Assembly: GCA_938030895.1 (NCBI GenBank)
Contig: CALHIV010000003.1
Location: 1-64,000 of the forward strand
DNA: 64,000 nt
Reading direction: 5' to 3'
From: an uncultured Nitrososphaerales archaeon
GTDB lineage: Archaea; Thermoproteota; Nitrososphaeria; Nitrososphaerales; Nitrosocaldaceae
The notes under the pieces were generated by a model that made no database searches, was not told the DNA's origin, and saw only the letters and a list, made by a program, of their open reading frames with translations. Positions 1 through 64,000 of this stretch are shown here, piece after piece. How positions within the stretch are numbered: the stretch's first letter is position 1; each line of letters opens with the position of its first letter. The position numbers and the translations under genes were made by a program.

Positions 1-102
1 CTTCTCGATACAAAAGTTAACCATATCCCTAAAGTCCATCAGTATCTTTCTCATCTCATCATTAGGCTCATAGCCAAATGGTACTGATAACGTTAATTCC
101 AT
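1..102 (-). CDS. N-terminus of TnpB/OrfB-like protein (partial)
   Basis: The first 34 codons of a minus-strand gene lie at the left edge; the rest is outside the window. The start ATG is followed by a stretch with 'PFGYEPND' and 'FRDMVNFCIEK', resembling the N-terminal strand and helix of IS200/IS605-family OrfB/TnpB proteins (RNA-guided nucleases of transposons). A TATA-like stretch (about 121-132) lies roughly 20-30 bp before the start. Only a short piece is visible, so neither the RuvC nor the zinc-ribbon domain can be checked and the family call is tentative. Confidence 0.4.
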   Translation of the reverse strand, partial: MELTLSVPFGYEPNDEMRKILMDFRDMVNFCIEK

Positions 103-659
103 CAATAGGGGAGTACACTAACAATATATAAAGTTAGCTATATAAGAAGTGCTGACAATACCCTATTTGTAACATGAGGCTAACAAACGTATTGTATGGT
201 GATATAATAGAAGAGAATGCTTGTAGAGTATAAAGAGGGAAGAGCAAGAGTACAGTGGCAGTGCACAATTCTCCTCTCTCCTACTCTCCTCCTACTCTTC
301 TCTCCTCCTCTCTCCTCCTCTCTCCTACTCTTCTTTACTCTCTTTTCTCTTCTCTAATTCTGCTGTATAATGGAGAATAACATTACACATGAACTGAATC
401 CTCCAACGCTTTGGCGATATGCCTTTTCTTATGACAAGGATTTAGCTTGGTAATATATTGTTATTATATGGAGATAGAAGTGAGATAGAAAAAAGAAGCA
501 GAGATGGAGGAAGGGAACAGAGGTAGAGGGGTAGAAGGGGGTAACAATAAACATTTAATTGTAAACCAATAACTTGCTTAAATCTAGGAAAGATCAGCTT
601 AGATTTATCATCTTGACAAGACTAATAAAATAAAAAGATAGATATGGAGATGGAAGAAA
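103..659. other. Gene-free stretch with pyrimidine tract
   Basis: I see no convincing coding sequence here. It contains a promoter-like AT-rich patch beside the tnpB-like start and a long C/T-only tract at about 270-353 built from TCTCC/TACTC units. Together with the decayed gene to the right and the transposon-type gene to the left it looks like eroded accessory DNA. Confidence 0.5.
270..353. repeat. CT-rich simple-sequence tract
   Basis: Imperfect tandem CTCCT/CTACT units form an almost pure pyrimidine run on the plus strand. No coding role is visible. Similar low-complexity tracts recur elsewhere in the window. Confidence 0.7.
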
Positions 660-1480
660 TATTATTATTTCCTAGGGCTTCTCCAACTCGTATCTTCAAC
701 TCATCCATTGGCACATAACCACCAACAGTATAGTAAACAAGTTCCTTCTGATCTATCATTGCTGCTACTGTTAACATGGTGATGGCTCACTACTTATAAC
801 CTTATCATCCAATATGACTAGGCTATTATTACTCCAGCCTCCCAGCCCATTGCAGGGTTATCGTCGATCTCAAATATCTGGATGAGATCGCCCCTCTGTG
901 AGTTTGCCTTCTCCTCATAGAAGCTCCCTACACCTCTATCTATAACCTTCTCCTTAGCCTCCATATGCTCTGCACCATGCCATGTAGCAGTAAAGGTAAT
1001 AGCATATCTGCCTATACTTCCACTAGAGATATCTATATCCTCAGGTATGAAGTGCATAACTAGATCAGCCCTTGATGGTGGTAGTAGTATACTGGCCTAT
1101 AACCAGATGGCATGTATATGGTACCCTTACTGGAGGGAACGGTTCTCTTGTTAATCTTACTAATGCAGTATCTTGGCACTTCCACTCCCCTATCTGTACA
1201 TACCTAATCTCAGGCTTGTTACTTGCCTATACACTCAACCTGAATTCAAGGTTAGATACACTAATGGCAGGGATGAGGCTATCACTGCAACAATAAGAGA
1301 GCAATCATGAGCTGACCGTTCAACAACTCCATAACTACCATCATACCATTATATAACCACATCTATGGCTTCATATGCTAATTTTTTAACCATGCTCTGT
1401 GCTTCACCATAGTTAATCTCTCCCACAATATAAAGAATGTTGCTATTACTACTGCTATTATAGCGGTTACTCTCATCATC
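660..1480 (-). pseudogene. Decayed exported/lipoprotein-like gene
   Basis: Reading the minus strand from an ATGATG at 1480 gives a signal-peptide-like start (MRVTAIIAVVIATFFIL), then pieces in different frames: 'GEINYGEAQSMVKKLAYEA', 'YMPSGYRPVYYYH', a clean 79-residue stretch (818-1057) with 'NPAMGWEAG', then 'SLVILDDKVISSEPSP' and 'VGGYVPMDELKIRVGEALG' in another frame. The order resembles one secreted protein of the type ending in 'GYVPMDEL.KIAESL' (DUF4367-like) broken by several frameshifts. A TATA-like box (about 1505-1515) precedes the old start. The family is tentative; the multi-frame decay is directly visible. Confidence 0.5.
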
Positions 1481-1685
1481 TATAAGAAAGAGAATGCTAT
1501 ATATAACGATCAAAGATAATGGTGATATAAACCTGCCTAATCATAAAGTTAATGATTGGGCTTGTTGGGTAGCGATATTTTGCCATCTTTCTCATCTGTA
1601 GTAATCAAGGATAAGAATTCAATATGCTATCGCTTCGTATTTGAAGTTGGATAGATATATTACCTACCATCTATGATATTAAATC

Positions 1686-2108
1686 ATGGATGATTCAAGG
1701 TACGAGATGCTCCTTCAAAGGCTATATAGTAAGATCCCAGCAAGGAGCAGCAAGGGCGCATTCAGGCTTGAGATACCACAGCCAGATGTTGTATGGTCTG
1801 GGAATAGAACCATCTTAAGAAACTTCGATGTTTATCCAAAGATACTTCGAAGGGATCCAGAGAAGTTACTGCTCTTCCTGGCAAAGGAGATAGGTTCATC
1901 AGCAAATATAGTGAATGAGAAGGCGTTCTTCGTTGGTAAATGGGAGCCATCTATATTCTATTCGCTACTGCAGAGGTACATCAAAGAGTATGTCATATGC
2001 CCTGTATGCAACTCACCAGATACAAAGGTTGAGAAGGTTAAGAGGCTTGTATTCCTTACATGCGAGGCATGCGGTGCAAGATCCCCGATAAAGGGCAAGT
2101 TCATCTAA
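1686..2108 (+). CDS. Translation initiation factor aIF2 subunit beta
   Basis: A 140-residue protein of the usual aIF2-beta length. aIF2 is the heterotrimer that brings initiator Met-tRNA to the small ribosomal subunit. The N-terminal half has the family's mixed alpha/beta core and the C-terminus is a zinc ribbon, CPVCNSPDT...CEACGA (residues about 108-130, C-x2-C...C-x2-C). It heads a co-directional run with DUF424, aIF1A, RIO1, a KH protein and topoisomerase VI, a common archaeal arrangement. AT-rich promoter-like sequence lies about 25-35 bp upstream. Confidence 0.95.
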   Translation: MDDSRYEMLLQRLYSKIPARSSKGAFRLEIPQPDVVWSGNRTILRNFDVYPKILRRDPEKLLLFLAKEIGSSANIVNEKAFFVGKWEPSIFYSLLQRYIKEYVICPVCNSPDTKVEKVKRLVFLTCEACGARSPIKGKFI

Positions 2109-2125
2109 CCTATTTATGAACGCAT

Positions 2126-2428
2126 ATGTACTATTCTAGAAGTACAAACTACCAAGGCTCACTGATGATAAATATATGCGATGAGGAGCTCATAGGGAGC
2201 AAGATAAAGGAGGGTAATCTAGAGGTTGATATAAGCAAGGATTACTTCCATGAGCGTATAGGGGATGAGGATGCCATAGCGCTGCTAAGATCATGCTCTA
2301 TAGCAAACCTTGTTGGTAAGAGGATAGTATCAAAGGCATTAGAGATGAGGTTGGCATCGCCCCAAAGTGTTAGATATATAGCGGGCGTACCATTCCTTAT
2401 GCTCTTCAAGTTCATTCACAGTTACTAG
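2126..2428 (+). CDS. DUF424 family protein
   Basis: A 100-residue protein matching the small archaeal DUF424 family, which usually sits beside aIF2-beta. The hallmark 'CDEELIGSKIKEGNLEV' (residues about 18-34) is followed by 'DAIALLRSCSIANLVGKR' and ends 'GVPFLMLFKFI'. Function is unknown; the neighbourhood suggests a role in translation. The start used here is 17 bp after aIF2-beta and keeps the whole first strand; a second ATG at 2165 would shorten it by 13 residues. Confidence 0.85.
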   Translation: MYYSRSTNYQGSLMINICDEELIGSKIKEGNLEVDISKDYFHERIGDEDAIALLRSCSIANLVGKRIVSKALEMRLASPQSVRYIAGVPFLMLFKFIHSY

Positions 2429-2474
2429 CAAGCAGATGCAAAACTAGAAATAGATTATTGTAAGTATAATATGC

Positions 2475-2786
2475 ATGGGTAAGAGGAAGGTACTGAGCGA
2501 GGCAGAGTTGAAGGAACTGGTCTTACCAGCGGAGGGAGAGATACTGGGTAGAGTGATAAAGATGCTTGGGAGTGATCATGTGCTAGTGAAGTGCGTTGAT
2601 AACAAGAACAGGATAGCAAGGATAAGGGGTAAGTTGAAGAGGAAGATATGGGTTAGGGATAACGATGTTGTGTTAGTAGCACCATGGGAGTTCAAGAGTG
2701 ATGATAGAGGGGATATAGTGTGGAGGTATACCCTTGCACAGGTCGACTGGTTAAAGGCAAACGGCTACCTCCCACAGGATTTTTAG
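2475..2786 (+). CDS. Translation initiation factor aIF1A
   Basis: A 103-residue S1/OB-fold protein of normal aIF1A length. 'GEILGRVIKMLGSDHVLVKC' begins the OB barrel, 'RIRGKLKRKIWVRDNDVVLV' is the basic RNA-binding face, and the tail 'WLKANGYLPQDF' is typical. It occupies the A site region of the small subunit during initiation, together with aIF1 and aIF2. It lies 46 bp after DUF424 and before rio1. Confidence 0.95.
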   Translation: MGKRKVLSEAELKELVLPAEGEILGRVIKMLGSDHVLVKCVDNKNRIARIRGKLKRKIWVRDNDVVLVAPWEFKSDDRGDIVWRYTLAQVDWLKANGYLPQDF

Positions 2787-2859
2787 TTCATTAACCACTA
2801 TATGGAATAAATATTATACAAATAACACATTCTAACGATCATGCTCTCAGGTGCATGCC

Positions 2860-3678
2860 ATGAGCCATTATAACAATGATGGTAGGGAGGAGAGGATAGA
2901 TAAGAGGGTGTTAAGGGAACTAATCAGGATAGAGAGGGAGCAGAAGATCAAGGAGAGGGATGAGTCTCTCGTGAAGGTGAAGGAGGAGGTCTTTGACTAT
3001 AGTACTATGCTAACCCTCTATAAGGTAATGAACTCTGGCTACCTTGCATACCTTAATGGTGTAGTAGCAAGTGGCAAAGAATCTAGAGTCTACTGGGGTG
3101 TGGCAGAGGATGGGAGCAATGTAGCAGTGAAGATATACCTGGTTGCTACAGCAGAGTTCAGGCATAGATTACAGTACATAGTCGGTGATCCTAGGTTCAA
3201 GCGTGTAAGGAGAGGGATTCGTAACATAGTTAGACTCTGGGCTAGGAAGGAGTTCAAGAACCTTAGCAGGGCATACTCCAATGGTGTTAGTGTACCAAAG
3301 CCGATATACGTTAAGGAGAACGTACTACTGATGGAGTTCATAGGTAGCAGTGATGGTATCCCAGCACCTACACTCAACCACTGCACTGTAGGAAAGGAGC
3401 AGTATGAGCAGGTTATAGACAACATCATCAGGCTTTATAAGGATGCTAGATTGGTACATGCCGATCTATCAGAGTTCAACATATTCCTTCACAACTCTAG
3501 GATAGTCATATTCGACTTTGGTTCTGCAGTGGATGTGAAGCATCCCAATGCTCATGAGTTCCTCCTCAGGGATATAAGGAATGTGAACAGGTTCTTCAGC
3601 AAGCATGGTGTAGAGGTTCATGATATAAATTATCTAATGGGTATGATAAGGGATGATGGAGTTCGAGCAGATAGTTAG
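2860..3678 (+). CDS. rio1: RIO1-type serine protein kinase/ATPase
   Basis: Atypical kinase/ATPase needed in late small-subunit maturation. The P-loop region 'VVASGKESRVYWG', the ATP lysine in 'NVAVKIY', the catalytic 'VHADLSEFNIFLH' (Asp and Asn) and the metal-binding 'IFDFGSAVD' of the RIO1 branch are all present; total length about 272 residues fits. The ATG at 2860 is preferred over an in-frame GTG at 2851. Its end overlaps the KH-protein start by 26 bp, implying translational coupling. Confidence 0.93.
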   Translation: MSHYNNDGREERIDKRVLRELIRIEREQKIKERDESLVKVKEEVFDYSTMLTLYKVMNSGYLAYLNGVVASGKESRVYWGVAEDGSNVAVKIYLVATAEFRHRLQYIVGDPRFKRVRRGIRNIVRLWARKEFKNLSRAYSNGVSVPKPIYVKENVLLMEFIGSSDGIPAPTLNHCTVGKEQYEQVIDNIIRLYKDARLVHADLSEFNIFLHNSRIVIFDFGSAVDVKHPNAHEFLLRDIRNVNRFFSKHGVEVHDINYLMGMIRDDGVRADS

Positions 3679-4282
3679 GATTCCAAGGGATAGGATAGGC
3701 GTATTGATAGGTAGAGATGGGAAGGTTAAGAGTATGGTTGAGCGATCATGCAATGTTAAACTCCATATAGATGGTGAGGATGGTAGTGTAAAGATAACTA
3801 CTATTGATACTGAGGAAGCAAATAAGGGTATGGAGAGTGAAGGCAAGGATAGCAACAGCATAGATGTTAGAGTATTCAAGGCTGTGGAGTTTGTAACAGC
3901 AGTAGCAAGAGGATTCTCGCCCGAACGTGCTATGAGGCTCCTCAGAGAGGATGAATGTATGATAACGGTTATAGATCTTAAAGATCATGTTGGGAGATCA
4001 CAGAACGCTATACAGAGGGTTAAAGGCAGGCTCATAGGCTCCAATGGGAAGGCTAGAAGGCTCATAGAGGAGTTAACAGGGGCATACATCTCAGTCTATG
4101 GGCATTACGTTGCTATAATAGGTAAGGCTGAAGAGGTTCGGCTTGCAACTGAAGCAGTTACAATGATAATAAATGGTAGTATGCACTCAACCGTATACAA
4201 TATGCTCCAGAAGGCTAGAAGAAAGGCAAAGATGGAGATGCTCAAACTCTGGGAGGATGAGAGCATTGCTGGTGGTGGTTGA
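3653..4282 (+). CDS. Two-KH-domain RNA-binding protein (Pno1/Dim2-like)
   Basis: A 209-residue protein with two KH domains: the first near 'IPRDRIGVLIGRDGKVKSM' (residues 9-28), the second around 'RLIGSNGKARRLIEELTGAY' (about 125-145), each with a GxxG loop (GRDG, GSNG). Archaeal Pno1/Dim2-type proteins bind the 3' region of 16S rRNA and work with Rio kinases, and here it overlaps rio1. A charged insert (about residues 45-70) separates the first KH from the rest. The C-terminal helix is rich in Lys/Arg. Confidence 0.88.
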   Translation: MMEFEQIVRIPRDRIGVLIGRDGKVKSMVERSCNVKLHIDGEDGSVKITTIDTEEANKGMESEGKDSNSIDVRVFKAVEFVTAVARGFSPERAMRLLREDECMITVIDLKDHVGRSQNAIQRVKGRLIGSNGKARRLIEELTGAYISVYGHYVAIIGKAEEVRLATEAVTMIINGSMHSTVYNMLQKARRKAKMEMLKLWEDESIAGGG

Positions 4283-4284
4283 GG

Positions 4285-6237
4285 ATGAGCATATTCACGG
4301 AGATAAGCCCATCGGAGTTCTTCTATAGGAATAGAGATCTAGCAGGGTTCACCAACCCTACAAGAGCGTTATACATGACTGTAAGAGAGTTGGTAGAGAA
4401 CTCGCTAGATGCCTGTGACTCCTCAAGCATACTGCCTGAGATAAGCGTCTCTATAAGGGAGCATGTGGAAGTGCAAGGGATGCCAGATCCAAAGCATTAC
4501 ACAGTAACAGTTAAGGATAATGGTCCTGCAATAGAACCAGAGCATGTACCACTAGCCTTTGGTAAGGTACTCTATGGAACAAAGTTCACACTGAAGCAGA
4601 ATAGGGGCATGTTCGGTCTTGGAGCAACTATGGCGATACTCTATGGCCAGATAACAACCAATAAACCAGCAGTGATAAGGACTGTAAGGGATGGGTATGC
4701 TTATGAGTATGTTATGATGCTTGATATACAGAGGAACAAGCCTATAATACTGAGTAAGAGCATTAGGGAGTCATACAATGGGAGAGGGTTGGAGGTTAGC
4801 ATAACCCTACTTGGGGACTATTCAAAGGCACAGCAGAAGGTGAGGGATTACATAGCACAGACAGCCCTTATCACCCCATATGCTGATATAGTGCTTGAGG
4901 AGCCAAATGGGAGTAGCATATCATTCAAGAGGATAATGGATAAGATGCCAAATCCTCCAGTCGAGGTTAAGCCCCATCCAGCAGGTATAGATGTTGAGAC
5001 TCTAAGGAGGCTTATCCAGAGCGAGATAGGTTCTATAGCATTACATGAGGCTAAGGAGAGAGTTAGAGAGGTGTTAAGATCTAGCAGTAGTAGAGTCCTT
5101 ACCGATATTGCAAGGGAGCGCTGGGATAAACTCTCTATTAGCATGAGGACTGCAGTATCACTCCTAATCATGTTGGATATGGATGTTGAGGATATGGATA
5201 AGGTTAGGATAGATAGGATAGATCCTGTTGCTGATGAGATACACTATACTGCACTGCTTGATAGCGAGTATAGGACAGCAAAGATGAAGGATTTAGAGCC
5301 ATTCAGATCCCATCTACACTCTATTGCTATGGGCGATACACTACTCTCCTTCCTTGTAAAGAACTTCCAGAGGGTAGGGTTGAGTACAGCGAAGAGGTTC
5401 CTTGCATTTGCAGAGATGGATGAGGGTAAGAGGATAGGCATGCTTAGAAATGAGGAGATAGTCAGGCTTGCTGATGCTATGCACAGGTATGGTGGCTTCC
5501 TACCCCCAGATGCAACATGTTTATCTCCAATAGGCGAAGAGGCGTTAGAGGCAGGTATGAGGAGCATATTCAAGCCGGAGTTTGTAGCAGTTGTACAGAG
5601 ACCTCCAAGCGCATACTCTGGCTTCCCATTTATAGTGGAGGTTGGTATAGCGTATGGGGGAGGTATAGAGGGTAAGGGGATAAGGCTGTACAGGTTTGCC
5701 AACAAGATACCCTTGCTCTATGATGAAGGGAGTGATGTTGCATGGAAGGTTATAGATGAGATAGATTGGGCAAGGTACAAGGTCAAGGCGGATGAGATGC
5801 CTATAGCGATTGTAACTCACATATGCTCAACAAGGATACCATACAAGACAGTAGGCAAGGAGTACATAGCGGATAGGCCTGAGATAGAGTATGAGTTGAA
5901 GAACGCAATAAGGTTCCTTGCAAGGAGGTTATCGATGTATCTGAGCAGGAAGGGGAGCATCGCAATGGCAAAGAAGAGGCTTGGGCTCTACTCAAGGTAT
6001 ATACCCCTCTTGGCAAGGTTTGCTACAGAGTTGAGTAGGGCTGAGGGGGAGCCTAGATACAAGAGACTGCTTAGGTTAGGGGAGCAGTATGAACAAGAGA
6101 TTGTAAGCATGAGTATGGGTGGAGTAAGGGGTGAGGAGGTTGATAGGCATGAAGGGGCGAATAGTGCCAATGGGATAGAGCATGATGACAATAACGATAT
6201 AGATGGTAAAGAAAGGTGGCTAGCAAGGGATGAGTAG
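4285..6237 (+). CDS. top6B: DNA topoisomerase VI subunit B
   Basis: GHKL ATPase subunit of the archaeal type IIB topoisomerase. Seen: Bergerat fold motifs 'RELVENSLDACD', 'VKDNGPAI' and 'GMFGLGATMAILYGQ', then the helix-two-turn-helix and transducer domains. The track-length start is TTG at 4279 overlapping the KH stop; ATG at 4285, preceded by GGTGGTGGTTGAGG, is preferred (650 residues). The last ~45 residues are an acidic, Asn/Asp-rich low-complexity tail not needed for the fold. Overlaps top6A by 8 bp. Confidence 0.95.
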   Translation: MSIFTEISPSEFFYRNRDLAGFTNPTRALYMTVRELVENSLDACDSSSILPEISVSIREHVEVQGMPDPKHYTVTVKDNGPAIEPEHVPLAFGKVLYGTKFTLKQNRGMFGLGATMAILYGQITTNKPAVIRTVRDGYAYEYVMMLDIQRNKPIILSKSIRESYNGRGLEVSITLLGDYSKAQQKVRDYIAQTALITPYADIVLEEPNGSSISFKRIMDKMPNPPVEVKPHPAGIDVETLRRLIQSEIGSIALHEAKERVREVLRSSSSRVLTDIARERWDKLSISMRTAVSLLIMLDMDVEDMDKVRIDRIDPVADEIHYTALLDSEYRTAKMKDLEPFRSHLHSIAMGDTLLSFLVKNFQRVGLSTAKRFLAFAEMDEGKRIGMLRNEEIVRLADAMHRYGGFLPPDATCLSPIGEEALEAGMRSIFKPEFVAVVQRPPSAYSGFPFIVEVGIAYGGGIEGKGIRLYRFANKIPLLYDEGSDVAWKVIDEIDWARYKVKADEMPIAIVTHICSTRIPYKTVGKEYIADRPEIEYELKNAIRFLARRLSMYLSRKGSIAMAKKRLGLYSRYIPLLARFATELSRAEGEPRYKRLLRLGEQYEQEIVSMSMGGVRGEEVDRHEGANSANGIEHDDNNDIDGKERWLARDE

Positions 6238-7678
6238 AGTGGAGAGGAAGAGGGGTAAGAAGGTTAGATACAGAGGTAGAGGTAGAGGTGGAGGTGAGGA
6301 CAAGCACAAGGGTAAGGGCATAAGAGATAGGACTGGAGCAGATAATAGAAGAGTTGATAAGAGTAGCATAAGGAAGAGCAGTAATAGGAAGAGGAGTGGT
6401 AGAAAGGGTATGGATGATTCTAGGTTAAGGGAGGAGGGCAAGAGTTACAAGGATGAGAGGTTCGATGCTGCTAGTAAGAATAGGAGGGGAAGAATTAAGA
6501 GGGGTGATTATACAAGTAAGAAGGATGAAGGATCCATTGTAAAGGGGAAGGGTATGAGCACTACTAGTAAGAGCAGTGCAAATACAAAGGGTATCAGCAT
6601 AGAATCTCAGAGGGAGAAGAAGGACAAGGTCAAGAAACTCTTAATAGAGTTGGGTAAGAGGATATACAACGATCTCGATAGTGGTGTATTCCCTGAAGTT
6701 CATATACCAAGCAGATCAGTAACAAACATAGTATATGATAAGAGGTTGAGGCAGTACATACTAGGCGATGCAAAGATAGTAAGGTCTGCAAAGAATATAA
6801 GGCATCTCAGATCCTTTACACAACTCATCTGGCTTGCATTCTTTGTAGACAAGTTAGTTAATGAGGGTAAGACCAGTACGCTGAGAGATGTTTACTACTC
6901 AGCCCAGGCATTCAACATAGACTTTGAAGACCAAGCAGAGTCAGATCACATAATAACCGATCTTGAAGCATTGCTCTCACTTGCAAGGGAAGACTTCAAT
7001 ATATACCCGGAGGAGAGGAGCAGTATATTCGGCGATCTTACAATAGAGTATACCGTGCCAGGGTATGAGGGGAGGAGGCTAAACCTCTCAGACCATCCAG
7101 ATGGCTATCTAATAGGCCCTAGCCTTAGCAGTGCAGAGTTCATAGATACAAGTGCGGAGATGGTTCTAGCAGTTGAGAAGGGAGGTATATTCACAAGGTT
7201 TGTAGAGGAGAACGTGCATAGGAGGTTCAAGGCTATAATAGTAGATACAGCAGGTCAAGCACCAAGATCGACTAGGTACTTGCTCATGAGGCTCAATAGG
7301 GAACTCAACCTCCCTGTATACATCCTTACAGATGGGGATGTATATGGTGAGCATATAGCCATGGTCATAAAGTCTGGATCGGCAAATGCAGCACACCTTA
7401 GAGAACTTACAGTGCCAGATGCAAAGTGGATAGGCGTATGGGCCAGTGATATTCAGAGATACAAACTTCCAACGGATCCCATGACTGAGCAGGATGTGAA
7501 GAGATGTCATGAACTCAGGCAAGACCCTAGATACCAATCTGATATATGGAGGAGTGAGTTGGAACTCTTCCTTAAGATGAAGAGGAAGAGTGAGTTGGAG
7601 GCATTCGCAAAGTATGGATTGACGAAGATAACAGATGATTATCTACCAGAGAAGTTGGAGATGGCAAAGAGTTTATAG
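6230..7678 (+). CDS. top6A: DNA topoisomerase VI subunit A with long basic N-terminal extension
   Basis: Spo11-like DNA-cleaving subunit. The core begins near residue 128. The catalytic tyrosine lies in 'TSTLRDVYYSAQ' (Y222 or Y223), and the Toprim domain has the glutamate in 'VLAVEKGG' and the acidic motif in 'YILTDGDVYG'. At 482 residues it is about 100-120 longer than usual: residues 1-125 are extremely Arg/Lys/Ser/Gly rich, with RGRGRGGG and many short basic repeats, and no predicted fold. An alternative start at M109 would give a near-normal length. Translationally coupled to top6B. Confidence 0.93.
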   Translation: MSRVERKRGKKVRYRGRGRGGGEDKHKGKGIRDRTGADNRRVDKSSIRKSSNRKRSGRKGMDDSRLREEGKSYKDERFDAASKNRRGRIKRGDYTSKKDEGSIVKGKGMSTTSKSSANTKGISIESQREKKDKVKKLLIELGKRIYNDLDSGVFPEVHIPSRSVTNIVYDKRLRQYILGDAKIVRSAKNIRHLRSFTQLIWLAFFVDKLVNEGKTSTLRDVYYSAQAFNIDFEDQAESDHIITDLEALLSLAREDFNIYPEERSSIFGDLTIEYTVPGYEGRRLNLSDHPDGYLIGPSLSSAEFIDTSAEMVLAVEKGGIFTRFVEENVHRRFKAIIVDTAGQAPRSTRYLLMRLNRELNLPVYILTDGDVYGEHIAMVIKSGSANAAHLRELTVPDAKWIGVWASDIQRYKLPTDPMTEQDVKRCHELRQDPRYQSDIWRSELELFLKMKRKSELEAFAKYGLTKITDDYLPEKLEMAKSL

Positions 7679-7776
7679 TTGGTCTATAGCATAGCCTACA
7701 TTTGAGTTGTTGGTTTGATGTTGCGCATCATTATTAGTTATCCAAACCTCTATCTCTATCTCTATCTATCCTGGAG

Positions 7777-8250
7777 TTACATCAACTTCTTTATCTTTAA
7801 GGTTAGTATACCATTCCTGTATCTGAACTCCGCTATCCCCATATCCTCGCTAACATCCAATACTATTGATCTTGTGAAGTTCTGCCCTCCATTTATGTAG
7901 AGCGTTCCGTTTATGAGCCTAGCGTTTACCTCCTCTTCTGGTCCTGGCACTTCAGCAACGAATATTATCTCATTCTCTCCTTTGATGAGATCGTATACCC
8001 AGTCCTTATGCTGTTCCATCCTGTGACTTACAGGCTTCGCCTCCTCTACCTTGAATACCTTCCTGAGGTGGATGGTCCAGTATGCTATAAATCCAGACGC
8101 TGTTAGAAGCATTATAAACCCAGCATAACCATTATCTATCCTAGTCAGTATTGCATACATTGCACCAAAGAAGAGTAGTGCTAACAGTACTATTATAAAC
8201 CCAGCATTCTTATCATAAACTGGAGGCCTATATCTGGATAATCTATGCAT
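7777..8250 (-). CDS. Membrane-anchored HSP20/alpha-crystallin-like protein
   Basis: A 157-residue protein with two hydrophobic helices near the N-terminus (about 16-36 and 42-63) followed by a soluble domain. The latter (about 88-157) reads as an HSP20/CS beta-sandwich: 'EIIFVAEVPGPEEEVNARL' for the first strands, 'LYINGG', and the closing 'RNGILTLKIKKL', the usual HSP20 end. Small heat-shock proteins are normally soluble, so membrane anchoring is unusual. Function is inferred (membrane-associated holdase or CS-domain adaptor). Confidence 0.65.
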   Translation of the reverse strand: MHRLSRYRPPVYDKNAGFIIVLLALLFFGAMYAILTRIDNGYAGFIMLLTASGFIAYWTIHLRKVFKVEEAKPVSHRMEQHKDWVYDLIKGENEIIFVAEVPGPEEEVNARLINGTLYINGGQNFTRSIVLDVSEDMGIAEFRYRNGILTLKIKKLM

Positions 8251-8328
8251 ATACTGAGTTTACTTTATTATATATAAAAATCTTTTACCAAAAGACATCG
8301 TAGTGGATGGGCCTATACTCATGGATAT

Positions 8329-8340
8329 CTTATAAATAAT
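8329..8340 (+). promoter_or_regulatory. TATA box for small membrane protein
   Basis: CTTATAAATAAT lies about 27-38 bp before the ATG at 8367, the spacing expected for an archaeal promoter giving a leaderless or very short leader transcript. Confidence 0.55.
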
Positions 8341-8366
8341 TATAACCCTCTTATTGTATAGTTTGT

Positions 8367-8567
8367 ATGGGCATGGCATCAAGATTTGGGATATATGCAA
8401 AGGGTACCATAGTTGCATTGGTAATGGGCGTGCCTGCTGTAGCATCGTTCCTAATAACATGGAGGATTACCAATAGCATGCTCACAGCAGTGGTGGTTAG
8501 CCTAGTTGTGTATATTATAGCAATAGGATTCGCATTCAAGGTAGCAAAGAGACTTGCTAACGCATAA
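8367..8567 (+). CDS. Small two-helix membrane protein
   Basis: A 66-residue hydrophobic protein with two predicted membrane helices (about 11-31 and 37-57) and a short basic C-terminus (VAKRLANA). It has its own promoter and a good start; the second ATG (residue 3) is an alternative. No family recognised. It is transcribed convergently toward ubiX, whose 3' end is 20 bp away. Confidence 0.65.
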   Translation: MGMASRFGIYAKGTIVALVMGVPAVASFLITWRITNSMLTAVVVSLVVYIIAIGFAFKVAKRLANA

Positions 8568-8586
8568 ACATGTACTTGTATTCAAC

Positions 8587-9168
8587 CTATTGTTCATCTA
8601 CTGCCTTCCTTCCCTCCCATCTCTTGAACATATCATGCTCTATCCCAAACTGATCCAAGACCTTGCCTACTATATGGTTTATAAGGTCATCCATACTCTT
8701 TGGTCTATGGTAGAATCCAGGCATGGCAGGGAGTATAACCACACCCAATCTAGCAAGTTTCAGCATATGCTCTATATGCACCGCAGTTAGAGGAGTCTCT
8801 CTAGGCACTAGCACTAACCTTCTAGACTCCTTCATTGCTACCATTGCTGCCCTTGCTATGAGAGTATCATCCAAGCCCAAGGATATACTTGCTAGGGTCT
8901 TCATGCTGCATGGGATGATTACAGTACCATCCAACTTGAATGACCCGCTGGATGGTCTTGCTGCTAGATCCTCATTACTGTATATGTGATCTGCTAGAGC
9001 CTTCACCTCATCTATACTGAAGTCAGTCTCAAGCCTTATACACTCTGCAGCCCATCTGCTCATTATAAGATGGGTCTCAACATTGAGAGCCTTCAATGCC
9101 TCAAGCAACTTTATCCCATATATTACGCCAGAGCCTCCACTCATACATACTAGTATGCGCATTGCCAT
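8587..9168 (-). CDS. ubiX: Flavin prenyltransferase UbiX
   Basis: A 193-residue flavoprotein of the UbiX/Pad family, which prenylates FMN for UbiD-type decarboxylases. Motifs: 'CMSGGSGVIYGIKLLEAL' (nucleotide/phosphate loop), 'DGTVIIPCSMKTLASISLG', 'RRLVLVPRETPLT' and 'GVVILPAMPGFYHRPKS', all in family order. No ubiD partner lies nearby. The last ~15 residues (EHDMFKRWEG...) are also typical of archaeal UbiX. Confidence 0.93.
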   Translation of the reverse strand: MAMRILVCMSGGSGVIYGIKLLEALKALNVETHLIMSRWAAECIRLETDFSIDEVKALADHIYSNEDLAARPSSGSFKLDGTVIIPCSMKTLASISLGLDDTLIARAAMVAMKESRRLVLVPRETPLTAVHIEHMLKLARLGVVILPAMPGFYHRPKSMDDLINHIVGKVLDQFGIEHDMFKRWEGRKAVDEQ

Positions 9169-9259
9169 GGTTATACTCTATATTCTCCTGTTTTATTCAT
9201 TTGCCCTTACTGGTCTAGAGCTAACCTTTATAATCTAGGTTAGGTAGCATGGATACGGT

Positions 9260-9610
9260 ATGGTATCGATGGATAAGGTAGAGGATGCTCTTGCTAGAGA
9301 GTTGATGATGAGTATGGATACTATCAAGGTATACACAATGCTCTTGAGGAAGGGTATGTTGAATGCTAGAGAGATTGCAGATGAACTTAATATGGATGAG
9401 GGTAAGGTTAAGGATGCATTGTCAGATCTTGTAAGGGATGGTGCGTGTATAGAGATCAATGGAAGATATGAGGCACTGAACCCTAGATTTGCAATAACAA
9501 ACATGTATAGAATGCTCTGCTTGAGGATGAATAGAGAGGTTAAGAGGAATGAGAGGATAGATGGGATAGCAAGCATACTTGAGAAGGTGTATAGCGATGC
9601 AAGGAGGTGA
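9260..9610 (+). CDS. Winged-helix transcriptional regulator (TrmB-like N-terminus)
   Basis: A 116-residue protein whose first ~75 residues form a helix-turn-helix: 'KVYTMLLRKGMLNAREIADE' then 'DEGKVKDALSDLVRDGACIE', and a wing ending 'YEALNPRFA', as in TrmB/ArsR-like archaeal regulators. The rest is a short helical tail, so it lacks the sugar-binding domain of full TrmB. It is first in a tight three-gene set with 9615-9998 and 9995-10399, which are candidate partners or targets. Confidence 0.7.
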   Translation: MVSMDKVEDALARELMMSMDTIKVYTMLLRKGMLNAREIADELNMDEGKVKDALSDLVRDGACIEINGRYEALNPRFAITNMYRMLCLRMNREVKRNERIDGIASILEKVYSDARR

Positions 9611-9614
9611 GACT

Positions 9615-9998
9615 ATGAGCAGTCAATGCATGCATAGCAATGTATACTATGGTGTTGTTAACATAAAGCATAGGAATAAGATAATTGGGGCAGTGGATGT
9701 GTGGAGATGTGTGAAGTGTAAGAGACTATTTGCTGAGGAGAAGAGGCTTGGTATACTAGATATATCATCGGAGGTAGGGATGCCTAGTATAAGGGATGAT
9801 GAGTCATGGTTTCTACTAACATGTAGATTAAGGTCTGAATGGGCACTTGTGAAGGTTACGAGAGATGGTTCATCTATAATAGAGCATGAGTGTGTAGATG
9901 GCAAGGTGAAGTTACAGGTAAGAGATTTTAAGATAGATGACAATCATAGACTCTTTACGATAAGTGATCTGATAAATAAGGAGGTTGAGTTGGAATGA
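9615..9998 (+). CDS. Conserved-looking hypothetical protein with possible zinc knuckle
   Basis: 127 residues. The start at 9615 is chosen because AAGGAGGTGAG (9600-9610) sits just before it; an upstream in-frame start at 9579 would overlap the regulator. The N-terminal part has Cys/His residues (SQCMHSN...CVKCKRLF) that could bind zinc; the C-terminal half is beta-rich. No family recognised. Stop overlaps the next start by 4 bp (ATGA), so the two are probably co-translated. Confidence 0.6.
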   Translation: MSSQCMHSNVYYGVVNIKHRNKIIGAVDVWRCVKCKRLFAEEKRLGILDISSEVGMPSIRDDESWFLLTCRLRSEWALVKVTRDGSSIIEHECVDGKVKLQVRDFKIDDNHRLFTISDLINKEVELE

Positions 9999-10399
9999 AT
10001 CTTGTGGGCGATGATAATAATGATAGTAGTAGCAATAGTAGTAGCAATAGCAATAGCAATAGTGGTATCGATAACAGTGATAAGAGAAGAGATGATAGAA
10101 GAACCAGAGATGGATATGGATATGATAGATACGATGATCTGAAGGTTTATGTTACAAATCTATATGCAAGCGATATAACGAGTAGGTTGAATGGCTACTT
10201 CGTCCTAAATGGAGCGAGGGTAAGGTTTAGAAGTATAGCATTTGGGAGGATAGGAGGACATAACATACATGTTAAGATAAGCAAGAGATCAGAAGAAGTG
10301 CTGAAGAGGATGGGCTATGATCCAGAGCATGTGTTGGTAGCGGTACAGATGAAGATGATTGAGGGCGATGTTATAATAGAGGCTAAGATGAAAGAGTAA
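9995..10399 (+). CDS. Hypothetical protein with Asn/Ser repeat N-terminus
   Basis: 134 residues. Residues ~7-30 are an Asn/Ser/Asp run coded by AGTAGCAAT-type repeats, followed by an Arg/Asp-rich linker and a compact domain from about residue 46 (KVYVTNLYASDITSRL... to the end) rich in beta strands with basic residues. The real folded unit is probably this ~85-residue C-terminal part. No known family recognised. Coupled to 9615-9998 by an ATGA overlap. Confidence 0.6.
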   Translation: MNLVGDDNNDSSSNSSSNSNSNSGIDNSDKRRDDRRTRDGYGYDRYDDLKVYVTNLYASDITSRLNGYFVLNGARVRFRSIAFGRIGGHNIHVKISKRSEEVLKRMGYDPEHVLVAVQMKMIEGDVIIEAKMKE

Positions 10400-10539
10400 G
10401 TTAACCAATCTTCTATCCTTTACTATCTCTTCGATACACTTTATAGAGCTTATAGCATCATCTACTAGAATATAAGGAGAGTGATTGGTTCCATAACTGG
10501 CCCTCTATAGTTACTTATACTTGTAGCTAACTCCTGCTG
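10400..10539. other. Spacer before the transporter pseudogene
   Basis: No gene seen. It may contain the eroded 5' end of the transporter whose recognisable part begins at about 10540. Confidence 0.4.
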
Positions 10540-11740
10540 GTCTATCGGAAGACGGTAAGATAGTGTTAGCGATAGCATCATGGACGATAATCTGGTGGAT
10601 GACAGGCCATATCGGTTTATGCTACAGCATTGCTACCATTGGTATTATTGCCTATGATGTATATTACCACTGACAAGTGTTGCATGAGTATATGCATAGA
10701 ATAGTACTCCTCCTTGGTATGTTCTTGATAGCAATAAGCATAGAGAAATCAGGTCTATATAAGAAGATAACACTACTACTTATCACTGTATTGGTTACTG
10801 CAGAGACGTATAGTTTGGGGTTAATGATATCCACTGTACCCTCCATGATTGTCCTCAGTACAACTGTAGTACTTGTAATGCTCTCTATAGCACAGGTAAT
10901 AACCAATGTTATAGCAAGGTCTAATCAGGTTATTCAAGATAGAAGATTCACACTAGAACTCATCTTAGGGATAGCATATGCATCATCAAAGGAAGTATTG
11001 CTACTTTGGTTGGTACACCACCTAACCTGATCTTTGCTAGTACTGTTATGGAGACATTTGGTTATACAATATCTTTTGCGTAGTCAGCCCTCGTTGCACG
11101 CCATCATTCACAATGCTTGCCATAACTAGCTTTATACTTACTAAAGGGTTAGACGATACTGCTCAAATTCTTATAAAGGAGATACTAAGAATAGATATTA
11201 AGGATATTAGATTGACTGGAATGCAAATTATAGTCTACTATAAGCGTACTTACTCTTATGTTTACTTTATATGGTCACCTGAATCCTCTATGATAACCAA
11301 CTCAATAGCGATGGCTGGAGGAATATTACTCTTTGTTATCCCATATGGTAAAAGGGAGCGAATACTTGGTTGAAAGGAAAGGATCATTGGTGTACTCTTC
11401 CTTCTTGGAGTTGTCTTGTATCATCTCTCTCATTCATGAACACTGGCTTAGCATTATGGTTAGCAGAGGTACTCATTCGTAAATATATTTACGTACTTGT
11501 TGGTTATAGCCCTGCTAGCAACATTAATAATGTTTGTTTCAAATATAAAGCCAAATACTGTAACTACAGCAGTGTTTCTCTCAGCAGTAGCTAATATGGC
11601 CATCTTGGCCCTCTCTACCAATACTCTTTGTAACAGTAGCATCATTTGCATTCTTATTTATTGCCTATGTGTACACCACTAATGCTTTGGTGTGTGAAAT
11701 GGACAAGATAAGTACGTACGAGATGTTCAGAAATGGGTAA
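10540..11740 (+). pseudogene. Decayed SLC13/DASS-family sodium/anion symporter
   Basis: Fragments in all three plus frames, in the right order, match a DASS (divalent anion:Na+ symporter) protein: 'LAIASWTIIWWMTGHIG' (N-terminal 'WWITEAIP' region), 'LLLGMFLIAISIEKSGLYK', 'LELILGIAYASS' continuing in another frame as 'TLVGTPPNLIFASTVMETFG', 'GVLFLLGVVL', 'NTGLALWLAEVLI', 'SNIKPNTVTTAVFLSAVANM' and 'VASFAFLFIAYVYTTNALV'. Several frameshifts and stops prevent a product. The last membrane segment is missing and the remnant runs directly into a second pseudogene. Confidence 0.78.
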
Positions 11741-12349
11741 CAGCTGTTAACGTACTTGCAGCAGAGCATCTTATATTTGATAGTACAAGGATGAAGATAG
11801 AGCCAAAGAATATACTTGCAAGTACCGTAGCATCACATACGGTTTCCCATGGGTAGAGGTTGAGGAAGGGGTATTTACATGGGATGGGGCATTGATGAGC
11901 AACACTCCTTACGGGAAGTACTTGTATCATCTCCAAAGAATGACAGAGGTCTACATAGTAGAGAACTACCCACAGGTAGGAGTGATCTTCACAATCCGAT
12001 CGAGTTGATAGATATTTTAGGGATATAACGTTTAGTGACAAGACGTCCCATGATATAGAGGTCTCTAACAGGTTCACATACCTTACCTTATCGATCTAGT
12101 AGAGTTCTTGTATAGAGTGGTAAGGGATCATGATGATATCCCTCCTACTATAAGAGGCCTACAAAGATCTAATAGAGAATAATGGCCTGAGGTATTAGCA
12201 GTATACAAGATCAGAGGAGGGAGTTAGATACACTTGATACACTTTACCTACTCAAGAAGCAGATTTTTCAAAGATGGTTAAAGAACTAATAAAGCGAAGG
12301 GAGGAGTTGGCATATCAGCAACTAAGGGTTGTTAACCAACAACAATAAT
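11729..12349 (+). pseudogene. Decayed patatin-like phospholipase (DUF3734 type)
   Basis: Only the 3' part is present. Across frames one reads 'AVNVLAAEHLIFDSTRMKIE', 'PKNILAS', 'FPWVEVEEGVFTWDGALMSN' (the 'WDGG..SNTP' region that carries the patatin catalytic Asp), 'DREVYIVENYPQVGV', 'YRDITFSDKTSHDIEVSNR' and a helical C-terminus. This order fits patatin-like proteins with a DUF3734 C-terminal domain. The nucleophile-elbow half (GxSxG) is absent. It abuts the transporter remnant, as expected for a deletion joining two dead genes. Confidence 0.65.
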
Positions 12350-12387
12350 TTTTATGATAAGATCATAAGATCATGTATAGATTAGGA

Positions 12388-13224
12388 TCAGAGCTTAGCA
12401 TCCTTTAGAGCATCTTTGCATGCGCAGTTAATCCTCTCCTCTGGTATCTTAGATATAACCTCTCTCAGCAGTCTCTTCACGTTTATAGAGTTCTTCTTTA
12501 ACGTATCTATAACCTCCTGTGTGCTTACTGGCTTCTCAGCCCATACATCGTAATCTGTTACAGTTGCTATGCTAACGTAGCATATCTCCATCTCTCTAGC
12601 AAGGATACATTCAGGCACTAGAGTCATCCCTATTATATCTGCGCCCATCATATCCCTGAAGAATAGCGACTCTGCCCTCGTTGAGTACCTAGGCCCTTCA
12701 ACGCATATGTACGTACCTCGCTCATGGACCCTTAGGTTTAGGCTCTTGCACTGCTCTATAACAATGCTCCTAAGTTCAGGACAGAATGGGTCTGCCAAAG
12801 ATACATGGCATACCTCTCCTCCATCGTAGAATGTGTACTCCCTCCTCTTTGTAAAGTCTATGAACTGATCTGGCACAACTATATCCCCAGGCCTCATCTC
12901 AACCCTCATGCTTCCAACTGCTGCTGGAGCGATTATCCTCTTCACGCCTAGATGCTTCAACGCCCATATGTTTGCTCTAGCGGGTATTCTATGAGGGGGT
13001 ATCCTATGCTCTTTGCCATGCCTAGGGAGGAATGCTATACCCTTGCCTGAGTATCTACCTACAGTGATAAGGTCTGATGTATCGCCATATGGGGTGTAGA
13101 CCTTGACCTCTTTAGCATCCTCGAGCATCTCTACATCATAGACTCCAGTCCCTCCGATTATTGCTATTGTTATCGGCACATCTGTACCAACATCAGCACC
13201 ACGAGTATTCATGCTACTCATCAT
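12388..13224 (-). CDS. mtnP: 5'-methylthioadenosine phosphorylase (MTAP)
   Basis: PNP-fold enzyme that splits methylthioadenosine to adenine and methylthioribose-1-phosphate. Motifs: 'IAIIGGTGVYDVE', 'FLPRHGKEHRIPPHRIP' (phosphate and substrate site), 'GSMRVEMRPGDIVVPDQFID' and 'EGPRYSTRAE', plus 'ADIIGMTLVPECILAREMEI'. Start at the ATGATG (13224/13221) preceded by GGTGGT, overlapping the apt stop. Released adenine would be salvaged by the upstream apt, so the two genes form a working pair. Confidence 0.95.
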   Translation of the reverse strand: MMSSMNTRGADVGTDVPITIAIIGGTGVYDVEMLEDAKEVKVYTPYGDTSDLITVGRYSGKGIAFLPRHGKEHRIPPHRIPARANIWALKHLGVKRIIAPAAVGSMRVEMRPGDIVVPDQFIDFTKRREYTFYDGGEVCHVSLADPFCPELRSIVIEQCKSLNLRVHERGTYICVEGPRYSTRAESLFFRDMMGADIIGMTLVPECILAREMEICYVSIATVTDYDVWAEKPVSTQEVIDTLKKNSINVKRLLREVISKIPEERINCACKDALKDAKL

Positions 13225-13732
13225 ACACCACCAATGAGTATACATCGTAACCTTTGAGTAACTCCCTACCCCTCAACCTTGCAAGTTCTATTATGAATGC
13301 GAATCCAGCAACCTTTGCATCAAGTCCTTCCACAAGTCTTGCAGCAGCTGCTGCAGTACCACCAGTTGCTATGAGGTCATCTGCTATGAGCACTTTATCA
13401 CCAGCAGATATCGCATCCTCCTGTATCTCCATAGTTGCCTTGCCGTACTCTATAGTGTATGCTATGCTCCTCGTCCTTCCCGGGAGTTTACCCTGCTTCC
13501 TTATCATTACCATGCCGCATCCAAACCTCATCGCTAACGCACATGCTACTATGAACCCCCTAGACTCTATGCCCGCTATAACATTTATGCCTCTATCCTT
13601 GAAGTGCTCATAGAATAGATCAACTATGTAGTTCAATGCATCGATCCTCCTCAGCAATGGGCTTATATCCCTGAAGAGTACCCCTTTCTCTGGGAAGTCT
13701 GGGAACTCCCTTATCATAGATTTGAGGTTCAC
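13214..13732 (-). CDS. apt: Adenine phosphoribosyltransferase
   Basis: 172 residues, normal for APT. It makes AMP from adenine and PRPP. The PRPP loop is 'VLIADDLIATGGTAAAAARL' (about 117-136) and the N-terminal 'IREFPDFPEKGVLFRDISPL' is diagnostic. The flexible loop 'IRKQGKLPG' is present. The gene overlaps mtnP in an ATGATGAGTAG junction, giving an operon for methylthioadenosine and adenine recycling. Confidence 0.95.
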   Translation of the reverse strand: MNLKSMIREFPDFPEKGVLFRDISPLLRRIDALNYIVDLFYEHFKDRGINVIAGIESRGFIVACALAMRFGCGMVMIRKQGKLPGRTRSIAYTIEYGKATMEIQEDAISAGDKVLIADDLIATGGTAAAAARLVEGLDAKVAGFAFIIELARLRGRELLKGYDVYSLVVYDE

Positions 13733-13830
13733 GTCCTACCTCTAGAGGCAAGGATAATTAACCTTTTCCTATGTTAATGGATATGCTACACTCTCGCTTC
13801 AGATCTAGACATGCTTGTATGCAATGAAGG

Positions 13831-13915
13831 TGCGGGGGGTGGGATTTGAACCCACGAACCCCTACGGGACGAGGTTCTAAGCCTCGCGCCTTTGACCAGG
13901 CTAGGCAACCCCCGC
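13831..13915 (-). tRNA. tRNA-Leu (anticodon UAG)
   Basis: On the minus strand an 85-nt cloverleaf folds with acceptor GCGGGGG/CCCCCGC plus discriminator A, an anticodon stem-loop with loop CTTAGAA (anticodon TAG), an extended variable arm (CCCGTAGGGG region) as in class II tRNAs, and a T-loop GTTCAAATC. No intron and no encoded CCA are seen. Confidence 0.95.
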
Positions 13916-14198
13916 AGTACTCGATTGATCCTGCTTGCGAGAGATATTTTTGTTTATGCTTATGCTCATTAATACATAAGGATGTAATGCGATACAATAT
14001 AATATAATACAATAATAACGGATTAAAACAGGATTGGAAAGAAAAGAAAGATGCCTGTACACCTTTTAATACTGTACGACAGCAATCATATACAGCAATA
14101 ATACATATACTTCCTAGCATAGTATGCTCAGTTCAATCGTTAGATTGGATCATCATCAAGAATGATAAGAAGATATATGCAACTATCGCTCTGCTATG
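13916..14198. other. Intergenic AT-rich spacer
   Basis: No gene is supported. The stretch includes A/T-rich sequence that should hold the tRNA-Leu promoter and the region downstream of the SDR gene. Confidence 0.4.
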
Positions 14199-14957
14199 CT
14201 ATGATATGCTTAACCCACCATCGACTATCAACATGGTTCCAGTTACCCATCTTGCACTATCAGATGCAAGGTAAAGTATCGCATTCGCAACATCCTCAGG
14301 TTCACCTATGCGCCCTAATGGTTGTAACTTGCTCAACCCCTCTCTAGTCTCTGTATCCTCAAGGTAAGGTTCTAGGAACTTGCTCCTAATCGTACCAGGG
14401 CAGACGCAGTTGCATCTTATGTTGTATTGAGCATACTCTAGAGCTATACTCTTTGTGAACATTATCACCCCTGCCTTAACCGCATTATACACCGAGAGAG
14501 GTATCCTATACGCCTTTATCCCAGCAACACTCGATATGTTTATTATACACCCATCCTTCTGATCCATCATCACCGGAATCACAGCTCTAGTCATCCTTAG
14601 AGTACTGATTAGGTTTATGTTTATTAATGCATCCCAATCCTCATCGTGCATCATATGGAATTGTGTAGGATCGTTTATGTAACCAACGTTATTAACAAGT
14701 ATATCTACCCTATCGTACTTCTTCAGTACAGTATTAACCGCTGCCTGTACATCACCCTCTTGGGTTACATCTGCCTTTATAAGCAATGTATCTCCCTCTA
14801 TGCTGGATGCTACTACCCTAAGCCTATCCAGATCTCTAGCAAGCATTGCAACCTTTGCACCATGCTTTGCTAGCATCTTGGCCGTTGCCTCCCCTATGCC
14901 TCTGCTAGCACCGGTTACCACTGCAACCTTATCCTTCAGTATCATACACTTACTCAT
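14199..14957 (-). CDS. Short-chain dehydrogenase/reductase (SDR)
   Basis: Classical SDR of about 252 residues. 'VAVVTGASRGIGEATAKMLA' is the NAD(P) Gly motif, 'LVNNVGYIND' the NNAG-type motif, the catalytic Ser is in 'IINISSVAG', and Y/K lie in 'VYNAVKAG'; 'CVCPGTIRS' and 'MLIVDGGLSI' close the fold. Arg after TGAS favours NADP. ATG at 14957 (after GTGAGGGG) is preferred to an upstream GTG. Substrate unknown; it resembles 3-oxoacyl-ACP reductase and sugar-dehydrogenase members. Confidence 0.9.
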   Translation of the reverse strand: MSKCMILKDKVAVVTGASRGIGEATAKMLAKHGAKVAMLARDLDRLRVVASSIEGDTLLIKADVTQEGDVQAAVNTVLKKYDRVDILVNNVGYINDPTQFHMMHDEDWDALININLISTLRMTRAVIPVMMDQKDGCIINISSVAGIKAYRIPLSVYNAVKAGVIMFTKSIALEYAQYNIRCNCVCPGTIRSKFLEPYLEDTETREGLSKLQPLGRIGEPEDVANAILYLASDSARWVTGTMLIVDGGLSIS

Positions 14958-15046
14958 TCCCCTCACCCTATTATATAAAGAGTTTGCCTCTCCACTTTAC
15001 AAAAATAAATATATTTATCTGTAGGTGGTAGGAGAACTACATAGAG

Positions 15047-16450
15047 ATGAGTGTGCAAAGATTATTTGGTACTAACGGGGTTAGAGGTGTATTTGGTAAG
15101 GATCTTACACTAGATCTAGCACTAAGATTATCATATGCACTTGCAACATACTACAGGGAAGGCCCATTACTTCTTGCCTATGATGGGAGATACTCAAGCC
15201 CACTTATAGCTGATGTTATCAAGGCTGGGCTGAATGCAATGGGTATAGATGTTCATGATGCTGGACTGGTACCTACACCATGCCTCCAGTACTGTACCAG
15301 AAGGCTTGGATATAGAGGGGGAGTGATGATAACCGCATCCCATAACCCTCCAGAGTACAATGGCATTAAGGTCATGGCCAGTGATGGTGTAGAGATCCCT
15401 AGAGAGGATGAGTTGAGGATAGAGGAGGTCTACTTCTCAAATAGGTTCATGGAGAGTAGGGGTATAGGTATCGATAAGAGGCTTGGTGATGCTGTTGGTA
15501 TCTACCTGCAAGGTATAATCTCACTCGTAGATATAGATAGGATAAGGAGTAAGGGTATGAAGGTTGTTGTAGATCTAGGCAATGGTGCACAAGCTGTTGC
15601 TGTACCTAGAATGCTAGAGATGCTAGGCTGCAAGGTTGTAACCCTGAATGAGCGCATAGACGGTTCATTCCCAGGTAGAGGATCAGAGCCTACAATCGAT
15701 AACCTTGGAGATCTTGCTACAAAGGTTAGGGAGAGTAACGCAGATCTTGGTGTAGCGTATGATGGTGATGGAGACAGGAGCATATTCTGTGATGAAGAGG
15801 GCAATGTATACACTGGGGATAGGAGTGGTGCATTACTGGTTGAGCAGGTACTTACAAAGGAGGTGCAGAGTGGGAGTGGGAGTAGGAATGGGAATGGGAA
15901 TGGGAGTAGGAGTGGGAGTAGAGAGTTGAAGGTAGTAACACCAGTGAACTCATCCATGCTGATAGATATAGTTGCAGCAAGATACGGTGCCAAAGTAATA
16001 AAGACAAAGGTAGGGAGTGTTGAGGTCTCAAGGGAGATGGTTAGAGCATCAGCACTGGTAGGGCTAGAGGAGAACGGAGGTTTCATGTACTCCAAGCATA
16101 TACCCGTTAGGGATGGGGCCATGAGTACAGCACTTATGCTTGAGGCACTTGCATCTAGAGGCGAGCCTCTCTCTAAGATAATGAGTGGTTACAAGAGGTT
16201 CTACCAGTACAAGACAAAGTTCCCATGCAGTAGAGAGCAGGCATCTAGGGTTATAGATGCCCTGAAGGGTAGATCATTGAGGGTAGAGAGCATAGATGGG
16301 GTTAAGATATGGGTAGATGATGAGTCATGGGTAATGGTTAGGCAGAGCGGTACAGAGCCTATAATCCGTCTCTATGCTGAGTCAAGCGATGAGCAGAGGT
16401 TAAGATCGATGGTAGATTCCTATACAGAACTGATAAGATCTCTACTATGA
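15047..16450 (+). CDS. glmM: Phosphoglucosamine mutase / phosphomannomutase family
   Basis: Alpha-D-phosphohexomutase, 467 residues. 'LFGTNGVRGVFG' begins the protein, the phosphoserine loop is 'MITASHNPPEYNGIK' (about 95-109), the Mg loop 'YDGDGDRSIF' (about 240), the sugar loop 'GLEENGGFMY' and the phosphate-binding 'RQSGTEPIIRLYAE' near the C-terminus. Residues ~278-294 are a Ser/Gly/Asn/Arg run coded by GGGAGT/GGGAAT hexamers inserted in a surface loop. It should supply GlcN-1-P or Man-1-P for glycans. Confidence 0.93.
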   Translation: MSVQRLFGTNGVRGVFGKDLTLDLALRLSYALATYYREGPLLLAYDGRYSSPLIADVIKAGLNAMGIDVHDAGLVPTPCLQYCTRRLGYRGGVMITASHNPPEYNGIKVMASDGVEIPREDELRIEEVYFSNRFMESRGIGIDKRLGDAVGIYLQGIISLVDIDRIRSKGMKVVVDLGNGAQAVAVPRMLEMLGCKVVTLNERIDGSFPGRGSEPTIDNLGDLATKVRESNADLGVAYDGDGDRSIFCDEEGNVYTGDRSGALLVEQVLTKEVQSGSGSRNGNGNGSRSGSRELKVVTPVNSSMLIDIVAARYGAKVIKTKVGSVEVSREMVRASALVGLEENGGFMYSKHIPVRDGAMSTALMLEALASRGEPLSKIMSGYKRFYQYKTKFPCSREQASRVIDALKGRSLRVESIDGVKIWVDDESWVMVRQSGTEPIIRLYAESSDEQRLRSMVDSYTELIRSLL

Positions 16451-16543
16451 AAGGTATAATAAATAGAATAAATATAAAGTCTACCTAATAATAACCATTT
16501 AGTGATAGAAATAAAAATAGAAGTATCTAACCATACCTGACCT

Positions 16544-17122
16544 TCATTTGCTTATCTTCGTAGACTTCATTGCATTCCTGTACGTTACAATGAACCCAAT
16601 CCCGCCAGCTATTACCCCTATTACAAGTACTATTATGAATACTGCTATAGGAACTACAAGGGGAGCAAGTACCTCATGGGCCTCTGCTGCTGTTAACCCT
16701 AGCCCTCCAACGTTCACAGGGAGCATAGCCTTTGCACCCTCGTAACCCCCATACATCATTAGCCATGTTGCTCCTACAATACCAATATTCATCATCATGA
16801 GATGTGCCCATGCAAGGTAACTTGCAATGCCTCTATACGCTACTATTAATGTATGCTCTAGATAATGGTAGAAGAGTGCTGATACCGCTACACCTATAAC
16901 ACCAACAGCAATATACATGATATAGCCCATTGTGAACCACATCCCTGCACTACCAAATGCTATAACCCTTGATACCTCAGGCTTAACATACATCTGCCCT
17001 ACTACAATAGATGATGTTAGTATGGTAACTAGTAGCCCTTGCACTATCGCCGCTACCATGAACCTCTTACTCCATACACCAGACTCAATATTGCTACCCA
17101 TCATACTATACTCACCATTCAT
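16544..17122 (-). CDS. Multi-span membrane protein, possibly oxidase-subunit related
   Basis: About 192 residues with five predicted helices (residues about 20-42, 55-80, 88-105, 110-130, 155-180). 'LFYHYLEH' and 'YLAWAHLMMMNIGIVGA' resemble histidine-bearing helices of heme-copper oxidase/NorB-type proteins, but the protein is far too short for subunit I. Start at ATG 17122 is chosen over an upstream 28-residue extension that lacks a good context. Similar short proteins occur in Nitrososphaerota. Function not established. Confidence 0.6.
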   Translation of the reverse strand: MNGEYSMMGSNIESGVWSKRFMVAAIVQGLLVTILTSSIVVGQMYVKPEVSRVIAFGSAGMWFTMGYIMYIAVGVIGVAVSALFYHYLEHTLIVAYRGIASYLAWAHLMMMNIGIVGATWLMMYGGYEGAKAMLPVNVGGLGLTAAEAHEVLAPLVVPIAVFIIVLVIGVIAGGIGFIVTYRNAMKSTKISK

Positions 17123-17205
17123 ATTATTGGTAGAACGTAATTTAATTGACTTGCAGATTCTCAGCAGTAAGAATGGCAATCGTGCGTATATTTTGTATAA
17201 CAACA

Positions 17206-17216
17206 TTTTTAAAAGG
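17206..17216 (+). promoter_or_regulatory. TATA box of ribosomal protein L7Ae operon
   Basis: TTTTTAAAAGG lies about 42-52 bp before the L7Ae ATG, leaving room for a short leader with the ribosome-binding GGGTGAT at about 17244-17250. Confidence 0.5.
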
Positions 17217-17257
17217 CTCTAGTAATGCTATCTTGATGATCCCGATGGGTGATCTAT

Positions 17258-17635
17258 ATGAGTAGGAGCAAACCATACTATGTGAAGTTTGAGATACCAA
17301 AGGAGATGGTTAACCTGATATATGAGGCTGTCAGGATAGCAAGGCAGACAGGCAATGTAAAGAAGGGTACAAATGAAGTAACTAAAGCAATAGAGAGGGG
17401 TAATGCAAAGTTGGTTATAATAGCAGAGGATGTAGAACCTCCAGAGGTCGTTGCCCACCTACCCATACTATGTGATGAGAGGAGTACACCTTACGTATAT
17501 GTTCCAAGCAAGAAGCAGTTGGGTGAAGCACTTGGCATAGATGTGCAGGCAGCTGCAGCATGTATAACCGATGCTGGAGATGCTAAACAGCCTATAGAGC
17601 AGATAATCAATACAGTTAAGAGTATGAAGAGGTAG
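17258..17635 (+). CDS. rpl7ae: Ribosomal protein L7Ae (K-turn-binding protein)
   Basis: 125 residues. Binds kink-turns in 23S rRNA, box C/D and H/ACA guide RNAs and RNase P RNA. 'GNVKKGTNEVTKAIERGNAK' is the RNA-recognition helix region; 'LVIIAEDVEPPEVVAHLPIL' and 'YVYVPSKKQLGEALG' are invariant family blocks. The ATG at 17258 follows GGGTGAT; a GTG three codons upstream is less likely. First gene of the L7Ae-S28e-L24e-NDK-aIF5B run, an order found widely in archaea. Confidence 0.96.
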   Translation: MSRSKPYYVKFEIPKEMVNLIYEAVRIARQTGNVKKGTNEVTKAIERGNAKLVIIAEDVEPPEVVAHLPILCDERSTPYVYVPSKKQLGEALGIDVQAAAACITDAGDAKQPIEQIINTVKSMKR

Positions 17636-17644
17636 AGTTGGTCC

Positions 17645-17857
17645 ATGAGCAGAGAGGAGGAGAGGTTAACACCTGCTGAGGTTATACAGATAGTTGGTAG
17701 AACGGGCATAGCAGGAGAGATAACACAGGTCAGGGTGAGGATACTTGAGGGTAGGGATAAGGGCAGGATAATAGCAAGGAATGTGAAAGGGTTGGTTAGA
17801 CTTGGCGATATATTGATGCTTAGAGAGACTGAGAGGGAGGCAAGGAAGATACAGTGA
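17645..17857 (+). CDS. rps28e: Ribosomal protein S28e
   Basis: 70 residues, the normal size. '[20 protein letters not shown]' and '[20 protein letters not shown]' are the hallmark OB-fold strands, ending in 'REARKI'. A small-subunit protein near the mRNA exit. It follows L7Ae by 9 bp. Confidence 0.96.
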
Positions 17858-17922
17858 TAGAATAGGCTGGGGTCTGATAAAGATGATTAATAGATTGGTT
17901 GATGTATGAGTGGGTGAATGAG

Positions 17923-18126
17923 ATGAGCCTAGTATCAAAGTCATGCAGTTTCTGTGGCGAATCTATAAAGGCAGGAGAGGGTAGGATACTTGTAAGAAAC
18001 GACGGTAGCATGCTCTACTTCTGTTCAAGTAAGTGCTGGAAGAACATGCTTAAACTTAAAAGGGATGCTAGAAGGCTACAATGGACAAAGAGGTATGTTA
18101 AAGGTGGTATAAAGGTAAGGAAGTGA
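17923..18126 (+). CDS. rpl24e: Ribosomal protein L24e
   Basis: 67-residue zinc-ribbon protein. 'CSFCGESIKAGEGRILVRND' and 'LYFCSSKCWKNMLKLKRDAR' contain the four zinc cysteines (C-x2-C...C-x3-C). ATG at 17923 follows GGGTGAATGAG; the longer upstream reading frame is not needed. Large-subunit component. Confidence 0.95.
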   Translation: MSLVSKSCSFCGESIKAGEGRILVRNDGSMLYFCSSKCWKNMLKLKRDARRLQWTKRYVKGGIKVRK

Positions 18127-18132
18127 TATCTG

Positions 18133-18606
18133 ATGAATGATGGCAAGGATATTCCAACTGAGAAGAGTTATAGAACGCTCATAGTCATAAAGCCAGATGC
18201 TGTGAGGAGGAGTCTTATAGGCTCTATACTCAGGAGGTTTGAGGATGAGGGCTTTAGCATAAAGGAGTTACTCATGCTCACACTAAGCAAGGAAGAGGCT
18301 GAGGCCTTCTACACTGTGCATAGAGGTAAGCCATTCTTCAGCGAGTTGGTCCAGTTCATAACCTCTGGCCCTGTGGTTGCTGCTATACTCGAGTATAGAG
18401 ACAGGGGCGATACAGATGCAATAGCAAAGGTTAGGAGTATAATAGGTGCAACAGACCCGAGTAAGGCAGAGGAGGGTACGATAAGGAGGCTCTACGGCTC
18501 AAGTATAACAGAGAATGCTATACATGCTAGCGATTCGATCGAGAGTCTTGAGAGAGAGGCCAGAGTTATATTTGGTAATAGATGCGGTAAGAGGGTAGAT
18601 GGGTAG
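18133..18606 (+). CDS. ndk: Nucleoside diphosphate kinase
   Basis: 157 residues. 'TLIVIKPDAVRRSLIGSILR' is the N-terminal motif; the phospho-histidine lies in 'ENAIHASDS' (about residue 127) and 'GATDPSKAEEGTIRRLYG' forms the Kpn-loop side. It equalises NTP/NDP pools. It lies 6 bp after L24e, as in many archaea. A ~12-residue N-terminal lead (NDGKDIPTEKSY) is longer than usual. Confidence 0.96.
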   Translation: MNDGKDIPTEKSYRTLIVIKPDAVRRSLIGSILRRFEDEGFSIKELLMLTLSKEEAEAFYTVHRGKPFFSELVQFITSGPVVAAILEYRDRGDTDAIAKVRSIIGATDPSKAEEGTIRRLYGSSITENAIHASDSIESLEREARVIFGNRCGKRVDG

Positions 18607-18626
18607 TAGTAAGCGAGTGAGTACAG

Positions 18627-20441
18627 TTGCCTATAAGACAGCCAGTAGTAGTTGTTCTAGGCCATGTGGACTCTGGTAAGACATCCCTACTGGATAGGAT
18701 AAGGGGTACCGCTGTACAGGCTAGAGAGGCGGGAGGGATAACACAGCATATAGGTGCAAGTTTCTTTCCTCTAGATACCATAAAGGAGATATGTGGTTCA
18801 CTATTTGCTAGATTTGGTGCTGATTTAAGGGTTCCAGGCCTCCTTGTAATAGATACCCCAGGGCATGAGGTATTTGCAAACCTGAGGTTGAGGGGCGGTT
18901 CAGCAGCAGATATAGCTATACTTGTAGTTGATATAAACAAGGGTCTAGAGGCGCAGACATATGAGAGCATAGAGATACTCAGGAGCAGGAAGGTACCATT
19001 CGTTATAGCATTGAACAAGTTGGATATGCTTCCTGGATGGAGGAGTATTGATTCTGGCACTCCTAGCACTACAACTACTGCTAGTGGAAGGATTCTATTC
19101 CTCGATTCGCTCAAGAGGCAAGAGAGGGTGGTTGTGGATGAGTTAGATGCAAGGATATACTCCATCGTAGGAGCATTATCGAGGCTAGGATTCAGGGCAG
19201 AGGCATTCTATAGGGTGAGAGACTTTACCAGAGAGATTGCTATAGTACCAGTCAGTGCAAAGACTGGGGAGGGTATAGCAGAACTCCTTGCAGTGCTCAT
19301 TGGATTAACACAGCAGTACATGCTCAAGAGGTTGGAGGTTGGAGAGTATGGAAGGGGTATAGTGCTTGAGGTAAAAGAAGAGACTGGCTTGGGGATGACA
19401 GCAAACCTCATACTGCTTGATGGTGTGCTAAGGGAGGGGGATGAGATAATGCTTGCAAAGAGGGATAGCGTGATATCAACTAGAGTTAGGGCAGTACTAT
19501 TACCAAAGCCTCTGGATGAGATGAGAGACCCTAGAGATAGGTTCGTAAGGGCTGGGGAGGTGCATGCAGCAGCAGGTATCAAGATAGCATCTCCAGATCT
19601 GGATGGTGTATTGGCAGGATCGCCATTCTATGTTATAGGCAAGGGAGTAGATGTTGATGCGCTAAGACGTAGCATAGAGAGCGAGATCAGAGGATTGGTT
19701 GTAAGTACTGATAAGGTGGGTGTAGTACTCAAGTGTGATACCCTAGGCTCACTCGAGGCCATAACTGAGATGCTGAAGAGATCGAATATACCTCTAAGGA
19801 TAGCAGATATAGGTAATGTGGTCAAGAGGGATGTGGTAGAGGCACTGACTGTAAGGGAGAAGGATCGCTACTTGGGGGTAGTACTAGCATTCAACGTTAA
19901 GGTTCTGCCTGATGCTCAGGCAGAGGCCGATGCTCATAATGTGAAGATATTCTCAGATAAGGTGATCTACAACCTTGTAGAGTCTTACAGGCAGTGGGTT
20001 GAGCAGGAGAGGGAGAGGGAAGAAAGCGTAGTATTTGCTTCACTGACCAAACCATGTAAGTTCATGCTACTCAAGGGCTTTGTATTCAGGAGGAGTAATC
20101 CTGCTGTGTTTGGTGTAGAGATCATCGAGGGAAGGTTAAGGCAGAAGAGTCCTGTTATGAACTCTGAGGGTAATGAGGTAGGAACGATACACCAGATACA
20201 GGATAAGGGTAAGAACATAGATGAGGCTGGTAAGGGCATGGAGGTTGCAGTATCAATGAACGAACCTGTGGTAGGGAGACAGATAAAGGAGGGAGAAGTA
20301 CTCTACACACTACCATCTACACAGCATCTCAAGTTATTGAGTGAGAGGTTCAAGCATAAACTCACTCAGGAGGAGCAGATGCTTCTAGATGAGATAGCAA
20401 AGATAAGGAGAAAGGTGGATCCATTATATGGTTATATATAA
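18627..20441 (+). CDS. infB: Translation initiation factor aIF5B (IF-2 family)
   Basis: GTPase for subunit joining, 604 residues as usual in archaea. G motifs: 'VVVLGHVDSGKTSLLDRIRG', switch 1 in 'AGGITQHIGASF', 'VIDTPGHEVF' and 'ALNKLDMLPGW', followed by the beta-barrel, 'LGSLEAITEMLKRSNIPLR' and C-terminal domains. A Ser/Thr-rich loop (about 138-150) is extra. The start is TTG: the frame has a stop 9 bp upstream and no ATG fits the conserved N-terminus. Last gene of the L7Ae run. Confidence 0.95.
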   Translation: MPIRQPVVVVLGHVDSGKTSLLDRIRGTAVQAREAGGITQHIGASFFPLDTIKEICGSLFARFGADLRVPGLLVIDTPGHEVFANLRLRGGSAADIAILVVDINKGLEAQTYESIEILRSRKVPFVIALNKLDMLPGWRSIDSGTPSTTTTASGRILFLDSLKRQERVVVDELDARIYSIVGALSRLGFRAEAFYRVRDFTREIAIVPVSAKTGEGIAELLAVLIGLTQQYMLKRLEVGEYGRGIVLEVKEETGLGMTANLILLDGVLREGDEIMLAKRDSVISTRVRAVLLPKPLDEMRDPRDRFVRAGEVHAAAGIKIASPDLDGVLAGSPFYVIGKGVDVDALRRSIESEIRGLVVSTDKVGVVLKCDTLGSLEAITEMLKRSNIPLRIADIGNVVKRDVVEALTVREKDRYLGVVLAFNVKVLPDAQAEADAHNVKIFSDKVIYNLVESYRQWVEQEREREESVVFASLTKPCKFMLLKGFVFRRSNPAVFGVEIIEGRLRQKSPVMNSEGNEVGTIHQIQDKGKNIDEAGKGMEVAVSMNEPVVGRQIKEGEVLYTLPSTQHLKLLSERFKHKLTQEEQMLLDEIAKIRRKVDPLYGYI

Positions 20442-20715
20442 CTCATATGGAAGGAATTATGGATGGGATTGTTAATTATGGATGGGATTGTTTACTACAT
20501 GCGATATATGTGTCTATGTATTGCTTATGCTACTATTTACAGCGTATCGAGCATCGAATACAAGAAAGGGTTACTGCTAATAGAGCAATTGTAGCCTAAC
20601 ACATCAGCCTATCCAGGCCCATCTTGTTATATTTAAAGAATTTAGATATGATTGGATCGAATGGCGTATTAGGTGGGTGGAATAGGTTATCAGCAGTGTA
20701 ATATCAGGAAAAAGA
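20442..20715. other. Convergent intergenic spacer with 18-bp direct repeat
   Basis: No gene seen. ATTATGGATGGGATTGTT occurs twice back to back, at 20456-20473 and 20475-20492. The spacer separates the 3' ends of infB and the thioredoxin gene, so it should hold terminators for both strands. Confidence 0.5.
20456..20492. repeat. Tandem 18-bp direct repeat
   Basis: Two perfect copies of ATTATGGATGGGATTGTT with one base between them, just after the aIF5B stop codon. Confidence 0.85.
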
Positions 20716-21126
20716 TTATACGATATACTTCTTTATCATCTTCTCTAATCCTATCTCTCCTACAGCACCTATAGCCCTATCTATTATCTTGCCATCCTTG
20801 AATAGTATGAAGGTTGGTATAGCATAGACATCGTACCTAGCAGCGATAGCATTATTCTCATCTACATTAAGCCTAGCAAAGACCATCCTATCACCATACT
20901 TCTTTGCAAGCCTATCGAATATGGGTAGCATGAACTGGCATGGACCGCACCACGCAGCCCAGAAGTCGACTATTACTGGTTTAGAACCATTTATAACATC
21001 ATCGAAGTTCTGCTCATTCAACTCTATGAGTTTAGACTCATTGCTCATGCCCCTCTGCTGTTGGCTCTTCATCATCTCCTCCATCTTTTTACGCATCAAC
21101 CTCTCTATCTCTGGATCCCTCTCCAC
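20716..21126 (-). CDS. Thioredoxin with charged N-terminal helix
   Basis: 136 residues. The redox site is 'FWAAWCGPCQFMLPIFD' (WCGPC at about 60-64) and the cis-proline is in 'YAIPTFILFKDG'. Before the thioredoxin fold lies a ~27-residue charged helix (DPEIERLMRKKMEEMMKSQQ) seen in some archaeal thioredoxins, perhaps for partner binding. The start codon is GTG, preceded by GGATAGG and, farther up, a TATA-like TTATATTT. Confidence 0.93.
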   Translation of the reverse strand: MERDPEIERLMRKKMEEMMKSQQQRGMSNESKLIELNEQNFDDVINGSKPVIVDFWAAWCGPCQFMLPIFDRLAKKYGDRMVFARLNVDENNAIAARYDVYAIPTFILFKDGKIIDRAIGAVGEIGLEKMIKKYIV

Positions 21127-21164
21127 ACCTATCCTATGCGATGCTCAAATATAACATTTTCACA

Positions 21165-21590
21165 CTATAGATCGAGTAGGAACCTCAACCTATACCTCCC
21201 ATCATCATGATGCTCTATGCTCATCATATGATAGGTTACGCCCTTGATCTCAACCTTGTAGTTGTGCTTCTCCAGATCCAAAGGTTCCCCATATGCTTTG
21301 GCCTTCAATGTGTAAGCATCCCTACCCTTATCTATTGTGACATCAAACCTGCTCATCGCTATATGATCGCTAACGAGTGTTATCATAACCTGTTCAAGCC
21401 AGTTGTAGAGCAGGCTCTCAATATCATGCCCATCTGCCTGTAGCATAAGTTCAAGCCTATCCTCAACCTTGCTAACATCTATCATAACATCAACTAGAGC
21501 TCTTGCTGCAAGAGCAAACGCCACCTCTAGTGTATCTGCCTCAACCTCTACAAGTGCATCTGTCATATGCTCAAGCATCCTGTAACCCAT
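21165..21590 (-). CDS. Archease
   Basis: 141 residues. Archease activates the RNA ligase RtcB and supports its guanylylation. 'LEHMTDALVEVEADTLEVAF' (metal-binding Asp/His region), 'LLYNWLEQVMITLVSD', 'KAKAYGEPLD' and 'EIKGVTYHMMSIE' match the family in order, ending 'RFLLDL'. Its own promoter (TTTAAATAG at 21611-21620) predicts a leaderless message. rtcB is not in the window. Confidence 0.94.
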   Translation of the reverse strand: MGYRMLEHMTDALVEVEADTLEVAFALAARALVDVMIDVSKVEDRLELMLQADGHDIESLLYNWLEQVMITLVSDHIAMSRFDVTIDKGRDAYTLKAKAYGEPLDLEKHNYKVEIKGVTYHMMSIEHHDDGRYRLRFLLDL

Positions 21591-21610
21591 ACCACTACTT
21601 GGTCGAGCAG

Positions 21611-21620
21611 GTTTAAATAG
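21611..21620 (-). promoter_or_regulatory. TATA box for archease
   Basis: On the minus strand CTATTTAAAC lies about 21-30 bp before the archease ATG, fitting a leaderless start. It falls between archease and the tRNA-Arg 3' end. Confidence 0.6.
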
Positions 21621-21636
21621 TTAGTCACATGTTTAG

Positions 21637-21711
21637 CGGGCCCGGTGGGCTTCGATCCCACGACCACCTGCTTAGAAGGCAGGCACTCTATCCATGCTGA
21701 GCTACGGGCCC
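21637..21711 (-). tRNA. tRNA-Arg (anticodon UCU)
   Basis: A 75-nt minus-strand cloverleaf: acceptor GGGCCCG/CGGGCCC with discriminator G, D-arm with TAGCTCAG, anticodon stem CCTGC/GCAGG with loop CTTCTAA (anticodon TCT, reading the AGA codon that is very common here), and T-arm GTGGG/CCCAC. No intron seen. Confidence 0.95.
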
Positions 21712-21769
21712 TCTCACTATTACTACCCACTCACTATTACTACCCATCCCCTCTCTACTTCTTGTATAT

Positions 21770-22681
21770 CTATCTATTTATTGTATATATACTTGGATTA
21801 TCGAAGGTGTATGCTCTAGCGTAGCAGTATAAGTACTGTTGCGCATAACCAGCATACCTCCCAAAATAACCCCTCATGGTGCTCGATACCCTCCTATACA
21901 TATTTGGTGATAACCTCACCCTCTCGTCCACACCCATACCTACTATATCTCTATAGTATCTTGCTATAACCCTCCAGATCCATACATCTATTGGGAATGA
22001 CTCGAGCTTCTCTAACGAGAATAGCATTATGCAGTCAGCAACCTTGTTACCTACACCCTCTATGCCTAATAGGATATCCCTTACCTCATCATAACCACCA
22101 TCAAGTAAACTCTCAACATCCATATCAAGATAAGAGTATACTGCTTGCTTAACGAACCTTGCCCTATAACCTAGACCACACCATACAAGATCGTTTATGC
22201 TTGCATCTTGTAGTGCTTTTGGTGATGGGAATGTATGAAATGTTAGACCATCAAACTCTACCTTGTTACCGAACCTCTTGCATATACCCTCTAGCATACA
22301 CCTAACCCTTGTTATGCTTGTATTCGTAGCGCATATGAATGAGATGAGGCATTGGAATGGATCTTGGCGCATCAGCCTCAAACCCTTGAACCTCTTTACG
22401 GCCTCACCTATTAGAGCATCTTTATGCCCTATGCTATGGTTTATAGCATGTATATCATCATCTAACCTGAAGAGCCTCTCTACATCTATATACATTGGCT
22501 TAGATTCATGAACTAGTACTAGTTGTCCATGGCATGGTTCTATTCTGATAACATTCTCAGAATATATTAGATAGTAACTTCTTCCCCTCTTATACCAGAG
22601 GAATACCTGCCCACTATCAAGTGTCTGCTCTACATCTATAGCATCGATGATGCCATCCATCCTTCTTGCTAAGGGTATCAT
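21770..22681 (-). CDS. 8-oxoguanine DNA glycosylase/AP lyase (Ogg1 type)
   Basis: 303 residues. It excises oxidised guanine. The N-terminal domain begins 'LDSGQVFLWYKRGRSYYLIY', the middle 'QDPFQCLISFICATNTSITR' is the Ogg1 helix, and the HhH-GPD motif is 'GIEGVGNKVADCIMLFSL' (catalytic Lys in GNK) followed by 'FPIDVWIWRV' (catalytic Asp). 'CGLGYRARFVKQA' is also typical. It lies downstream of tRNA-Arg but probably has its own promoter. Confidence 0.92.
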   Translation of the reverse strand: MIPLARRMDGIIDAIDVEQTLDSGQVFLWYKRGRSYYLIYSENVIRIEPCHGQLVLVHESKPMYIDVERLFRLDDDIHAINHSIGHKDALIGEAVKRFKGLRLMRQDPFQCLISFICATNTSITRVRCMLEGICKRFGNKVEFDGLTFHTFPSPKALQDASINDLVWCGLGYRARFVKQAVYSYLDMDVESLLDGGYDEVRDILLGIEGVGNKVADCIMLFSLEKLESFPIDVWIWRVIARYYRDIVGMGVDERVRLSPNMYRRVSSTMRGYFGRYAGYAQQYLYCYARAYTFDNPSIYTINR

Positions 22682-22766
22682 ATCTCAGTTATAAACAAAT
22701 TTATTGACAATCTTGTATCTACTAATGGATAACATGGTTTATGATAAGTAATGGACGATCCCAACT

Positions 22767-23105
22767 ATGCAGGATAAGAATAGCATAAAGAGCATAAATG
22801 ATGCAGTATATCTGCTCAAGAGAAGGATGGAGTTGCGTTCATCGATGCTTAGCGTTATTGCAGATAGCAAGGTGAAGGCATCTTTGGATGGCATAAGGCA
22901 TGCACCACAACTGAGTAAGAAGATCAGTAGGCTAGGCTGGATGCTCTTCTGGATACCAGAACCAACTATGGTATCTACAGCAGTAGGGATACCAATGATA
23001 CTGGCAGGTAAAGCCTTGGATAGATACTATAATAGCCTTACAGTTAAAGGGCTTTATGAGGAGACTGCAAGGGCGCTCAAATCACTAGAGTCCTTATCAG
23101 AATAG
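22767..23105 (+). CDS. Hypothetical protein with one membrane segment
   Basis: 112 residues. An N-terminal amphipathic region (about 1-55) with Lys/Arg-rich helices, a hydrophobic segment containing 'MLFWIPEPTMVSTAVGIPMI' (about 65-90) and a short C-terminal helix 'YEETARALKSLESL'. No known domain recognised. It may be co-transcribed with L38e downstream, but a separate TATA box lies between them. Confidence 0.6.
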   Translation: MQDKNSIKSINDAVYLLKRRMELRSSMLSVIADSKVKASLDGIRHAPQLSKKISRLGWMLFWIPEPTMVSTAVGIPMILAGKALDRYYNSLTVKGLYEETARALKSLESLSE

Positions 23106-23106
23106 G

Positions 23107-23118
23107 TATATAAATAAA
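23107..23118 (+). promoter_or_regulatory. TATA box of L38e-like gene
   Basis: TATATATAAATA lies 22-33 bp before the ATG at 23140, starting just after the preceding stop codon; it predicts a leaderless L38e message. Confidence 0.6.
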
Positions 23119-23139
23119 AAGAGGCGTAAGATTTGGTAT

Positions 23140-23334
23140 ATGCCTAGGCAGGTATTCGATAAGGATGAGTTGCTCAGACTCGCTGAAGGAGCAGAGGAGT
23201 GTAGAGTGGTGAGGAGGGGAGATAAGGTTAAGATAAAGGTTAGGAGGGCTAGATACCTCTACACCTATATAGCAAGCAGTAGTGAGGCTGATGAGATACT
23301 AGGAAGGATAAGGGTTGAGAAGGTGGAACTATAA
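23140..23334 (+). CDS. Ribosomal protein L38e
   Basis: 64 residues, the size of L38e, a large-subunit protein shared by eukaryotes and part of the TACK archaea. 'MPRQVFDKDELLRLAEGAEE' starts the alpha/beta fold and 'KVKIKVRRARYLYTYIASSS' contains the diagnostic 'KVR..RYLYT' strand. The end 'IRVEKVEL' also fits. Its presence supports a TACK affiliation. Confidence 0.85.
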   Translation: MPRQVFDKDELLRLAEGAEECRVVRRGDKVKIKVRRARYLYTYIASSSEADEILGRIRVEKVEL

Positions 23335-23393
23335 GTAAATTGACGATAATTTTTGTTTTATAGATATCAATATTTAATCTATCATTGGTTATG

Positions 23394-25739
23394 CTAGCAC
23401 TGATACATAGATGTATAGTATGCTTGTCCTATAGATAACCCTGCATCCCCTGCTGGTATAACGTTGTTATGTATGAACCTTAATCCATGATCCTCTACAT
23501 ACCTTCTAATGAGAGTAGTTATTATCCTGTTGTACGCAACCCCTCCAGATATGCCTATAGTATCTATACCATGTTTTACAGCATTATCAAGTGCTAGAGT
23601 GGCAAGGCCCTTTGCAATATACACATGGGCAGAGTATGCAAGATCTCTAACATTGAGCCTATCCCTGTTGCAGAATACCTCTTCAACTAGATACCTTGTA
23701 TCTAGAGTACCATTACTTATCTTCGGCTCTAGCCTAAGGTAATCATCATCGCTACCATACGCAGCAGTCTCCAACAGCATTGCAGGTTCTCCTTCGTACC
23801 CCCTCCTCTCTATCAGCCCTAGCAAGAATGAGATGGCATCTAGTACCCTACCTGTACTTGTGGTCTTCATATACCTACCCTTCCTTGCAATATCGAGTAT
23901 CGCAGCCATCTCATCCTTACCATGTGGTAGTGTATGGGATCTAGAGTATAGGTAATCCTCTACACCATCTATACTGCTAGGATAGAGTATACCAGCAACC
24001 ATGCGTAATGGGTGATATGCTGCTAGATCGCCCCCTATCATAGGCTGCTCCATCAAGTGTGCAACCCTATGGTAGTTGCTACCATCCACAAGGAATATCT
24101 CTCCACCCCATACACTGCCATCACAACCATATCCATTGCCATCGCATACTATACATACCATCCTCTTATCTCCCTCAACTCCTCTTCCACTTCCATCTTC
24201 TCCCCTACCCCCTACCAACTTATCCTCTATGAGTAGTGTTGATGCATGTGCATGGTGGTGCTGTACCCTCTTAACAGTACATCCATACTCTTCAGCGATC
24301 TTGTATGCTAGGTTAGTCGTTGGTATGGATGGATGGAGGTCACATACTATGATATCTGGCCTCACATTCAGCATCCTGCAGAACCTCTCAACTGTACTGC
24401 GTAGATTTATATATGCTCTAAGAGAGTCCATATCCCCCAAGTGTTGCGATGCAACTATCTTATCCTTGAATAGTATGGATATGGTAACATTGAGATGGGC
24501 ACCAAGTGCAAGTATGCATCTTGATGAGTATACATCTATGCTTATTGGTGATGGTACATAGCCTCTAGCCCTCCTAATGATCATAGGGGATGAGTTTACC
24601 ATGACAACAGAGTCATCGCAGGGGTTGATTATACCCCTCTCATGAATTAGGAAGTAATCCACAAAGCCAAGCCTTAACACTTCATCATCATCAGCAACTA
24701 TAGGCTCATCGCTAACGTTGGCACTTGTAACTACCAGAGCATTAAGGTTAATCGTGCTGAAGATGAGATAGTGTAGTGCAGTGTATGGTAGCATTACACC
24801 AACTGTATACAGGTTTGATATAAGGGGTGATAGGTTGTAGTTGCTACCTTTGCGCAGGAGCACTATAGGCCTTGCATCTGATCTTAGGATACTCTCTTCT
24901 ACACCATCCACTACAGCAAACTCCCTAACCGCATCTACACTCCTAGCCATCACTGCTAAAGGCTTACTCTCCCTCCTCTTCCCTCTTCTAAGCCTAGCGA
25001 TCGCATCGTCATCGTATGCAGATGTTATGAGATGGTATCCACCTATACCCTTGACCGCTACTATACACCCTTGCTCTATCAATCTCGATGCTACAGCTAT
25101 AGGGTTGCTACCATCGTAACCATGATCCCCAACCCTCCTCCCCTTGCCATCTACAAGGTAGAGCCTTGGTCCACAGTTATGGCATGCTATGCTCTCATTG
25201 TGGAACCTCCTACTCGAAGGGTCTCTATACTCCTTAAGGCACTCATCACATAGGTTGAACTCAGCCATGCTTGTATTTGCCCTATCGTATGGTAATGCTC
25301 TCACCATGCTAAACCTTGGACCACAGTCTGTGCATGTTATGAAGAAGTACCCATACCTTCTATTATCGGTGTTGAAGAGCTCGTTTAGACACTTGTCACA
25401 TACCGCAATATCTGGTGGTATTGAGGGTTCAACTGTAGATGAGGTATATGTACTCTCAAGTATTGAGAAGGTAGTAAACTCAGAGGCATCATCCAATACA
25501 CACTTCCTGATATCTATATGCTCATACACTGCTAATGCTGGCTTATCATGGTTGAGCTGATTGATGAACCTCTCAAGATCATGCTCATGACCCTCAACAA
25601 CTATCTCAACAGAGCCATCACCAGTATTCCTTACATAGCCCCTCAGGTTATTTGCAGTAGCAATCCTATACACGAATGGTCTGAAGCCTACCCCTTGAAC
25701 CCTCCCCTGTACGGTTATTGTATAACGCATATCTAACAT
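23394..25739 (-). CDS. hypF: Carbamoyltransferase HypF
   Basis: 781 residues. HypF makes the thiocarbamoyl group on HypE that becomes CN ligands of the [NiFe] site. Domains in order: acylphosphatase 'VQGRVQGVGFRPFVYRIA' (8-95), two zinc fingers 'CDKCLNELF...CTDCGPR' and 'CDECLKEY...CHNCGPR', a YrdC-like domain with 'AVKGIGGYHLI', and a Kae1-like domain with 'VQHHHAHASTLL' (about 490) and 'ISGGVAYNRI'. A Gly-rich insert follows the HHHAHA motif. It is divergent from, and about 370 bp away from, the hydrogenase operon that it serves. Confidence 0.96.
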   Translation of the reverse strand: MLDMRYTITVQGRVQGVGFRPFVYRIATANNLRGYVRNTGDGSVEIVVEGHEHDLERFINQLNHDKPALAVYEHIDIRKCVLDDASEFTTFSILESTYTSSTVEPSIPPDIAVCDKCLNELFNTDNRRYGYFFITCTDCGPRFSMVRALPYDRANTSMAEFNLCDECLKEYRDPSSRRFHNESIACHNCGPRLYLVDGKGRRVGDHGYDGSNPIAVASRLIEQGCIVAVKGIGGYHLITSAYDDDAIARLRRGKRRESKPLAVMARSVDAVREFAVVDGVEESILRSDARPIVLLRKGSNYNLSPLISNLYTVGVMLPYTALHYLIFSTINLNALVVTSANVSDEPIVADDDEVLRLGFVDYFLIHERGIINPCDDSVVMVNSSPMIIRRARGYVPSPISIDVYSSRCILALGAHLNVTISILFKDKIVASQHLGDMDSLRAYINLRSTVERFCRMLNVRPDIIVCDLHPSIPTTNLAYKIAEEYGCTVKRVQHHHAHASTLLIEDKLVGGRGEDGSGRGVEGDKRMVCIVCDGNGYGCDGSVWGGEIFLVDGSNYHRVAHLMEQPMIGGDLAAYHPLRMVAGILYPSSIDGVEDYLYSRSHTLPHGKDEMAAILDIARKGRYMKTTSTGRVLDAISFLLGLIERRGYEGEPAMLLETAAYGSDDDYLRLEPKISNGTLDTRYLVEEVFCNRDRLNVRDLAYSAHVYIAKGLATLALDNAVKHGIDTIGISGGVAYNRIITTLIRRYVEDHGLRFIHNNVIPAGDAGLSIGQAYYTSMYQC

Positions 25740-25777
25740 ACTCTATAAATGCTCATCAACCAATAATAAAGATGAGG

Positions 25778-26038
25778 TCATCTCATCTCAGTCAATGGAT
25801 AGATCTCGTACTCTGCATAGTTGTAGACCGGCATTCCTGCTATTAGGTTCTCTAACTCCTCGTTCGATTCAACATCGAGTATCCATGCACCACCATGCCT
25901 TCCAACTATATGGTAGTATGCTTCTAACTTACCCTCATCCTTAAGCCTCTTAGCATATGCTCTCATATCAAGTACAGTTCTAACCAACTCTGGTGTTAGC
26001 GTTACCCTTCTGAACGACCATAGTATAAGGAACTTCAT
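25778..26038 (-). CDS. Muconolactone-isomerase-like small protein
   Basis: 86 residues with the pattern of a ferredoxin-like dimeric alpha/beta barrel: 'KFLILWSFRR' strand, a long helix 'LVRTVLDMRAYAKRLKDEGK', then 'AYYHIVGRHGGAWILDVES', a second helix and 'YEIYPLTEM'. It resembles the muconolactone delta-isomerase/DUF3303-type small proteins. Catalytic function unknown. It lies between hypF and hydB and is co-directional with hypF, 38 bp before its start. Confidence 0.65.
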   Translation of the reverse strand: MKFLILWSFRRVTLTPELVRTVLDMRAYAKRLKDEGKLEAYYHIVGRHGGAWILDVESNEELENLIAGMPVYNYAEYEIYPLTEMR

Positions 26039-26083
26039 CCCTAATAGCCATCCTCAACCCATCTATTAAATCTAGACAGCCAA

Positions 26084-26093
26084 ACTTAAATAC
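26084..26093 (+). promoter_or_regulatory. TATA box of hydrogenase operon
   Basis: ACTTAAATAC lies about 21-30 bp upstream of the hydB ATG, compatible with leaderless initiation of the hydB transcript. It is also close to the divergent start of the 86-residue gene. Confidence 0.55.
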
Positions 26094-26113
26094 GTTAGAA
26101 GAGGAGATACTCT

Positions 26114-27229
26114 ATGCCATCTATAGTTGAGAGGGATGACTTTGGTGCCTTCTTTACGGTGTTGAGGGATATGGGTTATGAGATAGTGGGACCAAGGGTT
26201 AGGGACTCTGCAATAGTATACGATAGACTAGGGTCTGTCGATGATCTTCCTATAGGTATTACAGATCAGCAGGATAAGGGGTTTTACAGGTTAATGAAGA
26301 GGGATGATAGAGCATTATTTGGCTACACCGTTGGTCCACACTCATGGAAGATGTACCTCTTCCCTCCTCGCATACGTCTATTCACTGCAGAGATGCACGG
26401 CAATGGGTTGAGTATAGTTGGAGAGCACTACAATCCAAAAAAGTTAGCATTCATAGGGGTTAGGGCATGTGAGTTGCATGCTATACAGATACAGGATAGG
26501 ATATTCCTTAACGGTGCATTCAAGGACCCAGTATATGAGAGTCAGAGGAGGAATATATTCATACTTGCTGTGAACTGTACAGTATCAAGCAGTACATGCT
26601 TCTGTACATCCATGGGTACAGGGCCTAAGGTAGGCTCTGGCTATGATGTAGTGGTTACAGAGGTCCTAAAGCCTAGGCATCAATTCCTTGTTGATACTGC
26701 CACAGCAGTAGGTGATGAGGTTCTAAGCAAGGTAAGGCATAGGGAGGCTAGCATGGAGGAGGTTGAGCATGCGATGAGCATGGTTGAGGATAACGCAAAG
26801 GCAGTAAGCATGAAGAGAAGCATAGATACAGCAAACATAAAAGAGTTGTTGTACAACAGTTATGAGAGCAAGCGCTGGGATGATGTAGCAGAGAGATGCT
26901 TGGCATGTGCAAACTGCACAATGGTATGCCCAACATGCTTCTGTAGTACTGTTGAGGATGTTCTTGATCTGAAGGGTGAGCATGCAGAGAGGTGGAGGCT
27001 ATGGGACTCGTGCTTCAGTGATGAGTTCACATACATTCATAGTGGTAGTGTAAGAAGATCTACAGCAGCAAAGTACAGGCATTGGATAACCCATAAGCTT
27101 GCTTCATGGATAGACCAGTTCGGCACATCTGGCTGTGTTGGATGTGGTAGATGTATAACTTGGTGCCCCGTAGGTATAGATATAACTGAGGAGGTTAAGG
27201 CACTACAGCAATTAAATAAGGAAAGGTGA
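26114..27229 (+). CDS. hydB: [NiFe] hydrogenase group 3b, beta (iron-sulfur) subunit
   Basis: 371 residues. HydB passes electrons between the hydrogenase heterodimer and the NAD(P)H-binding HydG subunit in the cytosol. The C-terminal half has two 4Fe-4S motifs: 'CLACANCTMVCPTCFC' (about 257-272) and 'CVGCGRCITWCPVGID' (about 341-356). N-terminal blocks 'LPIGITDQQDKGFYRLMKRD' and 'AFIGVRACELHAIQIQD' match sulfhydrogenase/anaerobic sulfite reductase A-type proteins. First gene of the operon. Confidence 0.93.
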   Translation: MPSIVERDDFGAFFTVLRDMGYEIVGPRVRDSAIVYDRLGSVDDLPIGITDQQDKGFYRLMKRDDRALFGYTVGPHSWKMYLFPPRIRLFTAEMHGNGLSIVGEHYNPKKLAFIGVRACELHAIQIQDRIFLNGAFKDPVYESQRRNIFILAVNCTVSSSTCFCTSMGTGPKVGSGYDVVVTEVLKPRHQFLVDTATAVGDEVLSKVRHREASMEEVEHAMSMVEDNAKAVSMKRSIDTANIKELLYNSYESKRWDDVAERCLACANCTMVCPTCFCSTVEDVLDLKGEHAERWRLWDSCFSDEFTYIHSGSVRRSTAAKYRHWITHKLASWIDQFGTSGCVGCGRCITWCPVGIDITEEVKALQQLNKER

Positions 27230-27242
27230 GGCGCATGGTTGG

Positions 27243-27300
27243 TATAGATAGATAGATAGGTAAGTAGGTAGATAGATAGATAGGTAAGTAGGTAGGTAAG
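27243..27300. repeat. GATA/GTAG tetranucleotide tract before the CNB gene
   Basis: Imperfect tandem GATA and GGTAA units fill almost the whole 72-bp gap between hydB and the next start. The tract sits exactly where a ribosome-binding site would be and its length could affect spacing. Confidence 0.85.
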
Positions 27301-27301
27301 T

Positions 27302-27754
27302 ATGAGCATTGAGGAGAGTATAAGGATGCACTCATTCTTCAGCGATATAAGCACTGCGCATATGAGTAGTTTAGCATCGCATGCTCAACATCTAACTGTA
27401 GAGGCAGATAACTTCATATTCAGAGAAGGAGAGTATGCAGATGCATTCTACCTTATAACATATGGGAAGGTATCGCTTGAGTTATCAACGGCACATAGGG
27501 GAAGGATAATTATACAGACCATAGGTGAGGATGATGTACTCGGCATATCATGGCTCTTTCCTCCATATAGATGGCGTTTTGATGCTAGGACATTAACGCT
27601 AACGAGGCTTATCAGGATAGATGCTGCTCAGATGAGGAGGATGTGTGATGAGGATAACGCATTTGGCTACAAGGTTATTAGCAAGCTTGCAAGCATAGTG
27701 ATGAGACGCCTCCAAGCAGTAAGATTACAACTACTAGAGATGGAGGAGATGTGA
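27302..27754 (+). CDS. Cyclic-nucleotide-binding-domain protein in hydrogenase operon
   Basis: 150 residues forming a Crp-type beta-roll: 'FIFREGEYADAFYLITYGKV' (about 39-58), 'IIQTIGEDDVLGISWLFPP' where the phosphate cassette would be (RAS replaced), and a C-terminal helix ending 'RRLQAVRLQLLEMEEM'. No DNA-binding HTH follows, so it is not a full Crp/FNR regulator. Its place between hydB and hydG suggests a regulatory or structural partner of the enzyme. Such CNB proteins accompany other group 3b operons. Confidence 0.8.
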   Translation: MSIEESIRMHSFFSDISTAHMSSLASHAQHLTVEADNFIFREGEYADAFYLITYGKVSLELSTAHRGRIIIQTIGEDDVLGISWLFPPYRWRFDARTLTLTRLIRIDAAQMRRMCDEDNAFGYKVISKLASIVMRRLQAVRLQLLEMEEM

Positions 27755-27790
27755 TATGTTCTTATTGAGCTAAGCGGTAAATGGTGAGCC

Positions 27791-27843
27791 AAAATGCTCA
27801 TGAGGCATTTTAGATTAATGATAGTTTGTGGAGTGATGCTCCA
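27791..27843. promoter_or_regulatory. Two inverted repeats upstream of hydG
   Basis: AAAATGC-tcatgag-GCATTTT (27791-27811) is a 7-bp-arm inverted repeat, and TGGAG-tgatg-CTCCA (27829-27843) is a second hairpin or operator-like repeat. They lie in the 120-bp gap before hydG, the widest gap within the structural genes. Could be a processing site, attenuator or operator. Confidence 0.45.
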
Positions 27844-27874
27844 ATGGTAGATATTTGGAGTGAGGGCATGTAAC

Positions 27875-28723
27875 ATGGGGGCTGAGAACTATAATTGCAA
27901 TGACTGCAACAGTGTAAACCCTTACTTACCGAGAATCTACAAGGTCAAGAGGGTTAAGAGGGAGACTCATGATACGTTCACCATAGAGATATTTGCTGAT
28001 GGCTTCAGGTTCATGCCAGGACAATTCAATATGCTCTATGCATTAGTTGGAGAAGTACCAATCTCAATAAGCAGTGATCCTGCAGATGGTAAGGTTATAT
28101 CACATACGGTACGAAGGGTCGGGCATGTAACAACTGCATTGTGTAGTCTAAATGTAGGGAGTAGCATAGGAGTGAGGGGGCCATTCGGTAACCCATGGCC
28201 TATAAGGGAGCAGGAAGGTAACGATGTAGTTATTGTTGCTGGGGGATTAGGACTTGCACCGCTAAGACCACTGATCTATTACCTGCTCTCAAATAGGGGG
28301 AAGTATGGGAGGATATTCCTACTCTATGGTGCAAAGACACCCAAGGATATACTCTATAAGAACGAACTCTCAAGATGGAAGGCTAGGTTTGATATCGATG
28401 TTTATGTGACTGTGGATAGGGCAGATGGGAGATGGCATGGTAATGTTGGCGTTGTAACATCCCTCATCCCTAGAGTTCATACCGATCTAATGCATTCTTC
28501 AGCATTCATCTGTGGACCAGAGGTTATGATGCGCTTCGTTGCAAGGGAACTTATCAACCTAGGATTCAACGATGAGAGGATATTCATATCGATGGAGAGG
28601 AATATGAAGTGTGCCCTAGGCATATGTGGGCACTGTCAGTTTGGGCCAGAGTTCATATGCAAGGATGGACCAGTGTTAAGCTACAGTAGGGTAGCAAGGC
28701 TATTAAGTATAAAGGAGGTGTAA
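27875..28723 (+). CDS. hydG: [NiFe] hydrogenase group 3b, gamma (FAD/NAD(P)-binding) subunit
   Basis: About 282 residues of the ferredoxin-reductase fold. 'FMPGQFNMLYALVGEVPISI' binds FAD, 'VIVAGGLGLAPLRPLIYYLL' is the NAD(P) Gly motif, and the C-terminal 2Fe-2S cysteines are in 'CALGICGHCQFGPEFICKDG'. It links the enzyme to NAD(P)H. ATG at 27875 is preferred over an in-frame GTG at 27860. 6 bp from hydD. Confidence 0.94.
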   Translation: MGAENYNCNDCNSVNPYLPRIYKVKRVKRETHDTFTIEIFADGFRFMPGQFNMLYALVGEVPISISSDPADGKVISHTVRRVGHVTTALCSLNVGSSIGVRGPFGNPWPIREQEGNDVVIVAGGLGLAPLRPLIYYLLSNRGKYGRIFLLYGAKTPKDILYKNELSRWKARFDIDVYVTVDRADGRWHGNVGVVTSLIPRVHTDLMHSSAFICGPEVMMRFVARELINLGFNDERIFISMERNMKCALGICGHCQFGPEFICKDGPVLSYSRVARLLSIKEV

Positions 28724-28729
28724 GGCTAT

Positions 28730-29530
28730 ATGGGGAGTAACAGCAGTAGAAGGAGGAATGGTAGGATACCAAAGCTTGCTGTATGGAAGTTCGCATCATG
28801 CGATGGGTGCCAGTTGAGCCTTCTAGACCTTGAGGATGAGTTGCTTGAGCTTGCCGATAGGGTAGAGGTAGCATACTTCCTTGAGGCTTCAAGGGCTGTG
28901 ATCAAAGGACCATACGACATCTCCCTCGTTGAGGGCTCAATAACAACTCCAGACGACGCGAATAGGATAAAGAAGGTTAGGAGTGTATCAAGGTACCTGA
29001 TAAGCATAGGAGCATGTGCAACAGCAGGAGGGATACAGGCGTTAAGGAACTTCAAGGATGTCAAGGAGTTTGCAAGTATAGTGTATGCAAAACCAGAGTA
29101 CATAACAACGCTTGAGAGATCGACCCCTATATCTGAGCATGTCAAGGTTGATCTTGAGTTGCATGGCTGCCCGGTGAACAAGTATCATCTACTTGAGGCT
29201 ATATCATCCCTGCTCAATGGGAAGAGACCAAACATACCCTCCTATAGTGTATGTATGGAGTGCAAGAGGGCAGGGAATGTATGCATAATGGTTGCAGATG
29301 GCATACCATGTATGGGTCCTGTAACTAGGGCTGGATGCAATGCCATATGCCCATCATATCGTAGGGGATGCTACTCATGCTTCGGTCCAAGTGAGTCTGC
29401 AAACATAGCATCTTTGAGCAAGAGATTCATGGAGCTAGGGGTAGATAAGGGATCTATAGTGAGAATGTTCAGGATGTTCAATGCATATGCACAACAGTTC
29501 AAGGAGATAGAAAGGTTGGTAAGCATATAG
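28730..29530 (+). CDS. hydD: [NiFe] hydrogenase group 3b, small (delta) subunit
   Basis: 266 residues, with no Tat signal, so cytosolic. The proximal cluster is bound by '[19 protein letters not shown]', '[14 protein letters not shown]' and 'ELHGCPVNK'; further Cys ([32 protein letters not shown]) hold two more 4Fe-4S clusters. A strong RBS (AAGGAGGTG) precedes the ATG. The first ~12 residues are Ser/Arg/Asn-rich and likely disordered. Confidence 0.95.
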
Positions 29531-29592
29531 ATATAGATATAGATATCAGGATGAGATTTATTATTAACTATGATCTGTAAGGGGTAGGGAAT

Positions 29593-31065
29593 ATGAAGGA
29601 AGGGGATCTTTATAAAAGGAGAGAGGAAAAGAGGGAGGAAAAGGAAGAAGGGAAGGTAAGGGAAGGTGCGAATGAAGGTAAGGATTATGACGTTGGTGAT
29701 GGTAGTAATAGTAATAGTAGTAATAGTAATAGTAATAGTAATAGTAATAGTAAGGCAGATGCTTATGATGATAGGAGCAAGGTTAGGAGGCTTAAGGTAG
29801 ATTACCTTGCCAGAGTAGAAGGCGAAGGGGCCATGTATATTAGGATAGTCGATGGCAAGGTTAGAGATGTTAAACTCAAGATATACGAACCTCCAAGGTT
29901 CTTTGAAGCATTCTTGATAGGTAGGAGGTTCTCTGAGGCTCCAGATATAACTGCTAGGATATGTGGTATATGCCCTGTAGCATACCAGATGAGTTCATCT
30001 TATGCAATGGAGTATGCTGCAAGGGTAAGGGTAGAGGGGATGATACGCCTACTAAGGCGCCTGATCTACTGTGGAGAGTGGATAGAGAGTCATGCACTCC
30101 ATCTCTTCATGCTCCATCTGCCAGACTTTCTTGGTTATGATAGCGCTATAGCGATGGCAAGGGATCATGGTGATATAGTTAGACAGGGGCTGAAGGTTAA
30201 GAAGGTTGGGAATAGGCTCATCTCACTCATTGCAGGGAGAGAGGTGCACCCAATCAATGTTAGGGTTGGGGGGTTCTATAGAGCAGTAAAGGAGGATGAG
30301 TTATATGCGATGCTAGATGAACTGGAGGATGCTAGGGATGTGATGATAAGTATGCTGAGATGGCTCTCTAAACTTAACTTCCCCGAGTTTGAGAGGGAGT
30401 ATGAGTTTGTATCATTAAGGCATGAGGATGAGTATCCTATACTGGAGGGGAGGATAGTATCCAGTAAGGGTTTGGATATAGAGGTTGAGGAGTTTGAAGA
30501 TCATATAGTTGAGGAGCAGATAGAGTACTCGAATGCACTCCATGCAAGGCTGAAGGGGAGAGGCTCATACATCGTCGGGCCGATGGCTAGATACAACCTG
30601 AACTATGATAGACTAAACCCGATGGTTAAGAGCATAACAAGGGAGGTAGGATTGGAGCATCCATGTAGCAATCCATTCAAGAGCATACTGGTTAGAGGTG
30701 TAGAGATACTCTATGCCATAGTCGAGGCTATTACACTCATCAAGAGATACAAGATGCCAAGTGAGTCATTCATAGATGTTAGTCCAAGGAGTGCAGTAGG
30801 GTATGGGTGTACAGAGGCCCCAAGGGGTATCCTCTACCATAGATACAGCATAGATGGCGATGGTATTATAACAGATGCAAAGATAGTGCCTCCAACATCG
30901 CAGAATCAGAAGAGTATAGAGGAGGATCTGTACCACCTTGCAGGTAGGTATGCAAACCTTCCAGATGACGAACTTGTATGGAGGTGTGAACAGGCAATAC
31001 GCAACTATGATCCATGCATATCCTGTGCAACACACTTCCTCAAAGCAAAGATAGAGAGACTATGA
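29593..31065 (+). CDS. hydA: [NiFe] hydrogenase group 3b, large (alpha) catalytic subunit
   Basis: 490 residues. Ni ligands: '[15 protein letters not shown]' (L1, about residues 122-136) and '[10 protein letters not shown]' (L2) with an 8-residue tail after the His that would be cleaved by the protease. '[12 protein letters not shown]' begins the core at about residue 76. The first ~70 residues are an unusual Glu/Lys-rich and then Asn/Ser-repeat extension coded by AGTAAT repeats, absent from relatives. Together with HydB/G/D it should interconvert H2 and NAD(P)H. Confidence 0.96.
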
Positions 31066-31128
31066 TGGAGATATCTGTATTTGGATACTATCGCTATTGC
31101 ACGATAGAATTAGGAAGGAGGATGGTAG

Positions 31129-31623
31129 ATGGGTATGGTGAGGGGGAGTAGGAAGAGCATACTTGTAGTTGGTATGGGTAATGAGTACAGGAGAGATGAT
31201 GGGATAGGCGTGGTGGTTGCTAGGCATCTGAAGAGTATAGTTGGTAGGAGCGATGATGTTGATATAGTAGAGGCCGTTGATGCATCCAACATAATAGATA
31301 TGATGGAGATGGGATACAAGAAGATTATAATAGTAGATGCATTGCCCTTTAATACTGTAGGGGAGGTGTACAGGTTTAGGAAGGGGTCACTGCTTAACAT
31401 GAACAGTCATCTTATACATCCATCGTCAACACATGCAATGGATATAATTGAGGCTGTTAGGCTTGCTGAGACGTTGGGTATAGCAAATGACATCGATGTG
31501 GTTATACTTGGTGTAGGGAGCAAGGACTTTGGTATTGGTAAAGGACTATCTAAAGAATTAGAGGAGAGGATGGAGATGGTGGTTGGGGAGGTTATTAAAG
31601 AGATGAATGCCATGGGTGAGTGA
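31129..31623 (+). CDS. Hydrogenase maturation endopeptidase (HycI/HyaD family)
   Basis: 164 residues. Cleaves the C-terminal tail of the large subunit after Ni insertion. 'VVGMGNEYRRDDGIGVVVAR' bears the first metal-binding acidic residue, 'EAVDASNIIDMM' the second, and 'HPSSTHAMDIIEAV' the histidine. 'IIIVDALPF' completes the family pattern. It follows hydA with a good RBS (AGGAAGGAGG) and matches the predicted 8-residue tail substrate. Confidence 0.92.
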   Translation: MGMVRGSRKSILVVGMGNEYRRDDGIGVVVARHLKSIVGRSDDVDIVEAVDASNIIDMMEMGYKKIIIVDALPFNTVGEVYRFRKGSLLNMNSHLIHPSSTHAMDIIEAVRLAETLGIANDIDVVILGVGSKDFGIGKGLSKELEERMEMVVGEVIKEMNAMGE

Positions 31624-31629
31624 TGATCG

Positions 31630-31893
31630 ATGCATGAACTTGCACTAATCAAGGATATAATTGCAAGGCTAGAGGTTATTGCTGCTGAGAATAATGCTAA
31701 GAGGATAAGGAGTATAAGGCTGAGGTTTGGAGCCTTGACCCATACACCTGTAGAGATATTCAAGGAACAGTTCGTGACGATGGCTGAGGGCAAGAGTATA
31801 CTTCATAACACATCAATAGAGGTAGAGGTTGCAGATGAGATAGATGATAATGCACAGAGCATAATCCTTGAGAGTGTAGAACTGGAGCAGTGA
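31630..31893 (+). CDS. hypA: HypA-like nickel chaperone lacking the zinc domain
   Basis: 87 residues versus about 113-140 for HypA. The Ni-binding N-terminus 'MHELALIKDIIARLEVIAAE' and 'KRIRSIRLRFGALTHTPVEI' are clear, but the C-terminal zinc ribbon (two CxxC pairs) is absent: it ends 'SIILESVELEQ' without any cysteine. The region after the stop has no Cys-coding continuation in any frame, so this is not a simple frameshift. HypA delivers Ni to the large subunit with HypB; hypB is not nearby. Confidence 0.85.
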   Translation: MHELALIKDIIARLEVIAAENNAKRIRSIRLRFGALTHTPVEIFKEQFVTMAEGKSILHNTSIEVEVADEIDDNAQSIILESVELEQ

Positions 31894-31943
31894 TATGATC
31901 AACATTAATTAAATCATCTATATAATAGATGAGATGGTGCATC

Positions 31944-32153
31944 ATGTGTATCTCATTCCCAGCACGGGTAATCCGTATCTCTGAAGATGGTATGAGAGCA
32001 GAGGTAGAGAGCATGATAGATGGTAGCATTATAGATGTTATACTCTTCACACCAGATGCAAAGGTAGGGGATTACATAGTTGTGCATTCTGGCATAGGGG
32101 TGAGGGTAGTGAGCAAGGATCATGCCATCTCTATATGCTCAATCTTCGAGTAG
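31944..32153 (+). CDS. hypC: Hydrogenase assembly chaperone HypC (copy 1)
   Basis: 69 residues. HypC needs Cys at position 2; the ATG at 31944 gives 'MCISFPARVIRISEDG', so it is chosen over the upstream ATG at 31929. 'VGDYIVVHSGIGVRVVS' completes the OB-fold. It carries the Fe(CN)2CO group with HypD to the large subunit. A second copy is at 34156. Confidence 0.92.
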   Translation: MCISFPARVIRISEDGMRAEVESMIDGSIIDVILFTPDAKVGDYIVVHSGIGVRVVSKDHAISICSIFE

Positions 32154-32200
32154 ATTATATGATGTAGATGATGGTCTATCTATGGGGATGATAATAGGGT

Positions 32201-33238
32201 ATGGATAGGATAACTCTTATGCACGGGGCCGGGGGGAGCCTTATGCATAGCCTCATCCGGAACCATATACTCAAGGTACTCAAGCCATACATGGAGTTCG
32301 AGGTTCCTCTAACAGCGCTAGATGATGCTGGTGTATGTAATGGTATAGTCTTCACAACAGACTCTTACACAGTTAAACCGTTATTCTTCAATGGGGGTGA
32401 TATTGGGAGGTTATCTGTATCTGGCACTGTCAATGATATAGCATGTATAGGCGGTAAGCCTCTAGCCCTATCTCTAGCACTGATAATGGAAGAGGGCTTC
32501 CCTATAGATGATCTCGATAGGATACTTGCAAGTATAGAGCATACTTGCAAGGAGGCTGGTGTGGATATACTGAGTGGTGATACCAAGGTAGTTGAGCGAG
32601 GCTCCCTTGATAGGTTGATGATCAACACTTCTGGAATCGGTGTAAGGAACCCACTACTCGATGCTAACCTTAAGCATGTGAGGAGGAGTATAAGATGGCT
32701 TCTAGACTCTAATATAAGGGCTGGGGACAAGATAATAGTCTCTGGTAGTATAGCAGACCATGGCATGGCTGTGCTCTCAGCGAGGGAGGGTTATGGGTTC
32801 ACCAGCAGTATATGCTCAGATGTACGCCCATTGAATAGGCTGATAGATAAGGCGCTAGAAGCAGGCGGGGTTGTATGCATCAAAGATCCTACAAGGGGAG
32901 GTCTAGCAGATCTACTCAATGAATGGGCAGAAAAGTCGCATGTTGGGATAATGGTGTATGAGGATAGAATACCCATAAAGGAGAGTGTAAGGGCAGCAGC
33001 ATCGTTCCTAGGCATAGATCCACTAGAGGTTGGTAATGAGGGCAAGGTATGTATTGCAACGGTACCAGATAGGGCTGCGCATGTACTTGAAGCGATAAGG
33101 GAGTGTGATGAGGGTAGGGATGCTGAGATTATAGGAGAAGCGACGGATCAGTTCGATGTTGTTGCAATGAGGACGATAGTTGGGGGTACAAGGGTAGTGG
33201 TGAAGCCATCAGGGGACCCTGTACCAAGGATATGCTGA
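32201..33238 (+). CDS. hypE: Carbamoyl-dehydratase HypE
   Basis: 345 residues, AIR synthase-like fold. It dehydrates the HypF-made thiocarboxamide to thiocyanate. 'MHGAGGSLMHSLIRNHI' (N-terminus), 'TALDDAGVCNGIVFTTDSY' (metal/ATP loop), 'DPTRGGLADLLNEWA' and the essential C-terminal cysteine in 'SGDPVPRIC' are all present. Its partner HypF is encoded on the opposite strand at 23394. Confidence 0.96.
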   Translation: MDRITLMHGAGGSLMHSLIRNHILKVLKPYMEFEVPLTALDDAGVCNGIVFTTDSYTVKPLFFNGGDIGRLSVSGTVNDIACIGGKPLALSLALIMEEGFPIDDLDRILASIEHTCKEAGVDILSGDTKVVERGSLDRLMINTSGIGVRNPLLDANLKHVRRSIRWLLDSNIRAGDKIIVSGSIADHGMAVLSAREGYGFTSSICSDVRPLNRLIDKALEAGGVVCIKDPTRGGLADLLNEWAEKSHVGIMVYEDRIPIKESVRAAASFLGIDPLEVGNEGKVCIATVPDRAAHVLEAIRECDEGRDAEIIGEATDQFDVVAMRTIVGGTRVVVKPSGDPVPRIC

Positions 33239-33310
33239 GCAGTTCATCGTAACGCTAATACATCAAGTAGGTTAATTCAACTACAGCATAATGCTAGAGG
33301 TGTTAGATCC

Positions 33311-33556
33311 ATGTTCAAGGCGCCATCTGAGGATGATGTGATCAGGCTGGTATGTATGGTATGCAACTACACCATGGATGTGCCTATGCATCATGACAAG
33401 CACATGCAATGGGTACTCGAGGGCATATTCAGAAAGAGGGAGTATCTTGTATGCACTGTATGTGGACTCAAGGTCGATCCTCCTCTACACTGTGGTAAGC
33501 CGATGCTCTACAGCATAAGTAGATACAGGGATGTTAGGGAGAGGCATGGCAACTAA
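33311..33556 (+). CDS. Small protein with duplicated zinc-knuckle motif
   Basis: 81 residues with two copies of the same 18-residue pattern: 'CMVCNYTMDVPMHHDKHM' (about 15-32) and 'CTVCGLKVDPPLHCGKPM' (about 48-65), i.e. C-x2-C-x8-H-(H/C)-x3-M. These could bind two zincs or one between them. No known family recognised with certainty. Its place between hypE and hypD makes a maturation role likely, possibly supplying the metal-binding part missing from the local HypA (inference). Confidence 0.7.
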   Translation: MFKAPSEDDVIRLVCMVCNYTMDVPMHHDKHMQWVLEGIFRKREYLVCTVCGLKVDPPLHCGKPMLYSISRYRDVRERHGN

Positions 33557-33570
33557 CATGGTGTTAACAT

Positions 33571-33906
33571 ATGAGTACGCATGGGTGGCATATGATGTTC
33601 GCAAAGTATATGATGGATGTTGCAGTTGACTGCATCAGGAGAGGCAGGTATGTTGCATCTGCATACGCACTCCTTGTTGTATTTGAGGAGATCATAGATG
33701 CATACTCAGCAGAGGATGGTAAACACTTCCATGAGGAGTACCTTGCAGATGCTTGGAAGGCTAGGCTTGAATGGATGAAGAGTAGTGGCCTGCTAGATCT
33801 ATGGGAGAGGCTAGTGTATTTATGTAGTAGAGTCGTTGGGGGAAGGGATGAAGAGGTAGAGGATATGCTTAGACTGGTCAGGGGCCTCATGGATGGAGAT
33901 GCATGA
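33571..33906 (+). CDS. Unknown helical protein in hyp cluster
   Basis: 111 residues, almost entirely helical: 'AVDCIRRGRYVASAYALLVV' then 'FEEIIDAYSAEDGKHFHEEY' and two more helices. The first two helices recall HEPN-type bundles but the RNase motif (Rx4-6H) is not seen. A second start at 33592 (ATGATG after GGGTGG) would remove 7 residues. It follows the zinc-knuckle gene by 14 bp and is followed by a microsatellite. No family assigned. Confidence 0.65.
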   Translation: MSTHGWHMMFAKYMMDVAVDCIRRGRYVASAYALLVVFEEIIDAYSAEDGKHFHEEYLADAWKARLEWMKSSGLLDLWERLVYLCSRVVGGRDEEVEDMLRLVRGLMDGDA

Positions 33907-33932
33907 TTAGCACCTTGATTAGCCTCTAGACG

Positions 33933-34074
33933 GATAGGTGGATGGATAGGTGGATAGATGGATGGATAGGTGGATAGAAGGATGGATAGATGGATGGATG
34001 GATGGATAGAAATAGAGATAGAGATGGATGGATAGATAGATAGGTGAGTGAGTGGGTGGATAGATAGATAGATG
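33933..34074. repeat. GGATA/GGTGGATA simple repeat tract
   Basis: About 140 bp of imperfect GGAT, GGATA, GATA and GGTGGATA units fills the gap before hypC copy 2. Frames through it give only repetitive peptides, so it is not a gene, and the units have no spacer structure, so it is not a CRISPR array. Confidence 0.9.
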
Positions 34075-34123
34075 TATGCCATCCATAAACGTGAACACGT
34101 CTCACTAGAGACTGTTCATACAA

Positions 34124-34134
34124 ATTATTTATAC
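34124..34134 (+). promoter_or_regulatory. TATA box of hypC2-hypD operon
   Basis: ATTATTTATAC lies 22-32 bp before the hypC2 ATG (34156). It marks a new transcription unit after the repeat tract, and supports starting the gene at 34156 rather than at 34072. Confidence 0.65.
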
Positions 34135-34155
34135 AAGGATATTGTTACCTATAGT

Positions 34156-34482
34156 ATGTGTCTAGCTTTCCCTGGTATTGTACTAAGTATAGATGGTGAT
34201 TATGCTAAGGTTGACTTTGGGGCTGGCGTGGTTAGGGATGATATAAATATAGCAGAAGTTAGAGGCGTTAATGTTGGGGACTATGTTCTTGTACATGCTG
34301 GTTATGCCATACAGGTACTTGATCTTGAGGAGGCATACAATGCGATAAGGTACTGGGAGGAGAACCTTGTATGGAAGTGTGAGAGATGTTCTATAGCATA
34401 TGAGTGCCCTCTAGGCTCAATAGCGACTGCACGCAAGGGTATAAGCTTAGGAGGGGATGGTAAGAGGGGTCATGAATCATGA
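34156..34482 (+). CDS. hypC: HypC copy 2 with Cys-rich C-terminal extension
   Basis: 108 residues. Starts 'MCLAFPGIVLSIDGD', with the essential Cys2, and contains 'VGDYVLVHAGYAIQVLD'; HypC normally ends soon after. Here about 35 more residues follow with 'WKCERCSIAYECPLG', a possible three-cysteine metal site. It overlaps hypD by 4 bp (ATGA). HypC and HypD form the complex that builds Fe(CN)2CO, so this is likely the HypD partner and the 31944 copy may serve delivery to HydA (inference). Confidence 0.9.
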   Translation: MCLAFPGIVLSIDGDYAKVDFGAGVVRDDINIAEVRGVNVGDYVLVHAGYAIQVLDLEEAYNAIRYWEENLVWKCERCSIAYECPLGSIATARKGISLGGDGKRGHES

Positions 34483-35678
34483 TGAGCATAGATAATAGCG
34501 GTAGTGGTGGTAAGAGCAGCGATGGCAATCTTGATCTAATTAATAATAACAATGGTATGCTAGATAAGAGGGATATCCTAGCGAGGTTCAGGGACCCAAT
34601 TCTAGCAAAGAGGATAGTCGAGAAGATAGATGAGTATGCCAATGAGATAGATGAGCAACTCCTCCTCATGCATATATGTGGAACACATGAGTGGAGTATT
34701 ACACACTATGGAATAAGATCCCTATTGCCTAAAGGCGTGGAGGTTAGAGCAGGCCCTGGTTGCCCAGTATGCATAACACCGGCATCTGATATAGATGCAA
34801 TGATAGATCTTGCACTAGAAGGTAAGACGATACTCACTTATGGTGATATGTCTAGGGCAAAGGGTTCAAAGGGGTATAGTCTTATTGATGCTAGAGCACT
34901 GGGAGGTGATGTTAGACTAGTTTATAGCGTGCATGATGCTGTACTCAAGGCTAGGAGAGAACCAGATAGAGAGTTCATCTTCTTCGCAGTTGGGTTCGAT
35001 ACAACTGCTCCTCCTACCGCGTATGAGGTACTGAAGGGTATGCCAGAGAACCTTAGCCTCATGGTATCGTATCGTTACATGCCTCCCATAGCAGGGGCAG
35101 TGCTGAGATCATCGCTTCTAGGAGTAGATGGTGTGATAAACCCTGGCCACTCATCCACCATCACAGGCATGAAACCTTACTATAGATACTTCCTCGAGAC
35201 AAAGAAGCCCCAAGTCTTCTGTGGATTTGAACCGATAGATATACTGCTTGGCATATTCATGCTACTCAGACAGATAAAGGAGGGTAGACCTATGTTAGAG
35301 AATGAGTATACAAGGTCTGTGACATGGGAAGGTAATACAGTTGCACAGGAGAGTATGGATATGGTCTTTGATCTTGGTGATGGGTACCTTAGAGGAGTTG
35401 CAGTGATACCTGAGTGTGGCTTTATGCTCAAGGATGAGTATAGCAGTATAGATGCACGCAATATATACTCGTTGAGGAGGAGCGATGCTAGAGATGAGTT
35501 CGTTGCAGGTGCAAGATGTGGCGAGGTTATACTTGGTCTGTGTGATCCCCCAGAGTGCCCCTTGTATATGAGAGGATGCACACCATCAACGCCCAAGGGT
35601 CCAACCATGGTATCTCAGGAGGGTACATGCAAGATATGGGCTGAGCATGGACTGATAAACTCTAGGTGCAGGATATGA
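34479..35678 (+). CDS. hypD: Hydrogenase formation protein HypD
   Basis: 399 residues. Fe-S scaffold for the Fe(CN)2CO unit. 'MHICGTHEWSITHYGIRSLL' and 'VRAGPGCPVCITPASDID' carry the catalytic cysteines, 'FFAVGFDTTAPPTAYEV' is family-typical, and C-terminal cysteines (CGEVILGLCDPPECPLYMRG) bind the 4Fe-4S cluster. The first ~25 residues are an Asn/Gly/Ser-rich lead. Coupled to hypC copy 2. Confidence 0.96.
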   Translation: MMSIDNSGSGGKSSDGNLDLINNNNGMLDKRDILARFRDPILAKRIVEKIDEYANEIDEQLLLMHICGTHEWSITHYGIRSLLPKGVEVRAGPGCPVCITPASDIDAMIDLALEGKTILTYGDMSRAKGSKGYSLIDARALGGDVRLVYSVHDAVLKARREPDREFIFFAVGFDTTAPPTAYEVLKGMPENLSLMVSYRYMPPIAGAVLRSSLLGVDGVINPGHSSTITGMKPYYRYFLETKKPQVFCGFEPIDILLGIFMLLRQIKEGRPMLENEYTRSVTWEGNTVAQESMDMVFDLGDGYLRGVAVIPECGFMLKDEYSSIDARNIYSLRRSDARDEFVAGARCGEVILGLCDPPECPLYMRGCTPSTPKGPTMVSQEGTCKIWAEHGLINSRCRI

Positions 35679-35708
35679 TAACTACACTAACTAGTATTTA
35701 GGTATGGT

Positions 35709-36374
35709 ATGACCATCTACTTCTTGGGCAATTCATTCTGCAGATTATGTCATACAAGTATGGATGCTTTGGTTAGAGAGCTGAACGTATGCTCTAAAGG
35801 CCTTGAGCATAAAGGGTTGATCCTATTAAAGCATGGGGCAAGTGCAAGGTTACCAGGCTCATATAGACTGGTCTTCATGGATCTATCAGTAGATGTGGGT
35901 ATCGATCATGGTTATGCAAAGGAAGAGCATATGTATGATCATGAGATAGATACACACATCTCAATATACAGGAGAAGGCCTGATGTGAATGCTGTATTCC
36001 ATACAAAGAGCCCACTTATATACGCCTCTACTAGGGATGGTATTATAGATACTGTTCATGCTGAGGCAACTTTAGTGCTTAGCGATATAATGATCATCAA
36101 GGATAACTCATCAGAGAGCATAGGCAAAGCAAGTGTAGGGGAACCTCTGAGGCCTGTAAGGATAATCGTATTCAGAGATGAGGTATACAGCATAGGCGCA
36201 TGTATACATGAGGCTAGAGCGTTCATGGAGATAATGGATGAGTGGGCAAGGGTCAAGGCTATAGCGAGTGCTTTAGGAGGTGCAAGGTACCCCATAACAC
36301 TTGAGAGGTTGAGGAGTCTGGGCTCCAGATATGCTAGATCGATAAAGTTTGGTGGTAGGGGCCTTGTCAGATAG
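35709..36374 (+). CDS. Degenerate class II aldolase-fold protein
   Basis: 221 residues of the class II aldolase/adducin fold: 'GLILLKHGASARLPGSYRLV' and 'HEIDTHISIYRRRPDVNAVF' align with the family, but the zinc pair HTH is 'HTK' and the third zinc histidine (xDHG) is replaced by 'FRDEVYSIG'. With two ligands lost it is probably not a zinc aldolase. It precedes an apparently intact paralogue by a few bp, so the two may form a mixed complex. It follows hypD by 30 bp. Confidence 0.75.
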   Translation: MTIYFLGNSFCRLCHTSMDALVRELNVCSKGLEHKGLILLKHGASARLPGSYRLVFMDLSVDVGIDHGYAKEEHMYDHEIDTHISIYRRRPDVNAVFHTKSPLIYASTRDGIIDTVHAEATLVLSDIMIIKDNSSESIGKASVGEPLRPVRIIVFRDEVYSIGACIHEARAFMEIMDEWARVKAIASALGGARYPITLERLRSLGSRYARSIKFGGRGLVR

Positions 36375-36387
36375 CCTATGTGAATGC

Positions 36388-37026
36388 ATGAGAGGGAGTG
36401 AGGAGTATATAAAGAGAGAACTGGTATCATGTGTAAGGACATTATTCTCAAAGGGTTATGTATCATCTGGAGGGGGTAACCATAGTGTAAGGCTTGGGGA
36501 TGAGAGCAGAGAGCGTACACGGATATGGATAACCCCATCTGGCTACCCTAGATCCCATCTCACTCTTGATGATCTAGTGCTTATAGATATAGAGGGTAAT
36601 GTACTCAAGGGCGATCTTAGACCATCTATAGAGGTTCCATTCCACACGGAGATATACAGGGTTAGAGATGATGTTAACGCGGTATCCCATACACACTCAC
36701 CATACTCACATGCATTAATCCAGACACTCGATATAGTGGAGGTTGAGGGGCATAAGGGGATATTCAGGTTAGATGATGCAAGGCTGAGACTGCCATTGGG
36801 CATACCCCCTCCTCTAAGCAAGATCTTGATACTAGAGTATAGGCAGTTGGGCTCAAGGGCACTTGCAAAGTTGGTTGGTGAAGCATTCACTACATATCTC
36901 ACAAATATAGTTGTGCTGTTGGATCATGGTGTAATAGGCATAGGGAGGTGCATACATGAGGCTATCTTCTATGTGCAGATGTTAGAGGAGTGGGCCAGAT
37001 GCATCACCATCTCGTATAGGTTGTAG
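36388..37026 (+). CDS. Class II aldolase/adducin family protein (zinc ligands intact)
   Basis: About 212 residues. 'YVSSGGGNHSVRLGD' and 'WITPSGYPRSHLTLDDLVLI' bind the sugar phosphate; 'EVPFHTEIYRVRDDVNAVSH' with 'THSP' gives the catalytic Glu and two zinc His, and 'LLDHGVIGIG' the third. Relatives cleave sugar phosphates such as fuculose-1-P or 5-deoxyribulose-1-P, and others are dehydratases (MtnB). ATG at 36388 follows the previous stop; an upstream GTG at 36349 would overlap. Substrate unknown. Confidence 0.82.
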   Translation: MRGSEEYIKRELVSCVRTLFSKGYVSSGGGNHSVRLGDESRERTRIWITPSGYPRSHLTLDDLVLIDIEGNVLKGDLRPSIEVPFHTEIYRVRDDVNAVSHTHSPYSHALIQTLDIVEVEGHKGIFRLDDARLRLPLGIPPPLSKILILEYRQLGSRALAKLVGEAFTTYLTNIVVLLDHGVIGIGRCIHEAIFYVQMLEEWARCITISYRL

Positions 37027-37056
37027 CAGTATAGTTCATGAGCGAGTATCATCCAA

Positions 37057-38313
37057 TCATACAATTATGCTATCCCCAGCAACTGGAGCGTATGCCTCCA
37101 GCCCTACACTACTCCTTATCTCATCAGCAAATCTCAAGCATGTATCATCATCTCCATGCACTGTCCAGACCTTTGGGTTACCCCTCATACCCTCAACCAT
37201 ATCGAATAGTTCCCTCCTCCCACTATGCCCAGAGAAGTCGAACCTCTTAACCTCGGCCTTGACCTTCTTAGCTTTGCCATCTATCATCGCTACACCCTGC
37301 TCTAGCAGTAGCCTTCCAGGAGTACCCTCCCCTTGGTATGATACCATCGCTATACCATTCCTCTCATCATCTGCAAGGTTCTCCATGTAGAAGAGCGCAT
37401 TACCTCCAACAAGCATACCTGCTGGTGAGATTATAACACATGGCTCCCTTATCATCCTCTTCCTCTCACCCCAACCCCTCACCCATATGAGCCATTTCAT
37501 AACATCTGAGAAGAATTTAGCATCCCTCAGGAACCTTGGATGTCTGAGCATTATCTCATTGGCCTTTATAGCCATACCATCTATCGCTACCTTATGCTTG
37601 AAGTTGAACGCTCTAAGGACGCATGCTATCTCTTGCGCTCTCTCAACGGAGAATGCTGGTATGAAGAGTACCCCTTCCCTCTCCACAACCTCGTTTGCAA
37701 ACTCTACCAGTAGCCTCTCAGCCTCATCCCTAGGTTGGTGATCCTCCATAGCATAAGTGCTCTCGGTTATGAGTAGATCTATGTTACCAACATCAAGATC
37801 CGCACTCTCCAATATCCTTGAACCCCTAGCATTTATATCCCCTGTGTAGAATAACCTCCTCCCATCATGCTCAACGACTATCACTGCACTACCAACTATA
37901 TGCCCAGCATTGTGTAATGTTATCTTGAGATCTCCAACCTCGAACTCCTCCCTATAATAGTATGTTCTGCTAGAGTCTAGCATACCCATAACCTCCATAT
38001 ACTCAAATGGTAGGTAGAAGCCAGAGATCTTTATCATATCGAGCAGGAGTATCTTGGCAAGTTCTATGGTTGGTTCTGTAGTATACACAGGTATCTCCTT
38101 GCTAAGGAAGAGTGCTGGTATGCATCCAGAGTGGTCAAGGTGTGCATGTGTGAGCACTACACCATCTATCTCCCTTGGCTTCACATGCATTGGGAAGAGG
38201 GGCTCATGCCTTAGCAGTATACCATAATCCAATAATACCTTAACCTTATCAGTCTCAACTAGGAATGCTGACCTCCCAACCTCCCTTGCAGAACCTAGTA
38301 CTGTCACCTTCAA
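37057..38313 (-). CDS. Beta-CASP metallo-beta-lactamase ribonuclease (aCPSF2-like)
   Basis: 418 residues. RNA-processing nuclease of the CPSF73/RNase J superfamily. 'VVLTHAHLDHSGCIPALFL' is the HxHxDH motif (about 52-70), 'LHNAGHIVGSAVIVVEHDG' and 'LFYTGDINARGSRI' supply other metal ligands, and beta-CASP motifs A-C lie in 'FIPAFSVERAQE', 'SPAGML' and 'FDFSGHSGRREL'. It lacks the N-terminal KH domains of aCPSF1. It is convergent with the aldolase gene, 30 bp apart. Confidence 0.92.
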   Translation of the reverse strand: MKVTVLGSAREVGRSAFLVETDKVKVLLDYGILLRHEPLFPMHVKPREIDGVVLTHAHLDHSGCIPALFLSKEIPVYTTEPTIELAKILLLDMIKISGFYLPFEYMEVMGMLDSSRTYYYREEFEVGDLKITLHNAGHIVGSAVIVVEHDGRRLFYTGDINARGSRILESADLDVGNIDLLITESTYAMEDHQPRDEAERLLVEFANEVVEREGVLFIPAFSVERAQEIACVLRAFNFKHKVAIDGMAIKANEIMLRHPRFLRDAKFFSDVMKWLIWVRGWGERKRMIREPCVIISPAGMLVGGNALFYMENLADDERNGIAMVSYQGEGTPGRLLLEQGVAMIDGKAKKVKAEVKRFDFSGHSGRRELFDMVEGMRGNPKVWTVHGDDDTCLRFADEIRSSVGLEAYAPVAGDSIIV

Positions 38314-38437
38314 CCATCTTGCTGGGGTAGAAGCGTATTTAAAATCTTTTGAATCAGGTAGCGCCGATCGATCTACCGCTCTTCTAAGCAGAAACGTTCC
38401 AAAAATTTAATATACTACGAGGGTATACCCATCTACG

Positions 38438-38662
38438 ATGGCTAGGAAGTTCATGGAGTGGTGGAACTCAATACCAGCAGATATACGCAACAAGGCAAAG
38501 GGTAACGACGATTGGAATAAGTACAAGCCACTCCTAAATCAGATAAACTACGCCATGGTAGCACTGCACCTACAAGGCAATCATAGCATGAAACCAACAT
38601 CCGAAGAGTTACTGAGCTGGATAAAGAATGGTGAGATAGACGTAGTCAGGATGACCAAGTAA
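38438..38662 (+). CDS. Small conserved-type hypothetical protein
   Basis: 74 residues, Trp- and Lys-rich (FMEWWNSIPADIRNKAKGND, KPLLNQINYAMVALHLQGNH), probably helical and soluble. A TATA-like TTTAATATA (38404-38412) lies 26-34 bp upstream and an oligo-T stretch follows the stop, so it has its own transcription unit. No family recognised. Confidence 0.7.
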   Translation: MARKFMEWWNSIPADIRNKAKGNDDWNKYKPLLNQINYAMVALHLQGNHSMKPTSEELLSWIKNGEIDVVRMTK

Positions 38663-38667
38663 TAATT

Positions 38668-38680
38668 ATTTTATTTTTTT
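38668..38680 (+). terminator. Oligo-T terminator after the 74-residue gene
   Basis: ATTTTATTTTTTT begins 6 bp after the stop codon; archaeal RNA polymerase terminates at such T-rich runs without a hairpin. Confidence 0.6.
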
Positions 38681-38718
38681 AACCGATTATAAAACGCCGT
38701 TGTACAAAATGCAAAGAG

Positions 38719-38727
38719 TTTAAATAT
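38719..38727 (+). promoter_or_regulatory. TATA box of ferredoxin gene
   Basis: TTTAAATAT lies 29-37 bp before the ferredoxin ATG, as in the leaderless promoters elsewhere in the window. Confidence 0.6.
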
Positions 38728-38755
38728 TTTAGTTCTGTAGAAGTGCTGAGCAGAT

Positions 38756-39049
38756 ATGCCAGTAGCAATACTACCAGACATAGATGAGCAGACATGCATA
38801 GGCTGTGCTCTATGCGTTGAGATATGTACTGCGCTAGGACCAGATGTACTGAGGGTCAAGCCAGTAGAGGGCTGGAAGAGGGGCAAGGCATTTGTGCACT
38901 ATCCTGAGAGATGCATCTCAGATGGTGCATGTATAGCAGTCTGCCCAACTACAGCAATATTCTGGATGAGACCACTCGAGTACACACCAGGTCAGCCAGT
39001 ACCACTGCACAAGTTCGGAAGGTTCACCAAGGGCTGGGACGAAGGGTAG
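38756..39049 (+). CDS. Dicluster ferredoxin with an Asp in one cluster motif
   Basis: 97 residues. Cluster 1 is 'CIGCALCVEIC' (C-x2-C-x2-C-x3-C). Cluster 2 is 'CISDGACIAVCP', where the second Cys is Asp, as in ferredoxins whose cluster has an Asp ligand or converts to 3Fe-4S. The tail 'LHKFGRFTKGW' is an added hydrophilic extension. It likely serves 2-oxoacid oxidoreductases or other soluble redox enzymes. Its short size, promoter and terminator point to high expression as a single gene. Confidence 0.88.
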   Translation: MPVAILPDIDEQTCIGCALCVEICTALGPDVLRVKPVEGWKRGKAFVHYPERCISDGACIAVCPTTAIFWMRPLEYTPGQPVPLHKFGRFTKGWDEG

Positions 39050-39069
39050 GGTAAATAGGGTAAACTCCC

Positions 39070-39108
39070 TTTATTTTTAATTCAATTTTATTTTATTTTA
39101 TTTTTAAT
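39070..39108 (+). terminator. T-rich terminator after ferredoxin
   Basis: A short AGGG...CCCT stem (about 39056-39070) is followed by several T-runs (TTTATTTTT, ATTTTATTTTATTTT), a clear archaeal-type terminator. Confidence 0.65.
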
Positions 39109-39221
39109 TATATGGCTCCTGCTTTGTTGTATAACTAATACGCAAGAGCAAGAGCCTACACTCATCTATAGGCTACGCTGGCAAAGGGTTATATCCTAAA
39201 CAAGTATTATTTGATGTTCAA

Positions 39222-40883
39222 TTAATTGATTTTAGTTGATTTGATATACTTGGTTATATCCTCAGCCTTCCAACAGTACTCCATCTCCACCCCTTGCAGT
39301 TCATCCCTGATACTTTTCATCACTTGAATAGATCTATCGTCAACCTCCACTAGCACTCTCTTGAACCCGTTACTCTTTATGAAGTGTATTATAGCATTCA
39401 GCATGGTAGGGAAATCATCATACGATACTCCATGCCTAATACCTACTATATGTGATGCAGGGTACACATCTGATACCTCTTCTGGTACTATCCCTAAGAA
39501 GGGGGAGTAGTATGCTATCTGTACATTATCTTTACTGCTCCTGCTCTCATTATCATTGTTATCATTGTTATTATCATTATTACCATTATTACTATCATCG
39601 CTATTCTTCTCCCCACTATCTACCTGCATCTTATTCATTATCGCATCCTTGATAACCTTGTATCTGCTCGATGTGTAGAAGGGATGCTCTTCTGGCTCCA
39701 TCAAGAGCACTAACATGCTCTTATCACTCCTTATGTTTGTGCATACCAACCTTCTAAACCTGGTCAACTCTGGCCTATACTGATCTATTGGTAATGAGAT
39801 GAAGAGCGCTCTATCCTTGAAGATAGGTGTACACTGCTCCAGATACTCTGAGCATTCCTTCAGTATGTGGTTTGCCTCTGCTAACTTTGGGTGTGCAAGA
39901 GACCTCTGTACAACATACTCCCATAATCTACCCTCAACTATAGCCTGCTTCACCCCATCGATCTCCCTCTTTATAGTGTAGAGGTTATGCAATGCTATCT
40001 TTGCAATCTTCTCATCATTGCTTAGCTCCTTAAGCTCCCTTGGATCGGTGCTCGAGCATACAGGGCATACACATGGCAGATACTCTAGATCATCTATGCT
40101 GACTGTACCATTCTGCAGCATGTACCTCCCATCCTTAGCATATAGGATGTATGATGCAGAGTCGAATGTATCACACCCAAGAGCAACAGCCAATGGTATG
40201 GTTAAGGGATGCCCAGCACCGAATAGATGCATAGGCTTACTCAACGGTATAACTCTTCTAGCGGTTACTATCATCCTTGCCAGTGTGTAGAACTCATATG
40301 CCTCCATGATCTCTGTTGGGCTCCCTAGAGCAAAGAACTCATAACCCATCTCAAGGAGTCTCTTGCTAGAGTACTCAACAAGATCTAGATGTTCTCCTCC
40401 CTGTATCGGGGCAGCCCATATGGTACCTGACCCTTCATTATCACCAATCCTTATCGTATCCTCAGCAGCCTTTAACGTTAGTTCAACGTACTGTTCTGCC
40501 TTGCTTCTAGGCAGTCCAGAGCCAGTTGGCTTGTCCAATGGTACTGCTACATCACTCCCTATCTTTGCTTGGAATCTAGCCATAGTTGGATGATCAACAT
40601 CTATATTACCGTAAACAAGAACCTGATAACCTCCAGAGTCGGTCATTATAGGTTTGTTGTAGTTGAGTATATCATGTATATCTTTAGCATCACCATACTC
40701 CTTCCATGTTATATATGCGTTGGTAATCAACATATCAAAGCCTATCCTCTCCAACTCATCAATGCTGATCTCTTGTCTGACTGGGTGCACAACTGGTAAG
40801 AATGCTGGGGTCTCCACTATCCCATGCTTGGTCTTTAGCCTTCCTATCCTACCTGCAAGATCACTATGCTTTATCTCTAACAT
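39222..40883 (-). CDS. tgtA: Archaeosine tRNA-guanine transglycosylase
   Basis: 553 residues. Exchanges G15 of archaeal tRNAs for preQ0. 'IMTDSGGYQVLVYG' (general base Asp), 'APIQGGEHLDLVEYS', 'FGAGHPLTIPLAVALGCDTF' with the nucleophile Asp in 'TFDSASY', and zinc ligands 'CVCPVC' plus a later His are present. The C-terminal part has the TgtA accessory domains without a PUA. An Asn/Asp repeat insert (about residues 416-441, coded by AAYRAT units) interrupts the C-terminal region. Confidence 0.94.
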   Translation of the reverse strand: MLEIKHSDLAGRIGRLKTKHGIVETPAFLPVVHPVRQEISIDELERIGFDMLITNAYITWKEYGDAKDIHDILNYNKPIMTDSGGYQVLVYGNIDVDHPTMARFQAKIGSDVAVPLDKPTGSGLPRSKAEQYVELTLKAAEDTIRIGDNEGSGTIWAAPIQGGEHLDLVEYSSKRLLEMGYEFFALGSPTEIMEAYEFYTLARMIVTARRVIPLSKPMHLFGAGHPLTIPLAVALGCDTFDSASYILYAKDGRYMLQNGTVSIDDLEYLPCVCPVCSSTDPRELKELSNDEKIAKIALHNLYTIKREIDGVKQAIVEGRLWEYVVQRSLAHPKLAEANHILKECSEYLEQCTPIFKDRALFISLPIDQYRPELTRFRRLVCTNIRSDKSMLVLLMEPEEHPFYTSSRYKVIKDAIMNKMQVDSGEKNSDDSNNGNNDNNNDNNDNESRSSKDNVQIAYYSPFLGIVPEEVSDVYPASHIVGIRHGVSYDDFPTMLNAIIHFIKSNGFKRVLVEVDDRSIQVMKSIRDELQGVEMEYCWKAEDITKYIKSTKIN

Positions 40884-41005
40884 CCAATATAACCATAAGG
40901 GTGATCATTATATATGTAATACAACAGAATAGGATATGATGGTGGTAATGATGGTATATCTATTCATCTCTTTATTTATGCCTTTATTCATGTGTTTATG
41001 AGGGA

Positions 41006-41464
41006 TCATCTACAGAACAACTGCACTGCAACTATCTGGCTCCCTGTCCTTGCTACCCCAACACCTATCCTCTCCCATTCCCCATCCAGTATATTCTCTC
41101 TATGTGCTGGAGACCTCATCCATGCGCCCACTATACCCTCTCCAGTGCTATCCCTTCCCTGGTATAGGTTCTCACCTATGGAGATACAGTTACTAGGCAT
41201 CCTTGAGATCAGCGGTTCATGGTTATGGGATATGAAGCCCTTTGAGGCATTGATTATAGCATACCTCTTAGCATTCTCTGTAAGCATAACATCCTTGACA
41301 AGTAATGGAAGGCCATGCTCTGCCCTAACCCTGTTCGTAGCATCTACTATCGAGTCCTCAAGCCTATGTATATCTGCGAATGCGAACTCCTTGCTTATAT
41401 CAACCAGCACAAATACCCCAAGTACAACCCATACTGCTATGCATACTGCAAGCAATAGGCGCAT
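41006..41464 (-). CDS. Secreted CAP-domain (SCP/PR-1) protein
   Basis: 152 residues. An N-terminal hydrophobic helix (about 2-21) acts as signal or anchor, then a CAP domain: 'ATNRVRAEHGLPLLVKDVML', 'AIINASKGFISHNHEP', 'SIGENLYQG', 'VGAWMRSPAHRENILDGEWE' and 'RIGVGVARTG'. The cavity His and Glu of CAP proteins fall in 'SHNH', 'GENL' and 'AHREN'. Its role in archaea is unknown. Terminates at an AT-rich gap. Confidence 0.88.
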   Translation of the reverse strand: MRLLLAVCIAVWVVLGVFVLVDISKEFAFADIHRLEDSIVDATNRVRAEHGLPLLVKDVMLTENAKRYAIINASKGFISHNHEPLISRMPSNCISIGENLYQGRDSTGEGIVGAWMRSPAHRENILDGEWERIGVGVARTGSQIVAVQLFCR

Positions 41465-41583
41465 ATAGCGGATTAATTGTAAGGGTATTTAATATCAGCA
41501 GTAGGCTGAGTGATATAATATGTGTTATATAACAGACCTTACATATTGATAAGGATTGATAGATAGATGATCTATAGATGCTG

Positions 41584-42132
41584 CTAGTAATCGAAGAACT
41601 CCCCTAACTCATCCCTCTGCACTATAAGTGCAAGCCAGTCTATATGCCCTAGCATACCATCCTGCTCATGCCTAACTATCCTTACTATCTCATCTGCAAC
41701 ATCCTCTGCACTCCTTCCAGTACAGTCTATCTCAACAACTCTGCTGTCTCCAAACCTCTTCACTGCATCATACGTTATTATCCCTAGTATCTCGCTCTGA
41801 AGGTTATCCTTTGCCTTACTCTCGCTATACCCTCTCTTCCTATATATCTCCCTCAACTCATATGGTGACCTTCTAAGCACTATTGCAAGATCTATGGAAT
41901 CGAGTACATAAGGTGCCAGATGCCCAACCAGTAGAGTATCATCCTCAACCCCCTTGAATATATCAGCAAGTTTATCCACATCTACTATGTATGTACTCTC
42001 ATCCATGGCTATTATTGCACTACTCATCGCAACAGCATTTATATCTATCAACTTCATCCCTAACCTCTCTGCCACTATACTCGATACTGTATGCTTCCCC
42101 ACACCAGGCGTGCCTGTTATCGCAAGCCTCAT
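41584..42132 (-). CDS. AK6/Fap7-type adenylate kinase/NTPase
   Basis: 182 residues. P-loop 'LAITGTPGVGKHTVSSIVAE' with the AK6 signature, 'DINAVAMSS', 'DTLLVGHLAPYVLDSIDLAI' and 'LRRSPYELREIYRKRGYSES' (lid). AK6/Fap7 proteins act in small-subunit rRNA maturation. Start at ATG 42132, after GGTGGTGT, drops an 11-residue upstream extension. Divergent from the YchF-like GTPase gene, 66 bp apart. Confidence 0.9.
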   Translation of the reverse strand: MRLAITGTPGVGKHTVSSIVAERLGMKLIDINAVAMSSAIIAMDESTYIVDVDKLADIFKGVEDDTLLVGHLAPYVLDSIDLAIVLRRSPYELREIYRKRGYSESKAKDNLQSEILGIITYDAVKRFGDSRVVEIDCTGRSAEDVADEIVRIVRHEQDGMLGHIDWLALIVQRDELGEFFDY

Positions 42133-42198
42133 ACACCACCATCGTACTAGATCCAATTGATGCAATACACTAATTAATGTTGATGGTATAGCAAGGTC

Positions 42199-43389
42199 AT
42201 GCTGATAGGTCTACTAGGCAAGACGAATGTTGGAAAGAGCACGTTCTTCAACGCTGCCACTATGCTCAATGCAGAGATAGCAGACCATCCATTCACTACC
42301 ATAGAGCCAAACATAGGTGTAGCATACGTTAGGGTTGATTGCGTATGCAAGGAGTCTGGCGTAAAGGATAGTCCAAGGAGGTCGATCTGCATAGATGGTA
42401 AGAGGTTCATACCCGTTAAGATGATAGATGTTGCTGGTCTAGTGCCAGATGCGCACAAGGGAAGGGGGCTAGGGAACAAGTTCCTCGATGATGCAAGGCA
42501 GGCAGATGTACTCATACATGTGGTTGATGCATCAGGCTCAACCGATAGCGAAGGGAGGAGGTGTGAGCCAAGTAGCAATGATCCCCTAAAGGATATAGAG
42601 TTCGTGGAACTAGAGTTCGATCTTTGGCTAGCATCTATAATCGCTAGGGATTGGGCGAGGAGCGCAAAGGAGGCTGAGCATAAAGGTATCAAGATGGAGC
42701 ATATACTTGCAAGTAGGCTGAGCGGACTTGCCATAGAGGAGCATCTGATAGCAGATACACTGAATGCTATCAAGGGTAAGAGGTTCTCTGAATGGGACGA
42801 TAATGATCTGCTAAGATTCGCTAGAGCCTTAAGGATCAATGCAAAGCCTATAGTGATAGCAGCGAACAAGGCAGATATACACACATCTAGAGCAAATATA
42901 GAGCGTATCAAGGCTACAGGTAGGATAGTCGTGCCATGCATAGCTGAGGCTGAACTACTCTTGCGTAGAGCAGCAAGCAAAGGCCTGATAGAGTATATAC
43001 CTGGCGATGGTAGATTCAAGGTCAATGATGAGAGTTCACTCAGCATAGAGCAGAGGAGGGCATTGGAGAAGGTTAGGGCGTTGATGGAGGAGTATGGTAA
43101 CACTGGGGTTCAGCAGGCTATAAACGCTGCTGTCCTAGATGCTCTACATATGATAACTGTATACCCTGTAGAGAATGAGCATAATCTAACAGATAAGGAT
43201 GGGAATGTGCTCCCCGATGCCTTTCTACTCAAGCATGGTTCAACACCAAGAGATCTTGCTATGAGTGTGCACAGTGATCTTGCAAAGAACTTCCTCTATG
43301 CTATAGATGCTAGGAGTAAGCAGAGGCTCGGTGCTGATTACAGGTTGAGGGATAGGGATATAATAAAGATAGTCTCTGCAAGTAGATGA
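42199..43389 (+). CDS. OBG/YchF-family GTPase with TGS domain
   Basis: 396 residues. G1 'GLLGKTNVGKSTFFNAATML', 'TIEPNIGVAYVRVD', G3 'MIDVAGLVPDAHKGRGLGNK', and the specificity motif 'AANKADI' (ANKAD). The middle has the YchF-type helical domain and the C-terminal 'VYPVENEHNLTDKDGNVLPD' begins a TGS domain ending 'DRDIIKIV'. Ribosome-associated NTPase. Short inserts (SGSTDSEGRRCEPSS) look extra. Followed 6 bp later by kae1. Confidence 0.92.
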   Translation: MLIGLLGKTNVGKSTFFNAATMLNAEIADHPFTTIEPNIGVAYVRVDCVCKESGVKDSPRRSICIDGKRFIPVKMIDVAGLVPDAHKGRGLGNKFLDDARQADVLIHVVDASGSTDSEGRRCEPSSNDPLKDIEFVELEFDLWLASIIARDWARSAKEAEHKGIKMEHILASRLSGLAIEEHLIADTLNAIKGKRFSEWDDNDLLRFARALRINAKPIVIAANKADIHTSRANIERIKATGRIVVPCIAEAELLLRRAASKGLIEYIPGDGRFKVNDESSLSIEQRRALEKVRALMEEYGNTGVQQAINAAVLDALHMITVYPVENEHNLTDKDGNVLPDAFLLKHGSTPRDLAMSVHSDLAKNFLYAIDARSKQRLGADYRLRDRDIIKIVSASR

Positions 43390-43395
43390 GTAGCA

Positions 43396-44484
43396 ATGAC
43401 TCTATGCCTAGGAGTAGAGAGTACAGCACATACATTCTCATGCTCTGTTGTCGATGAGCATAACATACTATCTGATGTAAGGAGCATATACAAGCCTCCA
43501 GAGGGCTCAGGCATACACCCTAGGGAGGCATCTAGGCACCATGCTGAAGAGTCTGCAAACGTGCTTAGGGAAGCACTAGATGTAGCAAAGGTCAGCATAA
43601 AGGATGTAGATGCAATAGCATACTCTGCAGGCCCTGGATTGGGGCCATGCCTTAGGATCGGCGCTGTTGTTGCTAGATGCATATCGTCATACAATGCAAA
43701 GCCTCTCGTCCCTGTTAACCATGCTGTTGGGCATATCGAACTGGGGATGAGGCTTACCGGTGCTAAAGATCCCCTAGTACTCCTTGTATCTGGAGGGCAC
43801 TGCATGATCCTACTCTTCTCTAACAGGAGATGGCGTGTTATAGGGGAGACTCTAGATATAACACCTGGTCAGTTGCTCGATCAGTTTGGGAGGGCATTGG
43901 GCTTTGCTAGCCCATGTGGAGCAAGGATAGAGGAGCTAGCATCAAAGTCAAGCAAGTACATAAGGCTACCTTATACAGTTAAGGGCAACGATGTATCATA
44001 CTCCGGTCTATTGACTGCAGCTAAGAAGGCTCTGAGCAGCAACAGTGTTGAGGATGTATGCTACTCATTGCAGGAGACTGCGTTTGCTATGCTCACAGAG
44101 GCTACCGAGAGGGCATTGGCGTTCTCACGCAAGGATGAACTGCTAGTTGTTGGTGGTGTAGCAGCAAATAAGAGGCTTGCCAGTATGCTCAATACCATAT
44201 GCGATAGGCAAGGCGCAAGGCTCTACGTTGTACCCATAAGATATGCTGGAGACTGTGGTGCACAGATAGCATGCACTGGTCTCATGGCATACAAGGCGGG
44301 TATAGTTGTGGAACCTATCAGGGCATCAGTAAGACAGTCATGGAGGATAGATGCTACAGATATACCATGGAGGGGGCAGAGTATAAATGTTAGGCTAGCA
44401 ATTGAAGATGATGTTTTATGGTATAATAATAATAACAATAGCAACAGCAATAATGATTATCCTCAAGATACATTGCATAACTGA
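43396..44484 (+). CDS. kae1: KEOPS subunit Kae1, tRNA threonylcarbamoyltransferase
   Basis: 362 residues. Transfers threonylcarbamoyl to A37 of ANN-decoding tRNAs. 'CLGVESTAHTFSCSVVDEH', metal histidines in 'ASRHHAEESANVL' and 'VPVNHAVGHIELG', 'LLVSGGHCMIL', 'LLDQFGRALGFASPC' and 'LLVVGGVAANKRLASML' are all in place. The C-terminus is an added Asn/Ser run (NNNNSNSNN) after the conserved end. Bud32, its partner, is encoded about 390 bp downstream. Confidence 0.95.
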   Translation: MTLCLGVESTAHTFSCSVVDEHNILSDVRSIYKPPEGSGIHPREASRHHAEESANVLREALDVAKVSIKDVDAIAYSAGPGLGPCLRIGAVVARCISSYNAKPLVPVNHAVGHIELGMRLTGAKDPLVLLVSGGHCMILLFSNRRWRVIGETLDITPGQLLDQFGRALGFASPCGARIEELASKSSKYIRLPYTVKGNDVSYSGLLTAAKKALSSNSVEDVCYSLQETAFAMLTEATERALAFSRKDELLVVGGVAANKRLASMLNTICDRQGARLYVVPIRYAGDCGAQIACTGLMAYKAGIVVEPIRASVRQSWRIDATDIPWRGQSINVRLAIEDDVLWYNNNNNSNSNNDYPQDTLHN

Positions 44485-44507
44485 ATCATACACTGTCCGC
44501 TGATATC

Positions 44508-44834
44508 CTACACCCTCTGCCCTCCTGCTCCCGCTCCTGCTCTAACACCATCTATAGCATCCTTCCACTTTCTGTTATTCAATACACCAAACTTGTAGAC
44601 CTTACCATCGTTCAACTCAACTACCAACTTCTTTATAAGGAAGCCCTCAGTCCTAGTACCCTTCACATCCTGAATAGGTATCTCCAGTGCCTTCTTCATA
44701 TCTTTGCTGAATGTGAGTACCTTTGCCTTGCCCGTGTAGAAGACTAGACTCTTCTCCGTAAGCACTAGATACCCTGCACCAAGCTTATCCTCGCTACAGT
44801 CCTCCTCAATTATCACATCATCTTTACCATCCAT
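44508..44834 (-). CDS. PH/GRAM-like domain protein
   Basis: 108 residues: 'IIEEDCSEDKLGAGYLVLTE', 'KSLVFYTGKAKVL', 'EIPIQDVKGTRTEG', 'LVVELNDGKVYKFGV', then a helix 'RKWKDAIDGVRAG'. The seven-strand-plus-helix order fits a small PH or GRAM-like domain. A run of Gly/Ala ends the protein. Partner unknown. It sits between kae1 and bud32, with a start only 37 bp from bud32 on the other strand. Confidence 0.65.
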   Translation of the reverse strand: MDGKDDVIIEEDCSEDKLGAGYLVLTEKSLVFYTGKAKVLTFSKDMKKALEIPIQDVKGTRTEGFLIKKLVVELNDGKVYKFGVLNNRKWKDAIDGVRAGAGAGGQRV

Positions 44835-44871
44835 GCTCTACCTTTAATTACTCCTTCTAATAAGTTAAACC

Positions 44872-45507
44872 GTGCTTATAAAGAGAGGGGCGGAGGCAGA
44901 TATATACCTGATAGAGTGGTATGGCAAGAGGGCCATAAGCAAGGTTAGAAAGAGGAAGCAGTACATGCATGAGATGCTAGATAGAGAGATCAGGAGGAAG
45001 AGAACCCTACATGAGGCTGAGATGATAAATATGGCAAAGAGGGCAGGGGTTACAACTCCACTCCTCTACTTCGTAGACCCTAATAATGCTGAGATAGTAA
45101 TGCAGTATATACAGGGAGAACTTGCTAGGGATCTTATCCATCAAGGGCTAGATATTGAGTGGATGGGATGGATGATGGGTATATACACAGCAAGGCTACA
45201 TGCAAGGGATATAGTGCATGGGGATCTAACGACATCGAACTTCATAGTTTACGATAGAGGCGATAATAGAAGGCTAGTGCTGATAGACTTTGGTCTATCA
45301 TTCTACTCATCTAGGCTTGAGGATAAGGCAGTTGATATAAGGCTGATAAAGGAGGTTATGAGCAGCGCTCATGCAGATCTGTTTGATGAGTTGTTCAATA
45401 ACTTTGTTCAAGGCTACTCAAGCGTAGTTTGTAATGAGTATACTAGCAGTGTATTAAAGAAGGTTAGGGAGATAGAGAAGAGAGGTAGATATGCTAGGGT
45501 TGTATGA
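44872..45507 (+). CDS. bud32: KEOPS kinase/ATPase Bud32
   Basis: 211 residues. 'LIKRGAEADIYLIEWYGKRA' (ATP-binding lysine follows), 'YTARLHARDIVHGDLTTSNF' (catalytic HGDLTTSN) and 'LVLIDFGLSFYS' (DFG) are the piD261/Bud32 motifs. Start codon is GTG at 44872; no ATG upstream in frame fits. Bud32 stimulates Kae1 in the KEOPS complex. Confidence 0.95.
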   Translation: MLIKRGAEADIYLIEWYGKRAISKVRKRKQYMHEMLDREIRRKRTLHEAEMINMAKRAGVTTPLLYFVDPNNAEIVMQYIQGELARDLIHQGLDIEWMGWMMGIYTARLHARDIVHGDLTTSNFIVYDRGDNRRLVLIDFGLSFYSSRLEDKAVDIRLIKEVMSSAHADLFDELFNNFVQGYSSVVCNEYTSSVLKKVREIEKRGRYARVV

Positions 45508-45546
45508 TTTATACGATTATGCTATAATTAATGACATGATACATCT

Positions 45547-46440
45547 TCAATCCAGTTGGAGATTGAAGTATATCCTTATAAGTTCACCAAATGCATAGAG
45601 CGCTAGTGTTGCCCCAAATATTATGCCTATGGTCTCTCCCAACTCTCTAAAGAAGTTCCTGTTGAAGAGCACATGTGAGTATAGAGCAATATAGGCTAGT
45701 ATTGCTATAGATATGAGTAGCGATAGGAAGAGTGCCTCAAGTATATCATGGACCAGAAAGTATGGAAGGGCAAGGAGTAGAGCAGTCACAACGTACGCTA
45801 TCCCTGTATATGTTGCTGCAGATGATGCCTTGACCCCTTCTGTCTGCTTTGCCTGATTGTACGCTGCCGATGCCATAGCAATGGATGCTGCTACCCCTGC
45901 TATCAATCCTGCAAGACCAGCCTTGAACGTATCAGTATACACGCCTAGAGTACCAGCATGTATCCCTGCTATCTCTATCAGTGCATCTGAGAGTCCTAGG
46001 ACTGTGAAGCCAAGGTATTTGACCCTACCCTCGCCTATATTCTCAACTAGAGAGGATTCATGCTCCTCCTCCTCACCTATAATCCCTTCAAGCACCCTCT
46101 TATCCTCACCCTCCATCATATGCAGTAACTCCTTGTAACCATCTATAACCCTGCCCTCATGCCTCTCAAGCATCTTTACAACGAATGTTATGCCCATTAT
46201 TAGGGCAAGGAACTTCATCATCACTGCTTTGGCCTTTGGCTCCTTTACTATTACACTACCATCCTTGTACCTCTTCCAGAACTCATAATGCCTGTACTCC
46301 TGCTCAGCCATGATCGAGAGTTTATCCTTCAGTGCTTCAGGGGTTATTGCTGATGAGGCTAGAGCATTGTATATATAGTAATCAGTATACTCATCCCTAC
46401 ATGCCTCACCAGCAACCTCTACCAACCTATCTCTGCTCAT
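45547..46440 (-). CDS. VIT1/CCC1-type metal transporter with ferritin-like N-terminus
   Basis: 297 residues. The N-terminal ~140 residues are a rubrerythrin/ferritin-like helical bundle with 'DEYTDYYIY', 'EQEYRHYEFW' and 'EEEEHESSL' metal-binding acids and histidines. Five membrane helices follow (about 145-290), with 'GFTVLGLSDALIEIAGIHAG' matching the first VIT/CCC1 helix and 'AGLIAGVAASIAMASAAYNQ' another. Likely iron or manganese transport out of the cytosol. It is convergent with bud32. Confidence 0.88.
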   Translation of the reverse strand: MSRDRLVEVAGEACRDEYTDYYIYNALASSAITPEALKDKLSIMAEQEYRHYEFWKRYKDGSVIVKEPKAKAVMMKFLALIMGITFVVKMLERHEGRVIDGYKELLHMMEGEDKRVLEGIIGEEEEHESSLVENIGEGRVKYLGFTVLGLSDALIEIAGIHAGTLGVYTDTFKAGLAGLIAGVAASIAMASAAYNQAKQTEGVKASSAATYTGIAYVVTALLLALPYFLVHDILEALFLSLLISIAILAYIALYSHVLFNRNFFRELGETIGIIFGATLALYAFGELIRIYFNLQLD

Positions 46441-46510
46441 ATCTGTATGATGGAGTATAGGCTTAATATTCCTAGCCTATATAGTAGAATAGGCGTAATA
46501 GAAGGAAGTA

Positions 46511-47752
46511 ATGTATTTGAGTAGGTGTATTGTTAGCAGTGCTATGGTGATAAGAGTATTAGAACCAGAACTGTACACACTCTTCTCATCTCTAAGGGAT
46601 AGGAGTGTTGGGGATATAATGCAGGAGCCCATCGTTGCTAGCCCTGATAGCACTATATCACAGATAATAGGACTGATGGATAAGAGTAATGCATACACAG
46701 TATTCATAGACTTCAATGGTAGGATAGCAAGCATAAATATGAGGGATATACTTGAGTACAGGGATATAGACCATGCAAAGCCATCGATGGTAGGGAAGAT
46801 AGTACCTCCTCTAGCAAGAAGCCAAAAGGTAGGATATGCAGCAAGGATAATGGGGGAGTATAGGCTGAGAGCACTCCCAATAGTTGAGGATGGTAGGATA
46901 ATAGGGCAGATAACATCAGATGCTATAGTGAGGATGGTCAATGCATATGGTATAGATAATGTCAGTGCTGGGGATATAATGACCCCGAACCCAATAATAG
47001 TTGGTGCTGATAACAAGGTCTCAAGTGCTAGAGGCATTATTATAAGGCACAAGATAGACCATCTCCCAGTGGTTAACGATGGTAAGATAGCAGGGATACT
47101 AACATCTAGGCACTTACTCATAGCATTAAAGCCCCCAGAGAGCAGCAAGGGCAAGGCAGATATAATAAGTAACAAGACGAGGATGCTGGATCTAAAGGTA
47201 TCAGGCTTGTTCGATAAGCATGTAGTTACATCTGAGCCCCATGAGAGCGTTAAGAGCATAGTGAGCAAGATGATAGATAATGGTGTTGCATACACTCTGG
47301 TAACGGTTGGTGATGAGCTGCAAGGGATAATAACGCATAGAGATGTGGTTGGTCTACTACAGGAGATGGTTAGGGAGGAGATACCTCTCTACATAGTTGG
47401 TCTTCCAGAAGACCCGTTCGATGCAGAACTTGCAAAATCAAAGTTTGCAACACTCGTAAGGCTGATGAGGAAGGTTACTCATGACTTGAGTGAGGCAAGG
47501 TGCAACATAAAGATAAAGGATATGGGAGGGGAGAGGAGGAGGTATGAGGTCAAGGTTAATATAGTTACTTTGAGTGATACGATGAGTTACACAGCAGATG
47601 GCTATGATCTAGCAATGATATTCGATCAGATAAGCGATTCGTTCAAGAAGAGGATTGCGCATAGGGAGAAGAGCAGTTCTAGGGGTAGAGGCAAGGGTAA
47701 GAAGAGTAGCGAGTCTATAAGGTACAAGGTCGACTTTTACACTCTGCCATAG
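46511..47752 (+). CDS. Four-CBS-domain protein with hibernation-factor-like C-terminus
   Basis: 413 residues. Four CBS repeats: 'VGDIMQEPIVASPDSTISQI', 'VGKIVPPLARSQKVGYAARI', 'AGDIMTPNPIIVGADNKVSS' and 'VSGLFDKHVVTSEPHESVKS' (about 33-290). The last ~120 residues, 'LMRKVTHDLSEARCNIKIKD' through 'DLAMIFDQISDSFKKRIAHR' and a basic Ser/Arg/Gly run, resemble the alpha/beta fold of HPF/RaiA ribosome-hibernation proteins. CBS pairs bind adenine nucleotides, so ribosome inactivation controlled by energy state is a plausible role (inference). ATG at 46511 has a GAAGGAAG site upstream. Confidence 0.8.
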   Translation: MYLSRCIVSSAMVIRVLEPELYTLFSSLRDRSVGDIMQEPIVASPDSTISQIIGLMDKSNAYTVFIDFNGRIASINMRDILEYRDIDHAKPSMVGKIVPPLARSQKVGYAARIMGEYRLRALPIVEDGRIIGQITSDAIVRMVNAYGIDNVSAGDIMTPNPIIVGADNKVSSARGIIIRHKIDHLPVVNDGKIAGILTSRHLLIALKPPESSKGKADIISNKTRMLDLKVSGLFDKHVVTSEPHESVKSIVSKMIDNGVAYTLVTVGDELQGIITHRDVVGLLQEMVREEIPLYIVGLPEDPFDAELAKSKFATLVRLMRKVTHDLSEARCNIKIKDMGGERRRYEVKVNIVTLSDTMSYTADGYDLAMIFDQISDSFKKRIAHREKSSSRGRGKGKKSSESIRYKVDFYTLP

Positions 47753-47815
47753 ATTTATTACATAACAACTGTATATAGCATATGGTTCTTTAGACCCTTC
47801 TCATCCTATCAGTGA

Positions 47816-48229
47816 TCAGGCTGTTATAAGCCTCACATGCTCCATACCCTCATTCGCCTGGAACTCCCTTGCCATATCCTTAACCCTCTCTGCATCCCCC
47901 TCTATTACAAATAGTTCCAAACATTTCTTATTCTTCAACTTGCAGTGGAGGTGCGTCTTTATTATATCCTCATATCTCAGCTTTATCCTTGTTGATGCCT
48001 CATCCTCCTCATCATGTGTAACTATAAGCACACAGCCTATGCTGCCTACCAACTTCTCCTTCTCTATCTTATCTGTTAGGAGCATCCTTATCCCAGCCCT
48101 TATAACCTCAGACCTCCCTGAGAATCCGAACTCTCTTTGTAGTTCATCTATCTCCTTGAGCATATTATCTGTAAGTGATATGCTCACTATCCTAGCTTCT
48201 TTTCCCTTTGTCTCCTCAGCCCTCTTCAC
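47816..48229 (-). CDS. NikR-type ribbon-helix-helix metalloregulator
   Basis: 137 residues. N-terminal RHH: 'RIVSISLTDNMLKEIDELQR' and 'GRSEVIRAGIRMLL'. The C-terminal ACT-like domain has 'VLIVTHDEED', 'DIIKTHLHCKLKNKKCLELF' and 'VIEGDAERVKDMAREFQANE', aligning with the NikR nickel-binding domain (H..HxH...C), although the last spacing is two residues longer. GTG start. Divergent from a metal ABC importer with a palindrome between the two genes, so it probably represses that importer; nickel, zinc or manganese cannot be told from sequence. Confidence 0.85.
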   Translation of the reverse strand: MKRAEETKGKEARIVSISLTDNMLKEIDELQREFGFSGRSEVIRAGIRMLLTDKIEKEKLVGSIGCVLIVTHDEEDEASTRIKLRYEDIIKTHLHCKLKNKKCLELFVIEGDAERVKDMAREFQANEGMEHVRLITA

Positions 48230-48269
48230 ATCTAATACTTGTTATTATCCGTTTATAAGACTTTATCAG

Positions 48270-48286
48270 TTTTGTTAATAACAAAA
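48270..48286. promoter_or_regulatory. Palindromic operator between nikR-like and znuA-like genes
   Basis: TTTTGTTAATAACAAAA is a perfect 17-bp palindrome (7-bp arms, AAT centre), just upstream of the znuA TATA-like ACATATATATTAA (48288-48300) and about 12-20 bp from a TATA-like TTATAAAC on the other strand (48250-48258). A partial copy, TTGTTATTAT, lies at about 48239-48248. Position and symmetry fit binding by a dimeric RHH repressor. Confidence 0.65.
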
Positions 48287-48319
48287 TACATATATATTAA
48301 TAAGAACTAATGATGTACC

Positions 48320-49273
48320 ATGGGAATAGATAATAAGAAGGTTGTTATAGTTGCTGCTATTGTTATAGCTATAGTTGGTATCATTATTACCAGTGTAGCA
48401 CTTCAAGGCCAGAATAGTAGTAGCAGCAGTAGTATTAATACAACGCCCCCTGAGAACTACACTCAACCATCGCAGGATGCAAGCAAGAGGCTCAAGATAA
48501 TGGCTACATTCTATCCTCTCTATGAGTTTAGCAAGGCTATCGTTGGAGATAAGGCCGATGTGGATCTATTCATCCCCTCTGGCTTGGAGCCTCACGACTG
48601 GGAGCCATCGGCAAGGGACCTTGAGAGGTTAAAGGATTACCAACTACTGGTCTATAACAGTGTAACATTCGAGCCCTACATGGATAGGATCAGGGACCTA
48701 GGCTATGATCTGAAGATGGTTGAGGCAGCAAAGGGCATAATGCTTGACCAGGATCCACACGTATGGCTCGATCCAGTACTTGCAAAGGAGCAGGTTAGGA
48801 TCATACGAGATGCAATAACGAGCATGGATGAGGAGAACAGCAGATACTATGATGGGAATGCTAGAGCATACATGGCAAGACTCGATGAGCTTCATGCAAA
48901 GTTCGAGGAGGGGCTTAGAGAGTGTGAGAGGAGGGAGTTCATAACACTTCATGGAGCATACAATTACCTTGCCAGTCGGTATGGGTTGGAGCAGATAACC
49001 ATCGCTGGCCTTGAGCCAGAGCATGATATACCAGCAGCAAAGATAAGGGAGATAATAGATATGGCAAGGAAGCATGGTATTGATGTTGTTTATGCAGAGG
49101 AGGGCATAGACGATAGATTGGTTAGAGCACTAGCAGAGGAGATTAATGCTAAAGTGCTTACACTTAGCCCCATAGAGGTGCTAGATGATGAGGACTTGGA
49201 AGAGGGTAAGACGTATATAACAAAGATGGAGGAGAATCTAGCCAATCTGAGGATAGGGCTTGGCTGTAGATAA
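48320..49273 (+). CDS. Metal ABC transporter substrate-binding protein (ZnuA-like)
   Basis: 317 residues. N-terminal membrane anchor (about 7-29), Ser/Asn/Pro linker, then a cluster 9 binding protein: 'IMATFYPLYEFSKAIVGDKA', ligands in 'LEPHDWEPSARDLERL', 'DPHVWLDPVLAKEQ', 'FITLHGAYNYLASRYGL' and 'DVVYAEEGIDDRL'. The His-rich loop of zinc-specific members is absent, so Zn, Mn or Ni are all possible. First gene of an importer operon, with its operator upstream. Confidence 0.92.
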   Translation: MGIDNKKVVIVAAIVIAIVGIIITSVALQGQNSSSSSSINTTPPENYTQPSQDASKRLKIMATFYPLYEFSKAIVGDKADVDLFIPSGLEPHDWEPSARDLERLKDYQLLVYNSVTFEPYMDRIRDLGYDLKMVEAAKGIMLDQDPHVWLDPVLAKEQVRIIRDAITSMDEENSRYYDGNARAYMARLDELHAKFEEGLRECERREFITLHGAYNYLASRYGLEQITIAGLEPEHDIPAAKIREIIDMARKHGIDVVYAEEGIDDRLVRALAEEINAKVLTLSPIEVLDDEDLEEGKTYITKMEENLANLRIGLGCR

Positions 49274-49286
49274 TAATGAGCATAGC

Positions 49287-50138
49287 ATGAGCATACTTAG
49301 GGTTAGAGATCTAACAGTTAGATATGGTAGCATAACTGTACTTGAGAGTATAAACATGGATGTTGAGCATGGCGATCTCCTAGGCATCCTAGGCCCCAAT
49401 GGTGCTGGCAAGACAACGTTATTCAACTCTATACTAATGCTTCAGGAGCATGAGGGTACAGTGAGCATATTCGGTTACAGCAACGATGCAAGGAAGAAGA
49501 TGCTACCATTCATAGGTTATCTCCCACAGAGGTTCAGCGTGGATCAGAACTTCCCTGCAAGTGTAGAGGACCTGGTCTCTACAGGCTTGATCTCACTAAG
49601 GTATATGCAGAAGAGCGCTCCTCTCCTTGAGAGGAATGGGTACAGATGGGATTATGATCCAGATATGAGTAATAGAGAGAGGATAGATAAGGCGTTGGAG
49701 ATGGTTGGTCTTGAGCATGCAAGGAGGAAGAGGATAGGCATGCTCTCTGGGGGCGAACTCCAAAGAGCACTTATAGCAAAGATACTTGTGAGTAGACCTC
49801 TTATGCTTATACTCGATGAGCCATTCACCGCCCTTGACCAAGATGCACAGTCAAGGCTATTCAATATACTCAAGGCCCTAAACGAGGATATGGATGTAAC
49901 AATAATACTTGCTGCACATGACCTTATGCTACTCATGAGGCTTGCAAAGAGTATAGCATGTATAGATAGGAGGATCTTCTTCCATGGGAGCAAGGAGGAG
50001 TGCCTTGCAAGCGATCTCATAAGGTTGTACAGTGAGCATGCTATGCATATACACATGAAGGAGCATATGGGTGCTGGAGAGACCGTTGGGCGTCTTGGCA
50101 ATACTAGCGATAGGAGGAGTAGTGGTGGTATTGGTTAG
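49287..50138 (+). CDS. Metal ABC transporter ATP-binding protein (ZnuC-like)
   Basis: About 283 residues. Walker A 'GILGPNGAGKTTLFNSIL', Q-loop 'IGYLPQRFSVDQNFPASVED', signature 'LSGGELQRALIAKILVSRP', Walker B 'LMLILDEPFTALDQDA' and the switch His in 'ILAAHDLMLL'. ATG at 49287 is preferred over an in-frame TTG at 49260 that overlaps znuA. Its C-terminus ends in a Ser/Gly-rich tail. Paired with the permease 45 bp downstream. Confidence 0.94.
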   Translation: MSILRVRDLTVRYGSITVLESINMDVEHGDLLGILGPNGAGKTTLFNSILMLQEHEGTVSIFGYSNDARKKMLPFIGYLPQRFSVDQNFPASVEDLVSTGLISLRYMQKSAPLLERNGYRWDYDPDMSNRERIDKALEMVGLEHARRKRIGMLSGGELQRALIAKILVSRPLMLILDEPFTALDQDAQSRLFNILKALNEDMDVTIILAAHDLMLLMRLAKSIACIDRRIFFHGSKEECLASDLIRLYSEHAMHIHMKEHMGAGETVGRLGNTSDRRSSGGIG

Positions 50139-50183
50139 CATCAGTCTATCTGGAGTATAGATAGAAGGAGGAGGTGATCTGTT

Positions 50184-51017
50184 ATGTTGGAGATACTTGC
50201 ATATCCGTTCATGCAGAAGGCGCTGATAGCAGGTATAGCAATTGCTGCTGCATGCTCTATGCTTGGACTCTTCCTTGTGCTTAAGCGCTACTCACTCTTT
50301 GGTGATGCACTCTCCCATGTAGCATTAGCAGGTGTTGCTATAGGCATATTCTTTAAGGTATACCCACTCTGGACCGCTCTACTAACAGCGGTAGCAGCAT
50401 CGCTTGGGATAACAAGATTGAGGGAGAGCACAAGGATACAGGGCGATGCTCTAATAGCCGTACTTCTTATATTTGGAGTAGCATCTGCTGTACTCCTTAT
50501 AAGCGCATCTGGAGGATTCAGAGTAGACCTCTTCTCATACCTATTCGGCAGCATAACTCTCATAAGCAATGAGGATGCACTGACTGCAGTTATAGCATCT
50601 CTTGCAATAATAGCATCTTTGCTAACTCTGAAGGATAGGCTCTTCTACATGGTGTTAGATGAAAGGCAGGCAAAGATAAGCGGGCTTGATATCACACAAC
50701 TCAACTACATCTTCATGATCATGGCAAGTATAATGGTTATAGTTGCTATCAGATTGGTTGGTATACTCCTTGTATCATCACTCATAGTGCTCCCAAATAT
50801 AGCAGCGATGATGCTAGGTAGAGGTTTCAAGACAACTATGCTTATCTCATTATGCATATCCATTGCATCTGCTATAACTGGAATCATTACAGCATACTAC
50901 CTGAACGTCTCTACCTCAGGGATGATAGTCATGGTATGTATAGGTATTATGGTCTCCATAATGGTTTTAAAACATCACAATATGAAGATATCAGTTGTTA
51001 AAGAGAGCAGCAGATGA
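50184..51017 (+). CDS. Metal ABC transporter permease (ZnuB-like)
   Basis: 277 residues with about eight membrane helices. 'PFMQKALIAGIAIAAACSML', 'FGDALSHVALAGVAIGIFF' (coupling region of cluster 9 permeases), 'RVDLFSYLFGSITLISNEDA' and 'VGILLVSSLIVLPNIAAMML' are family blocks. Completes an ABC importer with the two preceding genes. RBS GGAGGAGGTGA lies before the ATG. Confidence 0.93.
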   Translation: MLEILAYPFMQKALIAGIAIAAACSMLGLFLVLKRYSLFGDALSHVALAGVAIGIFFKVYPLWTALLTAVAASLGITRLRESTRIQGDALIAVLLIFGVASAVLLISASGGFRVDLFSYLFGSITLISNEDALTAVIASLAIIASLLTLKDRLFYMVLDERQAKISGLDITQLNYIFMIMASIMVIVAIRLVGILLVSSLIVLPNIAAMMLGRGFKTTMLISLCISIASAITGIITAYYLNVSTSGMIVMVCIGIMVSIMVLKHHNMKISVVKESSR

Positions 51018-51311
51018 ATACTCTCTCTATTAACATTAGATTGTAACGAATTATCTGGTTTAGGCCGCTGTATTGGCTGATTGGGCTACCATCGGTATGT
51101 TTTACCACATAGAATGATTTCCTCCTCTTGTAATAGATAAGAAGAAATGGAAGGAAAGGAAAGGGAATGGAGGGAACTATAGCCTTTAATTAATATAACT
51201 TTTATCCCCTTACCCTTAAATAATCTATAAATTAATTGATGGACAATCGAGATGGCTCTAAGATACTCTCTCTACAATAATATTTATATATAAATACCTA
51301 GAGATTATCCC
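51018..51311. other. AT-rich spacer before the Cas10 remnant
   Basis: No gene. A purine run (GGAAGGAAAGGAAAGGG region, 51150-51172) and long AT-rich stretches; a TATA-like TTTATATATAAATA (51283-51296) lies 15-30 bp before the remnant's ATG. No CRISPR repeat is seen. Confidence 0.45.
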
Positions 51312-51779
51312 ATGAACATGAACTATGAAGATAGGATAGTTGTTGCTTTAGCAGCACTCCTTCATGATATAGGTAAGTTCGAACAGAGGAGTAAAAGGTT
51401 AAGGAGACAACACCAAACACTAGGTAGCTACTTTGTAAACGAATATCTGCCTAACTTTGGTAGTGATATAAAGAAGAGGGTGAGTAGAATTATAAAAGAG
51501 CATTATGATCATTCTAGTACTGATCCTCTAACAAAGATCGTGATGAGTGTTGATGCCCTCTCTGCTAGTGAGAGGCTTAGTGTTCATTAGGTTAGTCTTT
51601 ATCAAGAAGATAGTAAGCTATTCTATAATGATGTACAGAGGCTCTCAAGCGCATTCAATCTAAATTACTACCCAAAACAACCAATAACTCTAGAGCATAT
51701 ACCAAAGCCAACAACAGAGATTACTACAAGTAAGGATGAGTACATCTATTGGAGTATAATAGAAGAGTCAGAAACTTAG
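51312..51779 (+). pseudogene. Truncated Cas10/Csm1 N-terminal HD domain (type III CRISPR remnant)
   Basis: The first 92 residues read as a Cas10/Csm1 HD nuclease domain: 'VVALAALLHDIGKFEQRSKR' (HD motif), 'HQTLGSYFVNEYLPNF', 'RIIKEHYDHSS' and 'VMSVDALSASERLSVH' (the 'AD.LSASER' block). An in-frame TAG follows, after which the same frame continues as 'VSLYQEDSKLFYNDVQRLSS' and 'YYPKQPITLEHIPKP', as in Csm1, to a stop at 51779. The palm/GGDD part, and other cas genes, are absent. A dead leftover, or at best a short HD protein. Confidence 0.75.
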
Positions 51780-51904
51780 AAGGATAGAAGGTTTGATGAA
51801 GTTGCTCCTAATACCACCATTCACCTCTCTACTATACTTGTAATAGTATTTGTGTTTCTCTTAAGATAAATGGTACCAGTAAAAATGCAAGTACTAAGCA
51901 AGCG

Positions 51905-53020
51905 CTACGTTACCACCTTATCCAGCTCATTACTACCTATTGCAATCTTGATCTCCCTTGCTATCCTCCTACCCATACTCATAGGCTCATCGTAGAGCAA
52001 GTACGAGTATGGAGAACCATTAACATACAGGTTTGTTCCAGCAACTATCCTTGCAGAGAACTCGAAGGCTACAAACCTACCATCCTGATCATAGACCCCT
52101 TCTATGCAGAATGGACCTATCATGCCAGGCTTTACTAGACGCTCAGCAGCATAGACGAACCTCTCGCCCATGCTATACACCTCATCCAGTAGGGACTCCC
52201 TAAGCACCAATGGGCTGTTGCCTATAACATTATAGGATATCTCATCTATCCCTGAATGCTCCTGCTGTAATGCTGGTATCCTTCCTATGGCATCTACATT
52301 GGACTCATACCTCCTATCTATGCCTAATAACTCAAGATCCTTGCTCAACGGTGAGTAGAAGTACTGGAGGTATACTGGTACACCAAGCACATACTCTTGA
52401 ATGTACAGATCATCTATGCTCTTTACAATACCTTTGCTTACTAACCTGTTATATTGGGTCATGAAACTCTCCTTATCCCATGCAAGGAAATAGCCCTTGC
52501 CACCAGCAGCACCATGTAACTTTGCTATAACTAGACTATTTGCTTTATCGTTACCATTACCATTACCATTACCATTACCATTACCATTACTGCTACCATC
52601 AAGTTCATCTATGCTGATACTCCTAGGAATATTCAACCCCGCTTCACGCATCAGCCTCTCCTTCAGCATTCTATCAGCCTCCCATCTGAGTATCCATCTG
52701 TTACCAAAGAATGGTATCCTTATACCCTCTATCTCCTCTATCCTCATGCTTGATATATATGTGCCATGGGGCACGAGTATGCAGTTGTTATCATGTAACT
52801 CATTCTGCACATTCTCACTGAATGAGTACTCGAACCTGTAATCATCAACCAGTATACGCTTGTCTATGAACCTGAACCTCCTGTATAACCCTTCCCTCCT
52901 CCTCTCGCATATAAGTATCGTCTTGAAGCCCTCATCCTTTGCTCCTTTGAGTACTTGCAATGCGCAATGTGAGCCTAGAGTGCCTATAGCATTCATCTTA
53001 AAGGAGTTGCATACAACCAT
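51905..53020 (-). CDS. purP: Formate-dependent FAICAR synthetase PurP
   Basis: 371 residues. ATP-grasp enzyme that formylates AICAR in archaeal purine synthesis. 'IGTLGSHCALQVLKGAKDEG', 'GIRIPFFGNRWILRWEADR', 'VIAKLHGAAGGKGYFLAWDK', 'YIQEYVLGVPVYLQYFYSP' and 'GPFCIEGVYDQDGRFVAFEF' with 'SARIVAGTN' follow the PurP order. A Gly/Asn dipeptide run (about 143-158, coded by GGTAAT hexamers) sits in a loop before the ATP-grasp strand. Confidence 0.93.
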   Translation of the reverse strand: MVVCNSFKMNAIGTLGSHCALQVLKGAKDEGFKTILICERRREGLYRRFRFIDKRILVDDYRFEYSFSENVQNELHDNNCILVPHGTYISSMRIEEIEGIRIPFFGNRWILRWEADRMLKERLMREAGLNIPRSISIDELDGSSNGNGNGNGNGNGNDKANSLVIAKLHGAAGGKGYFLAWDKESFMTQYNRLVSKGIVKSIDDLYIQEYVLGVPVYLQYFYSPLSKDLELLGIDRRYESNVDAIGRIPALQQEHSGIDEISYNVIGNSPLVLRESLLDEVYSMGERFVYAAERLVKPGMIGPFCIEGVYDQDGRFVAFEFSARIVAGTNLYVNGSPYSYLLYDEPMSMGRRIAREIKIAIGSNELDKVVT

Positions 53021-53078
53021 TAATTAATTTAATGGATTTTGAAGAAGAGAAATAAATTGGTTAGCAGTTGCATTACTA

Positions 53079-53213
53079 TTACTCCTTTACCTCCCTATTC
53101 ACTATCTCCTCTACAGCTTGGCTTACGTTGAGCATGCCCTTGGCCTTTGCGTACTCTTCAAGTATCTTAACCTGCTCCCTTGTAAAGCATATAGGCATGG
53201 TGCGCTTTGGCAT
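53079..53213 (-). CDS. 44-residue ribbon-helix-helix (CopG-like) protein
   Basis: A very short gene starting 'MPKRTMPICFTREQVKILEE', continuing 'YAKAKGMLNVSQAVEEIVNR' and ending 'EVKE', then TAA. The pattern of one strand and two helices with 'S.A.E.IV' fits a minimal CopG/RHH DNA-binding dimer. A start codon, charged composition and AT-rich sequence upstream support it. It lies between purP and the alanyl-editing gene. Confidence 0.6.
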   Translation of the reverse strand: MPKRTMPICFTREQVKILEEYAKAKGMLNVSQAVEEIVNREVKE

Positions 53214-53413
53214 AGTTAAGGATTGGTATGCTAAGATAAAAATCTACCTCTTCATCTACTGCCATGTTGCCATTGGTTGGAGATCAAGCAGTATTATTCT
53301 AAAATCTCATCAATCGGCCCCATTAGGATAGATGACATAACTATTCATTATTAGGGTATTTGCTGTCCATAACAATTCAATACAAATTAAAAAGTCTTTG
53401 ATGTAGCAGATCT

Positions 53414-54364
53414 ATGGAGAGGCATCATGATGCGAAGGCACACACAGCAGAGCATATATTTGCTAGAGCATTGCAGAATATGCTAGGCTCTGAGAGTATC
53501 CAAGTGCTGAAGGTTGAGCACCTTGGCGATGTAAACAAGGTTTACATAAGGTGTAAAGGGCTTACCATGGATGATGTGCATAATGCAATGCTTACAGTTA
53601 ACAGGATAATAGATGAGAATAGATCGGTTATAGAGCATACATTCCCTTCCCTAGACGAGGCAAAGAGTAGATTCCCAGAGTTAAGGGCATACGATGCAAG
53701 GATCTCTGGGAGGGTAAGGGTTGTAGAGATAGATGGCTATGACTACTCTGCATGTACTAGGGAGCATGTTAGCAATACAAGAGAGTGCGGGTTCTTCATA
53801 GTGAAGAGTGTATCAAGGGAGAGGGATGTGAGTAGGGTTGAGTACCTTGTAGATGATCTAGCAAAGCAGTATGCCATAGGCTCAGTAACAAGACTCGCAT
53901 CTATAACATCTATGCTCAAAGCAAACATAAACGCCCTAGAGGTTACCCTAGAGAATATACTTGAAGAGCTGGATGCTTTAAGGTCTATGGTGAGGAAGTT
54001 TACAGAGGATGCAGTAGATGCATTAAGCGCAGTAAGGGTTAAGGATCTGAATCTGTATTATGGATGCTTCAGCATGCTTGATGATGGTACATTGCTCAAG
54101 AAGGCTGGCGCAATGGTCAAGGATGATACAACTACCAAACTGGTTATATTCTTGAACATCAAGAATGATAGAGCGAACGTTACAATAGCAAGCAATCATC
54201 CAAGGTTAGATTGTAGTACATTACTCAAGGACATGCTTGCTAGATATGGGGGCAAGGGTGGTGGCAAGGTAGAGTTTGCAACTGGCTACATTAACAGTGT
54301 AGATGGCAATAGGATAAAGCAAGAGGTTATAGAGTATATAGAACGGGCATTAATGGCTTCATGA
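53414..54364 (+). CDS. Alanyl-tRNA editing (AlaX/AlaRS-C-like) protein
   Basis: 316 residues resembling the editing and C-terminal parts of alanyl-tRNA synthetase without the catalytic core. Zinc site: 'AKAHTAEHIFARAL' and 'YSACTREHVSNT' (HxxxH...CxxxH). 'ECGFFIVKSVSRERDVSRVE' continues the editing domain, a coiled helix and a DHHA1-like domain with 'GGKGGGKVEFATGYI' follow. It likely deacylates Ser- or Gly-tRNA-Ala. A TATA-like AAATTAAAAA (53384-53393) precedes it. Confidence 0.85.
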   Translation: MERHHDAKAHTAEHIFARALQNMLGSESIQVLKVEHLGDVNKVYIRCKGLTMDDVHNAMLTVNRIIDENRSVIEHTFPSLDEAKSRFPELRAYDARISGRVRVVEIDGYDYSACTREHVSNTRECGFFIVKSVSRERDVSRVEYLVDDLAKQYAIGSVTRLASITSMLKANINALEVTLENILEELDALRSMVRKFTEDAVDALSAVRVKDLNLYYGCFSMLDDGTLLKKAGAMVKDDTTTKLVIFLNIKNDRANVTIASNHPRLDCSTLLKDMLARYGGKGGGKVEFATGYINSVDGNRIKQEVIEYIERALMAS

Positions 54365-54451
54365 TAGGGCAAAGAGTTGAACTAGCATAATGCATCTCTA
54401 ACCATCATTCTTTTCATTAAACTTAAATTTGTAGTGCATAATCTTGCTAAC

Positions 54452-55858
54452 ATGAGTCTTGAGGATGATCTAGGGGATTGGAGGAGATCGCATTACTCAT
54501 CGGAACTTCAGGGTATGGATGGTAGGGAGGTTACGCTCATGGGCTATGTATCAAGTATAAGGGACCATGGAAATATAGTATTTGTGATGCTAACAGATAA
54601 GGAGGGGGAGGTGCAGATAGTCTTCAAGAAGGATGGATCTAGCAACTTACCTGAAGCAGAATCCAAGGTAGAGCCATCACCATCATCGCTATCGTCGTTA
54701 TCACCATCACCACAATCGTTACAATCATCACACTCGTTATTCTCAAAGGCAAAGGTTCTGAAGGAGCATTCATCGATAGCTGTTAGAGGCGTTGTAAAGA
54801 GCATGAAGAATGCACCAAAGGGTATTGAGATAATACCAAGGGAGATGAAGATACTCTCTCTAGCTAGGAGCATACCTCCATTCTCAATCTACAGTAAGAG
54901 CATCCCATTGGATGCTAGACTGGATATAAGGGCTGTAGATCTTAGGAGGCATTACCTTAGGGCTGTCTTCAAGATAAGGCATAACGTACTCAAGGCCATA
55001 CGTGCTTTCCTGGATGAGCAAGGGTTCATAGAGGTCAATACACCAAAGATGATATCTACAGCATCTGAAGGTGGTGCAGCACTCTTCCCTATCTTTTACT
55101 TCGATAGGGAAGCGTTCCTTGCTCAGAGCCCACAGCTCTACAAGGAGCAGTTGACCCTTGCATTCGAGAAGGTGTATGAGATAGCTCCAATATTCAGAGC
55201 AGAGCCATCCAGAACGAATAGGCATCTTGCAGAGGCTATATCTGTTGATGTTGAGCATGCATTTGTGAACTATGAGGATGTTATGCATATACTGGAAGGG
55301 ATGGTCTCGCATGTAATAGGCTATGTTAAGGATAAGAACAGGGAGGAGTTGGATATGCTAAGCATGGATCTAGTAAAGCCTACAACACCATTCCCAAGGT
55401 ATAGGTACTCTGAACTTGTAGATATGCTAAGAAGAGAAGGAGCAAGGATAGAGTGGGGGGATGACTTTACTACAGAGCATCTCAAGGCACTTGCAGGTAT
55501 ACTCAAAGGCTACTACTTCGTAGTCGATTGGCCAGCAAGCATGAGACCATTCTACACCAAGGTCAAGGGCGATGGTAGTTACGCCCTAAGCGAATCCTTC
55601 GATCTTATGTACAATGATCTAGAGATATCCTCTGGTAGTACAAGGATAAACAGAAAGGATGAACTCATAGCAAGGCTCAAGATGCAGGGCCTCAAGCCAG
55701 AGTCATTTACACATCACCTTATTGTATTCGATTACGGTATGCCTCCTCATGCTGGATTTGGTCTAGGGCTCGAGAGGTTCCTTATGACGATAACTGGGAT
55801 AGAGAATATAAGGGATACAACATTCTATCCTAGAGATATAGACAGGCTTGTGCCATGA
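54452..55858 (+). CDS. aspS: Aspartyl-tRNA synthetase, archaeal type
   Basis: 468 residues. OB-fold anticodon domain 'REVTLMGYVSSIRDHGNIVF', then class II motifs: motif 1 'FLDEQGFIEVNTPKMISTAS', 'FLAQSPQLYKEQLTLAFEKV', motif 2 'EIAPIFRAEPSRTNRHLAE', motif 3 'GFGLGLERFLMTITG'. ATG at 54452 is chosen over a GTG at 54434. A Ser/Pro/Leu low-complexity run (about 68-95) lies inside the OB domain. With GatCAB next door, it is probably non-discriminating and charges tRNA-Asn with Asp. Confidence 0.95.
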   Translation: MSLEDDLGDWRRSHYSSELQGMDGREVTLMGYVSSIRDHGNIVFVMLTDKEGEVQIVFKKDGSSNLPEAESKVEPSPSSLSSLSPSPQSLQSSHSLFSKAKVLKEHSSIAVRGVVKSMKNAPKGIEIIPREMKILSLARSIPPFSIYSKSIPLDARLDIRAVDLRRHYLRAVFKIRHNVLKAIRAFLDEQGFIEVNTPKMISTASEGGAALFPIFYFDREAFLAQSPQLYKEQLTLAFEKVYEIAPIFRAEPSRTNRHLAEAISVDVEHAFVNYEDVMHILEGMVSHVIGYVKDKNREELDMLSMDLVKPTTPFPRYRYSELVDMLRREGARIEWGDDFTTEHLKALAGILKGYYFVVDWPASMRPFYTKVKGDGSYALSESFDLMYNDLEISSGSTRINRKDELIARLKMQGLKPESFTHHLIVFDYGMPPHAGFGLGLERFLMTITGIENIRDTTFYPRDIDRLVP

Positions 55859-56012
55859 TAGATTATTAATAACATAGATATATAACATAGATAGAGAGAT
55901 AGAAGATAGATATAGAATATAGATTACTAGCATTGGTGCAGATTAACACCAACCATATCCCATCCACTATTAACATTGGTTTATATATACAGCAGTAGCA
56001 GAGAGCATCATA

Positions 56013-56291
56013 ATGGTTGGTATAGAGGAGGTTAGGCATCTAGCATATCTGGCAAGGATAAGCATTAAGGATGAGGAGTTAAGGCTCTATGCTGAGCAGA
56101 TGGATGAGATACTGGCATACTTTAACATGCTCGATGAACTGAATGTAAGCGATGATGTTGAACCCTACAGGATGTGTAGAGCATATAATGAGATGAGGGA
56201 TGATGTACCAGTTGCATTTAGCGATAACGTATTGAGCAACGCAAAGAATACCAAAGGACGGTTCATAAAGGCGCCAAAGATGTCATCATGA
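56013..56291 (+). CDS. gatC: Asp/Glu-tRNA amidotransferase subunit C
   Basis: 92 residues. 'IEEVRHLAYLARISIKDEEL', 'YAEQMDEILAYFNMLDELNV', 'VEPYRM' and 'MRDDVPVAF' then 'GRFIKAPKM' are GatC hallmarks. It clamps GatA and GatB. TATA-like TTATATATAC lies about 25-35 bp upstream. First gene of the gatCAB operon. Confidence 0.95.
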   Translation: MVGIEEVRHLAYLARISIKDEELRLYAEQMDEILAYFNMLDELNVSDDVEPYRMCRAYNEMRDDVPVAFSDNVLSNAKNTKGRFIKAPKMSS

Positions 56292-56306
56292 AGGTAGAGA
56301 TGCTGT

Positions 56307-57818
56307 ATGGTTGGTACCAGTAGATTTGCACTAAATGCATACGAACTCGTGAATGAGATAAAGAACGGCTCGATAAGCGTAGAGGATTACATCGCAAGCA
56401 TGTTTGAGAGGATCAGGAAGATGGATGAGAGGATCAATGCATACATAACTCTCAATGAACATGCATTAGAGGAGGCCAGGATCGTAGATAAGGCGCTTAA
56501 GGGATATACAGAATGGAAGGGCTATAGCAATGGTAATGGTAATGGTAATAGCAGTATCCTACTTGGGGTACCCCTTGCAGTCAAGGACAATATATCAACG
56601 CAAGGAATAAGGACAACATGCGCCTCCAAGATGCTAGAGGATTACGTGCCAGTGTATGATGCTACAGTAGTGAAGAGGCTCAAGGATGCTGGTGCGATAG
56701 TGATAGGCAAGACTAACATGGATGAGTTTGGGATGGGCTCAACCACAGAGTTCAGTGCGTTTGGTGTGACACATAATCCATGGGCATATGAGAGAGTTGC
56801 CGGTGGCTCCTCTGGAGGGAGTGCAGCAGCACTAGCATCATGCATGGCTGGCATAGCATTGGGCTCAGATACCGGTGGATCTGTGAGATGCCCAGCATCA
56901 TTCTGCTCCATATACGGGTTGAAGCCAACCTATGGGCTCTTGAGTAGATACGGGCTCATCTCATATGCAAATAGCCTAGAGTGTATAGGGCTCATGGCAA
57001 GATCAGTGCTGGATCTGGCACTCATGTTAAAGGTTACTGCAGGGAGCGATATGCAGAATGACCATACCAGCATAGATGCAGATACTAGCCTTAGCCTAGA
57101 CCCTGAATCCATAAGTCCTGATATAAAAGGGATGAGGTTTGCTACGATAAGAGAGGTGGTAGAGAGCGAGGGTATAGATGAGCCTGTGAGGGATAGCATG
57201 CTTGATGCTATATCAAGTGTTGAGCAACTGGGCGCTATAGTGGAAGAGGTATCGATACCATCGCTGAGATACGCACTTGCCTCATACTATACTATAGCGA
57301 TGGCAGAGGCAAGCAGTAACCTTGCAAGGTATGATGGTATCAGGTATGGCTATACAGAAGAGCCGGATGGTGTAGCATGGAATGAGTTCTACTCAACCAT
57401 AAGGGGCAACTTTGGTAGCGAGGTTAAGAGGAGGATAATGCTTGGCACATACGTACTCTCCTCTGGCTACTATGGGAGGTACTACATGAAGGCACAGAAG
57501 GCTAGAGCATTGATAAGGGATGATATGCTCAAGGTACTCAAAGATTACGATGCTATAATGATGCCTACAATGCCTATACTCCCTCCAAGGATAGGGGAGA
57601 GGGTATCAGATCCCTTGAGGCTATACAATATAGATGTATGCACAGTTTTAGCAAACCTTGCTGGGGTACCAGCACTCTCCATCCCGTACAGCATGTACAA
57701 TGGACTCCCCATAGGCGTACAGTTCATGGCAAGGCATCTGGATGAGCCTCTACTCTTGAGGATAGCCTATGCTCTAGAATCTGCTAGATGTGACAAGGTT
57801 AGGAGGTGTATTATATGA
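56307..57818 (+). CDS. gatA: Asp/Glu-tRNA amidotransferase subunit A
   Basis: 503 residues. Amidase-signature enzyme that frees ammonia from Gln. Catalytic Lys in 'GVPLAVKDNISTQG', Ser pair in 'VAGGSSGGSAAALASCMAG' and 'GSDTGGSVRCPASFC', and 'YGLKPTYGLLSRYGLISYAN' are seen. A Gly/Asn run (YSNGNGNGNSS, about residues 72-83) coded by GGTAAT repeats sits in a loop just before the catalytic lysine. Its TGA overlaps the gatB ATG. Confidence 0.96.
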   Translation: MVGTSRFALNAYELVNEIKNGSISVEDYIASMFERIRKMDERINAYITLNEHALEEARIVDKALKGYTEWKGYSNGNGNGNSSILLGVPLAVKDNISTQGIRTTCASKMLEDYVPVYDATVVKRLKDAGAIVIGKTNMDEFGMGSTTEFSAFGVTHNPWAYERVAGGSSGGSAAALASCMAGIALGSDTGGSVRCPASFCSIYGLKPTYGLLSRYGLISYANSLECIGLMARSVLDLALMLKVTAGSDMQNDHTSIDADTSLSLDPESISPDIKGMRFATIREVVESEGIDEPVRDSMLDAISSVEQLGAIVEEVSIPSLRYALASYYTIAMAEASSNLARYDGIRYGYTEEPDGVAWNEFYSTIRGNFGSEVKRRIMLGTYVLSSGYYGRYYMKAQKARALIRDDMLKVLKDYDAIMMPTMPILPPRIGERVSDPLRLYNIDVCTVLANLAGVPALSIPYSMYNGLPIGVQFMARHLDEPLLLRIAYALESARCDKVRRCII

Positions 57819-59320
57819 CCAAGATGAGCAGCGATGCTAGAGTAAGGATAGGGCTTGAGATACACTGCCAGTTAACAGCACTTAGGAGCAAACTCTTCTG
57901 TAGATGCTCAGCAGATTATAGAGGTAAGGAGCCCAACACCAATGTATGCCCTGTATGCCTTGGTATGCCTGGAACACTCCCATTGCTCAACAGGAGGGCT
58001 GTAGAGTATGCTATCATGCTTGCACTTGCACTCAACTGTAAGATATCAAAGAGGATAACATTCTACAGGAAGAACTACTTCTACCCTGATCTCCCAAAGA
58101 ACTTCCAGATAACCCAGTATAATGCCTATGAGCATGCTAGCGTTGGTGTTGATGGCTCTCTTGTGCTGGATGATCTCAATGGCTCTAGCAAGACTATAAG
58201 GATAAGGAGGCTACAGTTGGAAGAGGATCCTGGAAGGCTTGCTTATGAGGGTAGCATAGATACAGCAAATTATGCCCTAGTAGATTACAATAGGGCTGGT
58301 GTAGCACTCGTAGAGATAGTCACAGAGCCAGACTTTGATGAGCCTAGCGAGGTTAGGCTATTCCTCAACAGGCTAGCATCTATACTTGAGCACCTTGGCA
58401 TATGTAACCCTGCCCTAGAAGGTGCTGTTAGATGCGATGCCAACATATCGATAGGGGAGCATGCAAGGGTTGAGGTAAAGAACATAAACTCATTCAAGGA
58501 TGTTGAGAGAGCAGTAGCATTCGAGATAACTAGGCAGAGGAGCCTTGCCTCTAGAGGTATAGAGATAAGGGGTGAGACTAGGCACTGGGATGATGCCCGA
58601 AGGATTACCGTACAGGCTAGAATGAAGGAGGAGGAAGAGGATTATAGGTACTTCCCAGAACCGGATATACCTAGCATAGTGGTGAAGGAAGAGGATGTTG
58701 AGGCTCTAAGGGCTAGGATGCCAGAGTTACCTTATGCAAGGGTTGAGAGGTTTGTAAAGGTATACTCTCTATCAAGTGATACTGCTAGGATACTGGTTAA
58801 TGAGAAGCATCTAGCAGATCTATTTGAGGCAAGCACAAAGTATTACGATAATGCTAGATCGATAGCGAACTGGATAGTTACAGATCTAAAAGGTTATCTG
58901 GAGAGGTATGCTAGTTATGATAGGAATAGTAAAGGCGATGATGGTAGTAGTAACAGTATATTTGCAAAGGTGACCCCGAGGCATATAGCTGAACTTGCTA
59001 TGCTCGTCGACTCTGGGAAGATAAACAGAGTCACAGCAAGGCAGATACTGCAGAATGTAGTTGCCAGTGGTATGCTACCATCTGCAATAGTACAGGGTAT
59101 GGATGCTGATATGCTAAGCAAGAAGGATGAGTTGGAGAGTATAGTGAACAGGGTTATAGAGGAGGAGAGGAAGGCCTTCATGGATGCCCTAAGCAATGAG
59201 AAGGCATTGAACTATCTATTAGGCAAGGTTATGAGGTATAGCAATGGAAGGGCAGATCCAAAGTTGGCATTGAGCATGTTGAAGGAGAAGGTAGCTGATA
59301 AGAGTAAGGGAGGTAAATAG
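57815..59320 (+). CDS. gatB: Asp/Glu-tRNA amidotransferase subunit B
   Basis: 501 residues. Kinase/transamidase subunit. 'GLEIHCQLTALRSKLFCRCS' and 'NVCPVCLGMPGTLPLLNRRA' (zinc Cys), 'RKNYFYPDLPKNFQITQYN', 'LEEDPGRLAYEG', 'LVDYNRAGVALVEIVTEPDF' and C-terminal GatB/YqeY domain 'LGKVMRYSNGRADPKLALSM'. Start at the ATGA overlap with gatA; the GTG upstream is not needed. Archaea use GatDE for Gln, so this GatCAB probably makes Asn-tRNA-Asn. Confidence 0.96.
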   Translation: MTKMSSDARVRIGLEIHCQLTALRSKLFCRCSADYRGKEPNTNVCPVCLGMPGTLPLLNRRAVEYAIMLALALNCKISKRITFYRKNYFYPDLPKNFQITQYNAYEHASVGVDGSLVLDDLNGSSKTIRIRRLQLEEDPGRLAYEGSIDTANYALVDYNRAGVALVEIVTEPDFDEPSEVRLFLNRLASILEHLGICNPALEGAVRCDANISIGEHARVEVKNINSFKDVERAVAFEITRQRSLASRGIEIRGETRHWDDARRITVQARMKEEEEDYRYFPEPDIPSIVVKEEDVEALRARMPELPYARVERFVKVYSLSSDTARILVNEKHLADLFEASTKYYDNARSIANWIVTDLKGYLERYASYDRNSKGDDGSSNSIFAKVTPRHIAELAMLVDSGKINRVTARQILQNVVASGMLPSAIVQGMDADMLSKKDELESIVNRVIEEERKAFMDALSNEKALNYLLGKVMRYSNGRADPKLALSMLKEKVADKSKGGK

Positions 59321-59418
59321 AATACCAATCTGGCAAGTATCGAGTATGAGTATTAGAATTGAGAAAGATAAATAGATAGATAGATGGATAACTGATAATA
59401 TGGCTGGGTAGTTAGTCT

Positions 59419-60405
59419 ATGAATACACTAGATGCTTATGAGCAAGAGATCTCATATCAGATAGAGGAACTGCCAAGAATCATGAATGGGATGAGGGGTA
59501 TATGGCTTAGCGATGATGAGCAGAGCAGTGCGTTGATAACAGGTAGTGGAGACTCCCTTGCTGCCTCCATGGTTGCTGAGAGGCTATCAGGGTTCAGGAT
59601 TCAGTGTATAGATCCACTTGAGCTCTCAAGCATGATAGGCTCACTGCATGGTAAGAAGAGTATACTCTACATAATCTCTATATCTGGCTCCACAAGGGCA
59701 GCTCTACAAGCAATGAGTAAGGCACATGAGCATGGATTGAAGGTTGTTGCTGTAACAGCGAATGCTGAGAGTAGGTTAGGAAGGGGTGCAGACTCTACTA
59801 TACTCTTAAGGTTCAAGCGTGCAGGGATCCTTACAGCAGGTAGTATTGGGTTCACAGCAAGCCTTGTAGCAGCTGCATCACTTGTAGTTAACATGGATGA
59901 TATTAGTATAGATGTGAATGGTTTATTCTCAAAGGCCAGTGATACTGCAAAGGGTATTATGCTTGGTGAGAACAACTACATAGTTGGGGATGTACTAACA
60001 TACCCTCTAGCATTGTATGGTTCAGCAAAGGTGTACGAGGTTCTAGGGGCAAAGGCATTCCACTGTAGGCTAGAGCAGTTCTGCCACATGGAGGTATTCT
60101 CTCTTGCTGAGAAGGATAAGGTACTTGCACTCTCATCTGAAGAGAAGGCCAAGATGCTAGTTGATGGGTTGAGGAGTAATGGTATAGATGCAGAACTGCT
60201 AGAGTATGCATACTGCGATAGTAACGGTAGCGATAATAGTAACGGTAGTGAGAGCAATGGAAGGCATGAGAGTTTAAGCAAGCTGCTATACTATGCATTC
60301 CTTATGCAGTTGATTACATTAAACAATGCAAAGAGGCTAGGGCTTAAAGAGTGTGCATTCATAGGGCATAGACTGCTTGGGCTTAGTAGTTCCCTTATAT
60401 ACTGA
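59419..60405 (+). CDS. SIS-domain sugar-phosphate isomerase (PGI/PMI-like)
   Basis: 328 residues with two SIS domains: 'ALITGSGDSLAASMVAERLS' then 'YIISISGSTRAALQAMSKAH' (sugar-phosphate loop) and 'VVAVTANAESRLGRGADS', and a second half with 'YGSAKVYEVLGAKAFHCRLE' and 'QFCHMEVFS'. It resembles archaeal bifunctional phosphoglucose/phosphomannose isomerases. A Ser/Asn/Gly run (about 273-285) is a low-complexity insert. Exact substrate not determinable. Confidence 0.8.
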   Translation: MNTLDAYEQEISYQIEELPRIMNGMRGIWLSDDEQSSALITGSGDSLAASMVAERLSGFRIQCIDPLELSSMIGSLHGKKSILYIISISGSTRAALQAMSKAHEHGLKVVAVTANAESRLGRGADSTILLRFKRAGILTAGSIGFTASLVAAASLVVNMDDISIDVNGLFSKASDTAKGIMLGENNYIVGDVLTYPLALYGSAKVYEVLGAKAFHCRLEQFCHMEVFSLAEKDKVLALSSEEKAKMLVDGLRSNGIDAELLEYAYCDSNGSDNSNGSESNGRHESLSKLLYYAFLMQLITLNNAKRLGLKECAFIGHRLLGLSSSLIY

Positions 60406-60443
60406 GCCACTAGCATACACCCAACTCTAAGGTAAAAATAGAT

Positions 60444-60719
60444 TTAGATGATACCTGCCTTATCATCTGTACTATGCGCTTTACCATTTATCATATACCT
60501 CAACTCCTTGTAGCGTATTATGAACTTTATACCCTTATCAGTTATCCTTATGAGCATCTTCCCTTTTCTGTTATCAACTTCTATGAGCCCTGCATCGTTA
60601 AGTAAGTTAAAATACTTGTTGAGGAGCCTAGAGTCTAGATTTGCCCTATGTAGTAGAGTTATCTTGCTGACTTCGCCTTCATCTAATACTACTGAGAGTA
60701 TATCGCTTATCAGCCTCAT
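60444..60719 (-). CDS. Winged-helix transcriptional regulator (ArnR1-like)
   Basis: 91 residues. 'EVSKITLLHRANLDSRLLNK' (HTH), 'YFNLLNDAGLIEVDNRKGKM' and 'IRITDKGIKFIIRYKELRYM' give the three helices, wing and C-terminal helix of the small archaeal winged-helix family with ArnR1-like members. It is convergent with the SIS gene. Upstream, at 60792-60845, lie tandem 27-bp repeats that may be its regulatory region. Confidence 0.82.
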   Translation of the reverse strand: MRLISDILSVVLDEGEVSKITLLHRANLDSRLLNKYFNLLNDAGLIEVDNRKGKMLIRITDKGIKFIIRYKELRYMINGKAHSTDDKAGII

Positions 60720-61018
60720 CTCATCCCGTTTATTTTTTTTTTGAGGCTATCACATCAATATTTCTCATCTTAAATGTTATAATGTTATTGCGTATAAACC
60801 ACGTGTCTAAACCACTGTGTATAAACCACATCTCTAACCCACTGTTTATATTTTAAAAGTATAACTTAACGTTTGCTTGTTGTTAAATGCTCTACCGATA
60901 ATCACAACATCGCAACAAATGAGAATATATTATGGATGCTACTATTTACTATCACCCATTGCTCCTAGCCTTTGTAACAATTGAACTACCATCACTACAT
61001 ATAACATATTGCACAATA
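60720..61018. other. AT-rich spacer holding tandem repeats
   Basis: No gene is supported. It contains an oligo-T run next to the winged-helix start, the 27-bp tandem repeats and a long AT-rich remainder. A 67-residue open frame (60932-61135) inside it is composed of common hydrophobic codons and overlaps a better-supported minus-strand gene. Confidence 0.45.
60792..60845. repeat. Two 27-bp tandem repeats (four AAACCAC boxes)
   Basis: GTATAAACCAC..TCTAA.CCACTGT is repeated exactly end to end, 60792-60818 and 60819-60845, with three mismatches. Each copy holds two AAACCAC/AACCCAC boxes, giving four boxes spaced 13, 14 and 13 bp. It lies 73-126 bp before the winged-helix start. Candidate multi-site operator; on the other strand the boxes include CAGTGG cores. 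Confidence 0.85.
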
Positions 61019-61225
61019 TCATTTGTACCTTATGCTTATATCATCACTCTTGCTCTGCTTGAATACCTTCTTCCACTGCTTATAATGCTCTTCACAGAGA
61101 TAAACCCTCTTACCCTCATTAACATCCAGTCCTGAACCCTTTACCTTGCCAGCATCTAGCGATCTCACAGCATTGCCACTGCACTCTACAACACTACACC
61201 TTACCCCCTTACCTACCTTGCCCAT
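61019..61225 (-). CDS. Small zinc-binding hypothetical protein
   Basis: 68 residues: 'MGKVGKGVRCSVVECSGNAV' with C-x4-C, a linker, and 'RVYLCEEHYKQWKKVFKQS' with C-x2-H. The four Cys/His form a likely zinc site. ATG at 61225 follows AT-rich promoter sequence (TATTTATAG about 25-30 bp upstream), so the longer upstream frame is not used. Similar short proteins occur in Nitrososphaerota; function unknown. Divergent from the CDP-alcohol transferase gene. Confidence 0.72.
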   Translation of the reverse strand: MGKVGKGVRCSVVECSGNAVRSLDAGKVKGSGLDVNEGKRVYLCEEHYKQWKKVFKQSKSDDISIRYK

Positions 61226-61278
61226 GTTATTATATAAGAGCACTAGCCTATAAATATACTCTATGCATAGCATAGGCG

Positions 61279-61896
61279 TTGCTGAACAGGATAAGGAAGG
61301 ATATAGAGCCTATGATGAATAGAGTAGGGCTTAGGTTTGCAGCAACTGGGCTATCACCAAACTCATGGACACTGATAGGCTTTACATTTGCAGTACTTGC
61401 AGGGGTACTTTATGCATCGCACTCTTACCTTGAGCATGCTTACCTCTACGCTGGTATAACGCTCTTGATATCTGGCTTCTTTGATATTGTCGATGGTAGC
61501 GTAGCCAGGGTTACAAAGAAGGTTACAAAGAGCGGTGCGTTCCTCGACTCTACACTTGACAGGGTTGCAGAGGTTGCGATATACACAGGTATAGCATTTA
61601 GCGGTAAGGTTAGTCCAGTGCTTGTTATACTTGCATTGGCATTATCACTCCTTGTGAGTTATGCAAGGGCAAGGGCAGAGGGTGTAGGGGTTGAGTTGAA
61701 GGGTATAGGGATAGGGGAGAGGGCAGAGAGGCTACTACTACTAGCATCATTCAGCATAGCAAGTGTAATCTCGCTTGAACTTATTCAGTATGGGCTCATG
61801 ATAATAATTGTACTTGCTGCCATAACATTCATCCATAGGGTCTTGAGAGTGCTCAGCGCAATGGCTCAGGGCTCTTCCTCTCATCCTCAGCCCTGA
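61279..61896 (+). CDS. CDP-alcohol phosphatidyltransferase (archaetidylinositol-phosphate synthase-like)
   Basis: 205 residues with about five membrane helices. The signature D-x2-D-G-x2-A-R-x8-G-x3-D-x3-D is complete: 'FDIVDGSVARVTKK' and 'SGAFLDSTLDRVAE' (about 68-95). N-terminal 'LSPNSWTLIGFTFAVLAG' is typical of the archaeal AIP synthase branch, which makes phospho-inositol ether lipids. Start is TTG at 61279; an ATG at 61263 is out of frame. Its 3' end overlaps rps26e by 44 bp in the opposite direction. Confidence 0.88.
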   Translation: MLNRIRKDIEPMMNRVGLRFAATGLSPNSWTLIGFTFAVLAGVLYASHSYLEHAYLYAGITLLISGFFDIVDGSVARVTKKVTKSGAFLDSTLDRVAEVAIYTGIAFSGKVSPVLVILALALSLLVSYARARAEGVGVELKGIGIGERAERLLLLASFSIASVISLELIQYGLMIIIVLAAITFIHRVLRVLSAMAQGSSSHPQP

Positions 61897-62140
61897 CCTT
61901 AACTACACCATAGTATACAGCACATGAGACACAGTAGTACTTTATCACTGTAGGGCTTGCTATGTATGCCCCGCTTGCCCTCAACTCCTTTGCAAGCGAT
62001 GGATCGACTAGGCTCAACTTTGATGTAACCTTCTTCACCTTATCCCTGGGCACCCATCTTCCACAGTTTGTACACTGCACAAGGCTAGAGTGCCCCTTCC
62101 CTCCCTTCGATCTACCCCTATTGCTCCTCTTCTTTGTCAT
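61853..62140 (-). CDS. rps26e: Ribosomal protein S26e
   Basis: 95 residues. Start 'MTKKRSNRGRSKGGKGHSSL' then zinc Cys 'VQCTNCGRWVPRDKVKK' and 'VIKYYCVSCAVYYGVVKVR'. S26e sits near the mRNA exit and 3' end of 16S rRNA and is restricted to some archaea and eukaryotes. Convergent overlap with the CDP-alcohol gene: its last 14 codons are antisense to it. Confidence 0.94.
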   Translation of the reverse strand: MTKKRSNRGRSKGGKGHSSLVQCTNCGRWVPRDKVKKVTSKLSLVDPSLAKELRASGAYIASPTVIKYYCVSCAVYYGVVKVRAEDERKSPEPLR

Positions 62141-62222
62141 AAGGCTTGATATGCATTATATCATGCTTTAAGTGTTATGTTCGTTTGCTGATCTGATCTC
62201 TGAACCTCTTCTTGCTATTTGG

Positions 62223-62229
62223 TTTAAAT
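62223..62229 (+). promoter_or_regulatory. TATA box of NAD kinase gene
   Basis: TTTAAAT lies 26-32 bp before the ATG at 62255; no RBS precedes the start, so the message is probably leaderless. Confidence 0.6.
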
Positions 62230-62254
62230 CCCTCCTCTCCTTAGCGTACTCGAT

Positions 62255-63262
62255 ATGCGTATAGCGCTTGTAGCATTTGAGCAGAAGGGTGAGAGCGATG
62301 GCATGCTACAGAATATACTTAACATACTTGGTAGCATGAATGTGAGGGTCGATGTATTTAGCAGCATCGAGGATCAAGGTTCGATAGACTCTGATCTAGT
62401 GCTTGTGACTGGAGGTGATAAAGGTATGCTTCAATACTTTCATAAACTCACAGTAGATTCTCCACCAGTGCTAGGCGTATATGAGGAAGATTCCACAGGC
62501 TTCCTTGCGCAAGTTGATGTTAGAGACCTTGCAAGGGTTATGAGCATGGTAATCTCCAAGAGGTACAAGGTTGAAGAGGTGACTAGGTTGGGGGTAAGGG
62601 TCGATGGTAAGGAGATCGAGCCTGTACTCAACGATGTTGCGCTCTTTCCATCGAAGAGTGCTACGCTCATGGAGTACAGGTTAAGGATAAACGGTGATGA
62701 TGTATGGCATGACAAGAGCGATGGTGTGATAATCTCAACACCTATAGGCTCAACGGCATACAGCATGTCTGCAGGAGGGCCTATAGTGCTCAGGGGCGCC
62801 AGGGTATTTATAGTTGTGCCTGTCAACTCAATGGATGTCACTAGAAGGCCTCTTGTCGTTAACGATGACGTTGAGATAGAGGTTAATGATATAATAAGTA
62901 GGTACAGGTGTGAGGTCATACTGGATGGGGGTAGGAGGGTTACAGTAAGGAGATCGTTGAACTGCTATAGATATCCATATCCAGCAAGGTTTATCAGACT
63001 TGAGGGCTACTCCCCAGCATCCCTTCTTGCAAAGAAGGTGAAGTTGGCTGAGGATATGCTTGGCATGCCACCAAGCGCAAAACTCGTTCTGAAGACGTTA
63101 GAGTATGAAGGGCCCATGAGCCAGAGGGATCTTATAGCAAGGACCATGCTCCCAGCAAGGACGCTCAGGCTGGCACTCAACCATCTTATCCAGAAGGGTT
63201 ATGTTAAGAGAAGGTCCTCGCTAAGGGATGCGAGGCAGAAGATATATGAGTTAAGGATCTAA
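62255..63262 (+). CDS. nadK: NAD kinase with C-terminal winged-helix domain
   Basis: 335 residues versus about 250-280 for NAD kinase. 'LVLVTGGDKGMLQYFHKL' is the GGDG-type motif, 'LGVYEEDSTGFLAQVD' the NGNxLGF-like region, and 'DGVIISTPIGSTAYSMSAGG' the active-site motif. The last ~75 residues, 'PPSAKLVLKTLEYEGPMSQR' to 'ALNHLIQKGYVKRRSSLRDA', are a MarR-like winged helix, suggesting DNA binding or dimer control. Makes NADP for biosynthesis, the same cofactor pool as the hydrogenase. Confidence 0.92.
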   Translation: MRIALVAFEQKGESDGMLQNILNILGSMNVRVDVFSSIEDQGSIDSDLVLVTGGDKGMLQYFHKLTVDSPPVLGVYEEDSTGFLAQVDVRDLARVMSMVISKRYKVEEVTRLGVRVDGKEIEPVLNDVALFPSKSATLMEYRLRINGDDVWHDKSDGVIISTPIGSTAYSMSAGGPIVLRGARVFIVVPVNSMDVTRRPLVVNDDVEIEVNDIISRYRCEVILDGGRRVTVRRSLNCYRYPYPARFIRLEGYSPASLLAKKVKLAEDMLGMPPSAKLVLKTLEYEGPMSQRDLIARTMLPARTLRLALNHLIQKGYVKRRSSLRDARQKIYELRI

Positions 63263-63305
63263 CGAGAATAGATTATGACCATCCTACTATCTCTACTATT
63301 GCCTT

Positions 63306-64000
63306 CTAGATCTTTCTTGCCTTAGGTCTTGTTCTCTGTATGCGAGGGGATTGTGACCTTGACGCTCCTCCCTCTCCTCTCTTCAGCGTAGAGTACTCTA
63401 ATGCTGCCCTTATAAATTCTAGGAACGCCTCCTCTGGCTTGCCTGGCCTGCTTGTAAACTCTGCATGGTATTGCACAGCAAAGTAGAACCTCTTATCTGG
63501 CAACTCTAATATCTCCATCCTCCTTGCACCATCACTCCAGCCAGAGAATACCATGCCATGCCTCTCAAGGATATCCTTGTACTCAAGGTTGAGTTCGTAC
63601 CTATGCCTATGCCTCTTGTATATCTTCCCACTCTTGTATATTCTATATGCTAATGTATCACCTTTAACCTCTATCTCATGTAAGCCTAGCCTCATGGTAC
63701 CCCCAAGGTTGACAACATCCCTCTGCTCTGGGAGTATATGCACCACTGGATGTTTAGCATCTTCATCCAACTCTGTGGAGTTTGCACCATCGAGCATGCA
63801 TACACTCCTAGCAAATGCAACTATAGCAAGTTGGAACCCAAAGCATATACCCAGATATGGTATATCCTTCAGCCTAGCATAATCTGCTGCCCTTATTATC
63901 CCTTCACTCCCTCTCTTCCCAAACCCTCCAGGTACCAATATGCCAGAGTAATCATCCAAGATGCCAAGATTGTTCATATCCCGCTCGAATATCTCAGCAT
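63306..64000 (-). CDS. pyrG: CTP synthase (glutaminase half, partial)
   Basis: Minus-strand 3' part of pyrG; the 5' half lies beyond the right edge. Visible: 'GILVPGGFGKRGSEGIIRAA', nucleophile Cys in 'PYLGICFGFQLAIVAFA', 'RLGLHEIEVKGDTLAYRIYK', 'RHRHRYELN' and His/Glu of the triad in 'FAVQYHAEFTSRPGKPEEAF'. The C-terminal ~20 residues are Arg/Ser/Pro-rich. Makes CTP from UTP and Gln. Confidence 0.94.
   Translation of the reverse strand, partial: AEIFERDMNNLGILDDYSGILVPGGFGKRGSEGIIRAADYARLKDIPYLGICFGFQLAIVAFARSVCMLDGANSTELDEDAKHPVVHILPEQRDVVNLGGTMRLGLHEIEVKGDTLAYRIYKSGKIYKRHRHRYELNLEYKDILERHGMVFSGWSDGARRMEILELPDKRFYFAVQYHAEFTSRPGKPEEAFLEFIRAALEYSTLKRGEGGASRSQSPRIQRTRPKARKI

Follow-up and report, generated by a model that had tools for sequence, protein, structure and literature searches.

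A single-origin clade of HypA proteins without the zinc ribbon is linked to group 3b [NiFe] hydrogenase cassettes without hypB

The HypA encoded in the window (the whole 64,000-nucleotide stretch analysed here, from an uncultured archaeon of the Nitrosocaldaceae) is, judged from its sequence, a clean internal absence of the zinc ribbon with the last strand kept, and not a truncation. It belongs to what phylogenetic analysis identifies as a distinct, single-origin clade extending from archaea to proteobacterial plasmids, from which the ribbon is missing as a unit. Gene order links this clade to group 3b [NiFe] hydrogenase genes that appear to travel as a cassette without hypB. We propose that clade HypA probably serves a HypB-free maturation route for this one hydrogenase type, through a direct, NTPase-free handover of nickel from HypA to the large subunit HydA.

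A HypA without the zinc ribbon

The 87-aa HypA of this heat-loving archaeon (ORF 31630–31893, plus strand) starts with MHEL and has no cysteine, hence no CxxC. It matched PF01155 (Pfam HypA) at 39.4 bits, above the curated cut-off of 28.9 bits, over profile positions 1–66 of 112 only. Its score against the HypA equivalog TIGR00100 was 29.3 bits over model positions 1–67 of 116 only, under the equivalog cut-off of 88.1 bits. PF01155 was also matched by all 11 aligned members of the clade. The protein is laid out as the MHE motif, helix-strand-helix-strand, a short loop and a C-terminal strand, AQSIILESVELE (residues 75–86). Secondary structure in the AlphaFold2 model (mean pLDDT 91) comprised H2–20, E25–33, H41–52, E62–67 and E78–86. 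When this model was compared with the PDB using Foldseek, the best 14 matches were all HypA chains, including 6g81, 3a43 and 5yxy, with TM-scores by query length of 0.78–0.85 for end-to-end alignments in which the ribbon was a gap; against these three structures most values were 0.80–0.85. The predicted structure thus shows an intact nickel-binding domain with its last beta strand, and the sequence-only reading that preceded this work had rightly described the MHE N-terminus and first domain as intact.

In an alignment against 92 other HypA sequences, the window HypA and 22 relatives lacked a block of ~27 consensus columns containing both CxxC. The last HypA strand resumes after this gap (AQDIiLeSlElE in the ribbon-less proteins, GrElrlksiEve in other HypA), and since residues 75–86 correspond to this C-terminal strand, only the inserted ribbon is gone. 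CxxC was found in 0/23 clade members, and two CxxC in 89/92 of the other sequences. The Met1-His2-Glu3 nickel motif, residues 1–3 of the window HypA, was kept in 22/23 clade members. Downstream of the hypA stop, no frame encodes a zinc ribbon or CxxC and the next open frame is HypC, as expected from the earlier claim that no Cys-coding continuation exists there. These ribbon-free frames, together with the same form in relatives, rule out a frameshift or single-base truncation. The earlier description of a 'designed truncation' and not one base change therefore survives in part: this is a selected form and not a chance mutation, but it is not a truncation, as the last strand is kept and only the ribbon is missing.

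The hydrogenase locus

The locus begins with two minus-strand genes, hypF and one for an 86-aa protein, and continues with hydB, a cNMP-binding-domain protein, hydG, hydD, hydA, a protease and hypA, followed by hypC, hypE, an 81-aa zinc-knuckle protein, a 111-aa protein, a second hypC and hypD. Its features are as follows.

23394–25739, minus strand: hypF (Pfam HypF_C_2, Sua5_yciO_yrdC, zf-HYPF, Acylphosphatase)
26114–27229, plus strand: hydB, 4Fe-4S subunit (Pfam Fer4_22, 115 bits)
27302–27754, plus strand: cNMP-binding-domain protein, a constant cassette member between hydB and hydG (PF00027, 51.5 bits; synteny)
27860–28723, plus strand: hydG, FAD/NAD(P)-binding subunit (tblastn 43–55% to bacterial cassettes; annotation in the Pandoraea cassette)
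28730–29530, plus strand: hydD, hydrogenase small subunit (Oxidored_q6; NF040836, 188 bits, under the equivalog cut-off)
29593–31065, plus strand: hydA, group 3b [NiFe] large subunit, the nickel-insertion substrate (NF040828 sulfhydrogenase alpha, 288 bits, under the equivalog cut-off)
31129–31623, plus strand: HycI-type hydrogenase maturation protease (TIGR00072, 90 bits, over cut-off; synteny)
31630–31893, plus strand: hypA without zinc ribbon (87 aa; Pfam HypA, AlphaFold2, Foldseek, conservation in genus and family)
31944–32153, plus strand: hypC, first copy, MCIS... start (Pfam HupF_HypC, 44 bits)
32201–33238, plus strand: hypE (TIGR02124, 374 bits, over cut-off)
33311–33556, plus strand: 81-aa zinc-knuckle protein (weak Zn-ribbon Pfam matches; tblastn matches only in loci L061–L064)
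34156–34482, plus strand: hypC, second copy, MCLAFPG... start (TIGR00074, 59 bits, over cut-off)
34479–35678, plus strand: hypD (TIGR00075, 381 bits, over cut-off)

The subunits HydBGDA, with the nickel-ligating Cys of HydA present (motifs CGIC and DPCISC), assign the enzyme to the group 3b [NiFe] hydrogenases, the group stated for the hydrogenase of close relatives in PMC5817080. The HycI-type protease lies directly upstream of hypA in the window and in nearly all related cassettes. Several minor features were also observed. The first ~60 residues of the hydA frame (29593–29790) are of low complexity (Glu/Lys, Ser/Asn repeats), and the real start may be downstream. Two hypC paralogues share the locus, and the C-terminal extension of the second carries KCERC...C. 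The 111-aa protein (33571–33906) had no Pfam match and weak similarity to the end of a dienelactone hydrolase structure; it also stands beside the zinc-knuckle gene in L061–L064. Two tandem class II aldolase-family genes, kept in Nitrosocaldus, follow right after hypD (35709–37026).

The genome (1.37 Mb, 24 contigs, 98.7% complete) encodes one hydrogenase large subunit of the hydA kind. A search with the HypA profile found no second HypA in it. The other matches cover the zinc-ribbon half only, the best coming from what we take to be a LysW-like carrier and another presumably from ribosomal S27e, and were dismissed as zinc ribbons of proteins read as unrelated. No protein in the genome exceeded the cut-off of TIGR00073, the GTPase HypB model (121.2 bits); the best match, at 22.5 bits, was a 320-aa protein that is presumably of MeaB/ArgK type. 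The window also has a P-loop gene at 49260, which was considered as HypB and rejected because it reads, by sequence, as the ATPase of an ABC transporter. The absence of hypB, first remarked for the window, hence extends by this profile to the whole genome. A full-length hypA and hypB elsewhere, with the window copy as a remnant, were looked for in the genome and not found. The suggestion that nickel delivery works differently here is probably correct.

Occurrence and phylogeny of ribbon-less HypA

Comparison of HypA lengths among related archaea, as the sequence-only reading had proposed, recovered the same ribbon-less form in 6/7 Nitrosocaldaceae genomes. The seventh has neither hypA nor hydA, so that hypA is missing only together with the hydrogenase. 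Among five Nitrosocaldus hypA sequences dN/dS was 0.13–0.31, and at this level of sequence comparison ribbon-less HypA is under purifying selection and fixed in the Nitrosocaldaceae. The loss of a domain considered important in model HypA proteins could suggest that the window hypA is a decaying remnant. This reading is scarcely credible: it is contradicted by the purifying selection, by conservation across sister genera and phyla with MHE and the last strand intact, and by the absence of hypA only alongside absence of the hydrogenase. In Nitrosothermus the cassette is split, with hypF-hydBGDA-protease on one contig and hypA-hypC-hypE on another.

A sample of 398 genomes from the phylum held no further ribbon-less HypA of the same kind beyond the Nitrosocaldaceae; a short HypA in one genome (G154, a 102-aa frame) was rejected because the contig ends there. 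The form is not peculiar to this archaeon, since bacteria of several groups contribute members to the clade. When 84,980 species genomes were scanned with the archaeal alignment, same-length proteins turned up in Verrucomicrobiales, KSB1 and Modicisalibacter. Nine additional members came from a sample of Modicisalibacter's order (Gammaproteobacteria), and plasmids of Pandoraea and Paraburkholderia (Burkholderiaceae) added three. Scores in Modicisalibacter's order were bimodal, with ten matches at 80–131 bits over 85–87 positions and the next at 42 bits over ~67 positions. An Elusimicrobia match (L071) proved to be a full-length HypA and was set aside.

All 23 sampled ribbon-less proteins formed one clade (support 100/98, 87 columns), which was also recovered from the 65 nickel-domain columns before the junction alone (SH-aLRT 97). 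Diagnostic residues were Ala35 (23/23 versus 13/92 other HypA) and Ala75 and Gln76 (22/23 each), where 88/92 other HypA have Gly at 75. The signatures GAL (34–36) and AQ (75–76) are common to the bacterial members. Separately, the Verrucomicrobia genome G844 (L131/L193; L193 2103–2387) encodes a 94-aa ribbon-less HypA that arose independently, outside the clade, and has HypB adjoining.

Gene order was shared by the gammaproteobacterial and Pandoraea cassettes (hydB, cNMP protein, hydG, hydD, hydA, protease, hypA, hypF, hypC, hypD, hypE). Some cassette loci stop at contig ends; in those Verrucomicrobia loci that extend sufficiently, hypD-hypE are found upstream of hydB. No hypB was found in the group 3b cassettes with clade HypA among the archaeal, bacterial and plasmid loci examined. 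The entire series without hypB is present on a conjugative Pandoraea plasmid, where hydA is interrupted. On this plasmid, pPV15, hydA (L152 14214–15490) appears to be in two pieces and the remaining cassette looks intact. The Paraburkholderia plasmid hypA, the one clade copy with Arg2 for His2, has no hypF, C, D or E adjoining, and for these two reasons may be decaying.

These cassettes also bear on the 81-aa zinc-knuckle neighbour, which lies between hypE and the second hypC and has two zinc-knuckle motifs, CMVC...HHDKHM and CTVC...HCGKPM. Its position inside the maturation cluster and its conservation in the family (62–72% identity) would suit a protein that provides the zinc domain in trans. 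We consider this very improbable, as tblastn detected no counterpart in the bacterial cassettes that carry this type of HypA, and the knuckle motifs show no match to the HypA model. That HypA needs the knuckle protein as a partner is not supported, the knuckle gene having been found in Nitrosocaldaceae cassettes only.

Co-occurrence with HypB

Amongst 45 genomes tested together, many of the genomes compared being drafts, HypB scored over cut-off in 0/10 clade genomes and in 35/35 control genomes with canonical HypA (Fisher test, P = 3e−10, uncorrected for kinship). Nor was a HypB over cut-off found in the genomes with clade HypA from Nitrosocaldaceae (six) or Verrucomicrobia (four). Overall, HypB was absent from 20/21 genomes carrying clade HypA. 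The exception, KSB1, encodes HypB on a different contig, where it adjoins a second HypA of full length. The reverse relationship fails: ~15/20 genomes of the window's order with full-length HypA have no GTPase HypB over cut-off, so absence of HypB alone is not tied to loss of the ribbon. Full-length HypA without GTPase HypB was observed in families f6, f8, f10 and f13 of this order. Given the single origin of the clade, the association between the missing ribbon and missing HypB mostly reflects the inheritance of a single cassette, as opposed to repeated independent co-loss.

Another GTPase could take the place of HypB. UreG, the urease GTPase, was proposed as its substitute for Nitrosococcus oceani AFC132 (PMC7285500), and UreG-like proteins (70–84 bits against the HypB model) are encoded in three Nitrosocaldus and 6/10 gammaproteobacterial genomes with ribbon-less HypA. 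Such a match is absent, however, from at least nine clade genomes (the window's own, G004, G476, G478, G479, G480, G871, G1245 and G1058), and urease occurs in only some Nitrosocaldus MAGs (PMC7819960). Genome content thus contradicts UreG as a general HypB replacement, and we regard the substitution as improbable. An unlinked NTPase working with ribbon-less HypA (MeaB, a CobW-like protein or, as in Thermococcus, an 'ATPase HypB' of MinD/Mrp type) is a somewhat more probable substitute. An ATPase-type HypB is known in Thermococcus (PMC9164220, PMC12134894), and among the P-loop proteins of the genome is a MeaB/ArgK-like GTPase. We nevertheless think it unlikely, because no NTPase gene turned up, by annotation or by match, in those bacterial and plasmid cassettes that are complete.

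Nickel delivery to HydA

In the HypB-free route that we favour, HypCDEF would first install Fe(CN)2CO. Ribbon-less HypA, with nickel presumably bound at its N-terminus via Met1-His2-Glu3, would then dock straight onto HydA, by analogy with the known HypA-HyhL complex, and release nickel into the open HydA site, after which the protease would cut the HydA tail. No NTPase would power loading, so nickel affinity or supply must be enough alone. We infer direct, NTPase-free delivery from three published observations: HypA can form a complex with the large subunit in the absence of HypB, and the nickel sites lie near each other in the HyhL-HypA structure (PMC7055735); high nickel can bypass HypAB, and NTP-bound HypB lifts the nickel affinity of HypA to nM (PMC12134894); and Cys mutations in the zinc site of Helicobacter pylori HypA reduce hydrogenase activity to 9–60% (PMC7055735), leaving these mutants partly active. 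The same values mean that losing the site is not neutral in canonical HypA. More tentatively, with the balance tipping slightly against it, a nickel-domain-only HypA might act as the sole nickel factor in nucleotide-free insertion, without HypB or a zinc site. If so, the chief role of the zinc ribbon would be to link HypA to its NTPase, and nature would provide a minimal, portable set of maturation genes for group 3b hydrogenases.

Clade HypA shares with canonical HypA (PF01155, TIGR00100; 6g81, 3a43, 5yxy) the MHE motif, nickel-domain fold, C-terminal strand and location in a hyp cluster. It differs in having no CxxC ribbon, in GAL at 34–36 and AQ at 75–76 replacing the usual Gly 75, and in a cassette without HypB. 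According to a review, all HypA carry a nickel and a zinc site (PMC7055735), and the pairing of HypA with HypB, along with nucleotide hydrolysis, seems to have been kept throughout evolution (PMC7055735, PMC12134894). No published report of a HypA without the zinc domain was found in the largely open-access literature searched, and searches for short or truncated HypA returned only off-topic results. A selected, natural set of HypA without the zinc site, in genomes mostly without HypB, makes both the purpose of the zinc domain and the need for an NTPase testable, and suggests a smaller gene set for making group 3b hydrogenases in other hosts.

Maturation of an archaeal [NiFe] hydrogenase without GTPase HypB is shared with Thermococcus, where, unlike here, the zinc domain is kept and there is an ATPase partner. 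The group 3b hydrogenase locus of closely related Nitrosocaldus species is of the same type as that in the window; in the searched passages of its descriptions (PMC5817080, PMC5797428) accessory or maturation factors are given, whereas hypA, hypB and the loss of a zinc domain go unmentioned. The AFC132-type group 3b clusters (Nitrosococcus oceani AFC132, Nitrospina, Marinobacter, Sorangium), compared here by description, likewise combine 3b genes with hypA-hypF-hypC-hypD-hypE, and their missing hypB was remarked in 2020 (hypAFCDE; PMC7285500). That account does not report the missing zinc domain, and its UreG proposal fails for several of our genomes. The gene number in Nitrospina gracilis, four subunits and six accessory proteins (PMC3578206), fits the same cassette set.
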